43,162 nucleotides of DNA from a virus, in the IMG/VR virus record IMGVR_UViG_3300033388_001016, positions 1 to 43,162 of that record. One strand, written 5' to 3'. A program made the position numbers and the translations under genes. Positions 1 to 43,162 of this stretch are shown piece after piece. Position 1 is the stretch's first letter; each line of letters begins with the position of its first letter. The notes under the pieces are model-generated. The model made no database searches and was not told the DNA's origin. It worked only from the letters and a program-made list of their open reading frames with translations.

Positions 1-1137
1 AGTACCTGTATCAGTAATTGCTAGAGTTGTGTCACCTTCTGTAATACTTGAAGCAGACGTACCAGCGTTCATGTACGACTTCAGTTTGGCTGCGGTGACT
101 GCATAGTTGCCAACACCTTCTGTGCCGCCAGCAATTGAGTGATAAAGTAGCATTTCATCAGCATCATCAACAGAATCAGTTGCTAGATTTGTTTGCCCGA
201 GAATGTCAATGCCGATAGTTGGGTTGCCTGATACACCGTTGCCGTTAACAATGCTAATGCCTTCGTCGCCTGCCACTGCTGATGCAGTAAGTGTGCGTGA
301 AGCATAGTTGTCTGCTGATGTACGAACGAGCATGCCGTTAGCCGCTGCTGTAACAATGTCTAGGTCAGCAAGGACGTTTGTCCATGAGCGCAAGAACATT
401 GCGTCTGCGCTGCCTGTATCAGAGAATGCAATTTGGTCAGCACCAACTGTTGCTGTTGCTGAAGTTAGCCCGCCACCATTAACAAAGTCTAGATTAAGAG
501 TGTTGCCACTCTTAGTGATAGCATCACCAGCAACAAGGTCACTTGATGTAGAGAATAGTACAAAGTTAAGATCACTAGGGCTAGTAGCAGTACCAACTTT
601 TAGTGGATCTGGACCTTGTAGTACCCAACCAGAGTCAGCGTTATCTGTGCCTTCCTCAATGAATGTAAATGCACCTGCTGTAACTTCATCGTCTTCATTA
701 AAATCACTAGCACGATTCATTGTTGTTGTAGTTGCTAGTACAACATAGATACCGTTTTCGGCTGGTATTGCTTGATTCTTTAGTAGTACACGATCATCCT
801 GTACAAGTGTAACGCCGTCAATAGTTGCGGGTACAGATGAAAATGAACCGGTGCCGCTGCCGCCAGTGCTGTTATACGAAGCACTAATATCTGCTGTAGA
901 TGCACAATCACATGATGCCTTGTGATCTAAGCCTGCTGCTGTGTTGTCTACATACAGCTTTGTAGCTGCGTCTGTATCACCTACGGGTGTTAGAACCTGT
1001 AAGTGAGAAAGTGTCGAGCCGTCAGTAGTAGCTCGGAAATCAGATGCGCCTGTATTGAATACGAAGCGACCACCAGCCTTACCAAACTGAACGTCATCAC
1101 CAACGCCTTTCAAGCCATAATTTTTTGTGTCTGCCAT
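1..1137 (-). CDS. Tail-fibre-like virion protein, 3' part beyond window
   Basis: The ATG at 1137 opens a frame that stays open to base 1, giving 379 residues whose C-terminus lies outside the window. The product begins MADTKNYGLKGVGDDVQFG. It contains a segment typical of phage tail and baseplate fibre proteins (DRVLLKNQAIPAENGIY, around residue 105). The rest is rich in Gly, Ser, Thr and Ala with alternating short strands, as in beta-helical fibre stems. A Shine-Dalgarno AGGGA precedes the ATG and a GATAAATA late promoter lies 30 nt upstream. It is last in transcription order after two other fibre-like genes. I infer a virion surface or fibre protein; its exact position in the particle is not readable. 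Confidence 0.75.
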   Translation of the reverse strand, partial: MADTKNYGLKGVGDDVQFGKAGGRFVFNTGASDFRATTDGSTLSHLQVLTPVGDTDAATKLYVDNTAAGLDHKASCDCASTADISASYNSTGGSGTGSFSSVPATIDGVTLVQDDRVLLKNQAIPAENGIYVVLATTTTMNRASDFNEDDEVTAGAFTFIEEGTDNADSGWVLQGPDPLKVGTATSPSDLNFVLFSTSSDLVAGDAITKSGNTLNLDFVNGGGLTSATATVGADQIAFSDTGSADAMFLRSWTNVLADLDIVTAAANGMLVRTSADNYASRTLTASAVAGDEGISIVNGNGVSGNPTIGIDILGQTNLATDSVDDADEMLLYHSIAGGTEGVGNYAVTAAKLKSYMNAGTSASSITEGDTTLAITDTGT

Positions 1138-1167
1138 TAGTTAAATCCCTGTAGTCTTCTCTACGTG

Positions 1168-1175
1168 TATTTATC
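1168..1175 (-). promoter_or_regulatory. T4-type late promoter GATAAATA
   Basis: An exact GATAAATA octamer on the minus strand in the gap between two structural genes, 30 nt upstream of the ATG at 1137. It matches the T4 late-promoter form (TATAAATA) used with a gp55-like sigma factor. The same octamer recurs upstream of at least six other genes in the window. Confidence 0.75.
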
Positions 1176-1189
1176 GTTTTTGTGGTAAT

Positions 1190-2395
1190 TTACACGTATG
1201 TAACGAGGACGCGAGCATTACCCGTTGCCGCATCACCGACAGCAAAATATGCCTTAATGTCTGTATCTGAAGCATTTAAGTACTCCACGTCAGTGACAAT
1301 TGTATATGTTCCTATCGTAGTAAGGTCAAGTTCTGAATCTGATGAATCTGATGCAAGTTCTGTATTAGTTGTAGGCGAACCGTCTGTACCTACTGTGAGA
1401 ACAGATGATGCTGGAGCAAATCCTGCGGTTTCGAACGGTACGCTAACGTCAATACTGACAAGCGTAACACGCGATCCTGTGCTAACATTGCCGAGTAGTA
1501 CAGGACTGATCGTAGTAACATCAATGTCGCCAGCAATTGTACGTGCGTCTGACGCTGCGCTATCCATTGTAGCGAGCTTAGTCCATTCTCCGATCACGGT
1601 TCCAGGCAAAGTGTGTAGCAAATATAGTTCCCATTCACCGACTGTTGCTCCGTCGAGAATATATGTTTGGTCAGCTACTTTGAGGCTTTGTGCTAACATA
1701 GCAGGGATGTCTTGTACGATAGTTGTTCTGTTACTAGCACCGAGACCAGAAATAGTTACTGCACCCCACGTTAATGTGCCGCCGTCGTAAACTAGTGCAT
1801 CGCCGTCAACCTTGCCTGTCGTATCAACGTCTGTGAGTTGATCTATGCTGCCGAAATCTGCTGCGTCTACTGCGCGCCATACGCCACCACTATCGAGTCC
1901 GAGTCGTTGATCTGTCGTAGCGCCAGCTACGTTAACGTTAACTAGATCATCTAATAGTCCTGATAATGCTACGGTCGCAATGTTCTCGACTTTATCTGCT
2001 GAAACTTTATCGTTGACCCAATTGCCAAATCCGTCATAGCGTAAGAATTCATCTTGTAGGAGCGGTGCTGTGAGTGTAACATCAGTGAGGCTGTTAAGCC
2101 CAATGCCTGATGTTGTTTGAGATTGCGGAATCCAAAATGCTCCGTCCCATGCTAGTGAATCACCGATGATCGGCGGGATAGTTGTAACATCAACGTCCGT
2201 TAGAGAAGATAGATTTTGTGCAGCACCTGCAGCGTTCTGCCAAAACATTCCGCCCACGCCATCTGTTTTTAGAACTTGACCAGCGACCCCACCGGAGAGA
2301 ATTTGAATTTTATCAAAAGTAACTGCACCATCAGCGAGGTCTTGTTCCATGACCTCTCTATCTAGGATGTTATCTGTTTTAATCCTAGTTATCAC
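1190..2395 (-). CDS. Repeat-containing tail-fibre/virion protein
   Basis: The product is 401 aa and starts at GTG 2395, with AAGGA seven nt upstream. The N-terminal half holds degenerate repeats of about 35-45 residues built on LSSLTDVDV...GDSLAWDG...W and close variants (around residues 63, 100 and 183). This pattern is common in phage tail fibres and fibre-hinge proteins. The C-terminal part has a different, strand-rich sequence ending in ARVLVTYV. It follows the gene at 2400-3686 with no real gap and probably shares its transcript. A virion structural role is well supported; the precise fibre identity is inferred. Confidence 0.75.
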   Translation of the reverse strand: MITRIKTDNILDREVMEQDLADGAVTFDKIQILSGGVAGQVLKTDGVGGMFWQNAAGAAQNLSSLTDVDVTTIPPIIGDSLAWDGAFWIPQSQTTSGIGLNSLTDVTLTAPLLQDEFLRYDGFGNWVNDKVSADKVENIATVALSGLLDDLVNVNVAGATTDQRLGLDSGGVWRAVDAADFGSIDQLTDVDTTGKVDGDALVYDGGTLTWGAVTISGLGASNRTTIVQDIPAMLAQSLKVADQTYILDGATVGEWELYLLHTLPGTVIGEWTKLATMDSAASDARTIAGDIDVTTISPVLLGNVSTGSRVTLVSIDVSVPFETAGFAPASSVLTVGTDGSPTTNTELASDSSDSELDLTTIGTYTIVTDVEYLNASDTDIKAYFAVGDAATGNARVLVTYV

Positions 2396-2399
2396 TGGG

Positions 2400-3686
2400 T
2401 TATCCTTGTGCTAATGTGAAGTATTTTGTTCCGTCGCTGTAGAGTGTGACGTATCCGTAGTTTGTACTGATAACGTGTGTTGTAGCGGCAGTATTTATTC
2501 CTTCGCCTGCTGTTTGAACAGTAATACTGTTTGTTCCTGCCCCACCACTCTCGTCTTTGATCGTGATAGTATCACCTGCGGGAAGCTCTGCAATCGGAAG
2601 TAGAGTAAGTGTAACTGGAACGCCAGTGTCTGTAATACCGATGAGTCTATCACCAGTGACTGCCGCTGATGCGCCTGCAGCAGGAGTATTTTTCACATAA
2701 CCGTCATCAACAGTCCATATAAGTTCACCGCTCACTAATGCTAATGCAATACGATTCCCGCCGCTTAGAGTATTAAACTCTAGCGATTCCGCAGCACCGA
2801 AATCAACTGTCGTTGCGTTAGGTGAAATTACTTGCTGTCCAGAATTGCCGCTAGTATTAGCAAATGTTATATCATCTGCTGCAATAGTGATTAAATTCGC
2901 ATCACTAGACAGTGCAATTCTCGCGCCTGCTGCTAGTGATTTAAAATCTAGAATTTGATTTTCGCCGACTTGACGCTTTGCTCCAAAGATGCCTTCACCG
3001 CCAACACCCAAGTTTGCGCCGTTTACAGGACTTGCAGGAGTCTCACCTGTTGTCGTAATGCCGACAACTTCAATCGAATCGTTTAGTGGAATCGTGCCGC
3101 TGAACGTAACAGTAGTTGCTGTGAATGTAGCATTTGACGAGATAGAATATTCAGAAGTGTCTTGCTTAATGCCCTCGACTGTGATTAACAAAGATTGCTC
3201 ACTCGGAGCTAACCAAGTTAATAATATAGATTGACCTAGATTGCCGTCGCCTAAAAAAGTTCCTATCTCAACTACTGCTCCGCCTGTTGCTTGCATTCCG
3301 ATAACTTCTACATCATCGTTTGTGCCAGTTGTGCCGTTGAGTGTAATCGTCGTTGAATTTACGCCTGTTGCAACCGTATATTCACTAGAATGCTGTTTGA
3401 CACCGTTGATCGTGACATACAGGGTAGCTTTTTGATCTAGCTGAGACAGTGTTGTATCTATGCCCCAGGGAACAACAAATACTTGCTGATTATTTGTGTT
3501 ACTAAATAGTGCCTGCTCAATTGAGTCGAAGCCAGCCGCTACAACATTCTCACTTGGGTCAAATGCCTCAAATGCTATAAGGGTTGCATTCCAACGTAGC
3601 TGCCAGTTTGTTGTAACATTATTGCTAACTACAAACGGTGGTGCATATTGATTTGCTAATGTGCTGCCTGCATTAATTCGTGTCAT
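2400..3686 (-). CDS. Virion protein with duplicated fibre domain
   Basis: The product is 428 aa with ATG at 3686. Residues about 75-135 and 150-215 are two copies of one domain: each has a V(T/E)(I/G)xGVKQ...SEY core, then an ND(D/S)(V/I)EV(I/V)G strand. That core is a familiar building block of phage tail and host-recognition proteins. The C-terminal 100 residues (ITIKDESGGAGTNSITVQ, then YGYVTLYSDGTKYF) resemble the short tail-fibre C-terminal module seen in many phage structural proteins. It is co-oriented with two further fibre-like genes downstream. No signal peptide or membrane segment is seen, as expected for a virion protein. Confidence 0.75.
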   Translation of the reverse strand: MTRINAGSTLANQYAPPFVVSNNVTTNWQLRWNATLIAFEAFDPSENVVAAGFDSIEQALFSNTNNQQVFVVPWGIDTTLSQLDQKATLYVTINGVKQHSSEYTVATGVNSTTITLNGTTGTNDDVEVIGMQATGGAVVEIGTFLGDGNLGQSILLTWLAPSEQSLLITVEGIKQDTSEYSISSNATFTATTVTFSGTIPLNDSIEVVGITTTGETPASPVNGANLGVGGEGIFGAKRQVGENQILDFKSLAAGARIALSSDANLITIAADDITFANTSGNSGQQVISPNATTVDFGAAESLEFNTLSGGNRIALALVSGELIWTVDDGYVKNTPAAGASAAVTGDRLIGITDTGVPVTLTLLPIAELPAGDTITIKDESGGAGTNSITVQTAGEGINTAATTHVISTNYGYVTLYSDGTKYFTLAQG

Positions 3687-3689
3687 TGT

Positions 3690-3911
3690 TTATACCTTTG
3701 CTCTTTCTTCGTCCCATCCACGCTTCCATTCGAGAAGCTTCTTTTCCATATTACGTCGTTGTGATTCGTTCATAGACGCGCCTGGCGAACTTGGATGGTG
3801 TGTTGCTGAAACCACATTCTGTACTAACTGTTTGAATGCATGATCTTTCATAGGTTCCCGTGTTTTGCCACCTAAATATGCTTGCTTTCCTAACTCATAT
3901 TCCTTTGTCAT
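3690..3911 (-). CDS. Small conserved-type phage protein
   Basis: The product is 73 aa. The ATG at 3911 is preceded by a clear AGGAG. It is hydrophilic and charged, with an N-terminal AYLGGKTREPMKD stretch and a C-terminal LLEWKRGWDEER helix. The spacing of the Gly-rich turn and the W..GW segment is loosely like ribosome-modulation-factor-type small proteins, but I would not name it on that. It sits between two virion genes and is probably co-transcribed with them. Confidence 0.6.
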   Translation of the reverse strand: MTKEYELGKQAYLGGKTREPMKDHAFKQLVQNVVSATHHPSSPGASMNESQRRNMEKKLLEWKRGWDEERAKV

Positions 3912-3919
3912 ATCGCTCC

Positions 3920-4363
3920 TTACATGCTCAATAGTACTTTACTAATAACGCCTAGCTCAGTCGTAGCAGATAATTCAGACGGCTCAACGATTGTACTACG
4001 GTCAAGTATTGCTCGCAGATATACAAAGTTGCCTACGAAAGTAAATGCTTGTGTTGCGTTGTCTCCGCTATCGCCTGTCGGATCCGCTGGATTGACTGGA
4101 AATGATACGTATGGGCTTGCACTAGCAACATTTCGATTCACGTTTAAGTTAATGTCGAACCAATCAGCTTCAGCAGGCTCAGTTGCTAGCGTACCTTGTA
4201 CTCCAAAGCTACCTGTAAAATTAGAAACAACGACTTGTACTGTGTGAATTCCATCTGTGCGGCCATAGTATCCATCGGCGCGCATTTTATCGCCCGTTAG
4301 ATTATGATTACGGCCTGTGTTGGACATCATTAAAACTGACTTTCTAGCTGGTGTGACTGCCAT
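3920..4363 (-). CDS. Probable virion structural protein
   Basis: The product is 147 aa with ATG 4363, AGGAAAA upstream and a GATAAATA late promoter 30 nt further up. It is predicted all-beta: alternating hydrophobic strands, TVQVVVSNFTGSFGVQGTLA near residue 41 and a C-terminal region FVYLRAILDR...GVISKVLLSM. It has no catalytic motif and no signal sequence. Being first in a late transcription unit that runs into fibre genes supports a structural role. The exact T4 counterpart cannot be named from sequence alone. Confidence 0.6.
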   Translation of the reverse strand: MAVTPARKSVLMMSNTGRNHNLTGDKMRADGYYGRTDGIHTVQVVVSNFTGSFGVQGTLATEPAEADWFDINLNVNRNVASASPYVSFPVNPADPTGDSGDNATQAFTFVGNFVYLRAILDRSTIVEPSELSATTELGVISKVLLSM

Positions 4364-4393
4364 GATTTTTCCTATTACGCTTAGTATTGTTAG

Positions 4394-4401
4394 TATTTAT
4401 C
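4394..4401 (-). promoter_or_regulatory. T4-type late promoter GATAAATA
   Basis: An exact GATAAATA on the minus strand, 30 nt upstream of ATG 4363 and directly downstream of the terminator that ends the clpA unit. The order terminator then late promoter cleanly separates the chaperone/protease genes from the structural genes. Confidence 0.75.
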
Positions 4402-4413
4402 AAAAAGACGCGC

Positions 4414-4445
4414 AAAAAAAAGGATAGCCCCGAAGGGCTATCCTT
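4414..4445 (-). terminator. Rho-independent terminator after clpA-like gene
   Basis: Read on the minus strand, 4445-4435 and 4430-4420 form a perfect 11-bp stem (AAGGATAGCCC with its complement) closed by a TTCG tetraloop. A run of eight T follows (to 4414). A C(UUCG)G loop plus a U-tract is the textbook strong intrinsic terminator. It lies 24 nt after the stop of the ClpA-like gene. Confidence 0.95.
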
Positions 4446-4468
4446 ACCACAGTTTGACGAATAGGAGG

Positions 4469-6796
4469 TCAGTCTTCCGTGGGGTTTTCTTTGTTGATTG
4501 TTACTTCGTTGATTAGTACTTCATCAACTGTTGGTGCAGGTAGTGCTGCTTTAGAAGGAATTATCGTTAAATTGAGTTCTCCGTCTACTACATCAACCTT
4601 AACTCTGCCGCCATTCTGCAAATCACCGAATAGAATCTCTTTCGAAATCGGCTGCTTGACTTTTTCTTGAATCAATCGTGCCATTGGCCTTGCGCCCATC
4701 TTCGGATCATAGCCTTCAGTAGCTAGCAAGTTTCGCGCTTTTACAAGACACGATACAGAAATCTTCTTGCTTGCAAGCATATCGTTGAGTTTATCAAATT
4801 CTCGACTAACGATAAGCTTCATTTCTTCCATGCCTAACTTATTGAACTTGATTATGCCGTCGATTCTGTTGCGGAACTCTGGAGCAAAGTGCTTCTTGAG
4901 TGCTGCATCATCTTCGCCAACCTTTACTTGATCTCCGAATCCGATGTTGAGTTTTTCACTCTCTGCCGCACCCAAGTTAGATGTCATTAGAAGAATCACG
5001 TTTGTAAAGTCAATCGTCTTGCCTGTGCTGCTAGTCAATCGACCGTCATCCATGACTTGTAGAAGAACCTGCGTGACTTCTTGTGCAGCTTTTTCAATCT
5101 CATCTAACAACAGTACGCAGTTAGGATTGTTTTCAACTTTCGAAATCAACTGTCCACTACCTGCTTCACCTTCGCCATGACCGACGTATCCTGGAGGAGC
5201 ACCGATCAATCGTGCAACACTGTGCTTTTCTTGGTACTCAGACATGTCAAAACGAACAAGCTCTACGCCGAGCGCCTCAGCTAATTGTTTTGCAAGGAAT
5301 GTTTTACCAACGCCCGTCGGACCAAGTGAGAGATACGATCCGATTGGTTTGCTCTCGTCCCGAAGTCCACTCTTGCTGATTTCGATAGCTTCAACTAACG
5401 TGTTGATTGCCTCAGCTTGACCGTATACACGATCCTTGAGTTTAGAATTCAGCGTTGAAATTGCATCGTTCTCTTTAATGTCAATCATTTCAGTAGGCAT
5501 CTTCGCAAGCTTAGATACAGTCTTGATAATCATGTCCATATCGACTTCTGGAATTTCTGCTAACTTCGCCTTCGCGCCAGCTAAATCCATGATGTCGATT
5601 GCTTTGTCAGGACGGAACTTGTTCTTCATGTACCGTTCTGACAGATCAACCGCAGCGATTAGCGTACCCTTGTTATATACTACACCATGAAACTTCTCGT
5701 AATATTTCTTGAGTCCAGCTACAATACGCTTTGTATCTGACACACTAGGCTCAGTTACTTCGTACTTACCGAAGCGACGTTTCAGTGCCTTGTCTTTTTC
5801 AAAGTTCGTTTCGTATTCATCGAATGTCGTAGCACCGATGCAGCGCAATTCACCTTTAGCCAACATCGGTTTGAGAATATTACCTGCATCCATCGCGCCA
5901 TTGCCGCCAGTACCTGCGCCCATAATCATGTGAATCTCATCAATAAACAGGATTACGTTGCCTTTCTTCTTGATGCTGTTGAGAACTTTCTTCAGACGTT
6001 CTTCAAAATCACCGCGATATTTCGTGCCAGCAACTAGCGCACCTATGTCAAGGCTGTATACTTCTTTTGCTGCGAGTGCGTTCGGAACTTCTCCGTCAAC
6101 AATCTTCTTAGCAAGCCCTTCTGCAAGTGCTGTCTTGCCTACGCCGGGGTGTCCGACATAAACAACATTGTTCTTTTTGCGTCGTGCTAGAATCTCAATT
6201 GTGTCTTCGACTTCCTGCTCTCGTCCAACGATAGGATCAATGAGACCACTCTTAGATTCAGTGTTAAGATTGCGACAATATGCATCTAGCGCATCATCAA
6301 GCTCTGCTTCACTTTGACTACCATCATACTCTTTGAGATATTCTACTAGTCGTTCACGATTCACTCGTCCTTTCTGTATGAAGAAAAGCGCATGACTATG
6401 TTCCTCGTTCATTATGCTCAGAAGTAATCCGTACGTTGTGATTTCAGGACGACCGGCGAAAACATATTGTACTAATGCGCGTTGAAACACGCGAGTCAAG
6501 GCAGTCGTATGATCTGCGCCACGATAGCCGACTTGCTGGTCTAATGGAATTTCTAAGTTAGCTGTGTTTAGATGATTCTCAACTTCATTGCGAATGATAT
6601 TAGGACGGCCGCCTATGTCAGTGAGAATATTCTGTAAGTCTTTTTCGTGCAATAGTGACCACAGTAAATGTTCAACTGTCACGTATTCGTGATAGTTTTC
6701 AGTAGCGAATATGTGCGCTCGCTCCATAACATTATTTACTGCTTCATTATTTCGGTTCGGCTCTTCGCCGCCGACTCCGTCAGGTGTTACACTCAT
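4469..6796 (-). CDS. clpA: ClpA-type AAA+ unfoldase
   Basis: The product is 775 aa, close to the usual ClpA length (about 750-760), with ATG 6796 and AGGAG upstream. Domains in order: an N-terminal Clp repeat domain (about 15-160); a first AAA+ module with Walker A GHPGVGKT near 215 and Walker [12 protein letters not shown]; a second module with GPTGVGKT near 490, [10 protein letters not shown] and the arginine-finger region [10 protein letters not shown]. Between them is the pore/substrate segment [12 protein letters not shown] loop NIGFG near residue 615 is where ClpA, ClpX and ClpC carry the IGL/IGF tripeptide that docks on ClpP, so the protein should work with a peptidase rather than as a ClpB disaggregase. 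No long ClpB-type middle coiled coil is present. A J-domain gene lies just upstream and a ClpP gene is at 37232-37852. Role: ATP-dependent unfolding of substrates in the host cytoplasm. Confidence 0.93.
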
Positions 6797-6805
6797 TTAA
6801 TTCTC

Positions 6806-7573
6806 CTATGTATCAAATGTTTTACGATGTTTAACTTTCAGTATACTCTCTTTTTCCGCATCTGTCAAATCATCAGGAATTGTCATTGCCACTTGTATTA
6901 GCAAATCTCCGCGACGATTTAATTCAGGGTTAGGCATTCCTTTTCCTGGGACACGTACAAGTTTTCCATATTGTATGCCTGCGGGAATTTTTACTTTTAC
7001 TTTATTGCTGTCGATATTTGTAATCCCACATTCAACGCCTAGCATTGCTTCAATTGCAGAAATTTCGATTCCTACTAATAAATCATCTTGTGAGCGTTGG
7101 AATCTGTGGTGACGTTGTACATTTATGACAATGATAAAATCAGCAACTTGCAAATGATTGCCGCTGCGCACCCCTGCAGGAATATTGAAAGGTTCGCCGT
7201 TTAGTGACCGCGTAGTACCTGAGAATGCTTCCTCTAGCGTGATATTGACCTGCGCCATTTGTTGTTGGCGTCGTTGACTAAAGCCTCCGCCCATTGCTTG
7301 TCGAAGAATATCGTGTAAGCTTTCGCCGCCTTGACCGTGAGTAGTGTACGTAAAATTGCCTTGCTGGCGTTGTCGAGGATTGTCATACTCAGCTTTTTTC
7401 GCTGGGTCTTTGAGTGTCTGATAAGCGTTGTTTATTTCTTGGAATTTTTCTTTCGCACCTGTACCCGTATTGCGATCAGGATGATACTTCTGGGCAAGCT
7501 TACGATATTGCTTTTTAATGTCTGCTGCCGAAGCATCTTTTTGGACACCAAGCACATCATAATAATTGTTCAT
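6806..7573 (-). CDS. DnaJ/CbpA-like J-domain co-chaperone
   Basis: The product is 255 aa. ATG 7573 has GGAAGAG upstream. Residues 1-65 form a J domain (YYDVLGVQKDAS, then HPD at 31-33, which stimulates DnaK ATPase). A short linker with MGGGF is followed by two beta-rich C-terminal substrate-binding domains (about 105-240), including KVKIPAGIQYGKLVRVPGKG and the GDLLIQV strand. The CxxCxGxG zinc finger of classical DnaJ is absent, so this is a type II (CbpA-like) J-protein. It is shorter than CbpA (about 306 aa). It lies nine nt upstream of the ClpA-like gene and is almost certainly co-transcribed, suggesting that it delivers substrates or recruits host DnaK. Confidence 0.9.
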   Translation of the reverse strand: MNNYYDVLGVQKDASAADIKKQYRKLAQKYHPDRNTGTGAKEKFQEINNAYQTLKDPAKKAEYDNPRQRQQGNFTYTTHGQGGESLHDILRQAMGGGFSQRRQQQMAQVNITLEEAFSGTTRSLNGEPFNIPAGVRSGNHLQVADFIIVINVQRHHRFQRSQDDLLVGIEISAIEAMLGVECGITNIDSNKVKVKIPAGIQYGKLVRVPGKGMPNPELNRRGDLLIQVAMTIPDDLTDAEKESILKVKHRKTFDT

Positions 7574-7575
7574 AC

Positions 7576-7938
7576 TTACTCTTCCGTATTAGACTCCTCG
7601 ACAAGCGTATCCGCCTCAGGAAGAATCTCTCTGTAATAAATAATTACGTTTTTCTGTTCCTTAACGTAACGTATAATTTCGCCAACATTCAACGAAAGAT
7701 TTTCATATCCTTTCGCAGACAAGGCAAATAGCACAATTTCTTGATCGGGATAATCTGCTAATAGCTTTTCAATCTTTGCCCGATTAAACACCGTCCAATC
7801 TACATTGCGCATTGATAGCTGCGCAGGCACTGGCGGATGTATTACTGTCTGTTGCACCACGTCTGCTTGTTGTTTAACTTTAACACTTCCGCAAGCAGAA
7901 AGCAATAGTATTGTGGAAATAAGTAGGAATATTCTCAT
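7576..7938 (-). CDS. Lipoprotein, candidate outer-membrane spanin (Rz1-like)
   Basis: The product is 120 aa. It begins with a lipoprotein signal peptide (MRIFLLISTILLLSAC, lipobox LSAC, Cys 16), followed by a periplasmic domain with VIHPPVPAQ just after the anchor. Proline near the anchor is usual in o-spanins. The start ATG shares a TAATG with the stop of the upstream gene, an inner-membrane-anchored coiled-coil protein. That adjacency is the classic layout of a two-component spanin that disrupts the outer membrane at lysis. At 120 aa it is long for an Rz1, so another envelope lipoprotein role remains possible. Confidence 0.6.
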   Translation of the reverse strand: MRIFLLISTILLLSACGSVKVKQQADVVQQTVIHPPVPAQLSMRNVDWTVFNRAKIEKLLADYPDQEIVLFALSAKGYENLSLNVGEIIRYVKEQKNVIIYYREILPEADTLVEESNTEE

Positions 7939-8378
7939 TATTCTGCGTCCTTTACGAAATCAGCGCCTGGTTTTGACACATACGTAAGCGGGTCAGTGAT
8001 TTCTTCCAGTTCATTAAATACTCGCTCTGTAGCAGCATTTACGCGCCTTTCGATTAGGCCAGGTTTGCGTTCTGCAAGCGCCTTAAGATCATGTTCCGCG
8101 AAAATATCAATTGTCGCCTCTTGCTCTTTTCTGATTTGTACTGATGATGCTGCAAGTTCTTGTATTGCAGCTTGTTGCTTACGAATACTTTCCTGCATGA
8201 ATTTGAGATTAGCCTCTGCTGAATTTGCGCGAGCAGTTTGAGCAGCAACTTCTTGGTTGGCTGTTGCAAGTTTGTCTTGTGAATATTTGAAATATGCTGC
8301 GGAACCTGCAAGAACTACTAGGAGAACAATTCCCATATACATTGATAGGCCACCGAAGCCGCGTTGTTTGTTGAGCAT
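7938..8378 (-). CDS. N-anchored coiled-coil protein, candidate inner-membrane spanin (Rz-like)
   Basis: The product is 146 aa with ATG 8378 and AAGGAG upstream. There is one N-terminal membrane span (about residues 13-30, MYMGIVLLVVLAGSAAYF) and then a long Ala/Gln/Glu-rich coiled coil (about 35-95). The C-terminal domain is charged. This is the topology of Rz i-spanins: N-in, with a coiled coil in the periplasm. The next gene is a lipoprotein overlapping by TAATG, which supports the pairing. No holin or endolysin is seen nearby, so the lysis assignment rests on topology and adjacency only. Confidence 0.6.
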   Translation of the reverse strand: MLNKQRGFGGLSMYMGIVLLVVLAGSAAYFKYSQDKLATANQEVAAQTARANSAEANLKFMQESIRKQQAAIQELAASSVQIRKEQEATIDIFAEHDLKALAERKPGLIERRVNAATERVFNELEEITDPLTYVSKPGADFVKDAE

Positions 8379-9103
8379 TACTGACTCCTTACAACTACAC
8401 TTCTCTCATTGCCTACTTTGTTCAAAAAGTAGAAATCACCAATCGTCTGAATCTCCCAGTTGCCGCCTAGCATTCCTCGCAAGGAACCTAGCGCCATTGA
8501 TGTGTGCATAAGGTCTATGTGTTGTTCATTTAGTCTAAGTCGTTTAACCATGTTGTCTGTTGTGCCGAAGCCAACAAATTCAAATACCCATTGTACGCCT
8601 GAGCCACCAATTTTGATGTGCGTATCATCTGCTTCAAATGTTAGCAAATCACTATCTTGAAAATATGATTCTACTGTTTGTTCGAATTCTTTACGAGGAA
8701 CATATGCTTGTTCTTTCGTAATAACTACGTCGTGTAGTTCAGTGTCTTTAAGAGCATACAGCTTATCAACTAAGTAAGGCTGCACTCTCCATTTGAGCTT
8801 GCCTGTAACGTTTTCGATGTCTTTTATAAGATCATATAGTTTCATCCAAAAGTTTGGTTGACGTTTGAACTCGATAAAGACAAGATATAGTCCGTCTTCA
8901 TTTGGATTAGGACTAACTTCGCTGTCTAGAAATTCAACAATACTTTTGTCGATGAATTCATCTAGATCAAACGCAGGCAGTTCATCCTTACAGAATAATG
9001 AAACTACGATAACTTCTTCTGTAGTTCCCATCTTCGGTTCAAACTCATCAATAGAGATGAGCGGAATCACCATGCCGTTTAATTCTAAGTGTCGTAGTCC
9101 CAT
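8378..9103 (-). CDS. T4-like phage protein of unknown function
   Basis: The product is 241 aa with ATG 9103. Its stop shares TAATG with the next gene. It is a mixed alpha/beta soluble protein with no membrane segment. A region rich in aromatics (RQPNFWMKLYDLIKDIENV, about 80-98) is followed by a C-terminal WVFEFVGFGTTDNMVKRLRL block. No catalytic motif is recognised. It is the last of three co-oriented, tightly overlapping genes that start from the late promoter at 10201, so a structural or assembly role is likely but not shown. Confidence 0.6.
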   Translation of the reverse strand: MGLRHLELNGMVIPLISIDEFEPKMGTTEEVIVVSLFCKDELPAFDLDEFIDKSIVEFLDSEVSPNPNEDGLYLVFIEFKRQPNFWMKLYDLIKDIENVTGKLKWRVQPYLVDKLYALKDTELHDVVITKEQAYVPRKEFEQTVESYFQDSDLLTFEADDTHIKIGGSGVQWVFEFVGFGTTDNMVKRLRLNEQHIDLMHTSMALGSLRGMLGGNWEIQTIGDFYFLNKVGNERSVVVRSQ

Positions 9104-9588
9104 TATCTACTCCACCATCGTTTCTTTTTAGGTCTGTTAATCTCAAACACATTATAATAACCGTTGTCGCTTTTTGTTCCGCCGTAAAGATCGTCAAGAG
9201 ATGTCCACTTAATTACATCTCCCTGTAGTTTTTGATCTAGCCCGCCACCAATATCAGAACCGAGAGCAATAAGATCAAAGCGGTAACCTTCGCCGTCGAA
9301 ATCTCTATCATTATGTGCCTGCTTTACATATTGCTCTACTTGTGGAACAACAGAGTCCAGGATTGTTCTGTATTCTTCATCGCTTATGCTATCTTGTCTA
9401 CCGAAGCCCTTCTGCAACAGAGAATCCATGCCTGAATTATCGTATATCCAAATTGTTGCAGCATGGGTCGGCTCGCCATTGATAGTTACATCATCAGCGT
9501 CGAATCCTACAGTAATATTCTTAAACCCCACTGACTCATCTTCAAATAGTGTTTCAACTGTTTCCATCAATTTACGCATTTCATTCAT
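9103..9588 (-). CDS. Unknown late phage protein
   Basis: The product is 161 aa with ATG 9588, overlapping the stop of the upstream gene as TAATG. It is soluble and acidic, with a basic tail ending KKKRWWSR. The central part (DSVVPQVEQYVKQAHNDRDF) is helical and the rest mixed. No known domain is recognised. It is expressed with its neighbours from a late promoter. Confidence 0.55.
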   Translation of the reverse strand: MNEMRKLMETVETLFEDESVGFKNITVGFDADDVTINGEPTHAATIWIYDNSGMDSLLQKGFGRQDSISDEEYRTILDSVVPQVEQYVKQAHNDRDFDGEGYRFDLIALGSDIGGGLDQKLQGDVIKWTSLDDLYGGTKSDNGYYNVFEINRPKKKRWWSR

Positions 9589-10175
9589 TATACTTCTTCC
9601 TCAGGAGCAAACTCATCGAACTCAGCTTCACGCGCATCATTCTCCGCGCTTACGTCTTGTTCTTTGGAATCCTCTTCGCCGCCTAGATCCTCGTCATACG
9701 CAGCGGTAATATCTTCTACATCAATCTCATCATCTTCGATCTGCAGGAGCGCATCGTGCGCTTCATCTACAAACTTACGAGGCATTTCGATCTGTACTAG
9801 CCATACAGGTTTTTCTAGAATCTTTGCTTGCTTGCGTTCGTTAGAATATCCGCCCTTAAGATCCTTCTCTGGATCCTTAACACTCTTTGGCTCTAGTAGC
9901 GTGTCTTGCGCGAATGATACCTTGCAGCCATACTTAATTAGTCGTAAACTTCCCGCAGGATCTGGCATCAGTTTGTACGGATACATCCACATTGTCGTGA
10001 ACCAATAGCGATCAATAGTCGGACCCTCGACTAGTTCTCCGCTCATCCAGTTCTTATAAGCGTATAGATTAGCGTTATCGAACGTCTTTTCCATCTCCAT
10101 AAGCATGTCTAGCGAAGTTGATTGTCCGCCGACTCGCTTTAGAAGCGCCATAATATCGTTAACTTTCTTTGGCAT
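9588..10175 (-). CDS. Probable T4-like structural/assembly protein
   Basis: The product is 195 aa with ATG 10175, 25 nt downstream of a GATAAATA late promoter. The N-terminal half is ordered (LLKRVGGQSTSLDMLMEM, then a YWFTTMWMYPYKLMPDP segment). The last 50 residues are very acidic and probably disordered (EEDSKEQDVSAENDAREAEF). It is first in a late unit with two further unknown proteins and the candidate spanins. I recognise no motif that would fix a T4 gene number. Confidence 0.6.
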   Translation of the reverse strand: MPKKVNDIMALLKRVGGQSTSLDMLMEMEKTFDNANLYAYKNWMSGELVEGPTIDRYWFTTMWMYPYKLMPDPAGSLRLIKYGCKVSFAQDTLLEPKSVKDPEKDLKGGYSNERKQAKILEKPVWLVQIEMPRKFVDEAHDALLQIEDDEIDVEDITAAYDEDLGGEEDSKEQDVSAENDAREAEFDEFAPEEEV

Positions 10176-10200
10176 CGTATATCTCTTTAAATTATACTGT

Positions 10201-10208
10201 TATTTATC
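10201..10208 (-). promoter_or_regulatory. T4-type late promoter GATAAATA
   Basis: An exact GATAAATA on the minus strand in the 59-bp gap before the gene at 9588-10175. A TATAAT further downstream lacks a matching -35 hexamer, so the late motif is the better call. Confidence 0.75.
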
Positions 10209-10234
10209 AACTTTCTGACTAACAGTAGATCAAA

Positions 10235-11173
10235 TTATTTGTTATTGTGTTGCTTCCAGGCCGTAGCATACAAGACTTCTTCCCATCTGTTTCCGTAACG
10301 TTCTTTGAATTCTGGCTTGCGCTTCTTAATCCAACTTTCCATTCCAGGTGGCGCTTCTTCATCTAAGCTTTTTTGTGGCGTATAAGTCATGCCATCAGCG
10401 CCGCTCGATGGATCAGGGGCAAATCCCCTACGCTTATACCATGCTATAAGTTGTCGCTTGGTTAGCTTGCCTTTGCTGTTTCCAAATGGTGCAGCAGATA
10501 ACCGCAACGGAACGCCCGTTTCGTCTGCAAGTGCAACGAGTGTCATTACTACGCCGTTTGCAGACCCTGATCGTTCTCCAGGCGCAAGTGTTTGAATTGC
10601 TGAAAGATTGATGTAGTCGTTGAATGGTTGTACTGTTACTGTTGATTTGCCGTCCCATGCTATACGTGATGAGGAATCAAACGGATGATTCTGCGTTACT
10701 TTGTAATACTTCTCCATGAATTCATCAACTGCAGGATCTCTCTTGCCGCTCGATGAAAGTTTAATTGCTGCTTCGCCTAATTTTTCGGGGCTATCTTTCA
10801 TTATGAATACAGGAAGTTTCTTAATTTTGAGTGTTTCTGCTGCCATTGCGCGATGTAATCCTTCCTGCCCAAAATAATCATTTCTATAATCTAACTCAAG
10901 CATAGGAAATTTGTCGCCGCGCTTCATATCAAATGCATACTTTTTGATTAGCTTTGGATTACGTCCGCCGCGAACTAATCCTTCTGAACTATTGTTCCTA
11001 AAACCTATTTCACATGCTTGAATATATTGAGTCGGAGTCATCCACTGTACACCACCTATTACGCCTTTCTTTTCGCGCCAGTAATCAGGATTCGCCATGA
11101 TCTCCATTTGATTCGGCGTGTTGTACTCGTCAGTCTTGAACGGCTGCAAATTGTTTAGTTCATATAATCTCAT
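10235..11173 (-). CDS. Leader-bearing protein with ParB-like domain
   Basis: I start this at ATG 11173, giving 312 aa, because it forms an ATGA overlap with the upstream stop and gives the leader MRLYELNN shared with neighbouring products. A longer frame to 11266 lies inside the upstream gene. Residues about 75-135 (FPMLELDY, then QEGLHRAMAAETLKIKKLPV) match the ParB/Srx-like fold, where the GxHR motif binds nucleotide. Around 235-265 is LRLSAAPFG...LIAWYKRRGF, like the C-terminal end of GNAT acetyltransferases. The last 35 residues (FKERYGNRWEEVLYATAWK) form a C-terminal module I associate with T4-like phage proteins. The mosaic is unusual. I infer a packaged or late enzyme-like protein. Confidence 0.7.
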   Translation of the reverse strand: MRLYELNNLQPFKTDEYNTPNQMEIMANPDYWREKKGVIGGVQWMTPTQYIQACEIGFRNNSSEGLVRGGRNPKLIKKYAFDMKRGDKFPMLELDYRNDYFGQEGLHRAMAAETLKIKKLPVFIMKDSPEKLGEAAIKLSSSGKRDPAVDEFMEKYYKVTQNHPFDSSSRIAWDGKSTVTVQPFNDYINLSAIQTLAPGERSGSANGVVMTLVALADETGVPLRLSAAPFGNSKGKLTKRQLIAWYKRRGFAPDPSSGADGMTYTPQKSLDEEAPPGMESWIKKRKPEFKERYGNRWEEVLYATAWKQHNNK

Positions 11174-11793
11174 ACTGCTACCTGTACTTCTCCGACCTTT
11201 CCTAGCACGTTCATGTTGAACCAAACTGTACTTTCTACATCCCAACTTGCCATGTGTAATCCCCATCTATTTGGATTAGATGAGTGAACTGCATCCCAAT
11301 GCTGTGCCACCCATGGCCACGGAAAATTATGATGAATTTTCATTGCGTCCATCCCGTCGCCGTAATCTGGGCCTTGGTCAGGATGTTTTGCATGTGTAAG
11401 ATCGACATACAAGTTATAAATTTCCCTGTAATCATCGTCTGTATTCATTTCAAGAATCTTTGCGCCTGCTTTAGGATAGAACAATGTTCCTCGATCAGAT
11501 GCCCAAGATGGCATTTCATGCCGAGTCCAATTCGACCATGCACTTTCCCAAACATGATCTGTTTCTGTAGCTGTTGAAGTCCAGAATCCGTTTTCAGGTT
11601 TGCGATCACCTGGTTTTGAATCAAAACGTTGGTTTGCTGTTGGCATAGGTGCAGAGCCTTCGTCATCAAATGTGCTAGCTCCTCTTGGAACATATAGCTG
11701 GGGCTTGTTCGCGATTGGAGACTTCGTGCTTGCGCGCAATAAGTCTGCAAATCTGTCTTCTGTTTCTGCCGATGCTAATTCAAATAATCTCAT
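11170..11793 (-). CDS. Leader-bearing unknown protein (MRLFELAS)
   Basis: The product is 207 aa. ATG 11793 forms ATGA with the previous stop and AAGGAC lies upstream. It begins MRLFELASAETED, the same hexapeptide as the next gene up. A linker of about 50 residues is followed by a folded domain with NGFWTSTATETDHVWESAWSN and GTLFYPKAGAKILEMN. The Arg-Gly, then (S/T)TS-like, then acidic order is faintly reminiscent of ADP-ribosyltransferase folds, and T4 packages such an enzyme (Alt), but the resemblance is weak. It sits between two other leader-bearing genes. Function unknown. Confidence 0.65.
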   Translation of the reverse strand: MRLFELASAETEDRFADLLRASTKSPIANKPQLYVPRGASTFDDEGSAPMPTANQRFDSKPGDRKPENGFWTSTATETDHVWESAWSNWTRHEMPSWASDRGTLFYPKAGAKILEMNTDDDYREIYNLYVDLTHAKHPDQGPDYGDGMDAMKIHHNFPWPWVAQHWDAVHSSNPNRWGLHMASWDVESTVWFNMNVLGKVGEVQVAV

Positions 11794-11999
11794 TCTTTGT
11801 CCTTCGGTTCTAACTTAGACACTCGCGGCTTGTATAGCTTTTGATCGCCTTTAGTTGTTTTGAGTACAGGTTGACCGTTATCATCTTTAGTAAAGCCTTT
11901 GACTTCTGCTTTTCTATTCTTAAATTTGCCCACCTTAACCTCGTCGCCTACGCTTATGCTAGGCGGATTAAGCGTTTTTGTTAGTTCAAATAACCTCAT
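11790..11999 (-). CDS. Small leader-bearing basic protein
   Basis: The product is 69 aa. I choose ATG 11999 (MRLFELTKTLNPP). The alternative ATG at 12005 overlaps the last base of the late promoter and could hardly be transcribed. GATAAATA ends six nt before this ATG, so the message would be almost leaderless. After the leader, residues 17-65 look like a small SH3/KOW-like beta barrel (GDEVKVGKFKNRKAEVKGF) rich in lysine. Its stop overlaps the next leader gene as ATGA. Confidence 0.65.
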   Translation of the reverse strand: MRLFELTKTLNPPSISVGDEVKVGKFKNRKAEVKGFTKDDNGQPVLKTTKGDQKLYKPRVSKLEPKDKE

Positions 12000-12004
12000 A
12001 CTCA

Positions 12005-12012
12005 TATTTATC
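12005..12012 (-). promoter_or_regulatory. Late promoter abutting a start codon
   Basis: GATAAATA on the minus strand, followed by only five nt (TGAGT) and then ATG 11999. In T4 late promoters transcription starts about six nt after this octamer, so the mRNA would begin at or next to the AUG. Confidence 0.7.
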
Positions 12013-12052
12013 AGCTTTTGTAATATACGTGCTAATTGGAAAATCGTAGAAG

Positions 12053-12060
12053 GCTAAATA
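12053..12060 (+). promoter_or_regulatory. Possible late-promoter variant GCTAAATA before phoH
   Basis: GCTAAATA on the plus strand differs from GATAAATA at one base and lies 119 nt upstream of the phoH ATG, in the only non-coding stretch before it. A short open frame beginning at ATG 12070 follows nine nt later but runs into phoH out of frame. No sigma-70 promoter was found here. Confidence 0.35.
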
Positions 12061-12179
12061 ATAGTGTAGATGAAATATACCAATTTCTTATTAAACGCAC
12101 ACTCGCTCACTATTCTATTGGGCACAGCGTACTACGACCTCATCACAATTACTCACAAGCCTTTAATGGAGAATAACCA

Positions 12180-12905
12180 ATGGCAAGAACAAAAAAGAAA
12201 AGGAATGGGCGCATACTTCGCATCCAAGAAGCACCAAGGAAGGAGATCAGCCAAAAACGTAAGAACTATGTAAAACTTATCCCGCGCAACATTGCGCAAG
12301 AAGAATATATCGCGAATCTGCACGATCAAGACCAACGAATCGTCATCGCTACAGGCCCCGCAGGAACGGGCAAAACCTACCTAGCAGTACAGAAAGCAGT
12401 ACAAGAATTTATGAATAACAACGTATCTCGCGTTGTTATTACGCGCCCCGCAGTTACAGTGGATGAGGATCACGGCTTCCTGCCTGGGACGATTGAGAAG
12501 AAAATGGCTCCTTGGGTACGTCCGCTTATGGATGTATTCGAGGAATATTATAGCCCTAAAGAGATTTCACTAATGCTTGAAGAAGGCACAATTGAGATTT
12601 GTCCTCTTGCCTATATGAGAGGACGAACTTTCAAGGACTGCGTTATCATTTTTGATGAGGCACAGAATACCACAACACCACAGATGAAAATGGCTCTGAC
12701 TCGCATCGGTGAAGGTACACGTATGTATATCACAGGGGACTTGAAACAGTCCGACTTAAGGAGGGAAAATGGATTGTATGATTTCTTTAAGAAGCTCGAG
12801 GCTCGTAGTTCACTTGCCATATCGCTGACTAGCTTTACGCAGGAACATATTGAACGAGATCCTATAGTAACCGAGGTTTTACGGTGTTACGGGGACGAAG
12901 ATTAA
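12180..12905 (+). CDS. phoH: PhoH-family P-loop ATPase
   Basis: The product is 241 aa and one of only three plus-strand genes in the window. ATG 12180 has GGAG eight nt upstream. Walker A GPAGTGKT is at 59-66, the PhoH signature ITRPAVTVDEDHGFLPG around 87-103 and Walker B CVIIFDEAQN around 154-163. A GDLKQSDL motif follows. The N-terminal 35 residues are basic. PhoH proteins are common in marine T4-like phages; they are P-loop ATPases of the helicase superfamily whose role in infection is unclear. A candidate structured RNA follows the stop and then convergent genes begin. Confidence 0.93.
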   Translation: MARTKKKRNGRILRIQEAPRKEISQKRKNYVKLIPRNIAQEEYIANLHDQDQRIVIATGPAGTGKTYLAVQKAVQEFMNNNVSRVVITRPAVTVDEDHGFLPGTIEKKMAPWVRPLMDVFEEYYSPKEISLMLEEGTIEICPLAYMRGRTFKDCVIIFDEAQNTTTPQMKMALTRIGEGTRMYITGDLKQSDLRRENGLYDFFKKLEARSSLAISLTSFTQEHIERDPIVTEVLRCYGDED

Positions 12906-12912
12906 CTATATA

Positions 12913-13021
12913 GGTAAATAATATATAGCGACGAGTGCTTTGTTTGAAGCACGACGACAGGAATGTGTACTAGTAATCACAGACCGCTGACCGATAGCTA
13001 CTCCCTGCGCTCGTCATTTTT
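12913..13021 (+). ncRNA. Candidate structured small RNA downstream of phoH
   Basis: This 130-bp gap between convergent genes has no plausible ORF. It starts with GGTAAATA (12913-12920), a variant of the late octamer. The sequence after it can fold so that 12930-12938 pairs with 13007-13015 (9 bp with one G-U), immediately followed by ATTTTT. A competing fold uses hairpin GTGCTT/AAGCAC (12936-12951), plus 12953-12961 paired with 13004-13015 with a three-base bulge. So it could be a short RNA ending in a terminator-like stem, or simply the phoH terminator. No tRNA T-arm or anticodon arm is seen. Confidence 0.4.
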
Positions 13022-13035
13022 AAGTTGGGCTACAG

Positions 13036-13266
13036 TTATACCAAGCTCTCACTTATGACATGATAACCGATTGTTCCCTGAGGATCTTTCAGCATACGCC
13101 TGAAATATTCTTGCTCAGTCATATTCGTTTCACGAATTTGCCAGTTACTACCGCCACATATTTTACAGCTACCTGTTGACGAGGTTGGGTCTTCTAATTC
13201 TTTAATAAGAGAATGCGCGCCGCAATCTAACTTAGCGAGACACCTGTATTCAAGCATATTAGCCAT
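13036..13266 (-). CDS. Small protein with CxxC pair
   Basis: The product is 76 aa. I use ATG 13266 (MANMLEYRC), which overlaps the end of guaC by eight nt, rather than an upstream start deep inside guaC. Cysteines at about 8 and 14 and a CKICGG pair at about 34-37 could form one zinc site. The rest is a short helical tail ([13 protein letters not shown]). No family is recognised. It is the last gene of the guaC transcript. Confidence 0.55.
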
Positions 13267-14320
13267 TGCTATCTGTCCCGTATACGTTATTAAGTTGGTT
13301 ACGAACACGAACGAATGTCGTGCGTTTTGATAATTCTTTGAGCGCAGGGCTACCTGTGTAGGTACATGCTGACCGAACTCCGCCTAATATGTCTTTCACA
13401 GTATCTTCAACATCACCTCTGTAAGGAATAAGGACACGCTTGCCTTCGCTTGCACGATAGCCTGTAAGCCCGTCACCGTGTTTGCTCTGTGCGGTTTCGC
13501 TACTCATACCGTAGAACTCGACATATGGATAATCGCCGTTCTCAGAAGTGATTTTACCGCCACCTTGATCGTGACCTGCTAGCATTCCGCCAAGCATTAC
13601 AAAGTCTGCGCCAGCACCAAATGCTTTCGCTACATCCCCAGAACAAGTACATCCGCCATCAGCGACAATAAGACCTTTCAGTCCGTGTGCTGCATCAGCA
13701 CATTCGATAACTGCTGATAGCTGAGGATAACCTACTCCTGTTTTCTTGCGCGTTGTGCAGACACTTCCTGGGCCGATCCCAACCTTTACAATGTCAGCAC
13801 CAGCTAGAATAAGTGCTTCCGTCATATCTGCTGTGACAACATTGCCTGCAATGATTACCTTAGATGGGAACTTCTTGCGAACTGTCTGCACAAAGCTAAC
13901 GAAATTTTCTGTGTATCCGTTAGCAACGTCAATGCAAATATAATTAATCTCCGGAAATGCAGAAATGAGATTTCTTGTTTTTAGAAAGTCTGCATCAGAG
14001 ATACCTGTTGAAATAGCTACGTTCTTATGCTCGGCTGTTGGTCCCGCGTCTGTTATCATAAAATCGCGATAATCGTTCATGTCGTAATGCTTGTGCAAGC
14101 ATGTGAACATATTAAACTTCCACAACGCATGAGCCATTTCAAATGTACCTGTTGTGTCCATGTTAGCAGCCATGATAGGAATGCCGCTGTACACTTGTGG
14201 TGAATGGCGAAAAGTAAATTCACGTTCTAAGCTTACGTCTTTGCGTGAAACTAATGTGCTACGCTTCGGACGTATCAATACGTCACTGTAATCAAACTTT
14301 GTGTCTTCTTCGATTCTCAT
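13259..14320 (-). CDS. guaC: GMP reductase
   Basis: The product is 353 aa (E. coli GuaC is 347). It begins [20 protein letters not shown], very like bacterial GuaC, and has the IMPDH/GMPR barrel motifs: [21 protein letters not shown]. The catalytic loop [11 protein letters not shown] has the active Cys at 188, followed by [17 protein letters not shown] and [11 protein letters not shown]. It has no CBS domains and its length and N-terminus fit GMPR rather than IMPDH. The reaction is NADPH-dependent deamination of GMP to IMP, feeding guanine back toward adenine nucleotides. The start overlaps the upstream stop as ATGA. Phage-borne GMP reductase is uncommon; here it probably rebalances the purine pool for AT-rich DNA. 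Confidence 0.93.
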
Positions 14321-14706
14321 GTTTTGTCCTGCACCATATCCATAATTATACCAGTTACACTACGCACTTTGTCGCCCTTAATATATTCTTTCTCAGTCTT
14401 AGTTAAGTCTACGCTATACATATTACCACACCAAATGCAAGTGAACGTGTCTGGATCAAAGTGTTCTATGTTTTTACCTAGCGGAACTGAAAAACAATAA
14501 TGATACGGAGACTTATCGCAGACCCGATCTTTTGTTACTGCGTCAAGCGACAATACATCGTCATAGTCTTGATTGTGGAGTTGATATAGTTGCATTGCAA
14601 AACGATTGTCTTTCTCTTCCATTAGCTGTAAGAGTAACTCGCCTAAAGCTTTTATACCAGTAAGCTTGGCTTTAAAATACAGTTTATCGAAATCTTCTTG
14701 GTTCAT
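14317..14706 (-). CDS. Unknown protein with CxxC motif
   Basis: The product is 129 aa with ATG 14706, one nt after the upstream stop. The N-terminal half is helical ([17 protein letters not shown]). The C-terminal half carries [14 protein letters not shown], a CxxC that may bind zinc together with Cys and His around residues 63-70. Its stop overlaps guaC as ATGA, so the two should be translated together. A TATAAT near its end (14342-14347) might also serve guaC but lacks a good -35. Confidence 0.55.
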
Positions 14707-14934
14707 TTACCATTCGTCGTAGTTTGTCACGTTAGTCTTTTGTCCACAGCAACATTGTACTTCGACTACTAAGCCCATGTTCGTTGGTGTGAACAGATAT
14801 GTGATCGCTCCACCGTTAGCACCCTGCGGGAGAATGCCATGATCGTTCGGTTGCCAATATGCACACGTTTCTAAATGTTCTTGCAACCATTCATTCATCT
14901 TTTCAACATTGTAGTTGTCGGTTTCGAATTTCAT
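14707..14934 (-). CDS. Small Cys-containing phage protein
   Basis: The product is 75 aa with ATG 14934, overlapping the HAD gene stop as ATGA. A helical start (VEKMNEWLQEHLETCAYW) is followed by a strand-rich part with VEVQCCCGQKTN, three adjacent cysteines. No family is recognised. It is co-transcribed with the nucleotide-metabolism genes around it. Confidence 0.55.
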   Translation of the reverse strand: MKFETDNYNVEKMNEWLQEHLETCAYWQPNDHGILPQGANGGAITYLFTPTNMGLVVEVQCCCGQKTNVTNYDEW

Positions 14935-15539
14935 TCTTCGGCCCCTTTAATAATTTCGTATATATCTGCCCACGGAGTCTCTTGAGTTGTACGAGCATAA
15001 AGCAGATGATCGTCTGTGTCATACTTTGTATTGTATACGTGATCTATAACAATTGATCGCAGCCCAAGCTGTGCGCCAGCCACAGCGTTTGATACATGAT
15101 CTTCAATCCAGAACATGTTTGTGTTTTTCCATTGCGCTAATTTTTCTGCTTTGTGTATACCGATGCGTAAGCAATGCAATCCTATGATCGCATTGCCAAA
15201 GTGTTCACGAAGATTGTGTGTTCTATGATCGTGTGCGCTAGGCTTTTCACTGAGGCTTGTAACTACAATAAACTTGTAACCTTCATTATTCAACTTGGCT
15301 ACGTATTCTTTTGCATCTGCATGAGGCGGTAAAGAACGAATACGATCAGAATGATTGAACTCTTTGATAAAATCCATTTTAACATTCGAAGACAAACCGA
15401 ATCGTTCCCTAACGGAATAATTCTCCTCTTCGCCTGGGACAACCCGATAACCTTTGTCCTGCATGAATTCATTAAACGTGCAGTTCCAGTTAAACAAGCA
15501 TCCATCTGCGTCTGTTAAAATTACTTTATCGTGATTCAT
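14931..15539 (-). CDS. HAD-superfamily phosphatase, nucleotidase-like
   Basis: I start this at ATG 15539 (202 aa); an open extension to 15644 lies inside the upstream AAA gene. Motif I is ILTDADGCLFNW (Asp 10 nucleophile, Asp 12), motif II VVTSLSE around residues 94-100 and motif III/IV FWIEDHVSNAVAGAQLG around 143-160. The fold and size fit 5'(3')-deoxyribonucleotidase-like HAD enzymes. The setting with GMP reductase suggests a role in nucleotide pools, but HAD substrate specificity cannot be read from sequence. No strong Shine-Dalgarno is visible, so coupling to the upstream gene is likely. Confidence 0.8.
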   Translation of the reverse strand: MNHDKVILTDADGCLFNWNCTFNEFMQDKGYRVVPGEEENYSVRERFGLSSNVKMDFIKEFNHSDRIRSLPPHADAKEYVAKLNNEGYKFIVVTSLSEKPSAHDHRTHNLREHFGNAIIGLHCLRIGIHKAEKLAQWKNTNMFWIEDHVSNAVAGAQLGLRSIVIDHVYNTKYDTDDHLLYARTTQETPWADIYEIIKGAEE

Positions 15540-15576
15540 CTTACTTTTCGTATTCCATACTTCCTTATAATTTTCT

Positions 15577-16644
15577 CTATCTCCGCAGGGGTGGGGAAAC
15601 TGCCTCTGTTGCCACCCTTGCCGGCTTTTTTCCGGCGTCGGCAAAAAAACCTATTTCCTTTGACTTTTCATCATCTGCGCTAGTAGGCTGCGTGTCAATC
15701 ATAAGCCGTAGACGTTCAACTGTCTCGTCAAAGTTTTGATCTAGTGCTTCTACAGAAACAATAAGTTCTTTCAAGTGTGCGATTGAGAATTCGTCTGTTG
15801 CTGCAACCCACTCAGCAAGTTCGTCTGTACCTGCAATGCGTTTGTTCCGCGCCTGCAAATACACAGCGCGAGCCTCAGGAGTCGGCATGTCGATCTTGCG
15901 TACAATGTCAAAACGACTTGGACGATTGACCATGCGTTTGTCAAGCTTCTCTGGGTAGTTTGTTGTAGCAATGAATACTACGTTGTCGATTTGCAAATCA
16001 CCGTCAAGCAATGCAAGCATGTCTGCTTCGCCATACGCCTGCTGAATTGCATCTATGTCTTCGACCAATACAATCACTGGACGATCAGGTTCAATGCGTC
16101 GTAGCATTTCTAAACCTTGTGCTGTAATCTTAGGTTCTTTTACGTAAACTGCAATGCCACCGCGATCAACAACTTTCTTTGTGATTAGTTGCAGCGTTGA
16201 GGTCTTGCCACTTCCCGCAGGGCCGAAAAGCAATACGCCACGCTTCCATAGAAATCCTAGCTCGCGGAATAGTGACTCACGATGCCAGAACTGCTCGATG
16301 TTGTCGATGATTTCTTCTGATGCACTATCAGGCAAAATGAGTAGATCATCAAGGTTGATAGGCTTCGGCGCAAAGTAAATTCCCCTGTTGTGAGAATACT
16401 CAATTGCGTACTGACCTGCAGGAAGACTGTTGACTGTCATATCTGCTGGGAAATACGCATCGCTAACTTTTGACCACTGTCGTGCGTTTTCTTTCAATGT
16501 ACCTTCTTCATCCTCACAATCATATTCATCAACGGTGGCATTTGGTGTTTCATACGTGCGCGGGTCTGCTTCCCCTACCTCAGTTTCGTCATTGTCTTTG
16601 GTAAGTTCTTGCAGTTCTTTCAAGTCTTCTGTTGCATCATTCAT
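15577..16644 (-). CDS. AAA+ ATPase, BCS1-like
   Basis: The product is 355 aa. ATG 16644 forms ATGA with the previous stop. The N-terminal 55 residues are acidic and probably disordered. A short domain (60-100) precedes the AAA core: Walker A GPAGSGKT at 141-148, Walker B VIVLVEDIDAI around 190-200, sensor 1 IATTNYPEKLD and the RPSRFD arginine region. The AAA sequence is of the classic (BCS1/FtsH/proteasomal) clade rather than clamp loader or ClpA type. No protease or membrane segment follows. Function in the phage is unknown; remodelling of a protein complex is the family expectation. Confidence 0.85.
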   Translation of the reverse strand: MNDATEDLKELQELTKDNDETEVGEADPRTYETPNATVDEYDCEDEEGTLKENARQWSKVSDAYFPADMTVNSLPAGQYAIEYSHNRGIYFAPKPINLDDLLILPDSASEEIIDNIEQFWHRESLFRELGFLWKRGVLLFGPAGSGKTSTLQLITKKVVDRGGIAVYVKEPKITAQGLEMLRRIEPDRPVIVLVEDIDAIQQAYGEADMLALLDGDLQIDNVVFIATTNYPEKLDKRMVNRPSRFDIVRKIDMPTPEARAVYLQARNKRIAGTDELAEWVAATDEFSIAHLKELIVSVEALDQNFDETVERLRLMIDTQPTSADDEKSKEIGFFADAGKKPARVATEAVSPPLRR

Positions 16645-17003
16645 TCTTCTTCCTTGTTTGATTCAGTTTGCTCTAATTCTTCTTGTATCGTTTCTTTGTC
16701 AAGTAATAATGCTTCTGGAACTGGTGCTCCTACTAACTGTAAGAACTGTGTATATTTGTCTGCATAGCCTTTGATTACGTGTTCTTCAACTTGGTCGTAT
16801 GAAAGACCTTCCTGTCTGTATGTGTTCTTCACAAATTCGCGCTTTACCACATCCATTATGATCGTAGACCCTTGTAAATGCTTACGTTTGTAGCGGTCTA
16901 CAAATTCACAAGATTCGTGCGTTTGCATCTTACCCTTATTCGGACCCTTGTTGATGGGCTGATGGACATGTGTTAATATTAGATAAGCGCCTTTGCTGCT
17001 CAT
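16641..17003 (-). CDS. Unknown protein, first gene of a sigma-70 operon
   Basis: The product is 120 aa. ATG 17003 has AAAGGA upstream and sits about 17 nt from the predicted start of a consensus promoter. It begins MSSKGAYLILTHVHQPINKG, then a basic middle (DRYKRKHLQGSTIIMDVVKR), and ends in an acidic tail (EELEQTESNKEEE). It has no transmembrane segment and no known motif. It leads the transcript for the AAA ATPase, HAD phosphatase and GMP reductase. Confidence 0.6.
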   Translation of the reverse strand: MSSKGAYLILTHVHQPINKGPNKGKMQTHESCEFVDRYKRKHLQGSTIIMDVVKREFVKNTYRQEGLSYDQVEEHVIKGYADKYTQFLQLVGAPVPEALLLDKETIQEELEQTESNKEEE

Positions 17004-17026
17004 TATTGTTCCTTTAGTAGACTAGC

Positions 17027-17055
17027 ATTATAGCTTAGAATGTTTTATTTGTCAA
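17027..17055 (-). promoter_or_regulatory. Consensus sigma-70 promoter
   Basis: On the minus strand TTGACA (17055-17050), a 17-bp spacer and TATAAT (17032-17027): a perfect match to the housekeeping consensus in a 55-bp intergenic gap, pointing at the ATG at 17003. It should be read by unmodified host RNA polymerase, i.e. early in infection. Confidence 0.9.
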
Positions 17056-17058
17056 GCC

Positions 17059-17700
17059 CTAGTGCCAGTCGATTTCCTGTATTCCGTGTTGTTTCAAGTA
17101 GTCGTTTGTTCGACTAAACGGCTTGCTTCCGTAAAATCCTCGATAAGCAGAAAGTGGAGACGGATGTGGAGATTCAATAACAAGATGTTTGCTCTGGTCA
17201 ATCAAACCTGTGCTAAGTTGTGCTTTCTTGCCCCATAAAATGAAAACAAGATTTTCACGTTTCTCGCTAAGTGTGCTTATTGCTTCGTTAGTAAGATGAT
17301 GCCAACCATATCCTTCGTGACTTGACACTTCACCCTCTCTCACTGTCAATGTTTTGTTCATTAAGAATACACCTTGCGCTGCCCAATCACGCAAACTGCC
17401 TGCTGTACGTGTAATACCTAAATCATCTTTTAGTTCTTTGAAAATGTTTTTCAATGATTTCGGTAGTGGTTGTATGCAAGCGTTGACTGAAAACGCAAGA
17501 CCGTTAGCGTGTCCTGCTGTTGGATACGGATCTTGGCCTACGATAACAACTTTAACATCTTCAAATTTAGTGAGGTCAAAAGCGCGCATAATGTGATGGA
17601 TCTGAGGTGCAATGCGTTTGCCTGAGTTAATGTCTTCGGCTAGGTGCGCTGCCACAACCTTGTCAGCATGTTTAAAAAATTCTAAATCTGTCCAGTTCAT
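17059..17700 (-). CDS. ung: Uracil-DNA glycosylase, family 1
   Basis: The product is 213 aa from ATG 17700, just after the upstream stop. A TTG three codons earlier would overlap it. Motif A GQDPYP (55-60) carries the catalytic Asp 57. The motif-B loop SPHPSPLSAYRGF has the catalytic His 179 and the DNA-minor-groove intercalating region. LSxxLKNIFKEL-like and VFLMNKTLTV segments are as in bacterial Ung (about 229 aa). The enzyme removes uracil from DNA to start base-excision repair. Its presence argues that the phage DNA contains thymine, not uracil, and may protect a genome made under high dUTP. Confidence 0.95.
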   Translation of the reverse strand: MNWTDLEFFKHADKVVAAHLAEDINSGKRIAPQIHHIMRAFDLTKFEDVKVVIVGQDPYPTAGHANGLAFSVNACIQPLPKSLKNIFKELKDDLGITRTAGSLRDWAAQGVFLMNKTLTVREGEVSSHEGYGWHHLTNEAISTLSEKRENLVFILWGKKAQLSTGLIDQSKHLVIESPHPSPLSAYRGFYGSKPFSRTNDYLKQHGIQEIDWH

Positions 17701-17701
17701 T

Positions 17702-18055
17702 TTATCCAAAATAATGATTTAGTAATCCGATCATTATGATTACTCCTGCTAATCCATTTACCACCATGAGCGCACGATCACGCCAAATAAATGATACCCA
17801 CCACCAAAGTGATGCGCCTACCAAGCTACCCCACAAATCAATTATGTGCAATTCTGGAATTCCTGTTGCCCTTGCTGACATAGCACAGACAATAACTGCT
17901 GTAGCGATCCATTTGACGTACCAATCAAGTGTGTACTTTGGTGTTGCACTTTTGACAATACGATCACTAGCTTCAATCTCTGGTTCATCTTCTGGATGCG
18001 CAGGACTAACGCTTGCATCATACGCCTTCGGCAATTTCCATTTAAATATTCTCAT
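17702..18055 (-). CDS. Polytopic small membrane protein
   Basis: The product is 117 aa with ATG 18055, overlapping the previous stop as ATGA. A hydrophilic N-terminus (1-44) is followed by three hydrophobic stretches: about 46-60 (WYVKWIATAVIVCAM), 72-88 (LWGSLVGASLWWWVSFI) and 94-115 (LMVVNGLAGVIIMIGLL). Tryptophans cluster at the interfaces. It is a small inner-membrane protein of a type met in marine T4-like phages. Function unknown. Confidence 0.65.
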   Translation of the reverse strand: MRIFKWKLPKAYDASVSPAHPEDEPEIEASDRIVKSATPKYTLDWYVKWIATAVIVCAMSARATGIPELHIIDLWGSLVGASLWWWVSFIWRDRALMVVNGLAGVIIMIGLLNHYFG

Positions 18056-18153
18056 TTCTTACTCACTAGTAGCCAGTGTCCCCAAACTAAAACAGTCATT
18101 TTCTGATACAGTCTGATTCTCGGCTTCCATACAAACTTTTTATCTGGATTCAT
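18052..18153 (-). CDS. 33-residue basic protein, translationally coupled
   Basis: A short frame (MNPDKKFVWKPRIRLYQKM...) whose TGA overlaps the ATG of the membrane protein downstream (ATGA at 18055-18052) and whose start overlaps the end of the previous small gene by 14 nt. It has basic residues around a short hydrophobic stretch (MTVLVWGHWLLV), so it may be membrane-associated. The only support is the exact ATGA coupling and the absence of any other use of this stretch. Confidence 0.45.
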   Translation of the reverse strand: MNPDKKFVWKPRIRLYQKMTVLVWGHWLLVSKK

Positions 18154-18265
18154 GTGAACACTTACTTTCATTTAAAATCTCTTGAAACAACTTTCGTGCT
18201 TCTTTGTTTCTATTCTCTATCAAGAGTTCTAGCACCTTAGCTAGTTTCTCTTTTCTAGAAGCCAT
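18140..18265 (-). CDS. 41-residue helical protein
   Basis: It begins MASRKEKLAKVLELLIENRN and continues EARKLFQEILNESK, an amphipathic helix-turn-helix of charged and leucine positions. The ATG at 18265 overlaps the previous gene by 11 nt. The (L)AKVLELLIEN...A(R)xLFxEI pattern is like short segments seen in T4-like prohead-core proteins, but the length is too small to name it. The coherent amphipathic pattern argues that it is real. Confidence 0.5.
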   Translation of the reverse strand: MASRKEKLAKVLELLIENRNKEARKLFQEILNESKCSHESR

Positions 18266-18524
18266 TGATCCACTCAAGATCAGTAACTTCTTTAGTAAAT
18301 GTTTCTGTTGTTGTTACAATTCTTGTGTTCTCAGTGTACATTTTCAGTTCAGCCTTCATCGCAACTATGACTGCATCCCAAAGTTCTTGTGATATGTAGT
18401 CGGGGTATTGTGATAAACGGCATAGTGCTTCCATTGCTTCAGTATGGCTATTGTATTCATACTCAGCATACTCTGAAAGCTTTTCTCTGAGTTCATTCAC
18501 TTCATCCCAATCGTATTGTGTCAT
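18255..18524 (-). CDS. Small acidic phage protein
   Basis: The product is 89 aa from ATG 18524 (MTQYDWDEVNELREKL), one base after the stop of the 42-residue membrane protein. It is acidic and helical, with Tyr-rich YAEYEYNSH. A second helix pair follows (ALCRLSQYPDYISQELWDAV). No motif is recognised. It lies in the gp44 transcript, but the sequence does not look like gp62 and I do not assign it. Confidence 0.55.
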   Translation of the reverse strand: MTQYDWDEVNELREKLSEYAEYEYNSHTEAMEALCRLSQYPDYISQELWDAVIVAMKAELKMYTENTRIVTTTETFTKEVTDLEWINGF

Positions 18525-18525
18525 T

Positions 18526-18654
18526 TCAACCCCATATTGCAATCATACCGATCACTATGCCGAATACGATTGCCCAAAAAATTGTCCCTAAAAGATTCAA
18601 CGTAAAGTCGTGAGGAACAGTCTTGTTATACCAATTGTTAAGTCTTTGCCACAT
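18526..18654 (-). CDS. 42-residue single-span membrane protein
   Basis: It begins MWQRLNNWYNKTVPHDFTLN, then one strong membrane span (about residues 21-41, LLGTIFWAIVFGIVIGMIAI). The ATG at 18654 is one base after the clamp-loader stop and the TGA is one base before the next ATG, so the frame fills the gap exactly. Function unknown. Confidence 0.6.
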   Translation of the reverse strand: MWQRLNNWYNKTVPHDFTLNLLGTIFWAIVFGIVIGMIAIWG

Positions 18655-18655
18655 A

Positions 18656-19582
18656 CTACATGCTCAACATTTCTAACTCAACACAACATGCAGATAAGTT
18701 TATTTCTGCATCTGCGATTGCAGTATGATTTATAAGTGCGTTGCGAATAACGAGTACAGCACGTTTCTGTATCTCTATATCCTCGCCCCAATACTCTAAG
18801 TTCTCGTACATGTGTCGATAGATTGCTTCATATTCATCTATTGATGCTTGTTTACAAATAAGCTTTCTTGCTTCTGTAATCTTGCCATCACGAAATAGCG
18901 CAATCATTTGCACTTTGTAATCTGCTGTGCCTAAGTCCTCGATGTGAGGCATCTTAAGCGCACCTTCTTGTGAATTCTGTTGACACAAACCAATGCATTT
19001 GCGCAAATCAGGATACTCTGCTTCAACGTATAAATCAAGCGTTTCTAAGTCTACTTCAACACTTTCAGTTATAAGTATCTCAGCAACCCTAGCAGTAAAC
19101 TCAACCTTGTCAAGCTTCTCAATGTGAAAGCCTTGACACCTGCTGTGTACTGCTTCGATGATCTTGTGCGGATAGTTGCACGTTAACAAGAACCTACACG
19201 AATTACTGAATTGTTCCATGACCCCGCGTAATGCGCCCTGCGCGTTTCGTGACAGATAATCTGCTTCGTCAAGTAAGACGTAACGAAAATCTCCTGAGTA
19301 AGGCATTAGCGTTGCAAAGTTATAAATGCGTTCACGAATATTACTCACCCCTGTTTCAGAAGATGCGTTAATGAATAGTACATCACCATCATCGACACCG
19401 AGTTCATTCAATAATACTTTTGCGAGAGTTGTCTTGCCAGTTCCTGGCCCACCGCTGAACAATAGATGCGGAATCGCATTGCTATCAATCCAGCTTTGTA
19501 CTTGTGCTTTCTGCGCTTCATCACGAAACACATATTCACTTATGTTTTTTGGTCGATATTTTTCTACCCAAAGTTCTTTCAT
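18656..19582 (-). CDS. 44: Clamp-loader large subunit gp44 (AAA+)
   Basis: The product is 308 aa (T4 gp44 is 319). It begins MKELWVEKYRPKNISEYV, the RFC/gp44 box II. Walker A GGPGTGKT is at 44-51, Walker B VLLDEADYL around 102-110, and the SRC arginine-finger motif at 147-149 (HSRCQGF). The C-terminal half is the helical collar. With gp62 it opens the sliding clamp gp45 onto primed DNA for the replicative polymerase. Its start overlaps the upstream gene as ATGA. Clamp, gp62 and polymerase genes are not in the window. Confidence 0.95.
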   Translation of the reverse strand: MKELWVEKYRPKNISEYVFRDEAQKAQVQSWIDSNAIPHLLFSGGPGTGKTTLAKVLLNELGVDDGDVLFINASSETGVSNIRERIYNFATLMPYSGDFRYVLLDEADYLSRNAQGALRGVMEQFSNSCRFLLTCNYPHKIIEAVHSRCQGFHIEKLDKVEFTARVAEILITESVEVDLETLDLYVEAEYPDLRKCIGLCQQNSQEGALKMPHIEDLGTADYKVQMIALFRDGKITEARKLICKQASIDEYEAIYRHMYENLEYWGEDIEIQKRAVLVIRNALINHTAIADAEINLSACCVELEMLSM

Positions 19583-19923
19583 CCTGCTGGCCCGTAATTA
19601 GTTTCTTCTAAGAGATAATGATGTGCGATATCCTCACCACATACCATATCGGCTGCTTTTCCTGCGTAGTATTCATGCTCTATTGATATTGCGGAAAAGC
19701 TATCGTTTTTCCACGCCAACGATAATTCAATCGGATCACCTACTGTTGGAATATGCAAAACTACTGCGTGGTGAAACGTATAATTGTCGTGTATGTGAAT
19801 GAGGTCTTCGTCGGAATACTTCACTTTAAGTGCGAAAATTAGTTTATCGACTGTGCCTTTGATAAGTGGATCTGACGAATTCAGAGCAAGCTCTAAGATT
19901 TTTTGATTTGTTAGTTTTGTCAT
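19579..19923 (-). CDS. Unknown protein upstream of gp44
   Basis: The product is 114 aa from ATG 19923 (MTKLTNQKILELALNSSD), just downstream of the -10 of a sigma-70 promoter (the leader would be only a few nt). A helical N-terminus precedes a beta-rich middle with several His (HIHDNYTFHHAVVLHI). ATGA overlap with gp44 gives translational coupling. No family is recognised. Confidence 0.6.
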   Translation of the reverse strand: MTKLTNQKILELALNSSDPLIKGTVDKLIFALKVKYSDEDLIHIHDNYTFHHAVVLHIPTVGDPIELSLAWKNDSFSAISIEHEYYAGKAADMVCGEDIAHHYLLEETNYGPAG

Positions 19924-19929
19924 CGTGAC

Positions 19930-19958
19930 ATTATAGCACAATGTAAAACAAGCGTCAA
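19930..19958 (-). promoter_or_regulatory. Sigma-70 promoter for the gp44 unit
   Basis: TTGACG (19958-19953), a 17-bp spacer and TATAAT (19935-19930) on the minus strand, overlapping the 3' end of the GroES-like gene. Eleven of twelve positions match consensus. The predicted start is about at the ATG of the next gene (19923), suggesting a very short or absent leader. Confidence 0.8.
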
Positions 19959-20260
19959 GTAGGTTCTTCGTCTGCCACTAATAGGATTGCTTCCTCTTCT
20001 GCGCCCCACACAGTAAATTCTTCGTTGTCTTCGTTCCGCATTGTCATGCCGTGCGTCCAACGACCGTGTTCTACCATAACCCATTGTCCTTCCTTAACAT
20101 CTTTTACTTCGGGGCCGACTGAATACACCTGCATCCATCGAGGGCGTATGCCTTCTTCGCGGTTGTCATCATCTATAAGAACAATTCCGCCAGAAGATAC
20201 TTGCTGGCCTTTCTCAATATAGTGGCATAAAATTTTATTGTGTAGTGCGCGTAGTTTCAT
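19955..20260 (-). CDS. GroES/gp31-like cochaperonin
   Basis: The product is 101 aa, close to GroES (97) and T4 gp31 (111). The barrel pattern is clear: LRALHNKILCHYIEKG, then the mobile-loop region with the conserved SGGIVL (22-27), then QVYSVGPEVKDVKEGQWVMV matching the usual GxVxxVGxxV..GD.V strand pair, and the final AILLVAD strand. The IVL tripeptide is the part that binds GroEL. T4 gp31 replaces GroES so that GroEL can fold the capsid protein; a similar role is inferred. It overlaps the upstream gene as ATGA. Confidence 0.8.
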   Translation of the reverse strand: MKLRALHNKILCHYIEKGQQVSSGGIVLIDDDNREEGIRPRWMQVYSVGPEVKDVKEGQWVMVEHGRWTHGMTMRNEDNEEFTVWGAEEEAILLVADEEPT

Positions 20261-20523
20261 GTGTCTTCCTCTTTGAAGTATTTTAACGGAATTTCTTGAA
20301 GTCCGTCTAGTACTTTTTTGATTGTTTTTCTTGGGAGTTTTGTGTGATCGTGTAACAATAAGATAACCGTACTGCTTCTCATTCCTGAGTTTTCCATGCG
20401 TTCAACCATCTTTTGCATTCTGTATAGGTCTTCGCGCATGAGTACGATAGATTCGAATTTCTCAAATGTGCCGTCAAGACGTTTTACAAACGCCTCTTTA
20501 CTTTCTAATTCTTCTGTAGTCAT
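20257..20523 (-). CDS. Unknown helical protein
   Basis: The product is 88 aa with ATG 20523, overlapping both neighbours as ATGA. It is helical and charged, with a middle segment SIVLMREDLYRMQKMVERME that could form a coiled coil and a C-terminal RKTIKKVLDGLQEIPLKYF. No motif is recognised. It is co-translated with the GroES-like gene and might be functionally linked to it, though nothing in the sequence proves that. Confidence 0.55.
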   Translation of the reverse strand: MTTEELESKEAFVKRLDGTFEKFESIVLMREDLYRMQKMVERMENSGMRSSTVILLLHDHTKLPRKTIKKVLDGLQEIPLKYFKEEDT

Positions 20524-20960
20524 ACGGTTGGTCGTTTCGTCTTCTTAGATGTTTTCTTTGCTTTCTTTTTAGTCTTAGGCGGATCAATGTCCTTGACTTC
20601 AATATCGCCGTCAGGATTGATTATCTCTCTGTACTGTGATCCGTCGTCGCGAGTCTTAAGTGTATCTGTAGTCATTTCCGCTTCAATTGGCTTCGGTGCT
20701 TTCTTTGGCTTAGGACTAACTTCCTCTGCATCTGATCGAGATAGTGGCTTCCTTAAGCTTGTATCTGCGGTCTGTGTAACTGTTGTGTAGCTTGGTGTCA
20801 CGCGCTCTTTAGCAGTTTTTACGACTTCGCCGCCTTTGAGTACGTCGCCTTTGGCGTTGACTTTCATGTTGCCCGCAGCGACAGTTTTCTCATTCGCAAC
20901 ACGCATAGCTTCCATGTCAATCATTTTGCCTTTCGCGCTTCTATATGTTCGTTTAGCCAT
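20520..20960 (-). CDS. Conserved T4-like protein with basic tail
   Basis: The product is 146 aa with ATG 20960, overlapping the previous stop as TAATG. The first 65 residues (MAKRTYRSAKGKMIDMEAMR, then NEKTVAAGNMKVNAKGD) look like a protein widely present in marine T4-like phages near replication genes. The middle is low complexity and the last 20 residues are almost all Lys, Thr and Ser (KTKKKAKKTSKKTKRP), which suggests nucleic-acid binding. Function unknown. Confidence 0.65.
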   Translation of the reverse strand: MAKRTYRSAKGKMIDMEAMRVANEKTVAAGNMKVNAKGDVLKGGEVVKTAKERVTPSYTTVTQTADTSLRKPLSRSDAEEVSPKPKKAPKPIEAEMTTDTLKTRDDGSQYREIINPDGDIEVKDIDPPKTKKKAKKTSKKTKRPTV

Positions 20961-21490
20961 TACTTCAAAAATTCCTCGATGGGCAAATCATACTTGATGC
21001 TGTCCACTTTATGAACACCCAGCAGATATAAGCAATATGATGCAACACTTGAGCCACGCCCAACGCCCCATACTACTTTGTATTTACGCATGTAATCAAC
21101 AATGAAAATCAAAAATTGTAGTAGTGGAATAAGCTTTCGTTCTTCAAACATTGCATATTCTGTTTCTACTCTTTCACGCTCAATCGTTGTATCACATAAC
21201 ATTAGCAAAAATTCTTTTGCGTCAATCTCTTTGTACATCTTAGGTATATTCCAGTCTGCCGCGCAAACATCGTGATATACTTGTGGATCTAAATCATCTG
21301 ACATTAGATTACGTATGCTTGTTTCGTAACCTAATATTTGTTCGCTATTTCGGTTGAAATAATCTACCTCTTGTACATCATCGAAGATCGCGAAATCTAT
21401 ATCCATGCCATGTAGTAACGCTTTCTTGCCTTCATCAACTGTTAGCAAAGCATTACCATATTTATCTATTTTTACTTGTCTTTTTTCCAT
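20960..21490 (-). CDS. Stand-alone protein with DNA polymerase III alpha motif
   Basis: The product is 176 aa with ATG 21490, overlapping the gene upstream by 19 nt. The C-terminal 45 residues (VVWGVGRGSSVASYCLYLLG, then DSIKYDLPIEEFL) match the conserved block of bacterial DnaE where GPGRGSxAGS...YxLGIT..DP(I/L)KYDLLFERFL leads into the catalytic palm. The protein stops there, before the PDxDxDF aspartates, so it cannot polymerise. The N-terminal part has no PHP motif that I can see. It could be a domesticated DnaE fragment acting as a polymerase decoy or accessory. A sigma-70 promoter lies just upstream. Confidence 0.7.
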   Translation of the reverse strand: MEKRQVKIDKYGNALLTVDEGKKALLHGMDIDFAIFDDVQEVDYFNRNSEQILGYETSIRNLMSDDLDPQVYHDVCAADWNIPKMYKEIDAKEFLLMLCDTTIERERVETEYAMFEERKLIPLLQFLIFIVDYMRKYKVVWGVGRGSSVASYCLYLLGVHKVDSIKYDLPIEEFLK

Positions 21491-22149
21491 GCGTCGAACA
21501 CTATAATATCTGCTTCTGTGCCATTTGTCAAGTACTCCCTGCCAATCTCGGCAAGTGGATCTGCATTGTAAAACGCAATCCTTTCCTCATCATCCGTCTT
21601 ATCGAAATCACATACGTCGATAGTTGCTCGCTGCCACCACGGAATATCATGTGCTGCATCTCCGTCAAAATATTCAATTCCAGGTAGTGGATATTGTTTA
21701 TCTGGACAGCGATATAATCTTTCAATGTCATTCGTATCTGTTGCTCTCAATGAGATTGTAAATATTTCTAGCAATCCCTCAGTAATAGCAGCAACTTTAC
21801 AATGCAATAATGCGGCTAGCAATGCATCATCAGGCTTTCCTGGAACTATCATAATATGATTGCCGACTTTTTCTTGCATTACGCTGAGTAACTCAGAATT
21901 TGCGTCAATCAATATAGTGTAATCTAGTATGCCTTCAAGCCACACCTTAAGACGTTGAAATCCTATGATAGCTTTTGTTCCCATTTCTTCCGCAGTCAAT
22001 ACGCCGTCGTCTATTGGTGAGCAGGAGATGCGCAATGTTATTGTAGTCGGAGAAATCTGCGAAATCTCGTCTTCCTCATAAATTCTTGTTGCTGCAAACG
22101 TATGCGGAATAATAATAAACGAGTTGTGATCTGGTGTCGGAAAATCCAT
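21472..22149 (-). CDS. Unknown soluble phage protein
   Basis: The product is 225 aa with ATG 22149, overlapping the previous stop as TAATG. It is a mixed alpha/beta protein. Clear strands HNSFIIIPHTFAATRIY and TILIDANSELLSVM, and a C-terminal acidic half with IDVCDFDKTDDEERIAFYN, are visible. Its last codons contain a -35/-10 pair that serves the next gene. No family is recognised. Confidence 0.55.
   Translation of the reverse strand: MDFPTPDHNSFIIIPHTFAATRIYEEDEISQISPTTITLRISCSPIDDGVLTAEEMGTKAIIGFQRLKVWLEGILDYTILIDANSELLSVMQEKVGNHIMIVPGKPDDALLAALLHCKVAAITEGLLEIFTISLRATDTNDIERLYRCPDKQYPLPGIEYFDGDAAHDIPWWQRATIDVCDFDKTDDEERIAFYNADPLAEIGREYLTNGTEADIIVFDAWKKDK
21503..21531 (-). promoter_or_regulatory. 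Sigma-70 promoter inside a coding end
   Basis: TTGACA (21531-21526), a 17-bp spacer and TATTAT (21508-21503) on the minus strand. It lies within the last codons of the upstream gene and 13 nt before ATG 21490. Eleven of twelve positions match consensus. Confidence 0.65.
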
Positions 22150-22454
22150 TATAAGTCTTTTTGCCTTTTTACTGGAATCTCAACATTTGCGTTAGGATCC
22201 GGTTCTTCTATTTCCTGAATAGTTCCGATCTCAATAGTTTCATCAGGATGCTTCTTTTCAAATTCAGCTTGTCGCTGCAAGAATATGCGCTCAGAAAATT
22301 CTTGTTCATACACTTCTAGCGATTGGCGTATGCTGTCAACCATACCAGCATGACCACCCATCATTTCCGCATACAACAAGGTTTGACATTTTTGTATTCG
22401 CTGTTGCAACTGCTCATTCGTCAGTTCTTTAGCATCAATAAAAGGATGATCCAT
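22149..22454 (-). CDS. Small helical phage protein
   Basis: The product is 101 aa with ATG 22454. It is almost entirely helical (ELTNEQLQQRIQKCQTLLY, SIRQSLEVYEQEFSERIFLQ), then an acidic, Pro-containing tail (EEPDPNANVEIPVKRQKDL). It is probably a coiled-coil oligomer. It lies downstream of a moderate sigma-70-like promoter. Function unknown. Confidence 0.55.
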   Translation of the reverse strand: MDHPFIDAKELTNEQLQQRIQKCQTLLYAEMMGGHAGMVDSIRQSLEVYEQEFSERIFLQRQAEFEKKHPDETIEIGTIQEIEEPDPNANVEIPVKRQKDL

Positions 22455-22459
22455 AGCTT

Positions 22460-22488
22460 AGTATAACACCTTTACGCTACGCTTACAA
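22460..22488 (-). promoter_or_regulatory. Probable sigma-70 promoter
   Basis: TTGTAA (22488-22483), a 17-bp spacer and TATACT (22465-22460) on the minus strand, just before ATG 22454. Nine of twelve positions match; the 17-bp spacing and position support it. Confidence 0.5.
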
Positions 22489-22975
22489 GTTTCTTAAGCT
22501 TGTCTTTGATGTCTTCTTTGATCGTTGTACCTGAATCAACTTCTTGACCGAAGTCGAATGAGGTGAACGTATTGCTCATACCGCTATATGCGTTTGCAGT
22601 AAAACCTGTGCATGAAGAAGCATTCGTTGTTATTGTTCCGCCTGTTGTCGTAGTTGGATTTGAAATTGTTACTGTTCCGCTTGTTGTTCCGCCTGGAATC
22701 CAGTACGGAGCCGCTGTTCCTGTTCCGCCGTAAACATAAGGGTTATCTGTAGTCGTCCACGTAGTATTTTGGCCTTCGATTTGTGCGAGTCTGCGCTGCA
22801 AGTCATCCATTGTTTCCATCATTTTAGTGAAGGGGCCTGGCTCGCAATCATCGTCGCTAAGGTTTAACGCCATGATAAACATGAATTTGCGTAGTGCGCT
22901 CTTGATTTTCTTATCGTCGCTAACGAGTGCAGCGTCTAGGAGCTTGATAAATTGCTCAAATTGTTCGTCGTTCAT
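22472..22975 (-). CDS. Late protein with Thr/Gly-rich linker
   Basis: The product is 167 aa. ATG 22975 has CGAGGA upstream and a GATAAATA late promoter 27 nt away. The N-terminal 75 residues are a helical domain (EQFIKLLDAALVSDDKKIKS, then TKMMETMDDLQRRLAQIEG). The middle is Thr, Gly and Asn rich (GGTTSGTVTISNPTTTTGG) and unlikely to be globular. The end is a short charged helix (IKEDIKDKLKKLVSVA). The late promoter and low-complexity linker suggest a virion-associated protein, but this is inference. Confidence 0.6.
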   Translation of the reverse strand: MNDEQFEQFIKLLDAALVSDDKKIKSALRKFMFIMALNLSDDDCEPGPFTKMMETMDDLQRRLAQIEGQNTTWTTTDNPYVYGGTGTAAPYWIPGGTTSGTVTISNPTTTTGGTITTNASSCTGFTANAYSGMSNTFTSFDFGQEVDSGTTIKEDIKDKLKKLVSVA

Positions 22976-23002
22976 AAATGTATCCTCGATTAAGTATACA
23001 TT

Positions 23003-23010
23003 TATTTATC
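23003..23010 (-). promoter_or_regulatory. T4-type late promoter GATAAATA
   Basis: An exact GATAAATA on the minus strand in the 54-bp gap before ATG 22975. A three-codon open frame (ATG TAT ACT TAA) follows at once in the leader. Confidence 0.7.
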
Positions 23011-23029
23011 TCGAAAATTAAATACGTCT

Positions 23030-23692
23030 TTAAATAGTGTAACCTGTGAACTGCCTAATTATTCCACGTAACGAGTCTGCATAGAGAAGTGCAATCTCTT
23101 TATGGTGAAAAGTGCTGTTGTATATATCATATCCATTTGGAATGAGGCCGCATTCTATAAGATTCGATGGCGGCAAATTTTCACTTTGACTTACTAGGAA
23201 ATATGAAATATAATCATTTTGGTCAACTTTCCGCAGTTTCTTTTCATCAAAGATCGGAGCATGATTACTTGGTTGATCGCGGAGAATAGGATAGTGAAGT
23301 GTAACCGCAGGCTTTCTATATTCTAGCACTTCCACTTTGTTTTTGTCACCAGTGTTACCTTCTCGACAAACCTGAACCACCCAAGCCGTTTCACCGTGTG
23401 CGTGAACGTCTAAGATTTGTTCTGCGTATTTTATTCGACTCGGCCATTCACCTGAACCTGGACCGAAGATTTCCATGTCACAAACATCTGACGCTTTAGC
23501 GCCTGCGTGATACACTTTAAGTTCTTCGCGTTCGAATATTGGGATTTGTCGAATGGGGTGGACGCTGTTGACCGCTGCTTCGTGTCTAGTATAGAGTTTA
23601 GATAAGTCAGGCGTAGTTTGCAGTAACCGCTTAAAGTTATATTTCTTCGAAAAACTCTTACCCAACTTCCTCAAAATCTTCTTCCTCATCAT
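23030..23692 (-). CDS. Unknown phage protein
   Basis: The product is 220 aa with ATG 23692 and a second Met directly after it. It overlaps the previous gene by 35 nt. The N-terminus is very basic (MRKKILRKLGKSFSKKYNFK). The body is mixed, with FEREELKVYHAGAKASDVCD and a His/Asp-containing DVHAHGETAWVVQVC strand. No catalytic set is certain. Function unknown. Confidence 0.55.
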   Translation of the reverse strand: MMRKKILRKLGKSFSKKYNFKRLLQTTPDLSKLYTRHEAAVNSVHPIRQIPIFEREELKVYHAGAKASDVCDMEIFGPGSGEWPSRIKYAEQILDVHAHGETAWVVQVCREGNTGDKNKVEVLEYRKPAVTLHYPILRDQPSNHAPIFDEKKLRKVDQNDYISYFLVSQSENLPPSNLIECGLIPNGYDIYNSTFHHKEIALLYADSLRGIIRQFTGYTI

Positions 23693-23885
23693 TCGTCACA
23701 ACGATGTCATATCGTTCACGAATACTCTGTACTCTTTCTGCAAGCGCAAGGTCACCTTCGTATGTTCCAGTAACATAGAACATTGGAGCTAAATTCGGCT
23801 CGACTTGTGTTGGATTATCTGCTGGCGTAAATTTCAGCAAAAATTCAACATCTTCCTTAACTTTTTCAAGGATATGCTCAGTCAC
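23658..23885 (-). CDS. Small acidic protein, GTG start
   Basis: The product is 75 aa. The start is GTG 23885, with AGAAGGG eight nt upstream and no in-frame ATG until residue 35. It is acidic, ending NDEEEDFEEVG. The middle (PMFYVTGTYEGDLALAERVQ) is mixed. The 3' end overlaps the next gene by 35 nt in another frame. No family is recognised. Confidence 0.5.
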   Translation of the reverse strand: MTEHILEKVKEDVEFLLKFTPADNPTQVEPNLAPMFYVTGTYEGDLALAERVQSIRERYDIVVTNDEEEDFEEVG

Positions 23886-23922
23886 GTTTTAAACCCTTCT
23901 GTGTGTATATCAAATTAGCTTG

Positions 23923-24237
23923 CTATTGTGCAGCAAGCCACGTATTAAATTCTGCTCTTCCGTTATCCGTTAGTGACATTGTTACAATCTCACCACTTTT
24001 CAAATTGCGTACATCGCCTGCAACAAATACGCTAAAGTTCGCGTAAGGTCGTAAGCAAATGTATTCTTTTCGATGCCCAACATATTCAATCTGTTTCTGT
24101 TCGACTAATTCTGAGATTGTATAATAATCGTCGTAGAATATTGTCTGGTATCGTTCGCCCGCGCGAGAATCTGTAAGTGGAATCGGCGCGCCAGTTCTCA
24201 ACATAAAATGTAATTCTCTAATGCGCTCGTTGTCCAT
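23923..24237 (-). CDS. Unknown small protein
   Basis: The product is 104 aa with ATG 24237. It is a likely winged-helix-like alpha/beta fold: YYTISELVEQKQIEYVGHRK, then strand-rich FSVFVAGDV and a C-terminal MSLTDNGRAEFNTWL helix, as in small DNA-binding domains. There is no cysteine cluster or membrane segment. A role in transcription is a guess only. Confidence 0.5.
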   Translation of the reverse strand: MDNERIRELHFMLRTGAPIPLTDSRAGERYQTIFYDDYYTISELVEQKQIEYVGHRKEYICLRPYANFSVFVAGDVRNLKSGEIVTMSLTDNGRAEFNTWLAAQ

Positions 24238-24264
24238 ATCTTCCTTTTTGTTATATACACATTA

Positions 24265-24546
24265 TTATTTAGTTGGTTCAAACAATTTCCTAATGCTATT
24301 AGCGATAATATGCTTGGTATTGCGTCGTGCATCACCATATATGATGCGTCCTTCTCTGTTAACGTCTTGCTTAATGTAGTCAATAGGGTCAGGATTCATA
24401 CTAACCTCGCCACCAAAAACCGCTGCTGCTGCAATTGTACCAACAGCACTCGGAACTGTATTGACCACTTCCTGTGTGCTTGCGCATCCAGCAAGTGCGA
24501 TCAACATTATCAGTATAACATAGTTACGCATTCTCATCAACCTCAT
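24265..24546 (-). CDS. Small lipoprotein
   Basis: The product is 93 aa from ATG 24546 (MRLMRMRNYVILI), chosen because it forms ATGA with the upstream stop; Met codons at 24537 and 24531 are alternatives. The signal peptide ends in a lipobox ALAGC, so the mature protein is lipid-anchored at Cys. After it come a small Ala/Gly segment (VGTIAAAAVFGG) that may touch the membrane and a charged C-terminus. It is probably an envelope protein made early. Confidence 0.65.
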   Translation of the reverse strand: MRLMRMRNYVILIMLIALAGCASTQEVVNTVPSAVGTIAAAAVFGGEVSMNPDPIDYIKQDVNREGRIIYGDARRNTKHIIANSIRKLFEPTK

Positions 24547-24653
24547 TTCTGCCACGGAAATTTTCCAGTGATTGCTCTATAAAATGCTAGCGTCCATACG
24601 ACCGAAGGAAATATGCAAACTAAACAAAACATCCCAATGCCGAGCCAGTTCAT
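24543..24653 (-). CDS. 36-residue membrane protein, coupled on both sides
   Basis: MNWLGIGMFCLVCIFPSVVW is one strong membrane span, followed by a short basic tail ending GKFPWQK. The start overlaps the upstream stop as ATGA (24653-24650) and the stop overlaps the lipoprotein ATG as ATGA (24546-24543). The double coupling makes it credible although it is very short. Confidence 0.6.
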   Translation of the reverse strand: MNWLGIGMFCLVCIFPSVVWTLAFYRAITGKFPWQK

Positions 24654-24862
24654 TCTGCAACCTCGTCTTTGCTCTTGCTCTTGTCAATAATGACTGGACC
24701 CTCGGCTTTAAGCTCATACCCAGGGCAACTTAATTCAAAATGATCCATTGTGACAATTCCTTGTGTTACTGTCCATGCTCGTCCAATTCGCATACCGTCT
24801 GATCCGCGCCGCTTATACGAGCGCGTAAATAAATAAATGTTTTTTCTAAGCCCGTCTTCCAT
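24650..24862 (-). CDS. Small unknown protein
   Basis: The product is 70 aa with ATG 24862. The N-terminus is basic (KNIYLFTRSYKRRGSDG) and there is a short strand-rich middle (FELSCPGYELKAEGPVII). No motif. It is coupled to both neighbours by short overlaps. Confidence 0.5.
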   Translation of the reverse strand: MEDGLRKNIYLFTRSYKRRGSDGMRIGRAWTVTQGIVTMDHFELSCPGYELKAEGPVIIDKSKSKDEVAE

Positions 24863-25128
24863 TATAGTATTCGTTTACCTCTTAGTGTGTCTTTGAAAAC
24901 TCGCTTTGCAAGATCCTCGATGAATTTCACGAAGCCGTTTCCAAAACTGTACTTGTCCTTGTCGATTGCGATTCCTACGCCGTACAATGCGTCACGCAGA
25001 AACATATTCTCATTGTAATCCTTCCATCCGCTTTGATTCGGATATGTTTCCCAATAATGCTGCATCTTTTTGACCGCAGCTTCAATGTCAAATTCTTCAC
25101 GCTCACCTAACAGATTTTTTTCACTCAT
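24862..25128 (-). CDS. Small unknown protein
   Basis: The product is 88 aa from ATG 25128 (MSEKNLLGEREEF); an ATG six nt earlier is the alternative. Helical segments AAVKKMQHYWETYP and FVKFIEDLAKRVFKDTL flank a possible turn region rich in Asn and Tyr. No family is recognised. Confidence 0.5.
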   Translation of the reverse strand: MSEKNLLGEREEFDIEAAVKKMQHYWETYPNQSGWKDYNENMFLRDALYGVGIAIDKDKYSFGNGFVKFIEDLAKRVFKDTLRGKRIL

Positions 25129-25357
25129 CTTCATCCCCGTCTTTGAGTCTGCGAATAAATTTGTCTTTTATGCTTTCTTTTATAGCTAAACTATATTTTG
25201 CGAGTCGCTTTGCCCGCCAATTAGCTGTCCAAAAGAACCTGTGTTTAGTGTTAACAACCCACACGCCACCACCTCTGTCATGCTGGTCAAATATTTCTAC
25301 AGCAAACTTTGCGTTGCTGCTGTAGTTATATTCGTATGGGCGAACTCGCGTTTTCAT
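25121..25357 (-). CDS. Small basic unknown protein
   Basis: The product is 78 aa. ATG 25357 overlaps the upstream stop as ATGA. Strand-rich beginning (NAKFAVEIFDQHDRGGGVWV), then a very basic helix (RAKRLAKYSLAIKESIKDKF) and an acidic end. It may bind nucleic acid or an anionic surface; not named. Confidence 0.5.
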   Translation of the reverse strand: MKTRVRPYEYNYSSNAKFAVEIFDQHDRGGGVWVVNTKHRFFWTANWRAKRLAKYSLAIKESIKDKFIRRLKDGDEDE

Positions 25358-25680
25358 TTTTGTTTCCTGTAATGCGATTCTGCAAATTCTTCTCTAGTTT
25401 GCATGTCGTTTGTCAGCAAGAATTTAAAGCGTTCTTTCGTAGAAAGTTCTACGCCAAACATATACGTACCATCGTCTATGTGTACCTTTGCACCAGTTTC
25501 TAGTAGCTCCATAGCTCTTGCAGTATTCCTTATGAGCCATTCCTCGTCTGATTCTTCATCGCGGCGATGATGTTCAGGACTGTCTCTGCCTGCTACCTTG
25601 TACAAACTAATAGCAAGCTCCTCGTCAAGTTCAACAAATGCCCCGTCGTCAGGACAAGCAAAATACGTAAACTTCTTCAT
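25354..25680 (-). CDS. Small acidic unknown protein
   Basis: The product is 108 aa with ATG 25680. Strand FTYFACPDDGAFVELDEE, acidic helices (DEESDEEWLIRNTARAMELL) and a C-terminal basic stretch. No motif. It overlaps its neighbours as ATGA on both sides. Confidence 0.5.
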   Translation of the reverse strand: MKKFTYFACPDDGAFVELDEELAISLYKVAGRDSPEHHRRDEESDEEWLIRNTARAMELLETGAKVHIDDGTYMFGVELSTKERFKFLLTNDMQTREEFAESHYRKQK

Positions 25681-25922
25681 CCGCGCTCGATCCTCACGTA
25701 ATCAATAAACTTGAGACAACTTGCACCAAGACCAAGATTCATGCGCTGCAAACGACCTTGCGCGATCTGTACAGTGCGCATAGTCTGTTGATTGCTGCAC
25801 CAAAAAACCTCGTCACCTTTCGCGACGTAACCTGCAGCCCAATTCGGAACTCGCGTTACACGAAACATCGGAACAATGTACGGCGTTGCACGAATTACAT
25901 CTGTAAAATCATCTACTCTCAT
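25677..25922 (-). CDS. Small basic unknown protein
   Basis: The product is 81 aa with ATG 25922, coupled on both sides. Positively charged with two Trp (RVTRVPNWAAGYVAKGDEVF). The second half (RTVQIAQGRLQRMNLGLG) looks like a short helix of a small alpha/beta domain. No family is recognised. Confidence 0.5.
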   Translation of the reverse strand: MRVDDFTDVIRATPYIVPMFRVTRVPNWAAGYVAKGDEVFWCSNQQTMRTVQIAQGRLQRMNLGLGASCLKFIDYVRIERG

Positions 25923-26230
25923 AGTTCTGCCTTTTCTAGTACGGGATCAAATTTGCGTTGCGACATCCAATCTTGTGCAGGCAAATGATCTTGTGTGTAT
26001 ACTTCTCGATCAAGTCTGTATCCGCCACGACCATTGCGACCTTTCCACAGTTCGTGTATGATGGCAACAGGTTCATCAGGTCTCGCGCATTTCACGCGCG
26101 GACGCTTGAGTGTGTACGCGCCGTTAATCTCAATCTTTAAGTTTACCGGCCCTACTGATACTACTTGACCCCATGAGATACGATACTCATAGAGAAAATA
26201 TGCTGTGTCGCCTACTTGCCAATCACTCAT
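25919..26230 (-). CDS. Unknown protein, SH3/KOW-like start
   Basis: The product is 103 aa with ATG 26230. It begins MSDWQVGDTAYFLYEYRISW followed by GQVVSVGPVNLKIEI, a pattern of small SH3-like barrels. The second half is basic (ELWKGRNGRGGYRLDREVYT). It shares TAATG with the upstream gene. Role unknown. Confidence 0.5.
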   Translation of the reverse strand: MSDWQVGDTAYFLYEYRISWGQVVSVGPVNLKIEINGAYTLKRPRVKCARPDEPVAIIHELWKGRNGRGGYRLDREVYTQDHLPAQDWMSQRKFDPVLEKAEL

Positions 26231-26415
26231 TAGTGACTACCTCTGCGATATGCGTTTGTGTCTTTGCAACGGTTACACGTTACATCGTGTGCGATCTGCT
26301 TGGCACCCGTCAGCGGTAAGCCGCAGACTGTAAATGCTTCGCCAGTAGTAACGCGATGCACAGTCTTGCTGCCCGCGTTACGCATGTTCTCAAAGTATGT
26401 TAGGCATTTGCTCAT
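26230..26415 (-). CDS. Small Cys-rich protein
   Basis: The product is 61 aa from ATG 26415, which overlaps the stop of the upstream small gene as ATGA. Cysteines at 4 and 31 and a CNRCKD pair near 47-50, plus two His, suit a compact zinc-binding fold. Function unknown. Confidence 0.55.
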   Translation of the reverse strand: MSKCLTYFENMRNAGSKTVHRVTTGEAFTVCGLPLTGAKQIAHDVTCNRCKDTNAYRRGSH

Positions 26416-26591
26416 TTGTCTGTCTCTATCGACGCACAAACGTCTATGTCAATAATGTTTGCGTTGAATTCATCCATCGCTGCGTTGAGGTGCTGAATGA
26501 TGGCCTCTTGCTGTGCTACATCTGGCCGCCCAACTTTATCCAACTTGTTTTCGTGAAAGAGGAATTTAACTTTTAGCGTCTTAATCTTCAT
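26412..26591 (-). CDS. 59-residue unknown protein
   Basis: The frame runs from ATG 26591 (ATGA overlap with the previous stop) to a TGA at 26412-26414 (ATGA overlap with the next ATG). It begins MKIKTLKVKFLFHENKLDKV and continues with a helix AQQEAIIQHLNAAMDEF. Such exact coupling on both sides makes it a real gene. Confidence 0.6.
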   Translation of the reverse strand: MKIKTLKVKFLFHENKLDKVGRPDVAQQEAIIQHLNAAMDEFNANIIDIDVCASIETDK

Positions 26592-26860
26592 TTCCGCACC
26601 TTGTACCGGTCTTTAGGATCGCCAAGATAAAGTGAGAGTGCGAAACGCTGCTCGACTTTTTCGCCGCATTTGCACGTACATGCGCAATTCCAGTGTTCGT
26701 ATGCAATCGGATATCCGGCATTTTCATCTGCTAGCGCCTCTTCATCATCGAACTTGAATATCAATTCATCAGTACTCAAGTCAGACGAAAGATGTTGGCA
26801 AGCGAAAAAGCTCTTGAAAAATGTCCAGTAAATCAAACACTCTTTTTTGAAAGTATCCAT
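26588..26860 (-). CDS. Small protein with Cys cluster
   Basis: The product is 90 aa from ATG 26860 (TAATG with the upstream stop); a longer open frame to 26959 lies inside the upstream gene. An aromatic beginning (MDTFKKECLIYWTFFKSFF) may be an amphipathic or membrane-binding helix. A NCACTCKCGEKV cluster of four Cys follows near residue 63. The metal is unknown. Confidence 0.6.
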   Translation of the reverse strand: MDTFKKECLIYWTFFKSFFACQHLSSDLSTDELIFKFDDEEALADENAGYPIAYEHWNCACTCKCGEKVEQRFALSLYLGDPKDRYKVRK

Positions 26861-27210
26861 TAGATTTTCTCCAATGCGATCTCGTTCAACTGCTTCGCAT
26901 ACTTCGCGAGGCGAGGATAACCATTCTTTTGGGGCTTCGTCCATCTTGCAATCTGCCAATCAAGCAAGCCACCATTCTTCACGAATGACTTTGCAGTAAG
27001 CGTTCCGCTGCGACCATCAGCACCACTAAAACCAACACCGTTGTGTTCGCGGGTGTCGTTTGCGCGCTGCTCGTCTGCTGTCTGACGTTGCAGCAATGCG
27101 AGTAACGCACGACCTACAACCGTTTCAACATACTTACGATTAGGATTACGAAGCATTGTACGAATCGTATCCCGCGTTACAATCTGTTTCACTTTCGTTC
27201 GCTTGGCCAT
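26860..27210 (-). CDS. Phage protein with GFSGADG-type core
   Basis: The product is 116 aa with ATG 27210, sharing TAATG on both ends. The pattern LLALLQRQTADEQRANDTRE, then NGVGFSGADG, then a helical tail ending YAKQLNEIA is a known phage-only family of unknown function; I recognise it from many tailed phages. It is probably a small helical DNA- or protein-binding protein. Confidence 0.65.
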   Translation of the reverse strand: MAKRTKVKQIVTRDTIRTMLRNPNRKYVETVVGRALLALLQRQTADEQRANDTREHNGVGFSGADGRSGTLTAKSFVKNGGLLDWQIARWTKPQKNGYPRLAKYAKQLNEIALEKI

Positions 27211-27584
27211 TAGATATGTATTCCGTTGTGAATGAAAGAAAATGCGCTGTTATCAGCACCGTAAATAATGTGATTCAAAACTGCGATGCCATCTTCCTTA
27301 GCAGCATCAGCAATCGTATAAGTAGTGTGCAAGTCAGCATCACTAGGACGCAAACGAGCCTGCTCTGTATCAGGATGATTGTGTACAAGAGTCATTGCTT
27401 TAGCACCGAGCCTGCGCGCTTCACTCAAAACACTCTCTAAGCTAATGCCACGAATCGAACCGTGATCGCCACTCGCAATCATCTTAGTACCGATGCACTC
27501 TTTGCCATCAGCACCATGATAAACAACACCAAACTTTTCGATTGGTGCTGTTTTGATCGTGTTAAGAAAGTTTGCGAGATTCAC
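27210..27584 (-). CDS. RadC-like JAMM/MPN domain protein
   Basis: The product is 124 aa from GTG 27584, which forms GTGA with the previous stop and has GGAG eight nt upstream. The metal motif is LVHNHPD (His 68 and 70), then PSDAD (Ser 81, Asp 84). An upstream Glu (SLES) and a downstream LNHIIYG strand follow, exactly the order of the RadC JAMM domain. Three extra residues lie between the His pair and the Ser. RadC JAMM domains are of uncertain role; phage copies are often linked to anti-defence or processing functions. Confidence 0.8.
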   Translation of the reverse strand: MNLANFLNTIKTAPIEKFGVVYHGADGKECIGTKMIASGDHGSIRGISLESVLSEARRLGAKAMTLVHNHPDTEQARLRPSDADLHTTYTIADAAKEDGIAVLNHIIYGADNSAFSFIHNGIHI

Positions 27585-27907
27585 GAATACTTCTCCGTCA
27601 AACGAGCGAGTTCAGCGCGTTCTGCTTCTTCCGTAGCTGCCTTTGCAATCTTCGCAGCGCCACGAGCCTTACGTGCTTTTGCGAGTCGCTTGTTACGCTC
27701 AAGATCCGTCTCCTGACGAAACCAACGAACCTCAACGTCAACGTCCTCGTAATTCTGTGAAAAGTCAAGAATAGCATCTGCGCCATATTCGCGCTTGAGG
27801 TCGTTGACAAACATAGCAACATCATCGAGCGAGCCATCAAAATCGTACATGCTCAAGCTCTTAGATTCTCGTACTTCTAAATATCGCTTTGCCATGATTT
27901 TGTCCAT
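27581..27907 (-). CDS. First gene of a sigma-70 transcript; unknown
   Basis: The product is 108 aa from ATG 27907, or 104 from ATG 27895 (MAKRYLEVRESKSL). Neither start has ideal Shine-Dalgarno spacing. It is charged: strand LEVRESKSLSMYDFDGSLDD, then an Arg/Ala helical tail (RNKRLAKARKARGAAKIAKA) like a basic coiled coil. It lies about 13 nt downstream of the predicted start of a perfect sigma-70 promoter. Function unknown. Confidence 0.55.
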   Translation of the reverse strand: MDKIMAKRYLEVRESKSLSMYDFDGSLDDVAMFVNDLKREYGADAILDFSQNYEDVDVEVRWFRQETDLERNKRLAKARKARGAAKIAKAATEEAERAELARLTEKYS

Positions 27908-27926
27908 TTCCTAATTCTGAAATATA

Positions 27927-27955
27927 ATTATACTGGAGTTTTTCCACTATGTCAA
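27927..27955 (-). promoter_or_regulatory. Consensus sigma-70 promoter
   Basis: TTGACA (27955-27950), a 17-bp spacer and TATAAT (27932-27927) on the minus strand, all twelve positions consensus. It should drive the early genes from 27907 to about 24 kb. Confidence 0.9.
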
Positions 27956-28010
27956 GGAAAATATCCAACTATATTCCGTTAAGAATCAGCTACTTACGCA
28001 GCAATTTGAG

Positions 28011-28037
28011 AATCAATAGGTTATAAGTCGTTGATTT
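28011..28037. repeat. Short direct repeat copy A upstream of a sigma-70 promoter
   Basis: AATCAATAGGTTATA (28011-28025) overlaps TAAGTCGTTGATTT (28024-28037). Both blocks recur with one or two changes at 35016-35069. The AATCAA and TTGATT ends are inverted copies of each other. The element lies in a 130-bp gap (27908-28037) without a gene, 56 nt upstream of the -35. Confidence 0.55.
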
Positions 28038-28496
28038 CTAAGGAGTATATAGCCAAAGCTTCGCGTTTATGTCGCTATCGCCCCAACAATCTCCGAAAAG
28101 CTCGACCAATTTAAACTGATCGCCACCAGCAAGACCACCACCGATCAACGGAAAATGTACGTCTGCGCTTTTGATTAGCTGAGACTTTGCAAGATGCTCG
28201 ACACCTTTCATTGCTTGCGCAACCGCGTCGTAATCAACGTGTACGCGATCTGTTCCGTAAAACTCTTGCGTGATCGCATTTACGATTACAAGATTAGGTT
28301 CGACAATCGCAGGAATAACTTCGCCGAGTATATAACCTGTGTCAGCTTGATTCATGTAGGTTTGGTACGCGACTGGATACTTGCTTCGTACAAGTGCCGC
28401 GAATCCTGATCCCATAACGCCTTGCGCGTTACAGCCGTGTACTATCAGACCGTGTTCAACATTTCCAAACAGGTCACCATTTTCCATTGTAAACAT
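28038..28496 (-). CDS. Macro-domain (ADP-ribose-binding) protein
   Basis: The product is 152 aa with ATG 28496 (TAATG with the previous stop). It begins MFTMENGDLFGN. The ADP-ribose loop VHGCNAQGVMGSGFAAL (about 19-35) and the FPLIGGGLAGG stretch (about 114-124) are the two glycine-rich loops of macro domains, with the usual NxxGxMGSG. The family binds or hydrolyses ADP-ribose, ADP-ribosyl-protein or ADP-ribose 1''-phosphate. In an infection it could reverse host ADP-ribosylation or process NAD breakdown products. Confidence 0.88.
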   Translation of the reverse strand: MFTMENGDLFGNVEHGLIVHGCNAQGVMGSGFAALVRSKYPVAYQTYMNQADTGYILGEVIPAIVEPNLVIVNAITQEFYGTDRVHVDYDAVAQAMKGVEHLAKSQLIKSADVHFPLIGGGLAGGDQFKLVELFGDCWGDSDINAKLWLYTP

Positions 28497-28936
28497 TATA
28501 CCATTCCTCGTAGTATCGTACCGTTTTTGAATTTGTCTGGGTTGAAATCATCATTCTCTGCTACTCTAACTGTAAAGACCATTTGCGAATCCCACGTAGT
28601 TACTTTCTCTGATTCAGGAATCTTAAGTAACAGTTTAAATATGTCTTGCGGTCGCCGCGCCCCAATATAGAACACTGATTGATCGTTACGGCTTCCTCTA
28701 CCTATGCAAAACGATGATGACATAGTTCTGCACAAGTACATTCGTATAGCCGATACGGGATCGACTGCTGCGCGCTTCATAGCGAATTCGTTATCATGCT
28801 TTTCATCGGGCACGAATCGCTTAATAAATGCTTTTGCATCTTCCTCAGGGAATGTGATATACGGTAGCGTGAGAAACGTAAACCCATCTGCACCGCTTAG
28901 ATTCACACGATTATGAATTCTATTCCACTCAGTCAT
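28496..28936 (-). CDS. Unknown early phage protein
   Basis: The product is 146 aa. ATG 28936 overlaps the upstream stop as ATGA. Regions LSGADGFTFLTLPYITFPEE and MVFTVRVAENDDFNPDKF look beta-rich. A Cys pair and a GRGSRND turn lie between (CIGRGSRNDQSVFYIG). It shares a transcript with the macro-domain gene. No family is recognised. Confidence 0.5.
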   Translation of the reverse strand: MTEWNRIHNRVNLSGADGFTFLTLPYITFPEEDAKAFIKRFVPDEKHDNEFAMKRAAVDPVSAIRMYLCRTMSSSFCIGRGSRNDQSVFYIGARRPQDIFKLLLKIPESEKVTTWDSQMVFTVRVAENDDFNPDKFKNGTILRGMV

Positions 28937-29562
28937 CCTTTCAATACCACTTTGAATAGTTGTTTGGAAATGTTTGCATTCGGTTCATTGACCACAATAG
29001 TCACGGGAACTCCGCCAGGGTATCGTTCCATGTATTGTTCTCGATCAAAGTCGTTGAAAACAAATGTAAATGGCGGAGCTACTTGATTGGGCAGCGGCTC
29101 AATCTTTTTTAATATGTTCTGCAATCCCCTCGGAGCCACCATTCGCCAATTTCCGTGACCGTAACGTTTGTTGAATACTGACGTTATTGTTTTAAACTCT
29201 GCGTGTGTTCTGAGTATCGTAGGATGTGTTGATTTCTCACCATCATACTTTGTCTCGCCGTCCACATTCGGCACAAGCTCTAATCCTGCAGCTTGCAGAA
29301 AGTCGGTCGGTTGAACGTGACATATTTTCATTCTGTGTTTGTTCCCGACAATTATGCCGATGTATTTCTTTTCGCCAACACGTTCTTTTGGAACTTTCAT
29401 GTCCCAAGTGCTGTTGTCATTAGATAAGTACCGCGTGTAAATGGTCAACAGGTGTTGGTTGCGAAATTTTGATGACTTTCGCATCTGCACATTTACAGCA
29501 TCTACGTAGGCAGAGACTTCGCAGAATTCATTGCGTGTTCTATAATAGAATGGGATTTTCAA
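28933..29562 (-). CDS. Unknown protein, TTG start
   Basis: The product is 209 aa. I accept TTG 29562 because it overlaps the previous stop as TTGA and has GAGGA six nt upstream; the next in-frame ATG is at residue 27. Strand-rich with many basic residues (KSSKFRNQHLLTIYTRYL, KKYIGIIVGNKHRMKICHV). The C-terminal third ends in VPVTIVVNEPNANISKQLF. Function unknown. Confidence 0.5.
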   Translation of the reverse strand: MKIPFYYRTRNEFCEVSAYVDAVNVQMRKSSKFRNQHLLTIYTRYLSNDNSTWDMKVPKERVGEKKYIGIIVGNKHRMKICHVQPTDFLQAAGLELVPNVDGETKYDGEKSTHPTILRTHAEFKTITSVFNKRYGHGNWRMVAPRGLQNILKKIEPLPNQVAPPFTFVFNDFDREQYMERYPGGVPVTIVVNEPNANISKQLFKVVLKG

Positions 29563-29921
29563 TATAGTTCCTCGTCACAACAGAGACAACATGGTTTATC
29601 ATCTCTTTGCGGATTCTCGTTGCCGAAATATGAAATATAGAGACACTGTCCGATTGGTGATTTAGTACAGTCTTTATACGTTGCTATTTTAAAGCTTGTC
29701 CAGTTGTCCATTACGTCGCGTGTCTCGTAACGAAACGCTTTTTCTAATACTCTCTGAACGTCTGCTTCTAAGTCTCGACTTTCTTGATAAAGTTTTCGCG
29801 ACTCTTTATATTTCGCATTGACGTTATCACCGTATTTGAGTATGTTCTTGAATGCAAGCGCATCTGCCAACTCCTGTTTAGTTGGTTCTGGCTCGCTTGC
29901 GAATCGTTTAAAGATGCTCAT
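29559..29921 (-). CDS. Small unknown protein with C-terminal cysteines
   Basis: The product is 120 aa. ATG 29921 overlaps the previous stop as ATGA. A helical, charged first 65 residues (NAKYKESRKLYQESRDLEAD) precede a mixed tail that ends DDKPCCLCCDEELY, four cysteines in five positions. The Cys cluster may hold a metal or anchor a thiol link. Function unknown. Confidence 0.5.
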   Translation of the reverse strand: MSIFKRFASEPEPTKQELADALAFKNILKYGDNVNAKYKESRKLYQESRDLEADVQRVLEKAFRYETRDVMDNWTSFKIATYKDCTKSPIGQCLYISYFGNENPQRDDKPCCLCCDEELY

Positions 29922-30466
29922 GCTGTCGATTCTTTTTTAAGATGATCCCCGTTTAGCTTTTGCTTAAATTCGATTTTCCGGCGCTTGCGATATCCGATTA
30001 GTCTGACCAATGCCAAAGGCATTACGAGTACTATTGTAATCGGCCATGCGAGCGCAATTAGAGCATGGATAATTAGTACAACTACTGTCATTATTAATGC
30101 TGCAAACCAAGATACGAAATCTTCATCAGCTTTTATTTCTTTTGCTATTTTTATTCTGCGTTCTTTCTTTTCGTTACTATTTCCATCGTCGCCCCAGCAC
30201 AATACAAATTCGCCACATTCAAGATAATGACGATAGTTGAATCGTAATGAGTTCCATATGAGGTGACGTAAAACTATGTAAGCGCCGATAACCATTATGA
30301 GAGGAAAAAGCCAATCTAGTCCGAATACATATCCGTCCCAAACTGAAGACCAGAAACCAGGATCAGCTATTGCTTCAACAGGTAATTCTTCTACTGGTGC
30401 AGCTTCTATAATAGCTTCAAGCTGCTCCTCGACTATTTCCACGATTTCTTGAGTATCTTCTTCCAT
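29918..30466 (-). CDS. Membrane protein with two hydrophobic regions and RKRRKIEF tail
   Basis: The product is 182 aa with ATG 30466. An acidic N-terminus (EEQLEAIIEAAPVEELPVE) precedes one span around 53-66 (LFPLIMVIGAYIVL) and a longer hydrophobic region around 119-153 (WFAALIMTVVVLIIHALIAL, then PITIVLVMPLAL). The tail GYRKRRKIEFKQKLNG is basic. Similar (R/K)xxRK..F(K)xxL(N/K)G tails occur in three small membrane proteins at 32.7-33.4 kb, suggesting a shared module. The role is unknown; host-envelope modification is a guess. Confidence 0.6.
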   Translation of the reverse strand: MEEDTQEIVEIVEEQLEAIIEAAPVEELPVEAIADPGFWSSVWDGYVFGLDWLFPLIMVIGAYIVLRHLIWNSLRFNYRHYLECGEFVLCWGDDGNSNEKKERRIKIAKEIKADEDFVSWFAALIMTVVVLIIHALIALAWPITIVLVMPLALVRLIGYRKRRKIEFKQKLNGDHLKKESTA

Positions 30467-30472
30467 GTTAAT

Positions 30473-30501
30473 ATTATACGCGAATATGCTTTACGAGTCA
30501 A
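30473..30501 (-). promoter_or_regulatory. Sigma-70 promoter
   Basis: TTGACT (30501-30496), a 17-bp spacer and TATAAT (30478-30473) on the minus strand. Eleven of twelve positions match consensus. The start is predicted at the ATG region of the next gene (30466). Confidence 0.8.
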
Positions 30502-30929
30502 TACCCGTGTTTCAGCATAAGCTTGAATTTGTCTTGTTCTGAGACTCGCATATAGTTTGCTAGTAAACTTGCGCCCTTGTAACCGAATGATTCGAATGCT
30601 AATACAGCCTTATGCGCGTTGAAATCTGCTGTTGCACTTTCGATTATGAATTCACCTGCTTCATAATAGGAAAAGAACATGATCTGTCCGAAAGGAAGCG
30701 GCGTGTCATTCAGTTCGTCTAGGTCAATGAGTAAATCTAATGATTCCTCATCCCGCTGCGTGAAACCGACCTCTTGTCGAACATATCCTGGGGCGAGGAC
30801 ATACGTGTGCGTTTCTATATCCGAATGCATAAGATCCACCTCCTGTAAAAAGTGAAGGTGGATCTTCATTTCCTCGTCGTTCGTTATCCAACTAAACGTT
30901 CTTGGAGAGTTAAACTGTCCTGCCATCAT
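30498..30929 (-). CDS. Unknown protein with a possible nested start
   Basis: The product is 143 aa from ATG 30929 (ATGA with the upstream stop). Beta-rich beginning (KIHLHFLQEVDLMHSD), then an acidic middle (DEESLDLLIDLDELND) and a mixed C-terminus ending FKLMLKHGY. Met 34 (ATG 30830) is preceded by AGGAGG eight nt upstream, a far better ribosome site than the first ATG, so a 110-residue form is possible. The Shine-Dalgarno lies in a hairpin. No family is recognised. Confidence 0.5.
   Translation of the reverse strand: MMAGQFNSPRTFSWITNDEEMKIHLHFLQEVDLMHSDIETHTYVLAPGYVRQEVGFTQRDEESLDLLIDLDELNDTPLPFGQIMFFSYYEAGEFIIESATADFNAHKAVLAFESFGYKGASLLANYMRVSEQDKFKLMLKHGY
30831..30866 (-). promoter_or_regulatory. 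Hairpin masking an internal Shine-Dalgarno
   Basis: On the minus strand an 11-bp perfect inverted repeat (30866-30856 with 30841-30831) encloses the AGGAGG at 30844-30839 that precedes ATG 30830. The 14-nt loop holds the first three bases of AGGAGG and the stem covers the rest. It may regulate internal initiation. Confidence 0.5.
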
Positions 30930-31663
30930 TCTTGCAATCCGTTTGACCAGTCAGGCGCGAAGTTCTTGAACTTGCGACCCTTCAGCTTGTGCTTGAAAAC
31001 GTCGCGAGCAACCCAATCCTTAAATCCTGCAGGAATGTGTCTGCGATCTTTCACAGCCATTTTTGTGATAATGCGAATCCAAGTCGGGGCATCAATGGTG
31101 CAGTTCTGCATATCTTCAATCGTTGCGTAGTTCATAATATGCGGCTTACGCAAAACAAGCTGACGCAAGTGTGATTGGTTGCGAATAGTCTTAATGTCAA
31201 GGCGTCGTGCTGCATTACGACAAAAGCCCAGCAAATTCTCCCATTCTCGCGTTCCGAATAATGCAAGCTTCTCGTCACTAATATTCTCGTACATGTTCTG
31301 CACGATCTTGTTGTTGCCCAACTTAAAAACATGCTCATAATGCTTAAGCTTGAGGTCTTTCGCATTCCAGTCAAACTTTTTCATAGCAGCAATTGTCGGA
31401 CGGTGGCATAGAATGATTGTGCGATGGTCAGCTTTTAGCTTACTCACATCAATCATCTTGCGTGTCTTCGGAAACGCAACCAACAGTTGTGCTTGCGTAT
31501 CGGCTGACAACTTTTTAATGTCTCCGAGACGTTCAAGAATTTCCTCGGGCGTCATTTTGGCAACTACTCGATTAGCAATGCTAGTATTAGCACCCTTGAA
31601 TAGCACCTCAGAAACCTTTTGCATCTGAGTGCCGCGGAAATAATTGTTATTGTTCCAACTCAT
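30926..31663 (-). CDS. Unknown basic helical protein
   Basis: The product is 245 aa from ATG 31663 (MSWNNNNYFRGTQMQK); TAAGGAT lies just upstream. The earlier open part would overlap the previous gene. Basic and largely helical (ILERLGDIKKLSADTQAQLL, MKKFDWNAKDLKLKHYEHV, KFKNFAPDW). The alternating Lys/Arg and helix pattern suggests nucleic-acid or membrane binding. No known domain. Confidence 0.5.
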   Translation of the reverse strand: MSWNNNNYFRGTQMQKVSEVLFKGANTSIANRVVAKMTPEEILERLGDIKKLSADTQAQLLVAFPKTRKMIDVSKLKADHRTIILCHRPTIAAMKKFDWNAKDLKLKHYEHVFKLGNNKIVQNMYENISDEKLALFGTREWENLLGFCRNAARRLDIKTIRNQSHLRQLVLRKPHIMNYATIEDMQNCTIDAPTWIRIITKMAVKDRRHIPAGFKDWVARDVFKHKLKGRKFKNFAPDWSNGLQE

Positions 31664-31668
31664 TATCC

Positions 31669-32178
31669 TTACCTCGCTAGGCCACACTTGTTCAAGCGTT
31701 CCATAAGCTCCATCTTCCAGTCATTGTACGTTGCGACATGAACACCATCATCTAGTGTTCGTGTGATTCGATGCTCTCCGAGCAACTTGTCGTGAACGTA
31801 AGTCACACCCTCAGGCAACTTATGAAGCCTGCGCAGCAATGGTGCGGTATCGAAAATAAATGCAGGCAAAACGACTGCAACAGAAGTCATTATTCCGCCG
31901 AGTGCGTCTTCCGACTCAAAGAACGGAGCAAACGGAAACGGGTTATTAGTGTGATGCAAAAATGCGCACCAGTCCTTGATACCCTTGTTGTCGCCACCGT
32001 TCAAGCAAATTATCGTCTTATGATTCTCTGCCCAATCGTATAGCAATTCGTTGTCAGTAGTTTCGCCAAGCGAAGCAGCCATCATCAACTCGTTCTGCGA
32101 ATGAGCAGGCTGAATGCCCTGCTGTATCGAAGACAAGTAAAAGTTTGTAAATGTGTACAAGCGTAGTTCTTCGTTCAT
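31669..32178 (-). CDS. Unknown phage protein with SIQQGIQxAH motif
   Basis: The product is 169 aa with ATG 32178, one base after the previous stop. Residues 5-30 (LYTFTNFYLSSIQQGIQPAH) look like a phage-conserved block followed by a WAENHKTIICLNGG strand and a later GVTYVHDKLLG. It is an alpha/beta protein of about the size of small hydrolases, but no catalytic set is sure. Confidence 0.55.
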   Translation of the reverse strand: MNEELRLYTFTNFYLSSIQQGIQPAHSQNELMMAASLGETTDNELLYDWAENHKTIICLNGGDNKGIKDWCAFLHHTNNPFPFAPFFESEDALGGIMTSVAVVLPAFIFDTAPLLRRLHKLPEGVTYVHDKLLGEHRITRTLDDGVHVATYNDWKMELMERLNKCGLAR

Positions 32179-32179
32179 T

Positions 32180-32449
32180 TTACTTCCTTACTTTTGCCCA
32201 AGGGCTGTTAAACGTACCAGTTTGACGCGGATCGAATCCGTCGTCATCCTCGCTATCGCCAAGAATCTCAAGCTTCTGTACGGTCTGCGTGTTAACTTCT
32301 AGCGACCGTACTTGACGCCGCTCATTCATAAGCTCACGTTCAAGTTCACGAATCCGTGCATCACGAATATTGAGATCGACTTTCAGGCCAATCGCAATAG
32401 TCTTATATCGCTCGATCTGCGCTTCTAGTTCTCTGATTTTCTCATTCAT
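32180..32449 (-). CDS. Small coiled-coil protein
   Basis: The product is 89 aa with ATG 32449. Residues 1-60 are a continuous heptad-type coiled coil (RELEAQIERYKTIAIGLKVD, DARIRELERELMNERR). An acidic linker (GDSEDDDGFDP) and a short basic end follow. It probably oligomerises. Function unknown. Confidence 0.6.
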   Translation of the reverse strand: MNEKIRELEAQIERYKTIAIGLKVDLNIRDARIRELERELMNERRQVRSLEVNTQTVQKLEILGDSEDDDGFDPRQTGTFNSPWAKVRK

Positions 32450-32741
32450 CTGCTATTCTCTTGTTTAAAATTTTCTTTGCTAAATTGCCTTTCAATCGTC
32501 TGTTAAAACATTCTTCTGGCGTGATAATCTCACCCCAAACACTAAATGTTTTCCCTCTAACTAGCGTACCTTTTTTGTGATTAGGTACAGCTATCAAATT
32601 ATATTGTCCTGCCTTGCTCAATCCTTTGTACAGTTCTAACGCATATCTGCTCGTTATTTCGTATACTTGATTACTATTCTCGCCATACTCGTATGCGTGT
32701 ACCTGAAACCAAGGAGAATTTTTTACTGCAAAATATCTCAT
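32442..32741 (-). CDS. Small unknown protein
   Basis: The product is 99 aa with ATG 32741, sharing TAATG with the upstream small membrane gene. A beta-rich start (VKNSPWFQVHAYEYGEN) is followed by ECFNRRLKGNLAKKILNKR at the C-terminus, again with an RRLKG stretch like the membrane-protein tails nearby. No membrane span. Function unknown. Confidence 0.5.
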   Translation of the reverse strand: MRYFAVKNSPWFQVHAYEYGENSNQVYEITSRYALELYKGLSKAGQYNLIAVPNHKKGTLVRGKTFSVWGEIITPEECFNRRLKGNLAKKILNKRIADE

Positions 32742-32911
32742 TACGAATACATCGTCACTACTTTGCTATCATACTCCTCACCGTACTTCAAACGAAGTTT
32801 AAATTCTTGCCGTTTGCGTTCTCGATACATCTTAATCTGTTCCCAAATAACCCAACCGAAAACACAAGCTGGAACTGAAAAGAGCGCAATTTCATATGTT
32901 ATGAATTCCAT
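32741..32911 (-). CDS. 56-residue membrane protein with RERKRQEF tail
   Basis: The frame from ATG 32911 to TAA at 32741 gives MEFITYEIALFSVPACVFGW, one membrane span, and then MYRERKRQEFKLRLKYG. It fills the gap exactly, sharing TAATG with the next gene. The tail matches that of the two following membrane genes. Function unknown. Confidence 0.6.
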   Translation of the reverse strand: MEFITYEIALFSVPACVFGWVIWEQIKMYRERKRQEFKLRLKYGEEYDSKVVTMYS

Positions 32912-33189
32912 CGAATCACTTCCTGCTTGACTGCTTCATCAATGATCCTTAATGTTTCAAGCAAGTTGCCGTGATAATTCGGATCAAACTCATTGTCGCC
33001 TTTGCCGAAACTAATAGTCATTGTTGGACGCCAGTGATCTTTCAGTTCTTTCAAGCTACCAAATTTGTAGCCTTGCAATTCACGCTTAAATTTCTCGCGA
33101 GCCTTGCGTTCTCTCTGTTGACGCGACCACACAAATGTCCACGTAATCGTCGCACCTGCCAAAAGAATCATTGAAATTTCAAATGTCAT
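32899..33189 (-). CDS. Small membrane protein with RERKAREKF tail
   Basis: The product is 96 aa with ATG 33189. One N-terminal span (MTFEISMILLAGATITWTFV) is followed by WSRQQRERKAREKFKRELQG, the same basic module as its neighbours, and a cytoplasmic domain with FGKGDNEFDPNYHGNLLETL. Paralogous architecture suggests gene duplication. Function unknown. Confidence 0.6.
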   Translation of the reverse strand: MTFEISMILLAGATITWTFVWSRQQRERKAREKFKRELQGYKFGSLKELKDHWRPTMTISFGKGDNEFDPNYHGNLLETLRIIDEAVKQEVIRWNS

Positions 33190-33416
33190 TTTATTCGCCG
33201 TTCAACTTGTCTCATTTTGCCGTTAAGAATTGTCTCAACTATTTCATAATTCTTGTTGCCTTTCAATTTTCTGATAAACTCAGCTTTTTCGACTTGTCGT
33301 TCATGTCGCCAGCCTTTGATCGCTTCGTAAATTTCAAGTCCAATAACGTATAGAATAGCTATGAAAATAACTACGAAATCTAACACAATAATTGCACTTA
33401 GTAATTTCACTTCCAA
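33186..33416 (-). CDS. Small membrane protein, TTG or GTG start
   Basis: The product is 76 aa from TTG 33416 (GAGG six nt upstream) or 74 from GTG 33410, which overlaps the previous stop as GTGA. One long span (about 6-30, SAIIVLDFVVIFIAILYVIG) is followed by WRHERQVEKAEFIRKLKG, again the shared basic tail, and an extra helix NGKMRQVERRIK. Function unknown. Confidence 0.55.
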   Translation of the reverse strand: MEVKLLSAIIVLDFVVIFIAILYVIGLEIYEAIKGWRHERQVEKAEFIRKLKGNKNYEIVETILNGKMRQVERRIK

Positions 33417-33916
33417 AAATAGCCTCTAAAAGTTATTTGAAATTCATTCGTTCTCGATCCAGGCGAACACTTAGTAATATCGCATTCGCGTCCAAAAGTA
33501 CCGTACGTTGCATCAAATTCAAATCTGTCAAATTCTACTGTTACACCTGCTCCGAAATAATCTGAAGTCGGTTCGTTTTCATCGTTGAATGGCCTGCCTC
33601 GCACAATATCGCTAACGTGAGTCCACACAAGCAGCGGGCGAATTTTCTCCGTTCTGAACGGATATATTCTAAAGCTACCTGTTGTACCACTCTGCCATTC
33701 ATCCATTTCCCATTCTGGTTCAGCGGGTACGCGCCATTGCGTCTTTTGTACGCCGTGCGACAAATCGAATTCTACGTACTTCCATTCGACTGTCAGACCT
33801 ATCTGTACTGTTTGCAGATCATCACCCGTTTGTGATCCGCCGACATACCCGCCAAAATCTACAGCATTTGCAGATTGTGGCGCTAGCAATGCAACAAGCA
33901 ATATAGCTTTACGCAT
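33407..33916 (-). CDS. Outer-membrane beta-barrel protein with signal peptide
   Basis: The product is 169 aa from ATG 33916; an open extension to 34048 lies inside the upstream gene. The signal peptide is MRKAILLVALLAPQSANA with an Ala-x-Ala cut site before VDFGGYVGG. The mature part shows alternating aromatic strands (VQIGLTVEWKYVEFDLSHG, TGSFRIYPF) and ends in FQITFRGYFWK, an aromatic C-terminus as in BAM substrates. A WTHVSD...GRPFN segment is faintly like PagL-type lipid A deacylases, but I do not claim activity. It could alter the host surface, for example to block superinfection. Confidence 0.75.
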   Translation of the reverse strand: MRKAILLVALLAPQSANAVDFGGYVGGSQTGDDLQTVQIGLTVEWKYVEFDLSHGVQKTQWRVPAEPEWEMDEWQSGTTGSFRIYPFRTEKIRPLLVWTHVSDIVRGRPFNDENEPTSDYFGAGVTVEFDRFEFDATYGTFGRECDITKCSPGSRTNEFQITFRGYFWK

Positions 33917-34082
33917 AGATGCCAGCTTGCAATGCAGCTTCGACTTCCTCGAGCGAATTGAATTTCTGCCGACGCTCAAAAAGAAGTGTTGCAGTCTCGT
34001 CCAACTGCGTATCAAGATCAGCATTACCTGATCCGTCCTCGAACTCAAGAATTTTCAAAATCGTAGAATTTTCGTTACTCAT
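33909..34082 (-). CDS. 57-residue acidic protein
   Basis: From ATG 34082 (MSNENSTILKILEFEDGSG), with GAGG 11 nt upstream in the message. Acidic, ending in a helix SLEEVEAALQAGI. It overlaps the outer-membrane gene by eight nt. Function unknown. Confidence 0.5.
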   Translation of the reverse strand: MSNENSTILKILEFEDGSGNADLDTQLDETATLLFERRQKFNSLEEVEAALQAGIYA

Positions 34083-34084
34083 TT

Positions 34085-34210
34085 TCAATACCTCACAACA
34101 ATCGGATCCTTGCCCTGATAGACAAGAATGTAATTCCAAACAGCAAGATCGCCAAGTTCATCGACATTCTTGCACCCAATTTCTTTTGCATAAGTTCTAA
34201 AGTAAATCAT
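34085..34210 (-). CDS. 41-residue unknown protein
   Basis: From ATG 34210, two nt after the previous stop, to TGA 34085-34087, two nt before the next ATG. It begins MIYFRTYAKEIGCKNVDELG and continues with LAVWNYILVYQGKDPIVV. The fit between neighbours is the support. Function unknown. Confidence 0.5.
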   Translation of the reverse strand: MIYFRTYAKEIGCKNVDELGDLAVWNYILVYQGKDPIVVRY

Positions 34211-34212
34211 GC

Positions 34213-34425
34213 TCAATATTTCGGCCTTTTGATCGTGCGCCTAACTTCGTAGCGAGGCGGAATTTCTGCTGTGCTTTTCACAGGATTGTCTTCAATCCAT
34301 TTCTCAGCTTCAGGTTTCGTTCTGAACGTAACCGACTTCCCGCCACGACGCACAGGGATATAATTGTCAGTATCGTGACCATATCCGAGTCCGTTGTGCG
34401 TTCTATATACAGTAAAAGTTTTCAT
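34213..34425 (-). CDS. 70-residue basic protein
   Basis: From ATG 34425 (MKTFTVYRTHNGLGYGHDTD); a TTG at 34455 would extend into the previous gene. Basic, with strand-turn-strand elements and a C-terminal YEVRRTIKRPKY. No motif. Confidence 0.5.
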   Translation of the reverse strand: MKTFTVYRTHNGLGYGHDTDNYIPVRRGGKSVTFRTKPEAEKWIEDNPVKSTAEIPPRYEVRRTIKRPKY

Positions 34426-34430
34426 TGTCT

Positions 34431-34679
34431 TTACTCTGTAGGATTCCAAATCCAAATTCGGCGTTTCTTGCTCGCCTTAAATTCTGCTGTCCAACCGTCG
34501 GGAATCGCGCCTTCACGACCTGCTCTCCGTGCAGCATTAGCAGAAGGAAAAACTCCCAACTCGCGCATCAATGCACCCATTTCATCGGACTCAGCAAAGA
34601 ACACCTGTTCGTCACCGAACAAAGTTTCAATGTCGCTTTCGCGCCATGCTGCACCGTTAATTATGACATTTTCAATCAT
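34431..34679 (-). CDS. 82-residue unknown protein
   Basis: From ATG 34679 (MIENVIINGAAWRESDIETL), one base after the upstream stop. It contains a short helix (NAARRAGREGAI) and an aromatic end RRIWIWNPTE. No family is recognised. Confidence 0.5.
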   Translation of the reverse strand: MIENVIINGAAWRESDIETLFGDEQVFFAESDEMGALMRELGVFPSANAARRAGREGAIPDGWTAEFKASKKRRIWIWNPTE

Positions 34680-34680
34680 G

Positions 34681-34893
34681 CTACGCGCCCTTGAGTGTTC
34701 TGTATTTTCCTGTCGGGTCAATTTTCAACTCACGACATTTGATAATTGCGCTCTCGACTTCAAGAATATCAACATCTGGATTTCTCAATGCGTATTCGTA
34801 TGCGAGAGTGGAAAGTAAATTGAGGGATTCGTCAGTTGACACGCCATCTGTAGCACGGCGACGATTTCCTGTATCTTCGGTAGAATCTGTCAT
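34681..34893 (-). CDS. First gene of a sigma-70 transcript; small helical
   Basis: The product is 70 aa with ATG 34893, about 70 nt after the predicted start from a perfect sigma-70 promoter. A polar N-terminus (TEDTGNRRRATDG) and a helical middle (LNLLSTLAYEYALRNPDVD). Function unknown. The leader (34894-34962) carries no clear regulatory fold that I can identify. Confidence 0.5.
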   Translation of the reverse strand: MTDSTEDTGNRRRATDGVSTDESLNLLSTLAYEYALRNPDVDILEVESAIIKCRELKIDPTGKYRTLKGA

Positions 34894-34968
34894 TTGCGGG
34901 TCCTGTTTGCTTCTCAGTGCGGTCAGTATAGCTTTGCAGCAATAACCTATGTGTTTCCAGTATATTGC

Positions 34969-34997
34969 ATTATACGTGTTATTTTACCGCTTGTCAA
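34969..34997 (-). promoter_or_regulatory. Consensus sigma-70 promoter
   Basis: TTGACA (34997-34992), a 17-bp spacer and TATAAT (34974-34969) on the minus strand, all twelve positions consensus. It drives the small-gene block below 34.9 kb. Confidence 0.9.
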
Positions 34998-35015
34998 GAA
35001 CAAAAAACCCTTATA

Positions 35016-35069
35016 AATCAACAGGTTACAGCGCCTACGTTTCCTGTAGTTCACGTAAGTCATTGATTT
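35016..35069. repeat. Short direct repeat copy B upstream of a sigma-70 promoter
   Basis: AATCAACAGGTTACA (35016-35030) and TAAGTCATTGATTT (35056-35069) repeat copy A at 28011-28037, in the same orientation but with about 25 extra bases between the blocks. The insert holds a small hairpin CTAC...GTAG. It sits 19 nt upstream of the -35, in a gene-free gap of 190 bp (34894-35084). Confidence 0.55.
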
Positions 35070-35084
35070 TAGAAAATATGGCGT

Positions 35085-35870
35085 TTAATCGGCGATGGTC
35101 GGAGTGTAATACGATGTGCGCTCAATGTCAGTTTCGACGGTTTCGGACCCATATTGAATTTCGATTATGTAGCAGTTCGATTCACTTGTGTTGTACAATT
35201 GATGCCACGCGCCTTGTTCCACTATGAATGTGTCGTGCTTGCTAAGTCCTATTGTATAACCGCCCTCAGGTTTGCCTTGCGTATATTTGACGTTTACACA
35301 ACCCTCACGTACAAACCAAAGTTCTGACCGATGTTCGTGACGCTGATAACTGATTCCTGAATTGGGGGCGATAATAAGTTCCTTAACTTTGCATTCTGGT
35401 TGTTGGTACAGGTCTTGGTAACTGCCCCATACTCGCTGCTCACTTGTTAGCTCACTACTAGAATTACTCTTGCCACCGCCAATGTTAAACAGGCAAGTAA
35501 TGCCCTCAACATTAGCTTCGGGGATATTGTCTTCTGTACGATCTCCGCCATTGCAAAATAGATAAGTGAATTGCGGATATAGTTGCTTGGACTTTTCGAG
35601 GCCATCAATACACGTATCGTCAGAATCGTCAAATTCAACAACAGCCATGACATACTCTAAACTTTCAAGGATGCGTTTGCGTTCTGCAAATAGCATAAAC
35701 GGCTTGCCTTTCTTGCGTGTAAGCCATGCATCACTGTTTAGAAGAACAACAATACCTCTGCAAAATCCACGAAGATAAAATGCTTCTTCGATCATATCAA
35801 GGTGGCCGCTGTGCAGCGGATCAAAGCCGCCACTCACAATCGGCAATGTTGCTTTCTTAGTATTAATCAC
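35085..35870 (-). CDS. Nucleotidyltransferase-cupin fusion
   Basis: The product is 261 aa from GTG 35870, right after the MazG-like stop. Residues 10-130 are a cytidylyltransferase-like Rossmann domain: GGFDPLHSGHLDMI (HxGH motif), VVLLNSDAWLTRKKG and RKRILESLEYV, as in RfaE/HldE and glycerol-3-phosphate cytidylyltransferases. Residues about 160-250 are a cupin of the mannose-6-phosphate isomerase type: SYQRHEHRSELWFVREG with the metal His-x-His and Glu, then a QGAWHQLYN strand. The fusion is unusual. Substrates are unknown; sugar-nucleotide or surface-glycan chemistry is the family expectation. Confidence 0.8.
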   Translation of the reverse strand: MINTKKATLPIVSGGFDPLHSGHLDMIEEAFYLRGFCRGIVVLLNSDAWLTRKKGKPFMLFAERKRILESLEYVMAVVEFDDSDDTCIDGLEKSKQLYPQFTYLFCNGGDRTEDNIPEANVEGITCLFNIGGGKSNSSSELTSEQRVWGSYQDLYQQPECKVKELIIAPNSGISYQRHEHRSELWFVREGCVNVKYTQGKPEGGYTIGLSKHDTFIVEQGAWHQLYNTSESNCYIIEIQYGSETVETDIERTSYYTPTIAD

Positions 35871-36266
35871 TTAGATGTCGCCGACTTTCCTATTCTCTGA
35901 TTTTTCGATTGAGAACTTGCCGCCAGGATATCGTGCTTCAAGTTTGTTTACATTCTTAATTAACACATCCTCAGGATCAATCTCAAGAGCGATACATGCT
36001 TGTGCCCAATACCATGCAACATCACCTAGTTCTTTGATTAGGTGGTCGCGTATCTCAGGCGTGTAATCTTTGCCATGATATTTTAGTTTCTTAATAAGGT
36101 CAGCAGATTCACCTGATTCACTAGCCAAGCCAGTGAATGCCGTATCTAGTCGTGCAAAATTGCACCCTTGTGATTCAAGCTTGCGGATCTGTTCGATTAG
36201 CACTTCCGTGTCTTTACTCGCATCAGACGTAACTCCGTCTACGAATTTTGTGTATTTGTGTAGCAT
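35871..36266 (-). CDS. MazG-like nucleotide pyrophosphohydrolase
   Basis: The product is 131 aa with ATG 36266. A single MazG-type helical module: GLASESGESADLIKK (E-x-x-E), then LIKELGDVAWYW (E-x-x-D), which bind Mg. An EARYPGGKF tail is usual in MazG-like phage proteins. It hydrolyses nucleotide triphosphates to monophosphate and PPi; in marine phages MazG is proposed to affect dNTP or ppGpp pools. It pairs with GuaC and the HAD phosphatase. Confidence 0.88.
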   Translation of the reverse strand: MLHKYTKFVDGVTSDASKDTEVLIEQIRKLESQGCNFARLDTAFTGLASESGESADLIKKLKYHGKDYTPEIRDHLIKELGDVAWYWAQACIALEIDPEDVLIKNVNKLEARYPGGKFSIEKSENRKVGDI

Positions 36267-36275
36267 GTGTGTTCC

Positions 36276-36491
36276 TTACTGTGATGGTGTTTTATGTTTG
36301 ACTTTGTAGTATAGAATCGCGATCACCCATAATGAAATGTTGAATACAATCGGTGTAATGATTACTGCTACCATTTTGCCTATGCTTTCACCGTCTATGT
36401 GAAACATTGTGCAAAACATAACTATTTCAACTAGGGTAACAAACGTCAGAAACGAATATCCCACAAGTCTGCATTTTGTTAATCTGTTCAT
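36276..36491 (-). CDS. Two-span small membrane protein
   Basis: The product is 71 aa with ATG 36491, ATGA overlap with the upstream stop. Two hydrophobic segments at about 11-31 (GYSFLTFVTLVEIVMFCTMF) and 38-60 (IGKMVAVIITPIVFNISLWV). Basic C-terminus KVKHKTPSQ. Function unknown; a holin-like topology is possible but not supported by anything else. Confidence 0.55.
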   Translation of the reverse strand: MNRLTKCRLVGYSFLTFVTLVEIVMFCTMFHIDGESIGKMVAVIITPIVFNISLWVIAILYYKVKHKTPSQ

Positions 36492-36985
36492 AATTTACTC
36501 TTAATTTGTTCTCTGAAATAATCTAGTTCGTGTCCTCTTGTATCTAAGCAATCTTCTACTTGAACACAAAAATCAGTTACGTGTTTTCCTTGAATGTGTA
36601 CGCATACATTATCCGTTGAATGCTGATTATACTTTGTAATATCTTTTAACCCATAGCTTACTGCTATGCTGTTTGTCGTTCTTAACATACTCTGTGAGCC
36701 GATTACTATTGCGATGTTTTTCACATCATTTATTATCGACGCTGCCGCCATGCTACTCATATCATAAGTTGTATACGTCCATGCGTATGTGTTGTCTTTA
36801 ATATCCTGCAGTAAATTAGCTAATAACTCTATTTCCTTTTCTTTATTTCTTTTGTCAATCGGATAGTTTTTTACTTTAACTTTTTTGCCTAAGTTCAATC
36901 TATACGGTAACCAAGCAAATTTTATAAATACCCAAAGTAATACTATTCCGAAAACTGCAAGCCAGATAATTTGCGTTTCACTCAT
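36488..36985 (-). CDS. N-anchored membrane protein with soluble domain
   Basis: The product is 165 aa with ATG 36985. One span (about 6-24, IIWLAVFGIVLLWVFIKFAW), then a basic stretch (LNLGKKVKVKNYPIDKRNKE) and a soluble domain with three Cys near the end. The domain is probably cytoplasmic. No enzyme motif. Confidence 0.55.
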   Translation of the reverse strand: MSETQIIWLAVFGIVLLWVFIKFAWLPYRLNLGKKVKVKNYPIDKRNKEKEIELLANLLQDIKDNTYAWTYTTYDMSSMAAASIINDVKNIAIVIGSQSMLRTTNSIAVSYGLKDITKYNQHSTDNVCVHIQGKHVTDFCVQVEDCLDTRGHELDYFREQIKSKL

Positions 36986-37235
36986 GCTTATTACCTGCGA
37001 ATTTCAACTTAAATGCGAATGCGTCTTTTGGATCATCAAACGTGAATCCAATAAAGCTTGCTCGCGCATTATCCAGCTGTGCTTGCTGGTCATGTTCAGT
37101 AGCAGCCATGAAGAAACTGCGCCAGTCATTCTTTGAGTAATCGTGACACCACTTCCTTAACTCCACCGCCGCTTCCAAGTGCTTACTTTGACTTGGAATG
37201 GCGTGTGAAGGTATCTTTATAACTACTGTGTTCAT
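36978..37235 (-). CDS. Small unknown protein
   Basis: The product is 85 aa. ATG 37235 overlaps the ClpP stop as ATGA. Mixed, with [20 protein letters not shown] and [20 protein letters not shown]. It is translated with ClpP and so a possible adaptor for it, but without sequence evidence. Confidence 0.5.
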
Positions 37236-37852
37236 TCAACCTTTAAAATGTCTTCTCTTGAATTAGCTACGCAATCTGCAAATCCGAGTTCCACAGTTTC
37301 CGTTGCAGTCAAGAACTTATCGCGCTCAAGCATTTCTGCAATCGTTTCTTTCGTTAATCCAGCAGAGTTGTGTCGTGCGTATAGCGTATTTAGCTGGTCT
37401 TTGATGCGAAGCACCTCATTTGCGTGTATCTGGATATCAGTCGCTTGGCCGCCGTAGCCTGCGCTAGGTTGATGAACCATCGTTCCTGCATTCTCAAGAA
37501 TGTAACGATGACCTGGTTCGCCTGAGCTTGCAATGAATGAACCCATTGATGCAGCATTGCCGATAACCATTGTGTATACTGGGCTAGAGATAAACTGCAT
37601 TGTGTCGTATACTGCTAGACCTGCTGTTACACTCCCGCCTGGACTGTGAACATACATGTTGATTGGCTTTTCTGGCGCGTCAGCTTCTAAGAAAAGTAGC
37701 TGCGCTACGATAATATCTGCCATTTCTTCTGAAACTGCACCCCGGAAAAACAGCACACGTTCTTTTAGCAGTCTGCTAAACAGGTCATATGACCGCTCAC
37801 CTTGAGGGGTCTGTTCTACTACCATTGGAATCAAAAAATTGCTACTAGTCAT
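37232..37852 (-). CDS. clpP: ClpP-type serine peptidase
   Basis: The product is 206 aa (E. coli ClpP is 207). ATG 37852 has AAAGGA upstream. The catalytic triad is in place: Ser 102 in NAASMGSF, His 127 in MVHQPSAG and Asp 178 in ERDKF. The [12 protein letters not shown] loop and [15 protein letters not shown] oligomer helix are typical. It begins [19 protein letters not shown], as in mature ClpP. With the ClpA-type unfoldase at 4469-6796 it can make an ATP-dependent protease for phage or host proteins. A plus-strand late gene diverges from it. Confidence 0.95.
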
Positions 37853-37868
37853 TATATTTCCTTTTTGT

Positions 37869-37876
37869 GATAAATA
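37869..37876 (+). promoter_or_regulatory. Late promoter abutting a start codon
   Basis: GATAAATA on the plus strand, seven nt (CTACTAT) before ATG 37884, inside the 31-bp gap between clpP and this gene. The mRNA leader would be about one nt or none. Confidence 0.7.
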
Positions 37877-37883
37877 CTACTAT

Positions 37884-38189
37884 ATGAAGATTAAAGACAT
37901 TATTTCAGAAGAGGTTGATATGAGTTGGCAAGCTGATATTGACGCGGACTTCAATCCAGAAGCGTTACAATCAGTTCAGCAACAAGAAAAACGTCAACAA
38001 ATGATTAACAGGGTGACGAAGGGTACTTCTGTCTTTCGCAAACCTGTTCGTAGTCCTGAAACTTCGTTCTCTAACATTCCTCCTAAAGATCAGCCTAAAA
38101 GTCCAGGCTATGTTGGCAATGTTCATACTGCTGTTCGTGCAGACCACATTACCGATGCTCGCGGTCAAGAACTAACTGAAATCAGCTAG
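37884..38189 (+). CDS. Leader-bearing protein (MKIKDIISEEV)
   Basis: The product is 101 aa from ATG 37884; upstream starts would lie in the promoter or in clpP. It begins MKIKDIISEEVDMSWQADID, reminiscent of T4 capsid-targeting leaders (MKTYQEFIAEA) with acidic residues and an Ile/Ser-Glu that could be a gp21-type cut. The rest is Gln, Lys and Pro rich and looks unstructured. Expressed from a late promoter with virtually no leader. Function unknown. Confidence 0.6.
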   Translation: MKIKDIISEEVDMSWQADIDADFNPEALQSVQQQEKRQQMINRVTKGTSVFRKPVRSPETSFSNIPPKDQPKSPGYVGNVHTAVRADHITDARGQELTEIS

Positions 38190-38985
38190 CGTTCTTTTCT
38201 AAGATTTTCTCTACCGCTCCCGAAACTGATGCAGCAAAATCTTTGTCGTATGCAGGATCTTCTTCATTCAAAGAATCCATCTTGTCCATCGCCCACTGCC
38301 AGTACGAAATAGGTACTTCTGTAAGCTTCTTGCCTTTGTGCTTTCCGAATGGCATAATCTTTATTACGACTGGCGCTGCTAGGTATTCGATTAGTTGCTC
38401 ACCATAATCAGAATCATCATTGAGTATGCCCTGGTCGATTGCTAATCCTACTAGATGCGCAAGCAATAATGCAGTAACCATTACGTCAGCGTCAGCTAAA
38501 TGTGCAGGAATATCATCAGGAATTGGGAGGTCTAGCGCATATCGCAAATAAGATAACGTATGCTCCTCGATGTTTGGATCATCTGCAAGCAACTTTCTTG
38601 AGAGTCGCAAAGTGCAGAGACTTTCTGGTGTAATTAGATCGTGTTCTGTAAAGATTCGACCATCATAGTATGCGTTGTGTGCGACCATGTACTTATATTG
38701 GTTAAATTCTTCTTGTACATCATCTAGTGTAGTTTTGAAATCTACACAATCAGCTACCATTCGATTTGTGATTGTCGTGATAGACGAAATCTTTGCTGAA
38801 ATTGGTTTTGCAGGCTTGTAAAACTCTGCTGGTACTTCATAATCTTCTGTAGCAATAGTTTCCAGTACTGAAAGTGCTGAACCTGATGCGTATTGAATTA
38901 CTTCCGCTTCTCTGAAATCTAGTGAAGTTGTCTCTGTGTCCACTACCAGTGAGTCTTGCAATAGCTTGGTTATATAGTCAGTCAT
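38182..38985 (-). CDS. DEDDh exonuclease with DUF3820-like tail
   Basis: The product is 267 aa. ATG 38985 has GGAGAA upstream. Exo I is LVVDTETTSLD (Asp 16, Glu 18), Exo II AHNAYYDGRI and Exo III HLADADV, i.e. DnaQ/RNase T fold. The C-terminal PFGKHKGKKLTEVP is the small DUF3820-type module found at the end of bacterial ExoX-like proteins. It is probably a 3'-5' DNA exonuclease for recombination or host DNA degradation. It overlaps the convergent plus-strand gene at the last eight bases. Confidence 0.88.
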   Translation of the reverse strand: MTDYITKLLQDSLVVDTETTSLDFREAEVIQYASGSALSVLETIATEDYEVPAEFYKPAKPISAKISSITTITNRMVADCVDFKTTLDDVQEEFNQYKYMVAHNAYYDGRIFTEHDLITPESLCTLRLSRKLLADDPNIEEHTLSYLRYALDLPIPDDIPAHLADADVMVTALLLAHLVGLAIDQGILNDDSDYGEQLIEYLAAPVVIKIMPFGKHKGKKLTEVPISYWQWAMDKMDSLNEEDPAYDKDFAASVSGAVEKILEKNAS

Positions 38986-39007
38986 TTATTATTCTCCATT
39001 GTTGTAC

Positions 39008-39036
39008 ATTATAATGGATCGTGATGCTTTTGTCAA
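39008..39036 (-). promoter_or_regulatory. Consensus sigma-70 promoter for the exonuclease
   Basis: TTGACA (39036-39031), a 17-bp spacer and TATAAT (39013-39008) on the minus strand, all twelve positions consensus, in the 72-bp gap shared with a divergent late promoter. Confidence 0.9.
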
Positions 39037-39044
39037 GCTATTGT

Positions 39045-39052
39045 GATAAATA
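39045..39052 (+). promoter_or_regulatory. Late promoter abutting a start codon
   Basis: GATAAATA on the plus strand, five nt (CATGT) before ATG 39058, the same spacing as at 12005-12012. Confidence 0.7.
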
Positions 39053-39057
39053 CATGT

Positions 39058-39240
39058 ATGAGATTATCGGAAATCAAAGTAACAAAGACACTAGCAGGAA
39101 AGCGCAAACGGCCTTCTGAGACTCTTGCTGCAAAGCAGAAGAAGAAAAAGAAGAATCAGGGAGAGGGACCAGTTAGTCTGAAAACTCGGGATGCGCATGA
39201 ACTGGCAAATATTACGCTGAAGGGCGAATATACGTCTTAA
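39058..39240 (+). CDS. Leader-bearing Lys-rich protein (MRLSEIKV)
   Basis: The product is 60 aa from ATG 39058. It begins MRLSEIKVTKTLAGKRKRP and includes AAKQKKKKKNQGEG, giving a strongly basic, probably disordered body. The leader is like MRLFEL of three other genes. A basic packaged protein could bind DNA in the head or on entry. It ends four nt into the stop of the convergent zinc-ribbon gene. Confidence 0.6.
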   Translation: MRLSEIKVTKTLAGKRKRPSETLAAKQKKKKKNQGEGPVSLKTRDAHELANITLKGEYTS

Positions 39241-39422
39241 TACTCTCCACCCTTAGAAAACCACTTTTCACCTTTCAATATGAAATTTCCACCTGTAATA
39301 ATGCGGCGTGTTTTCTTACCACATTCGGGACATTTAGTAATAGGTTCTTCGGACATTTTTTGACCGGCTTCAAACTGGTGCGCGCACTTTTCGTTGCGAC
39401 ACAAATATGTGTATGTTGGCAT
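39237..39422 (-). CDS. FmdB-type zinc-ribbon protein
   Basis: The product is 61 aa with ATG 39422. MPTYTYLCRNEKCAHQFEA, then KCPECGKKTRRIITGG and ILKGEKWF, match the FmdB/putative-regulatory zinc ribbon (CxxxxC and CxxC, GG...FKG). Such proteins are common and of unknown role. It follows the large gene 39426-40874 after a four-base gap. Confidence 0.8.
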   Translation of the reverse strand: MPTYTYLCRNEKCAHQFEAGQKMSEEPITKCPECGKKTRRIITGGNFILKGEKWFSKGGEY

Positions 39423-39425
39423 AAC

Positions 39426-40874
39426 TTAACTCTTTAGCTTAAATGCAATTCGCCCTTTCGGCAAATGTGTGCTGTAGTAATTTGTCTGTGCGTCAAATAT
39501 GATTGTTCCTGTAAATGTAGCTGGGAACACAACCTTAAAATCAACAAACGCTAACGAATCACCACGTTTCTGTGTCTTTGCGTAAACTTGGCACATAGAA
39601 CTCTGTGCGAGTACAGCGCGGAATAGCTCTGTGGGATCAAGGCTGTTGAGTTTATCACTCACCTTGCGAGCTAGGGCTGCTAGTAGTCTATAGCCTAAGT
39701 TGTAATTTGGGTGCAATATCGTCTTGTGTACGAACTCTTTAGACGGATATGTTCCCGCTAACTTTTTCAATCTTACAGTCAATACCTTTTCATCCTTGTC
39801 AAAGGATTTGATTAGGTAATTAATAATTTTAATATCAGCATCACTTACAAGTTTGTACAGTTTGCCTGTCTTGTAGACGCCTTCCTTCGCAGGATTCTTT
39901 GCTAGCAAGTTGATGCCGTGAATTAGTTCCTCGTTCTTTGCTAGAAATCCGTCAGGAAATTTGTCAGCTTTATCATCTAGAATTTTTGCTACAGATGCTA
40001 GACTTGCAGATGCGCCACCGGCTCTAGCTTTAGAACTTACAGCTACTCGCGCACCGCTTTCAGACAAAACATACGAGTCAACTAGCGCCTGTGTAGTGCT
40101 TGTTGGGAATTGTGCAAGTGTCATATCTGACCAGTCTGCGCCTTGAGGCGCAAGTACTTCTGTTGCAACATCATCATAGTTGCCACTAACAAAATTGCCT
40201 GTAATAAGTGCAATAGCAGCACCGTATTCACCGACATACTTTTCAAGTGTTTGTCTATGTTCATTAGCACCTGGGACATATGTTTCTTCGCCTCGTGCTA
40301 CAGCATTAAGCATAGCAGGAACAATCTCTCTAATGTCTTCTGGCAATGTTTCAGGAAGATCATTTACGATTGTCAGTATTTCCGGAACTGTTAGCGGATC
40401 ACTTGTAAATAGGTCTGACGGTTTGAGCGCAATGTTTTCAGATTTTGAAACTGTATCCTCTGACGAGTATCCTGTTTCTTTTGTGAATCGAGTATTCGGC
40501 CAATGAATGCCTAGTGCGCCTGGTCGTATTTGCGTTGCATAACGACCGAATGCTACTAATTCACCTGCACTATTTTTCCAAACACTGACGGCTGCCGCTT
40601 TCATTGGTGCGTTTACCATCGTGAAGTTTTCAGGCTTGATGCCGCTTTGCTCAAGCCACTCTGCGACTGCTGCTACTGCTTTATCTCTACCCTTGATAGG
40701 AATATCGACTTCGCCCTTAACATCATCTTCATACTTGCCGGCCTCAGGAGGAAAATAGAACATGTCATACAGTTCAATTTCTTCACCTGTTTTGTTAGCA
40801 AATATTGCGCCACTACCATCTGCAACGATAGTTTCTCTAGCAGCAATGCCACGAGCTTCAAATAAATTAGTCAA
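39426..40874 (-). CDS. Large unknown late protein, TTG start
   Basis: The product is 482 aa from TTG 40874, which overlaps the upstream stop by eight nt and has AGGA seven nt before it. It begins (M)TNLFEARGIAARET, where LFEA recalls the MRLFEL leader of other genes. Residues 30-150 and 210-300 are mixed alpha/beta, and a C-terminal strand-rich part ends GTIIFDAQTNYYSTHLPKGR. A stretch SKARAGGASASLASVAKIL might be a flexible hinge. Probably a virion-associated protein; no enzyme motif is seen. Confidence 0.6.
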   Translation of the reverse strand: MTNLFEARGIAARETIVADGSGAIFANKTGEEIELYDMFYFPPEAGKYEDDVKGEVDIPIKGRDKAVAAVAEWLEQSGIKPENFTMVNAPMKAAAVSVWKNSAGELVAFGRYATQIRPGALGIHWPNTRFTKETGYSSEDTVSKSENIALKPSDLFTSDPLTVPEILTIVNDLPETLPEDIREIVPAMLNAVARGEETYVPGANEHRQTLEKYVGEYGAAIALITGNFVSGNYDDVATEVLAPQGADWSDMTLAQFPTSTTQALVDSYVLSESGARVAVSSKARAGGASASLASVAKILDDKADKFPDGFLAKNEELIHGINLLAKNPAKEGVYKTGKLYKLVSDADIKIINYLIKSFDKDEKVLTVRLKKLAGTYPSKEFVHKTILHPNYNLGYRLLAALARKVSDKLNSLDPTELFRAVLAQSSMCQVYAKTQKRGDSLAFVDFKVVFPATFTGTIIFDAQTNYYSTHLPKGRIAFKLKS

Positions 40875-43162
40875 AGCGTAGTCCTAGTTCTTCATCTTCA
40901 ATTTCTGGATTAATGCGATCTTGTTCGAATTCATCTTCTACTTCAACTTCACTATCAGATACCGCATAATCTTTTGGTTGGCCTGGATATTCTTCTAGCA
41001 CAGATTCTACAATCGAGTCTAGCACAATGCTCTCGCCAGTGTAGCCCGCAGGCATGTCACTAGGCTCAACACGAATTACTTGATGGTCTCCATCAATATG
41101 ATCGTGAACAGTCCAAGTCATTGTATCGCCTTCAGCTTCTTTCCTTGTCTTGAGGTGATCGTTGTTATCGTGTGCTTGTAGCGCACTATCATCAATTATA
41201 TTCAGTATACGATCAACTTCTTTTTGTGCTATGTTATAAGGAATAGCTTCCTTCCACGTTTCGTCGTTCCAAATAATATCGTAGCTGCCCATACCATCGG
41301 GATCGCTGTCTTCGTCAAACATAAATGCTTGTGCCCTGCTGTCTGCTGCTGCTCTTGCACCGCTACCAAGTTTGTTGTAACCTGGAGTGTGAGGACGTTC
41401 TGCATGCCTATCTTTTATTTCGCGATTATCGTCTTCCTCATCATCGTCACTAGCCACTACGTTGTCCCAGCCTGTTTCACTCACTTCGTTTGGTGCAAGT
41501 CTTAGATCCTCAGGAAACATTAATTCAGAATTACCGTAATCATCTACTACTCTAACTTGATCGCCGTAAACACCAGTTACTTTCAGTGGCTCGCCGTACC
41601 TGCCCCTGACAGCGGCAACCACAACGTCGCCTACGCCCCAGTTATCGTTAGCACCTTCATCTAGTTCTTTCATAACCTTGTCAACATTGCCATCCTGATC
41701 CATGCTGCCTCTTTTGTATATCGAGTCGCCTTCGAAATCTAATACAAATCCCACATGCGGATAATCGCTGCCGAGACCACCGTGACTTGCCTGCACCTTA
41801 ACAGGATTCCTTTTAGGAAACGGATTATAAAATGTATACCCTGCTTCTCGGATTTGTCGTTCGAGTACGTTTGCAATGTCAGCTTTCTTAATCTTTTGTC
41901 TGCGAAGCGCAAGTGTAAATTCTCTAAATTCGTTATATGCGCCTTTTCTAAGATCGAAACGAAATCCGAGTGTACTTGGGTGTTTTTTACTCTTGAACGG
42001 CGACCGTTTTTTAAGTACTAGTAATCCATCAAAGAATGCATCAATAATAGCTGTAACATCCTGTGTAGCTTTTGATTCGTCGTTTGTATCTTCACTAAGT
42101 TCTTCATTGCCTGTGCCTTCACACTTCCAACACTCTATTCCTAAGTGAGTTCCGTGTCCTTCGCATCGTCTACAGTTCCCCCATGAACCAAGTTCGTCTT
42201 CGCTAATGCTCTCGCCACGCATCCACATTGTTGGAGGCGGCGCACTGTCACACTTTGGACACATGTTACCATATGTTGCAGGACGAGGATCAAATCCATC
42301 TTCCCAATTTTTACAGTATTCGCATGGCTTCCAATCATTGTCTTTCATAGCTTTTTTAACACGATCAGGAACTTGACTCATTGGTACATCACCACGAGCT
42401 TCATCAACCCATTCGCCTTCCTCATCATCTCCAAGATGAAAGCGACGTAAAAAATCTTCATCGTCTGGAGTTAATGCGTAATCTGCATCGTGAATTTCAA
42501 TTTCATCATCAGTAACATTGTGAACTCCGTAGCCTCGATCAATTGGGCTACTTATCATAAAGCGATTGCCGTCAAGCATACCGTATACATCACCATCGTA
42601 TAAATCTGTAATGAAAACTGTACGGCCTTCAAATTCTTCTGCTTCGGCGTCCTTCATGTTGTAGTGTTCGTCGTCCTCTGTGTCTTCATCCCAATCATCT
42701 TCACTACATACACAAGGGGTTTTGAAACAATCTCTACATACATCAGGATCCATTGGGCTTTCGCCTAGTTCTTCATCCCAATCTACATCATCAGTATCTA
42801 TCTCGCCTGATCGGAGTTTGTCATCTATAAACTCCTCGTCTTCGACTACTCCGTGCTTACGATTTGTCAAGTCACGATCAATCATTGATTTAACTTCATC
42901 GCCATAGTCACGTTCTAGATTATCAAGTACGTAGCCATCAACATCGTCAGGACGGCCAGTTCGTGAACCAACTGGAATTTCGTCAGGGTGTGTATCTAGG
43001 AAGTGAAAGTATAGCTTATCAAAGTAAGATGCGCCATATACAATATCGCCTTGTTTGTCTAAATCTCCGAGTAAATCGGCAAGTTCTGCACTGTTGAGAA
43101 TATCTCTAATGCTATGACCTTCGTCTTCACCGATAAATTGCGTTGAGTGCGTAATGTCTGTT
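40867..43162 (-). CDS. Large acidic multi-zinc protein, 5' end beyond window
   Basis: The frame runs from stop 40867 to the window end, over 760 residues; the ATG at 42885 is internal because open coding sequence continues before it. It is strongly acidic. Three Cys clusters stand out: CRDCFKTPCVC; CEYCKNWEDG...CPKC; and CRRCEGHGTHLGIECWKCEG, the last a DnaJ-type CxxCxGxG pair. A basic alpha/beta middle (FRFDLRKGAYNEFREFTLAL) is followed by a small barrel (GVGDVVVAAVRGRYGEPLKV). It may be a packaged or scaffold-like protein. No enzyme is recognised. Confidence 0.7.
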   Translation of the reverse strand, partial: TDITHSTQFIGEDEGHSIRDILNSAELADLLGDLDKQGDIVYGASYFDKLYFHFLDTHPDEIPVGSRTGRPDDVDGYVLDNLERDYGDEVKSMIDRDLTNRKHGVVEDEEFIDDKLRSGEIDTDDVDWDEELGESPMDPDVCRDCFKTPCVCSEDDWDEDTEDDEHYNMKDAEAEEFEGRTVFITDLYDGDVYGMLDGNRFMISSPIDRGYGVHNVTDDEIEIHDADYALTPDDEDFLRRFHLGDDEEGEWVDEARGDVPMSQVPDRVKKAMKDNDWKPCEYCKNWEDGFDPRPATYGNMCPKCDSAPPPTMWMRGESISEDELGSWGNCRRCEGHGTHLGIECWKCEGTGNEELSEDTNDESKATQDVTAIIDAFFDGLLVLKKRSPFKSKKHPSTLGFRFDLRKGAYNEFREFTLALRRQKIKKADIANVLERQIREAGYTFYNPFPKRNPVKVQASHGGLGSDYPHVGFVLDFEGDSIYKRGSMDQDGNVDKVMKELDEGANDNWGVGDVVVAAVRGRYGEPLKVTGVYGDQVRVVDDYGNSELMFPEDLRLAPNEVSETGWDNVVASDDDEEDDNREIKDRHAERPHTPGYNKLGSGARAAADSRAQAFMFDEDSDPDGMGSYDIIWNDETWKEAIPYNIAQKEVDRILNIIDDSALQAHDNNDHLKTRKEAEGDTMTWTVHDHIDGDHQVIRVEPSDMPAGYTGESIVLDSIVESVLEEYPGQPKDYAVSDSEVEVEDEFEQDRINPEIEDEELGLRFD

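Follow-up and report, generated by a model that had tools for sequence, protein, structure and literature searches.

Does a gene of this phage carry a second start codon in its own reading frame that is kept closed by RNA structure, and if so, what opens it? The gene in question lies on the minus strand of the window, the 43,162-nt stretch analyzed here, which is a 43-kb piece of an uncultivated large tailed phage with nearly all of its genes on that strand. The phage is represented in metagenomes only; its clamp loader shares 57% identity with the counterpart in PA5oct-like Pseudomonas phages. The original prediction, made from the letters of the DNA, held that a perfect Shine-Dalgarno (SD) sequence is hidden in a hairpin within this gene and marks either a folding-controlled start of a shorter protein or the true start of the gene. 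The features of the locus are collected in Table 1.

Table 1. Features of the focal locus, with positions in the window
Feature	Position	Strand	Remarks
Host gene, long form, 143 aa	30498..30929	-	No known family
ATG of the long form	30929-30927	-	Overlapped by the upstream gene's stop codon (ATGA)
Putative short form, 110 aa, from Met34	30498..30830	-	Same frame and stop; based on sequence; the relative retains both start and SD
Internal ATG	30828..30830	-	Directly abuts the 3′ arm
AGGAGG Shine-Dalgarno	30839..30844	-	8 nt 5′ of the internal ATG; first in strength among the strand's 941 ATG contexts
Hairpin 5′ arm, AAGATCCACCT	30856..30866	-	Masks the SD; U-G and C-G pairs extend it to 30854
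Hairpin 3′ arm, AGGTGGATCTT	30831..30841	-	Spans the spacer plus the 3′ half of the SD; pairing continues to 30843
Upstream gene, unknown function	30926..31687	-	253 aa from GTG 31687, or from ATG 31663 (with SD)
Sigma-70-like promoter, TTGACT-17-TATAAT	30473..30501	-	Conserved; lies across the end and stop codon of the focal gene

The predicted AGGAGG is present on the minus strand, 8 nt ahead of the in-frame ATG at 30830 in the gene 30498-30929, and the sequence spanning SD, hairpin, and start reads, 5′ to 3′, AAGATCCACCTTCACTTTTTACAGGAGGTGGATCTTATG. Its modelled SD duplex (-11.6 kcal/mol) ranks first among the 941 minus-strand ATGs, ahead of a runner-up at -10.2 kcal/mol. The ATG of the long form, which was said to lack such a site, reaches -3.3 kcal/mol. 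If anything, the hexamer is underrepresented, with five copies observed in the window against 9.1 expected.

The 11-nt inverted repeat that had been described as partly enclosing this SD is perfect, with arms at 30831-30841 and 30856-30866 separated by 14 nt. As RNA, the stem is lengthened inwards by a U-G and a C-G pair to 13 pairs, so the GGAGG of the SD is itself paired. The 61-nt region folds at -24 kcal/mol (z -5.07; none of 200 shuffles folded as well), making this the most stable non-terminator hairpin detected in the window. When simulated first-order Markov windows of matching composition were scanned for 11-bp stems with loops of 3-20 nt, about 0.1 such stems were found per window (1 in 8). 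The minus strand of the real window holds two: the focal hairpin and a terminator followed by T6. A terminator reading of the focal hairpin was ruled out, as it lacks a T-run. At 37 °C, the modelled pairing of GGAGG is at least 0.97 in both the window and the related genome described below, so that the ribosome-binding site is sequestered in the model, and pairing of the AUG is partial (0.41 and 0.66 in the two genomes). The predicted inhibitory structure thus covers a downstream ribosome-binding site inside a translated region, as in coupling by RNA unfolding.

Scans of IMG/VR returned a single relative with the focal gene, record 3300033143_002040 (126 kb), and a profile built from the C-terminal region of the focal protein recovered the same record. 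It is collinear with the window across most of the window's length; the focal proteins are 87% identical, versus approximately 53-68% for the products of adjacent genes. No homologues were found in GenBank phages, the scanned bacterial genomes, or 43 further viral records, and searches of Pfam and PHROGs gave no family above chance, so the comparisons below concern the gene in two genomes. A second close relative, IMGVR 3300033142_001028 (L018), apparently begins downstream of the locus and is therefore uninformative on the hairpin. A scan of IMG/VR for the hairpin pattern produced, besides the relative, matches at unrelated sites with no comparable start visible. We note that residues 63-143 of the focal protein (30501-30743, minus strand) are 98% identical in the relative, with neighbours at approximately 53-68%, which points to a recent exchange or else to very strong constraint.

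Loss of the stem in a related phage would have argued against the predicted control, but hairpin, SD, and internal ATG are all retained in 3300033143_002040. The SD, its spacing, and the ATG are unaltered there, and the internal SD again ranks first, among 918 ATGs in the 40 kb examined. The two genomes thus share an in-frame internal start with its SD, as is characteristic of genes for two proteoforms. Codons 22-33, which encode the hairpin, differ at four positions, all amino-acid-changing and all at first or second codon positions; the peptide therefore differs while the codons of unchanged residues are identical. In the relative, a G-C pair of the stem has become G-U, a further U-A pair has formed on the inner side, the pair next to the outermost is broken, and the fourth change falls in the loop. 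A comparison of codon choice, as the original prediction had proposed, showed that none of the four changes in the hairpin codons is at a third position, whereas 32 of 44 are in the remainder of the gene (Fisher p=0.009). When 44 ORF pairs from the two genomes were surveyed in windows of twelve codons, 2478 windows had at least four amino-acid changes, and 23 of these were free of third-position changes. They are confined to three ORFs, namely the focal gene at its hairpin, 12153-12335, and 27581-27907.

We also recoded codons 1-40 synonymously according to the codon usage of the phage, leaving the protein unchanged (5000 trials per genome). Fold and SD were jointly reached in 0/5000 trials for the window and 1/5000 for the relative; the SD alone was reached by 4-5% of recodings, so the test by itself does not make the SD rare. 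The lack of third-position change in the hairpin codons, opposite to the pattern elsewhere in the gene, points to purifying selection that most likely acts on the RNA. Clear selection on RNA structure at an internal start is seldom seen in phage genes. As to the other two ORFs, 12153-12335 (minus strand), although seemingly conserved, shows first-position changes with fixed third positions and is the antisense shadow of a plus-strand PhoH-like gene at 12180-12905, and codons 5-24 of 27581-27907 (minus strand) show amino-acid changes without third-position ones near the gene start.

The same pair of genomes bears on where translation of the gene begins. The ATGA overlap with the preceding gene is present in both, which suggests that the long form is translationally coupled to that gene. 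Codons 1-21 of the long form contain no indels or stops, and 6/8 of their changes are at third positions (binomial p=0.02, a small test). These codons behave as coding sequence, which makes a translated long form likelier than a leader that is not translated, and disfavours the earlier suggestion that the internal ATG is the true start. Were the internal ATG nevertheless the sole start in vivo, the hairpin would sit in a 99-nt leader and repress translation until opened by a ligand, protein, or RNA. The strength of the internal SD (-11.6 versus -3.3 kcal/mol at the upstream ATG) and the conservation of SD and hairpin fit such a leader. We consider it unlikely, given the third-position bias, the absence of indels and stops, and the shared ATGA, and because the hairpin would remain shut without ribosomes arriving from upstream. 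An AlphaFold model of the focal protein (pLDDT 39.5) is too poor to judge whether it folds without residues 1-33. The SD, the in-frame ATG, the predicted hairpin, their conservation, the constraint on the RNA, and the coding character of the upstream codons are all derived from the sequences themselves.

On this basis we propose, with middling confidence, that the gene encodes both a 143-residue long form and a 110-residue form from Met34, and that the passage of ribosomes along the long form opens the internal start. Translation would be passed on from the upstream gene at the ATGA overlap, where the long form begins. The near-perfect internal SD would be shut by a hairpin whose stability keeps it from opening readily on its own; a ribosome on the long form would melt it in passing, and the opened site would let another ribosome load and make the short form. 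Since every long-form ribosome must melt the stem, a feature inherent in the layout, the internal start is proposed to be off by default, with short-form synthesis tracking long-form translation. Production of the short form, ribosome passage as the opener, and the biological roles of the two forms are what we infer here. More tentatively, the conserved in-frame hairpin may permit initiation at Met34 solely when the long form is being translated, which would fix the ratio of full-length to truncated protein, with the long form itself ATGA-coupled to the preceding gene. The two proteins are possibly antagonists. If the proposal is correct, one frame would yield two proteins in a ratio governed by ribosome traffic, which is a simple design, and structured internal starts of this kind would be overlooked by gene callers and in surveys of proteomes.

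A crude energy balance for the closed internal site (SD plus start codon minus fold) comes to +11.9 kcal/mol for the window, and for the relative to +5.4. These unfavourable values suggest that an opener is likely needed, but the measure is rough, because the long start of the relative also comes to +5.4, equal to its internal site. Control of the internal start by RNA folding remains the best reading of the conserved SD, stem, and ATG, and among the three openers originally listed (temperature, ribosome passage, and RNA binding), ribosome passage is the most plausible. Temperature is unlikely, and an RNA thermometer was rejected, since the model still has the SD core paired at approximately 0.7 or more at temperatures up to 80 °C and melting is not predicted in the physiological range. 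As to RNA or protein binding, neither the RegA (PF01818) nor the RegB (PF10715) family had a match in the three records, all of which are fragments. The hairpin can refold after a ribosome has passed, possibly faster than a 30S subunit can load, so internal initiation could be rare.

Other functions for the hairpin were weighed against ribosome-opened initiation. It might serve as an insulator that silences an accidental internal SD, leaving the long form as the sole product, and the modelled structure does leave the site almost inaccessible. However, CAA GAA GTT in place of CAG GAG GTG could erase the SD, and these are codons that the phage prefers; the maximal SD, the in-frame spacing, and the ATG are instead retained in both genomes, and we regard an insulator as quite improbable. 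The inverted repeat could also function at the level of DNA, as an operator, or as a processing site, with no part in translational control. A perfect inverted repeat within a gene would suit such a role, but its half-site has no second exact copy in the window, SD and ATG are placed exactly on the 3′ arm, and the G-C to G-U change in the relative is one that RNA can tolerate. We think this very unlikely.

A promoter within the gene could also give late transcripts that lack the 5′ arm and so free the SD. Escape through a late promoter belongs to the best-studied T4 mechanism, and in gene e late transcripts initiate within the hairpin (PMC3014915). Hairpins that sequester the ribosome-binding site are known for the T4 genes e, soc, 49, and I-TevI (PMC3014915), and as in these, the focal SD region is paired in a stem directly 5′ of the start codon, which should keep the 30S subunit from binding. 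The T4 hairpins differ in heading their own genes, whereas the focal one lies inside an open frame, and the focal 5′ arm carries no late-promoter motif. The phage does appear to have such an architecture elsewhere, at a hairpin (22974-23005) with GATAAATA just upstream. At the focal hairpin, a motif search for a late promoter that would remove the 5′ arm found none in place: neither TATAAATA/GATAAATA nor a sigma-70-like element lies ahead of the loop, and the 5′ arm itself reads GATCCACC. Escape of the T4 late type is thus not supported here, and we give it very little weight.

The proposed ribosome-opened start has relatives among established systems. In the holin gene S of phage lambda, translation starts at either of two in-frame codons, in a ratio influenced by an RNA stem-loop close by. 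The focal gene resembles it as a phage gene with two in-frame starts and an adjacent stem-loop; the lambda starts are two codons apart in a membrane protein, whereas the focal ones are separated by 33 codons. For MS2 coat-lysis and f1 VII-IX, an established model is that a masked start is unfolded by translating ribosomes (PMC12548453). There too, a start closed by structure is opened by ribosomes on an overlapping upstream frame, as proposed for the focal site, but two genes are involved, whereas here a single frame would give an N-terminally truncated product. N-terminal proteoforms of bacteria include SsaQ, CheA, InfB, and ClpB (PMC11005335), and RepR/RepR′ of plasmid pIGRK are an in-frame internal-start pair (PMC6854812). 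In such genes the SD of the alternative start is often stronger than that of the annotated one, and short in-frame forms may modulate or oppose the long form (PMC11005335, PMC6854812). The focal gene shares with these an in-frame internal start with a stronger SD than that of the annotated start; no conserved SD-masking hairpin appears in the passages of these papers that were considered, whereas here the hairpin is the clearest constraint. The parts are therefore known from the hairpins of T4 e/soc/49, the coupling of MS2 coat-lysis, and internal-start proteoforms, and the combination, a hairpin-masked in-frame internal start in mid-gene, is new.

A second start hairpin was observed at 22974-23010 (minus strand; the hairpin is also given as 22974-23005), at the start of gene 22472-22975. 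It has a 10-bp AT-rich stem and a loop containing GAGGA, adjoins the ATG, is preceded by GATAAATAA, and is conserved in two relatives (L016:6812-6848 and L018:1641). By analogy, it looks like early repression of the T4 gene e/soc type, which would end once late transcripts begin within the 5′ arm. GATAAATA recurs at 1175, 4401, 10208, 12012, and 23010 (minus strand), mostly shortly 5′ of the starts of structural or unknown genes, and probably acts as a T4-like late promoter in this group of phages. The hairpin at the start of 7938-8378, the third stable one of this kind, was dropped because it is not conserved in the relative.

The promoter at 30501-30473 is near consensus and is kept in the relative, although much of its spacer differs; it is positioned to serve the next gene and takes no part in the control by the hairpin. 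Judged by eye from their translations, further minus-strand genes of the window encode a Clp ATPase (4469-6796), a DnaJ-like protein (6806-7573), an IMP dehydrogenase/GMP reductase-like enzyme (13259-14320), a uracil-DNA glycosylase (17059-17709), and a ClpP-like protease (37232-37852).
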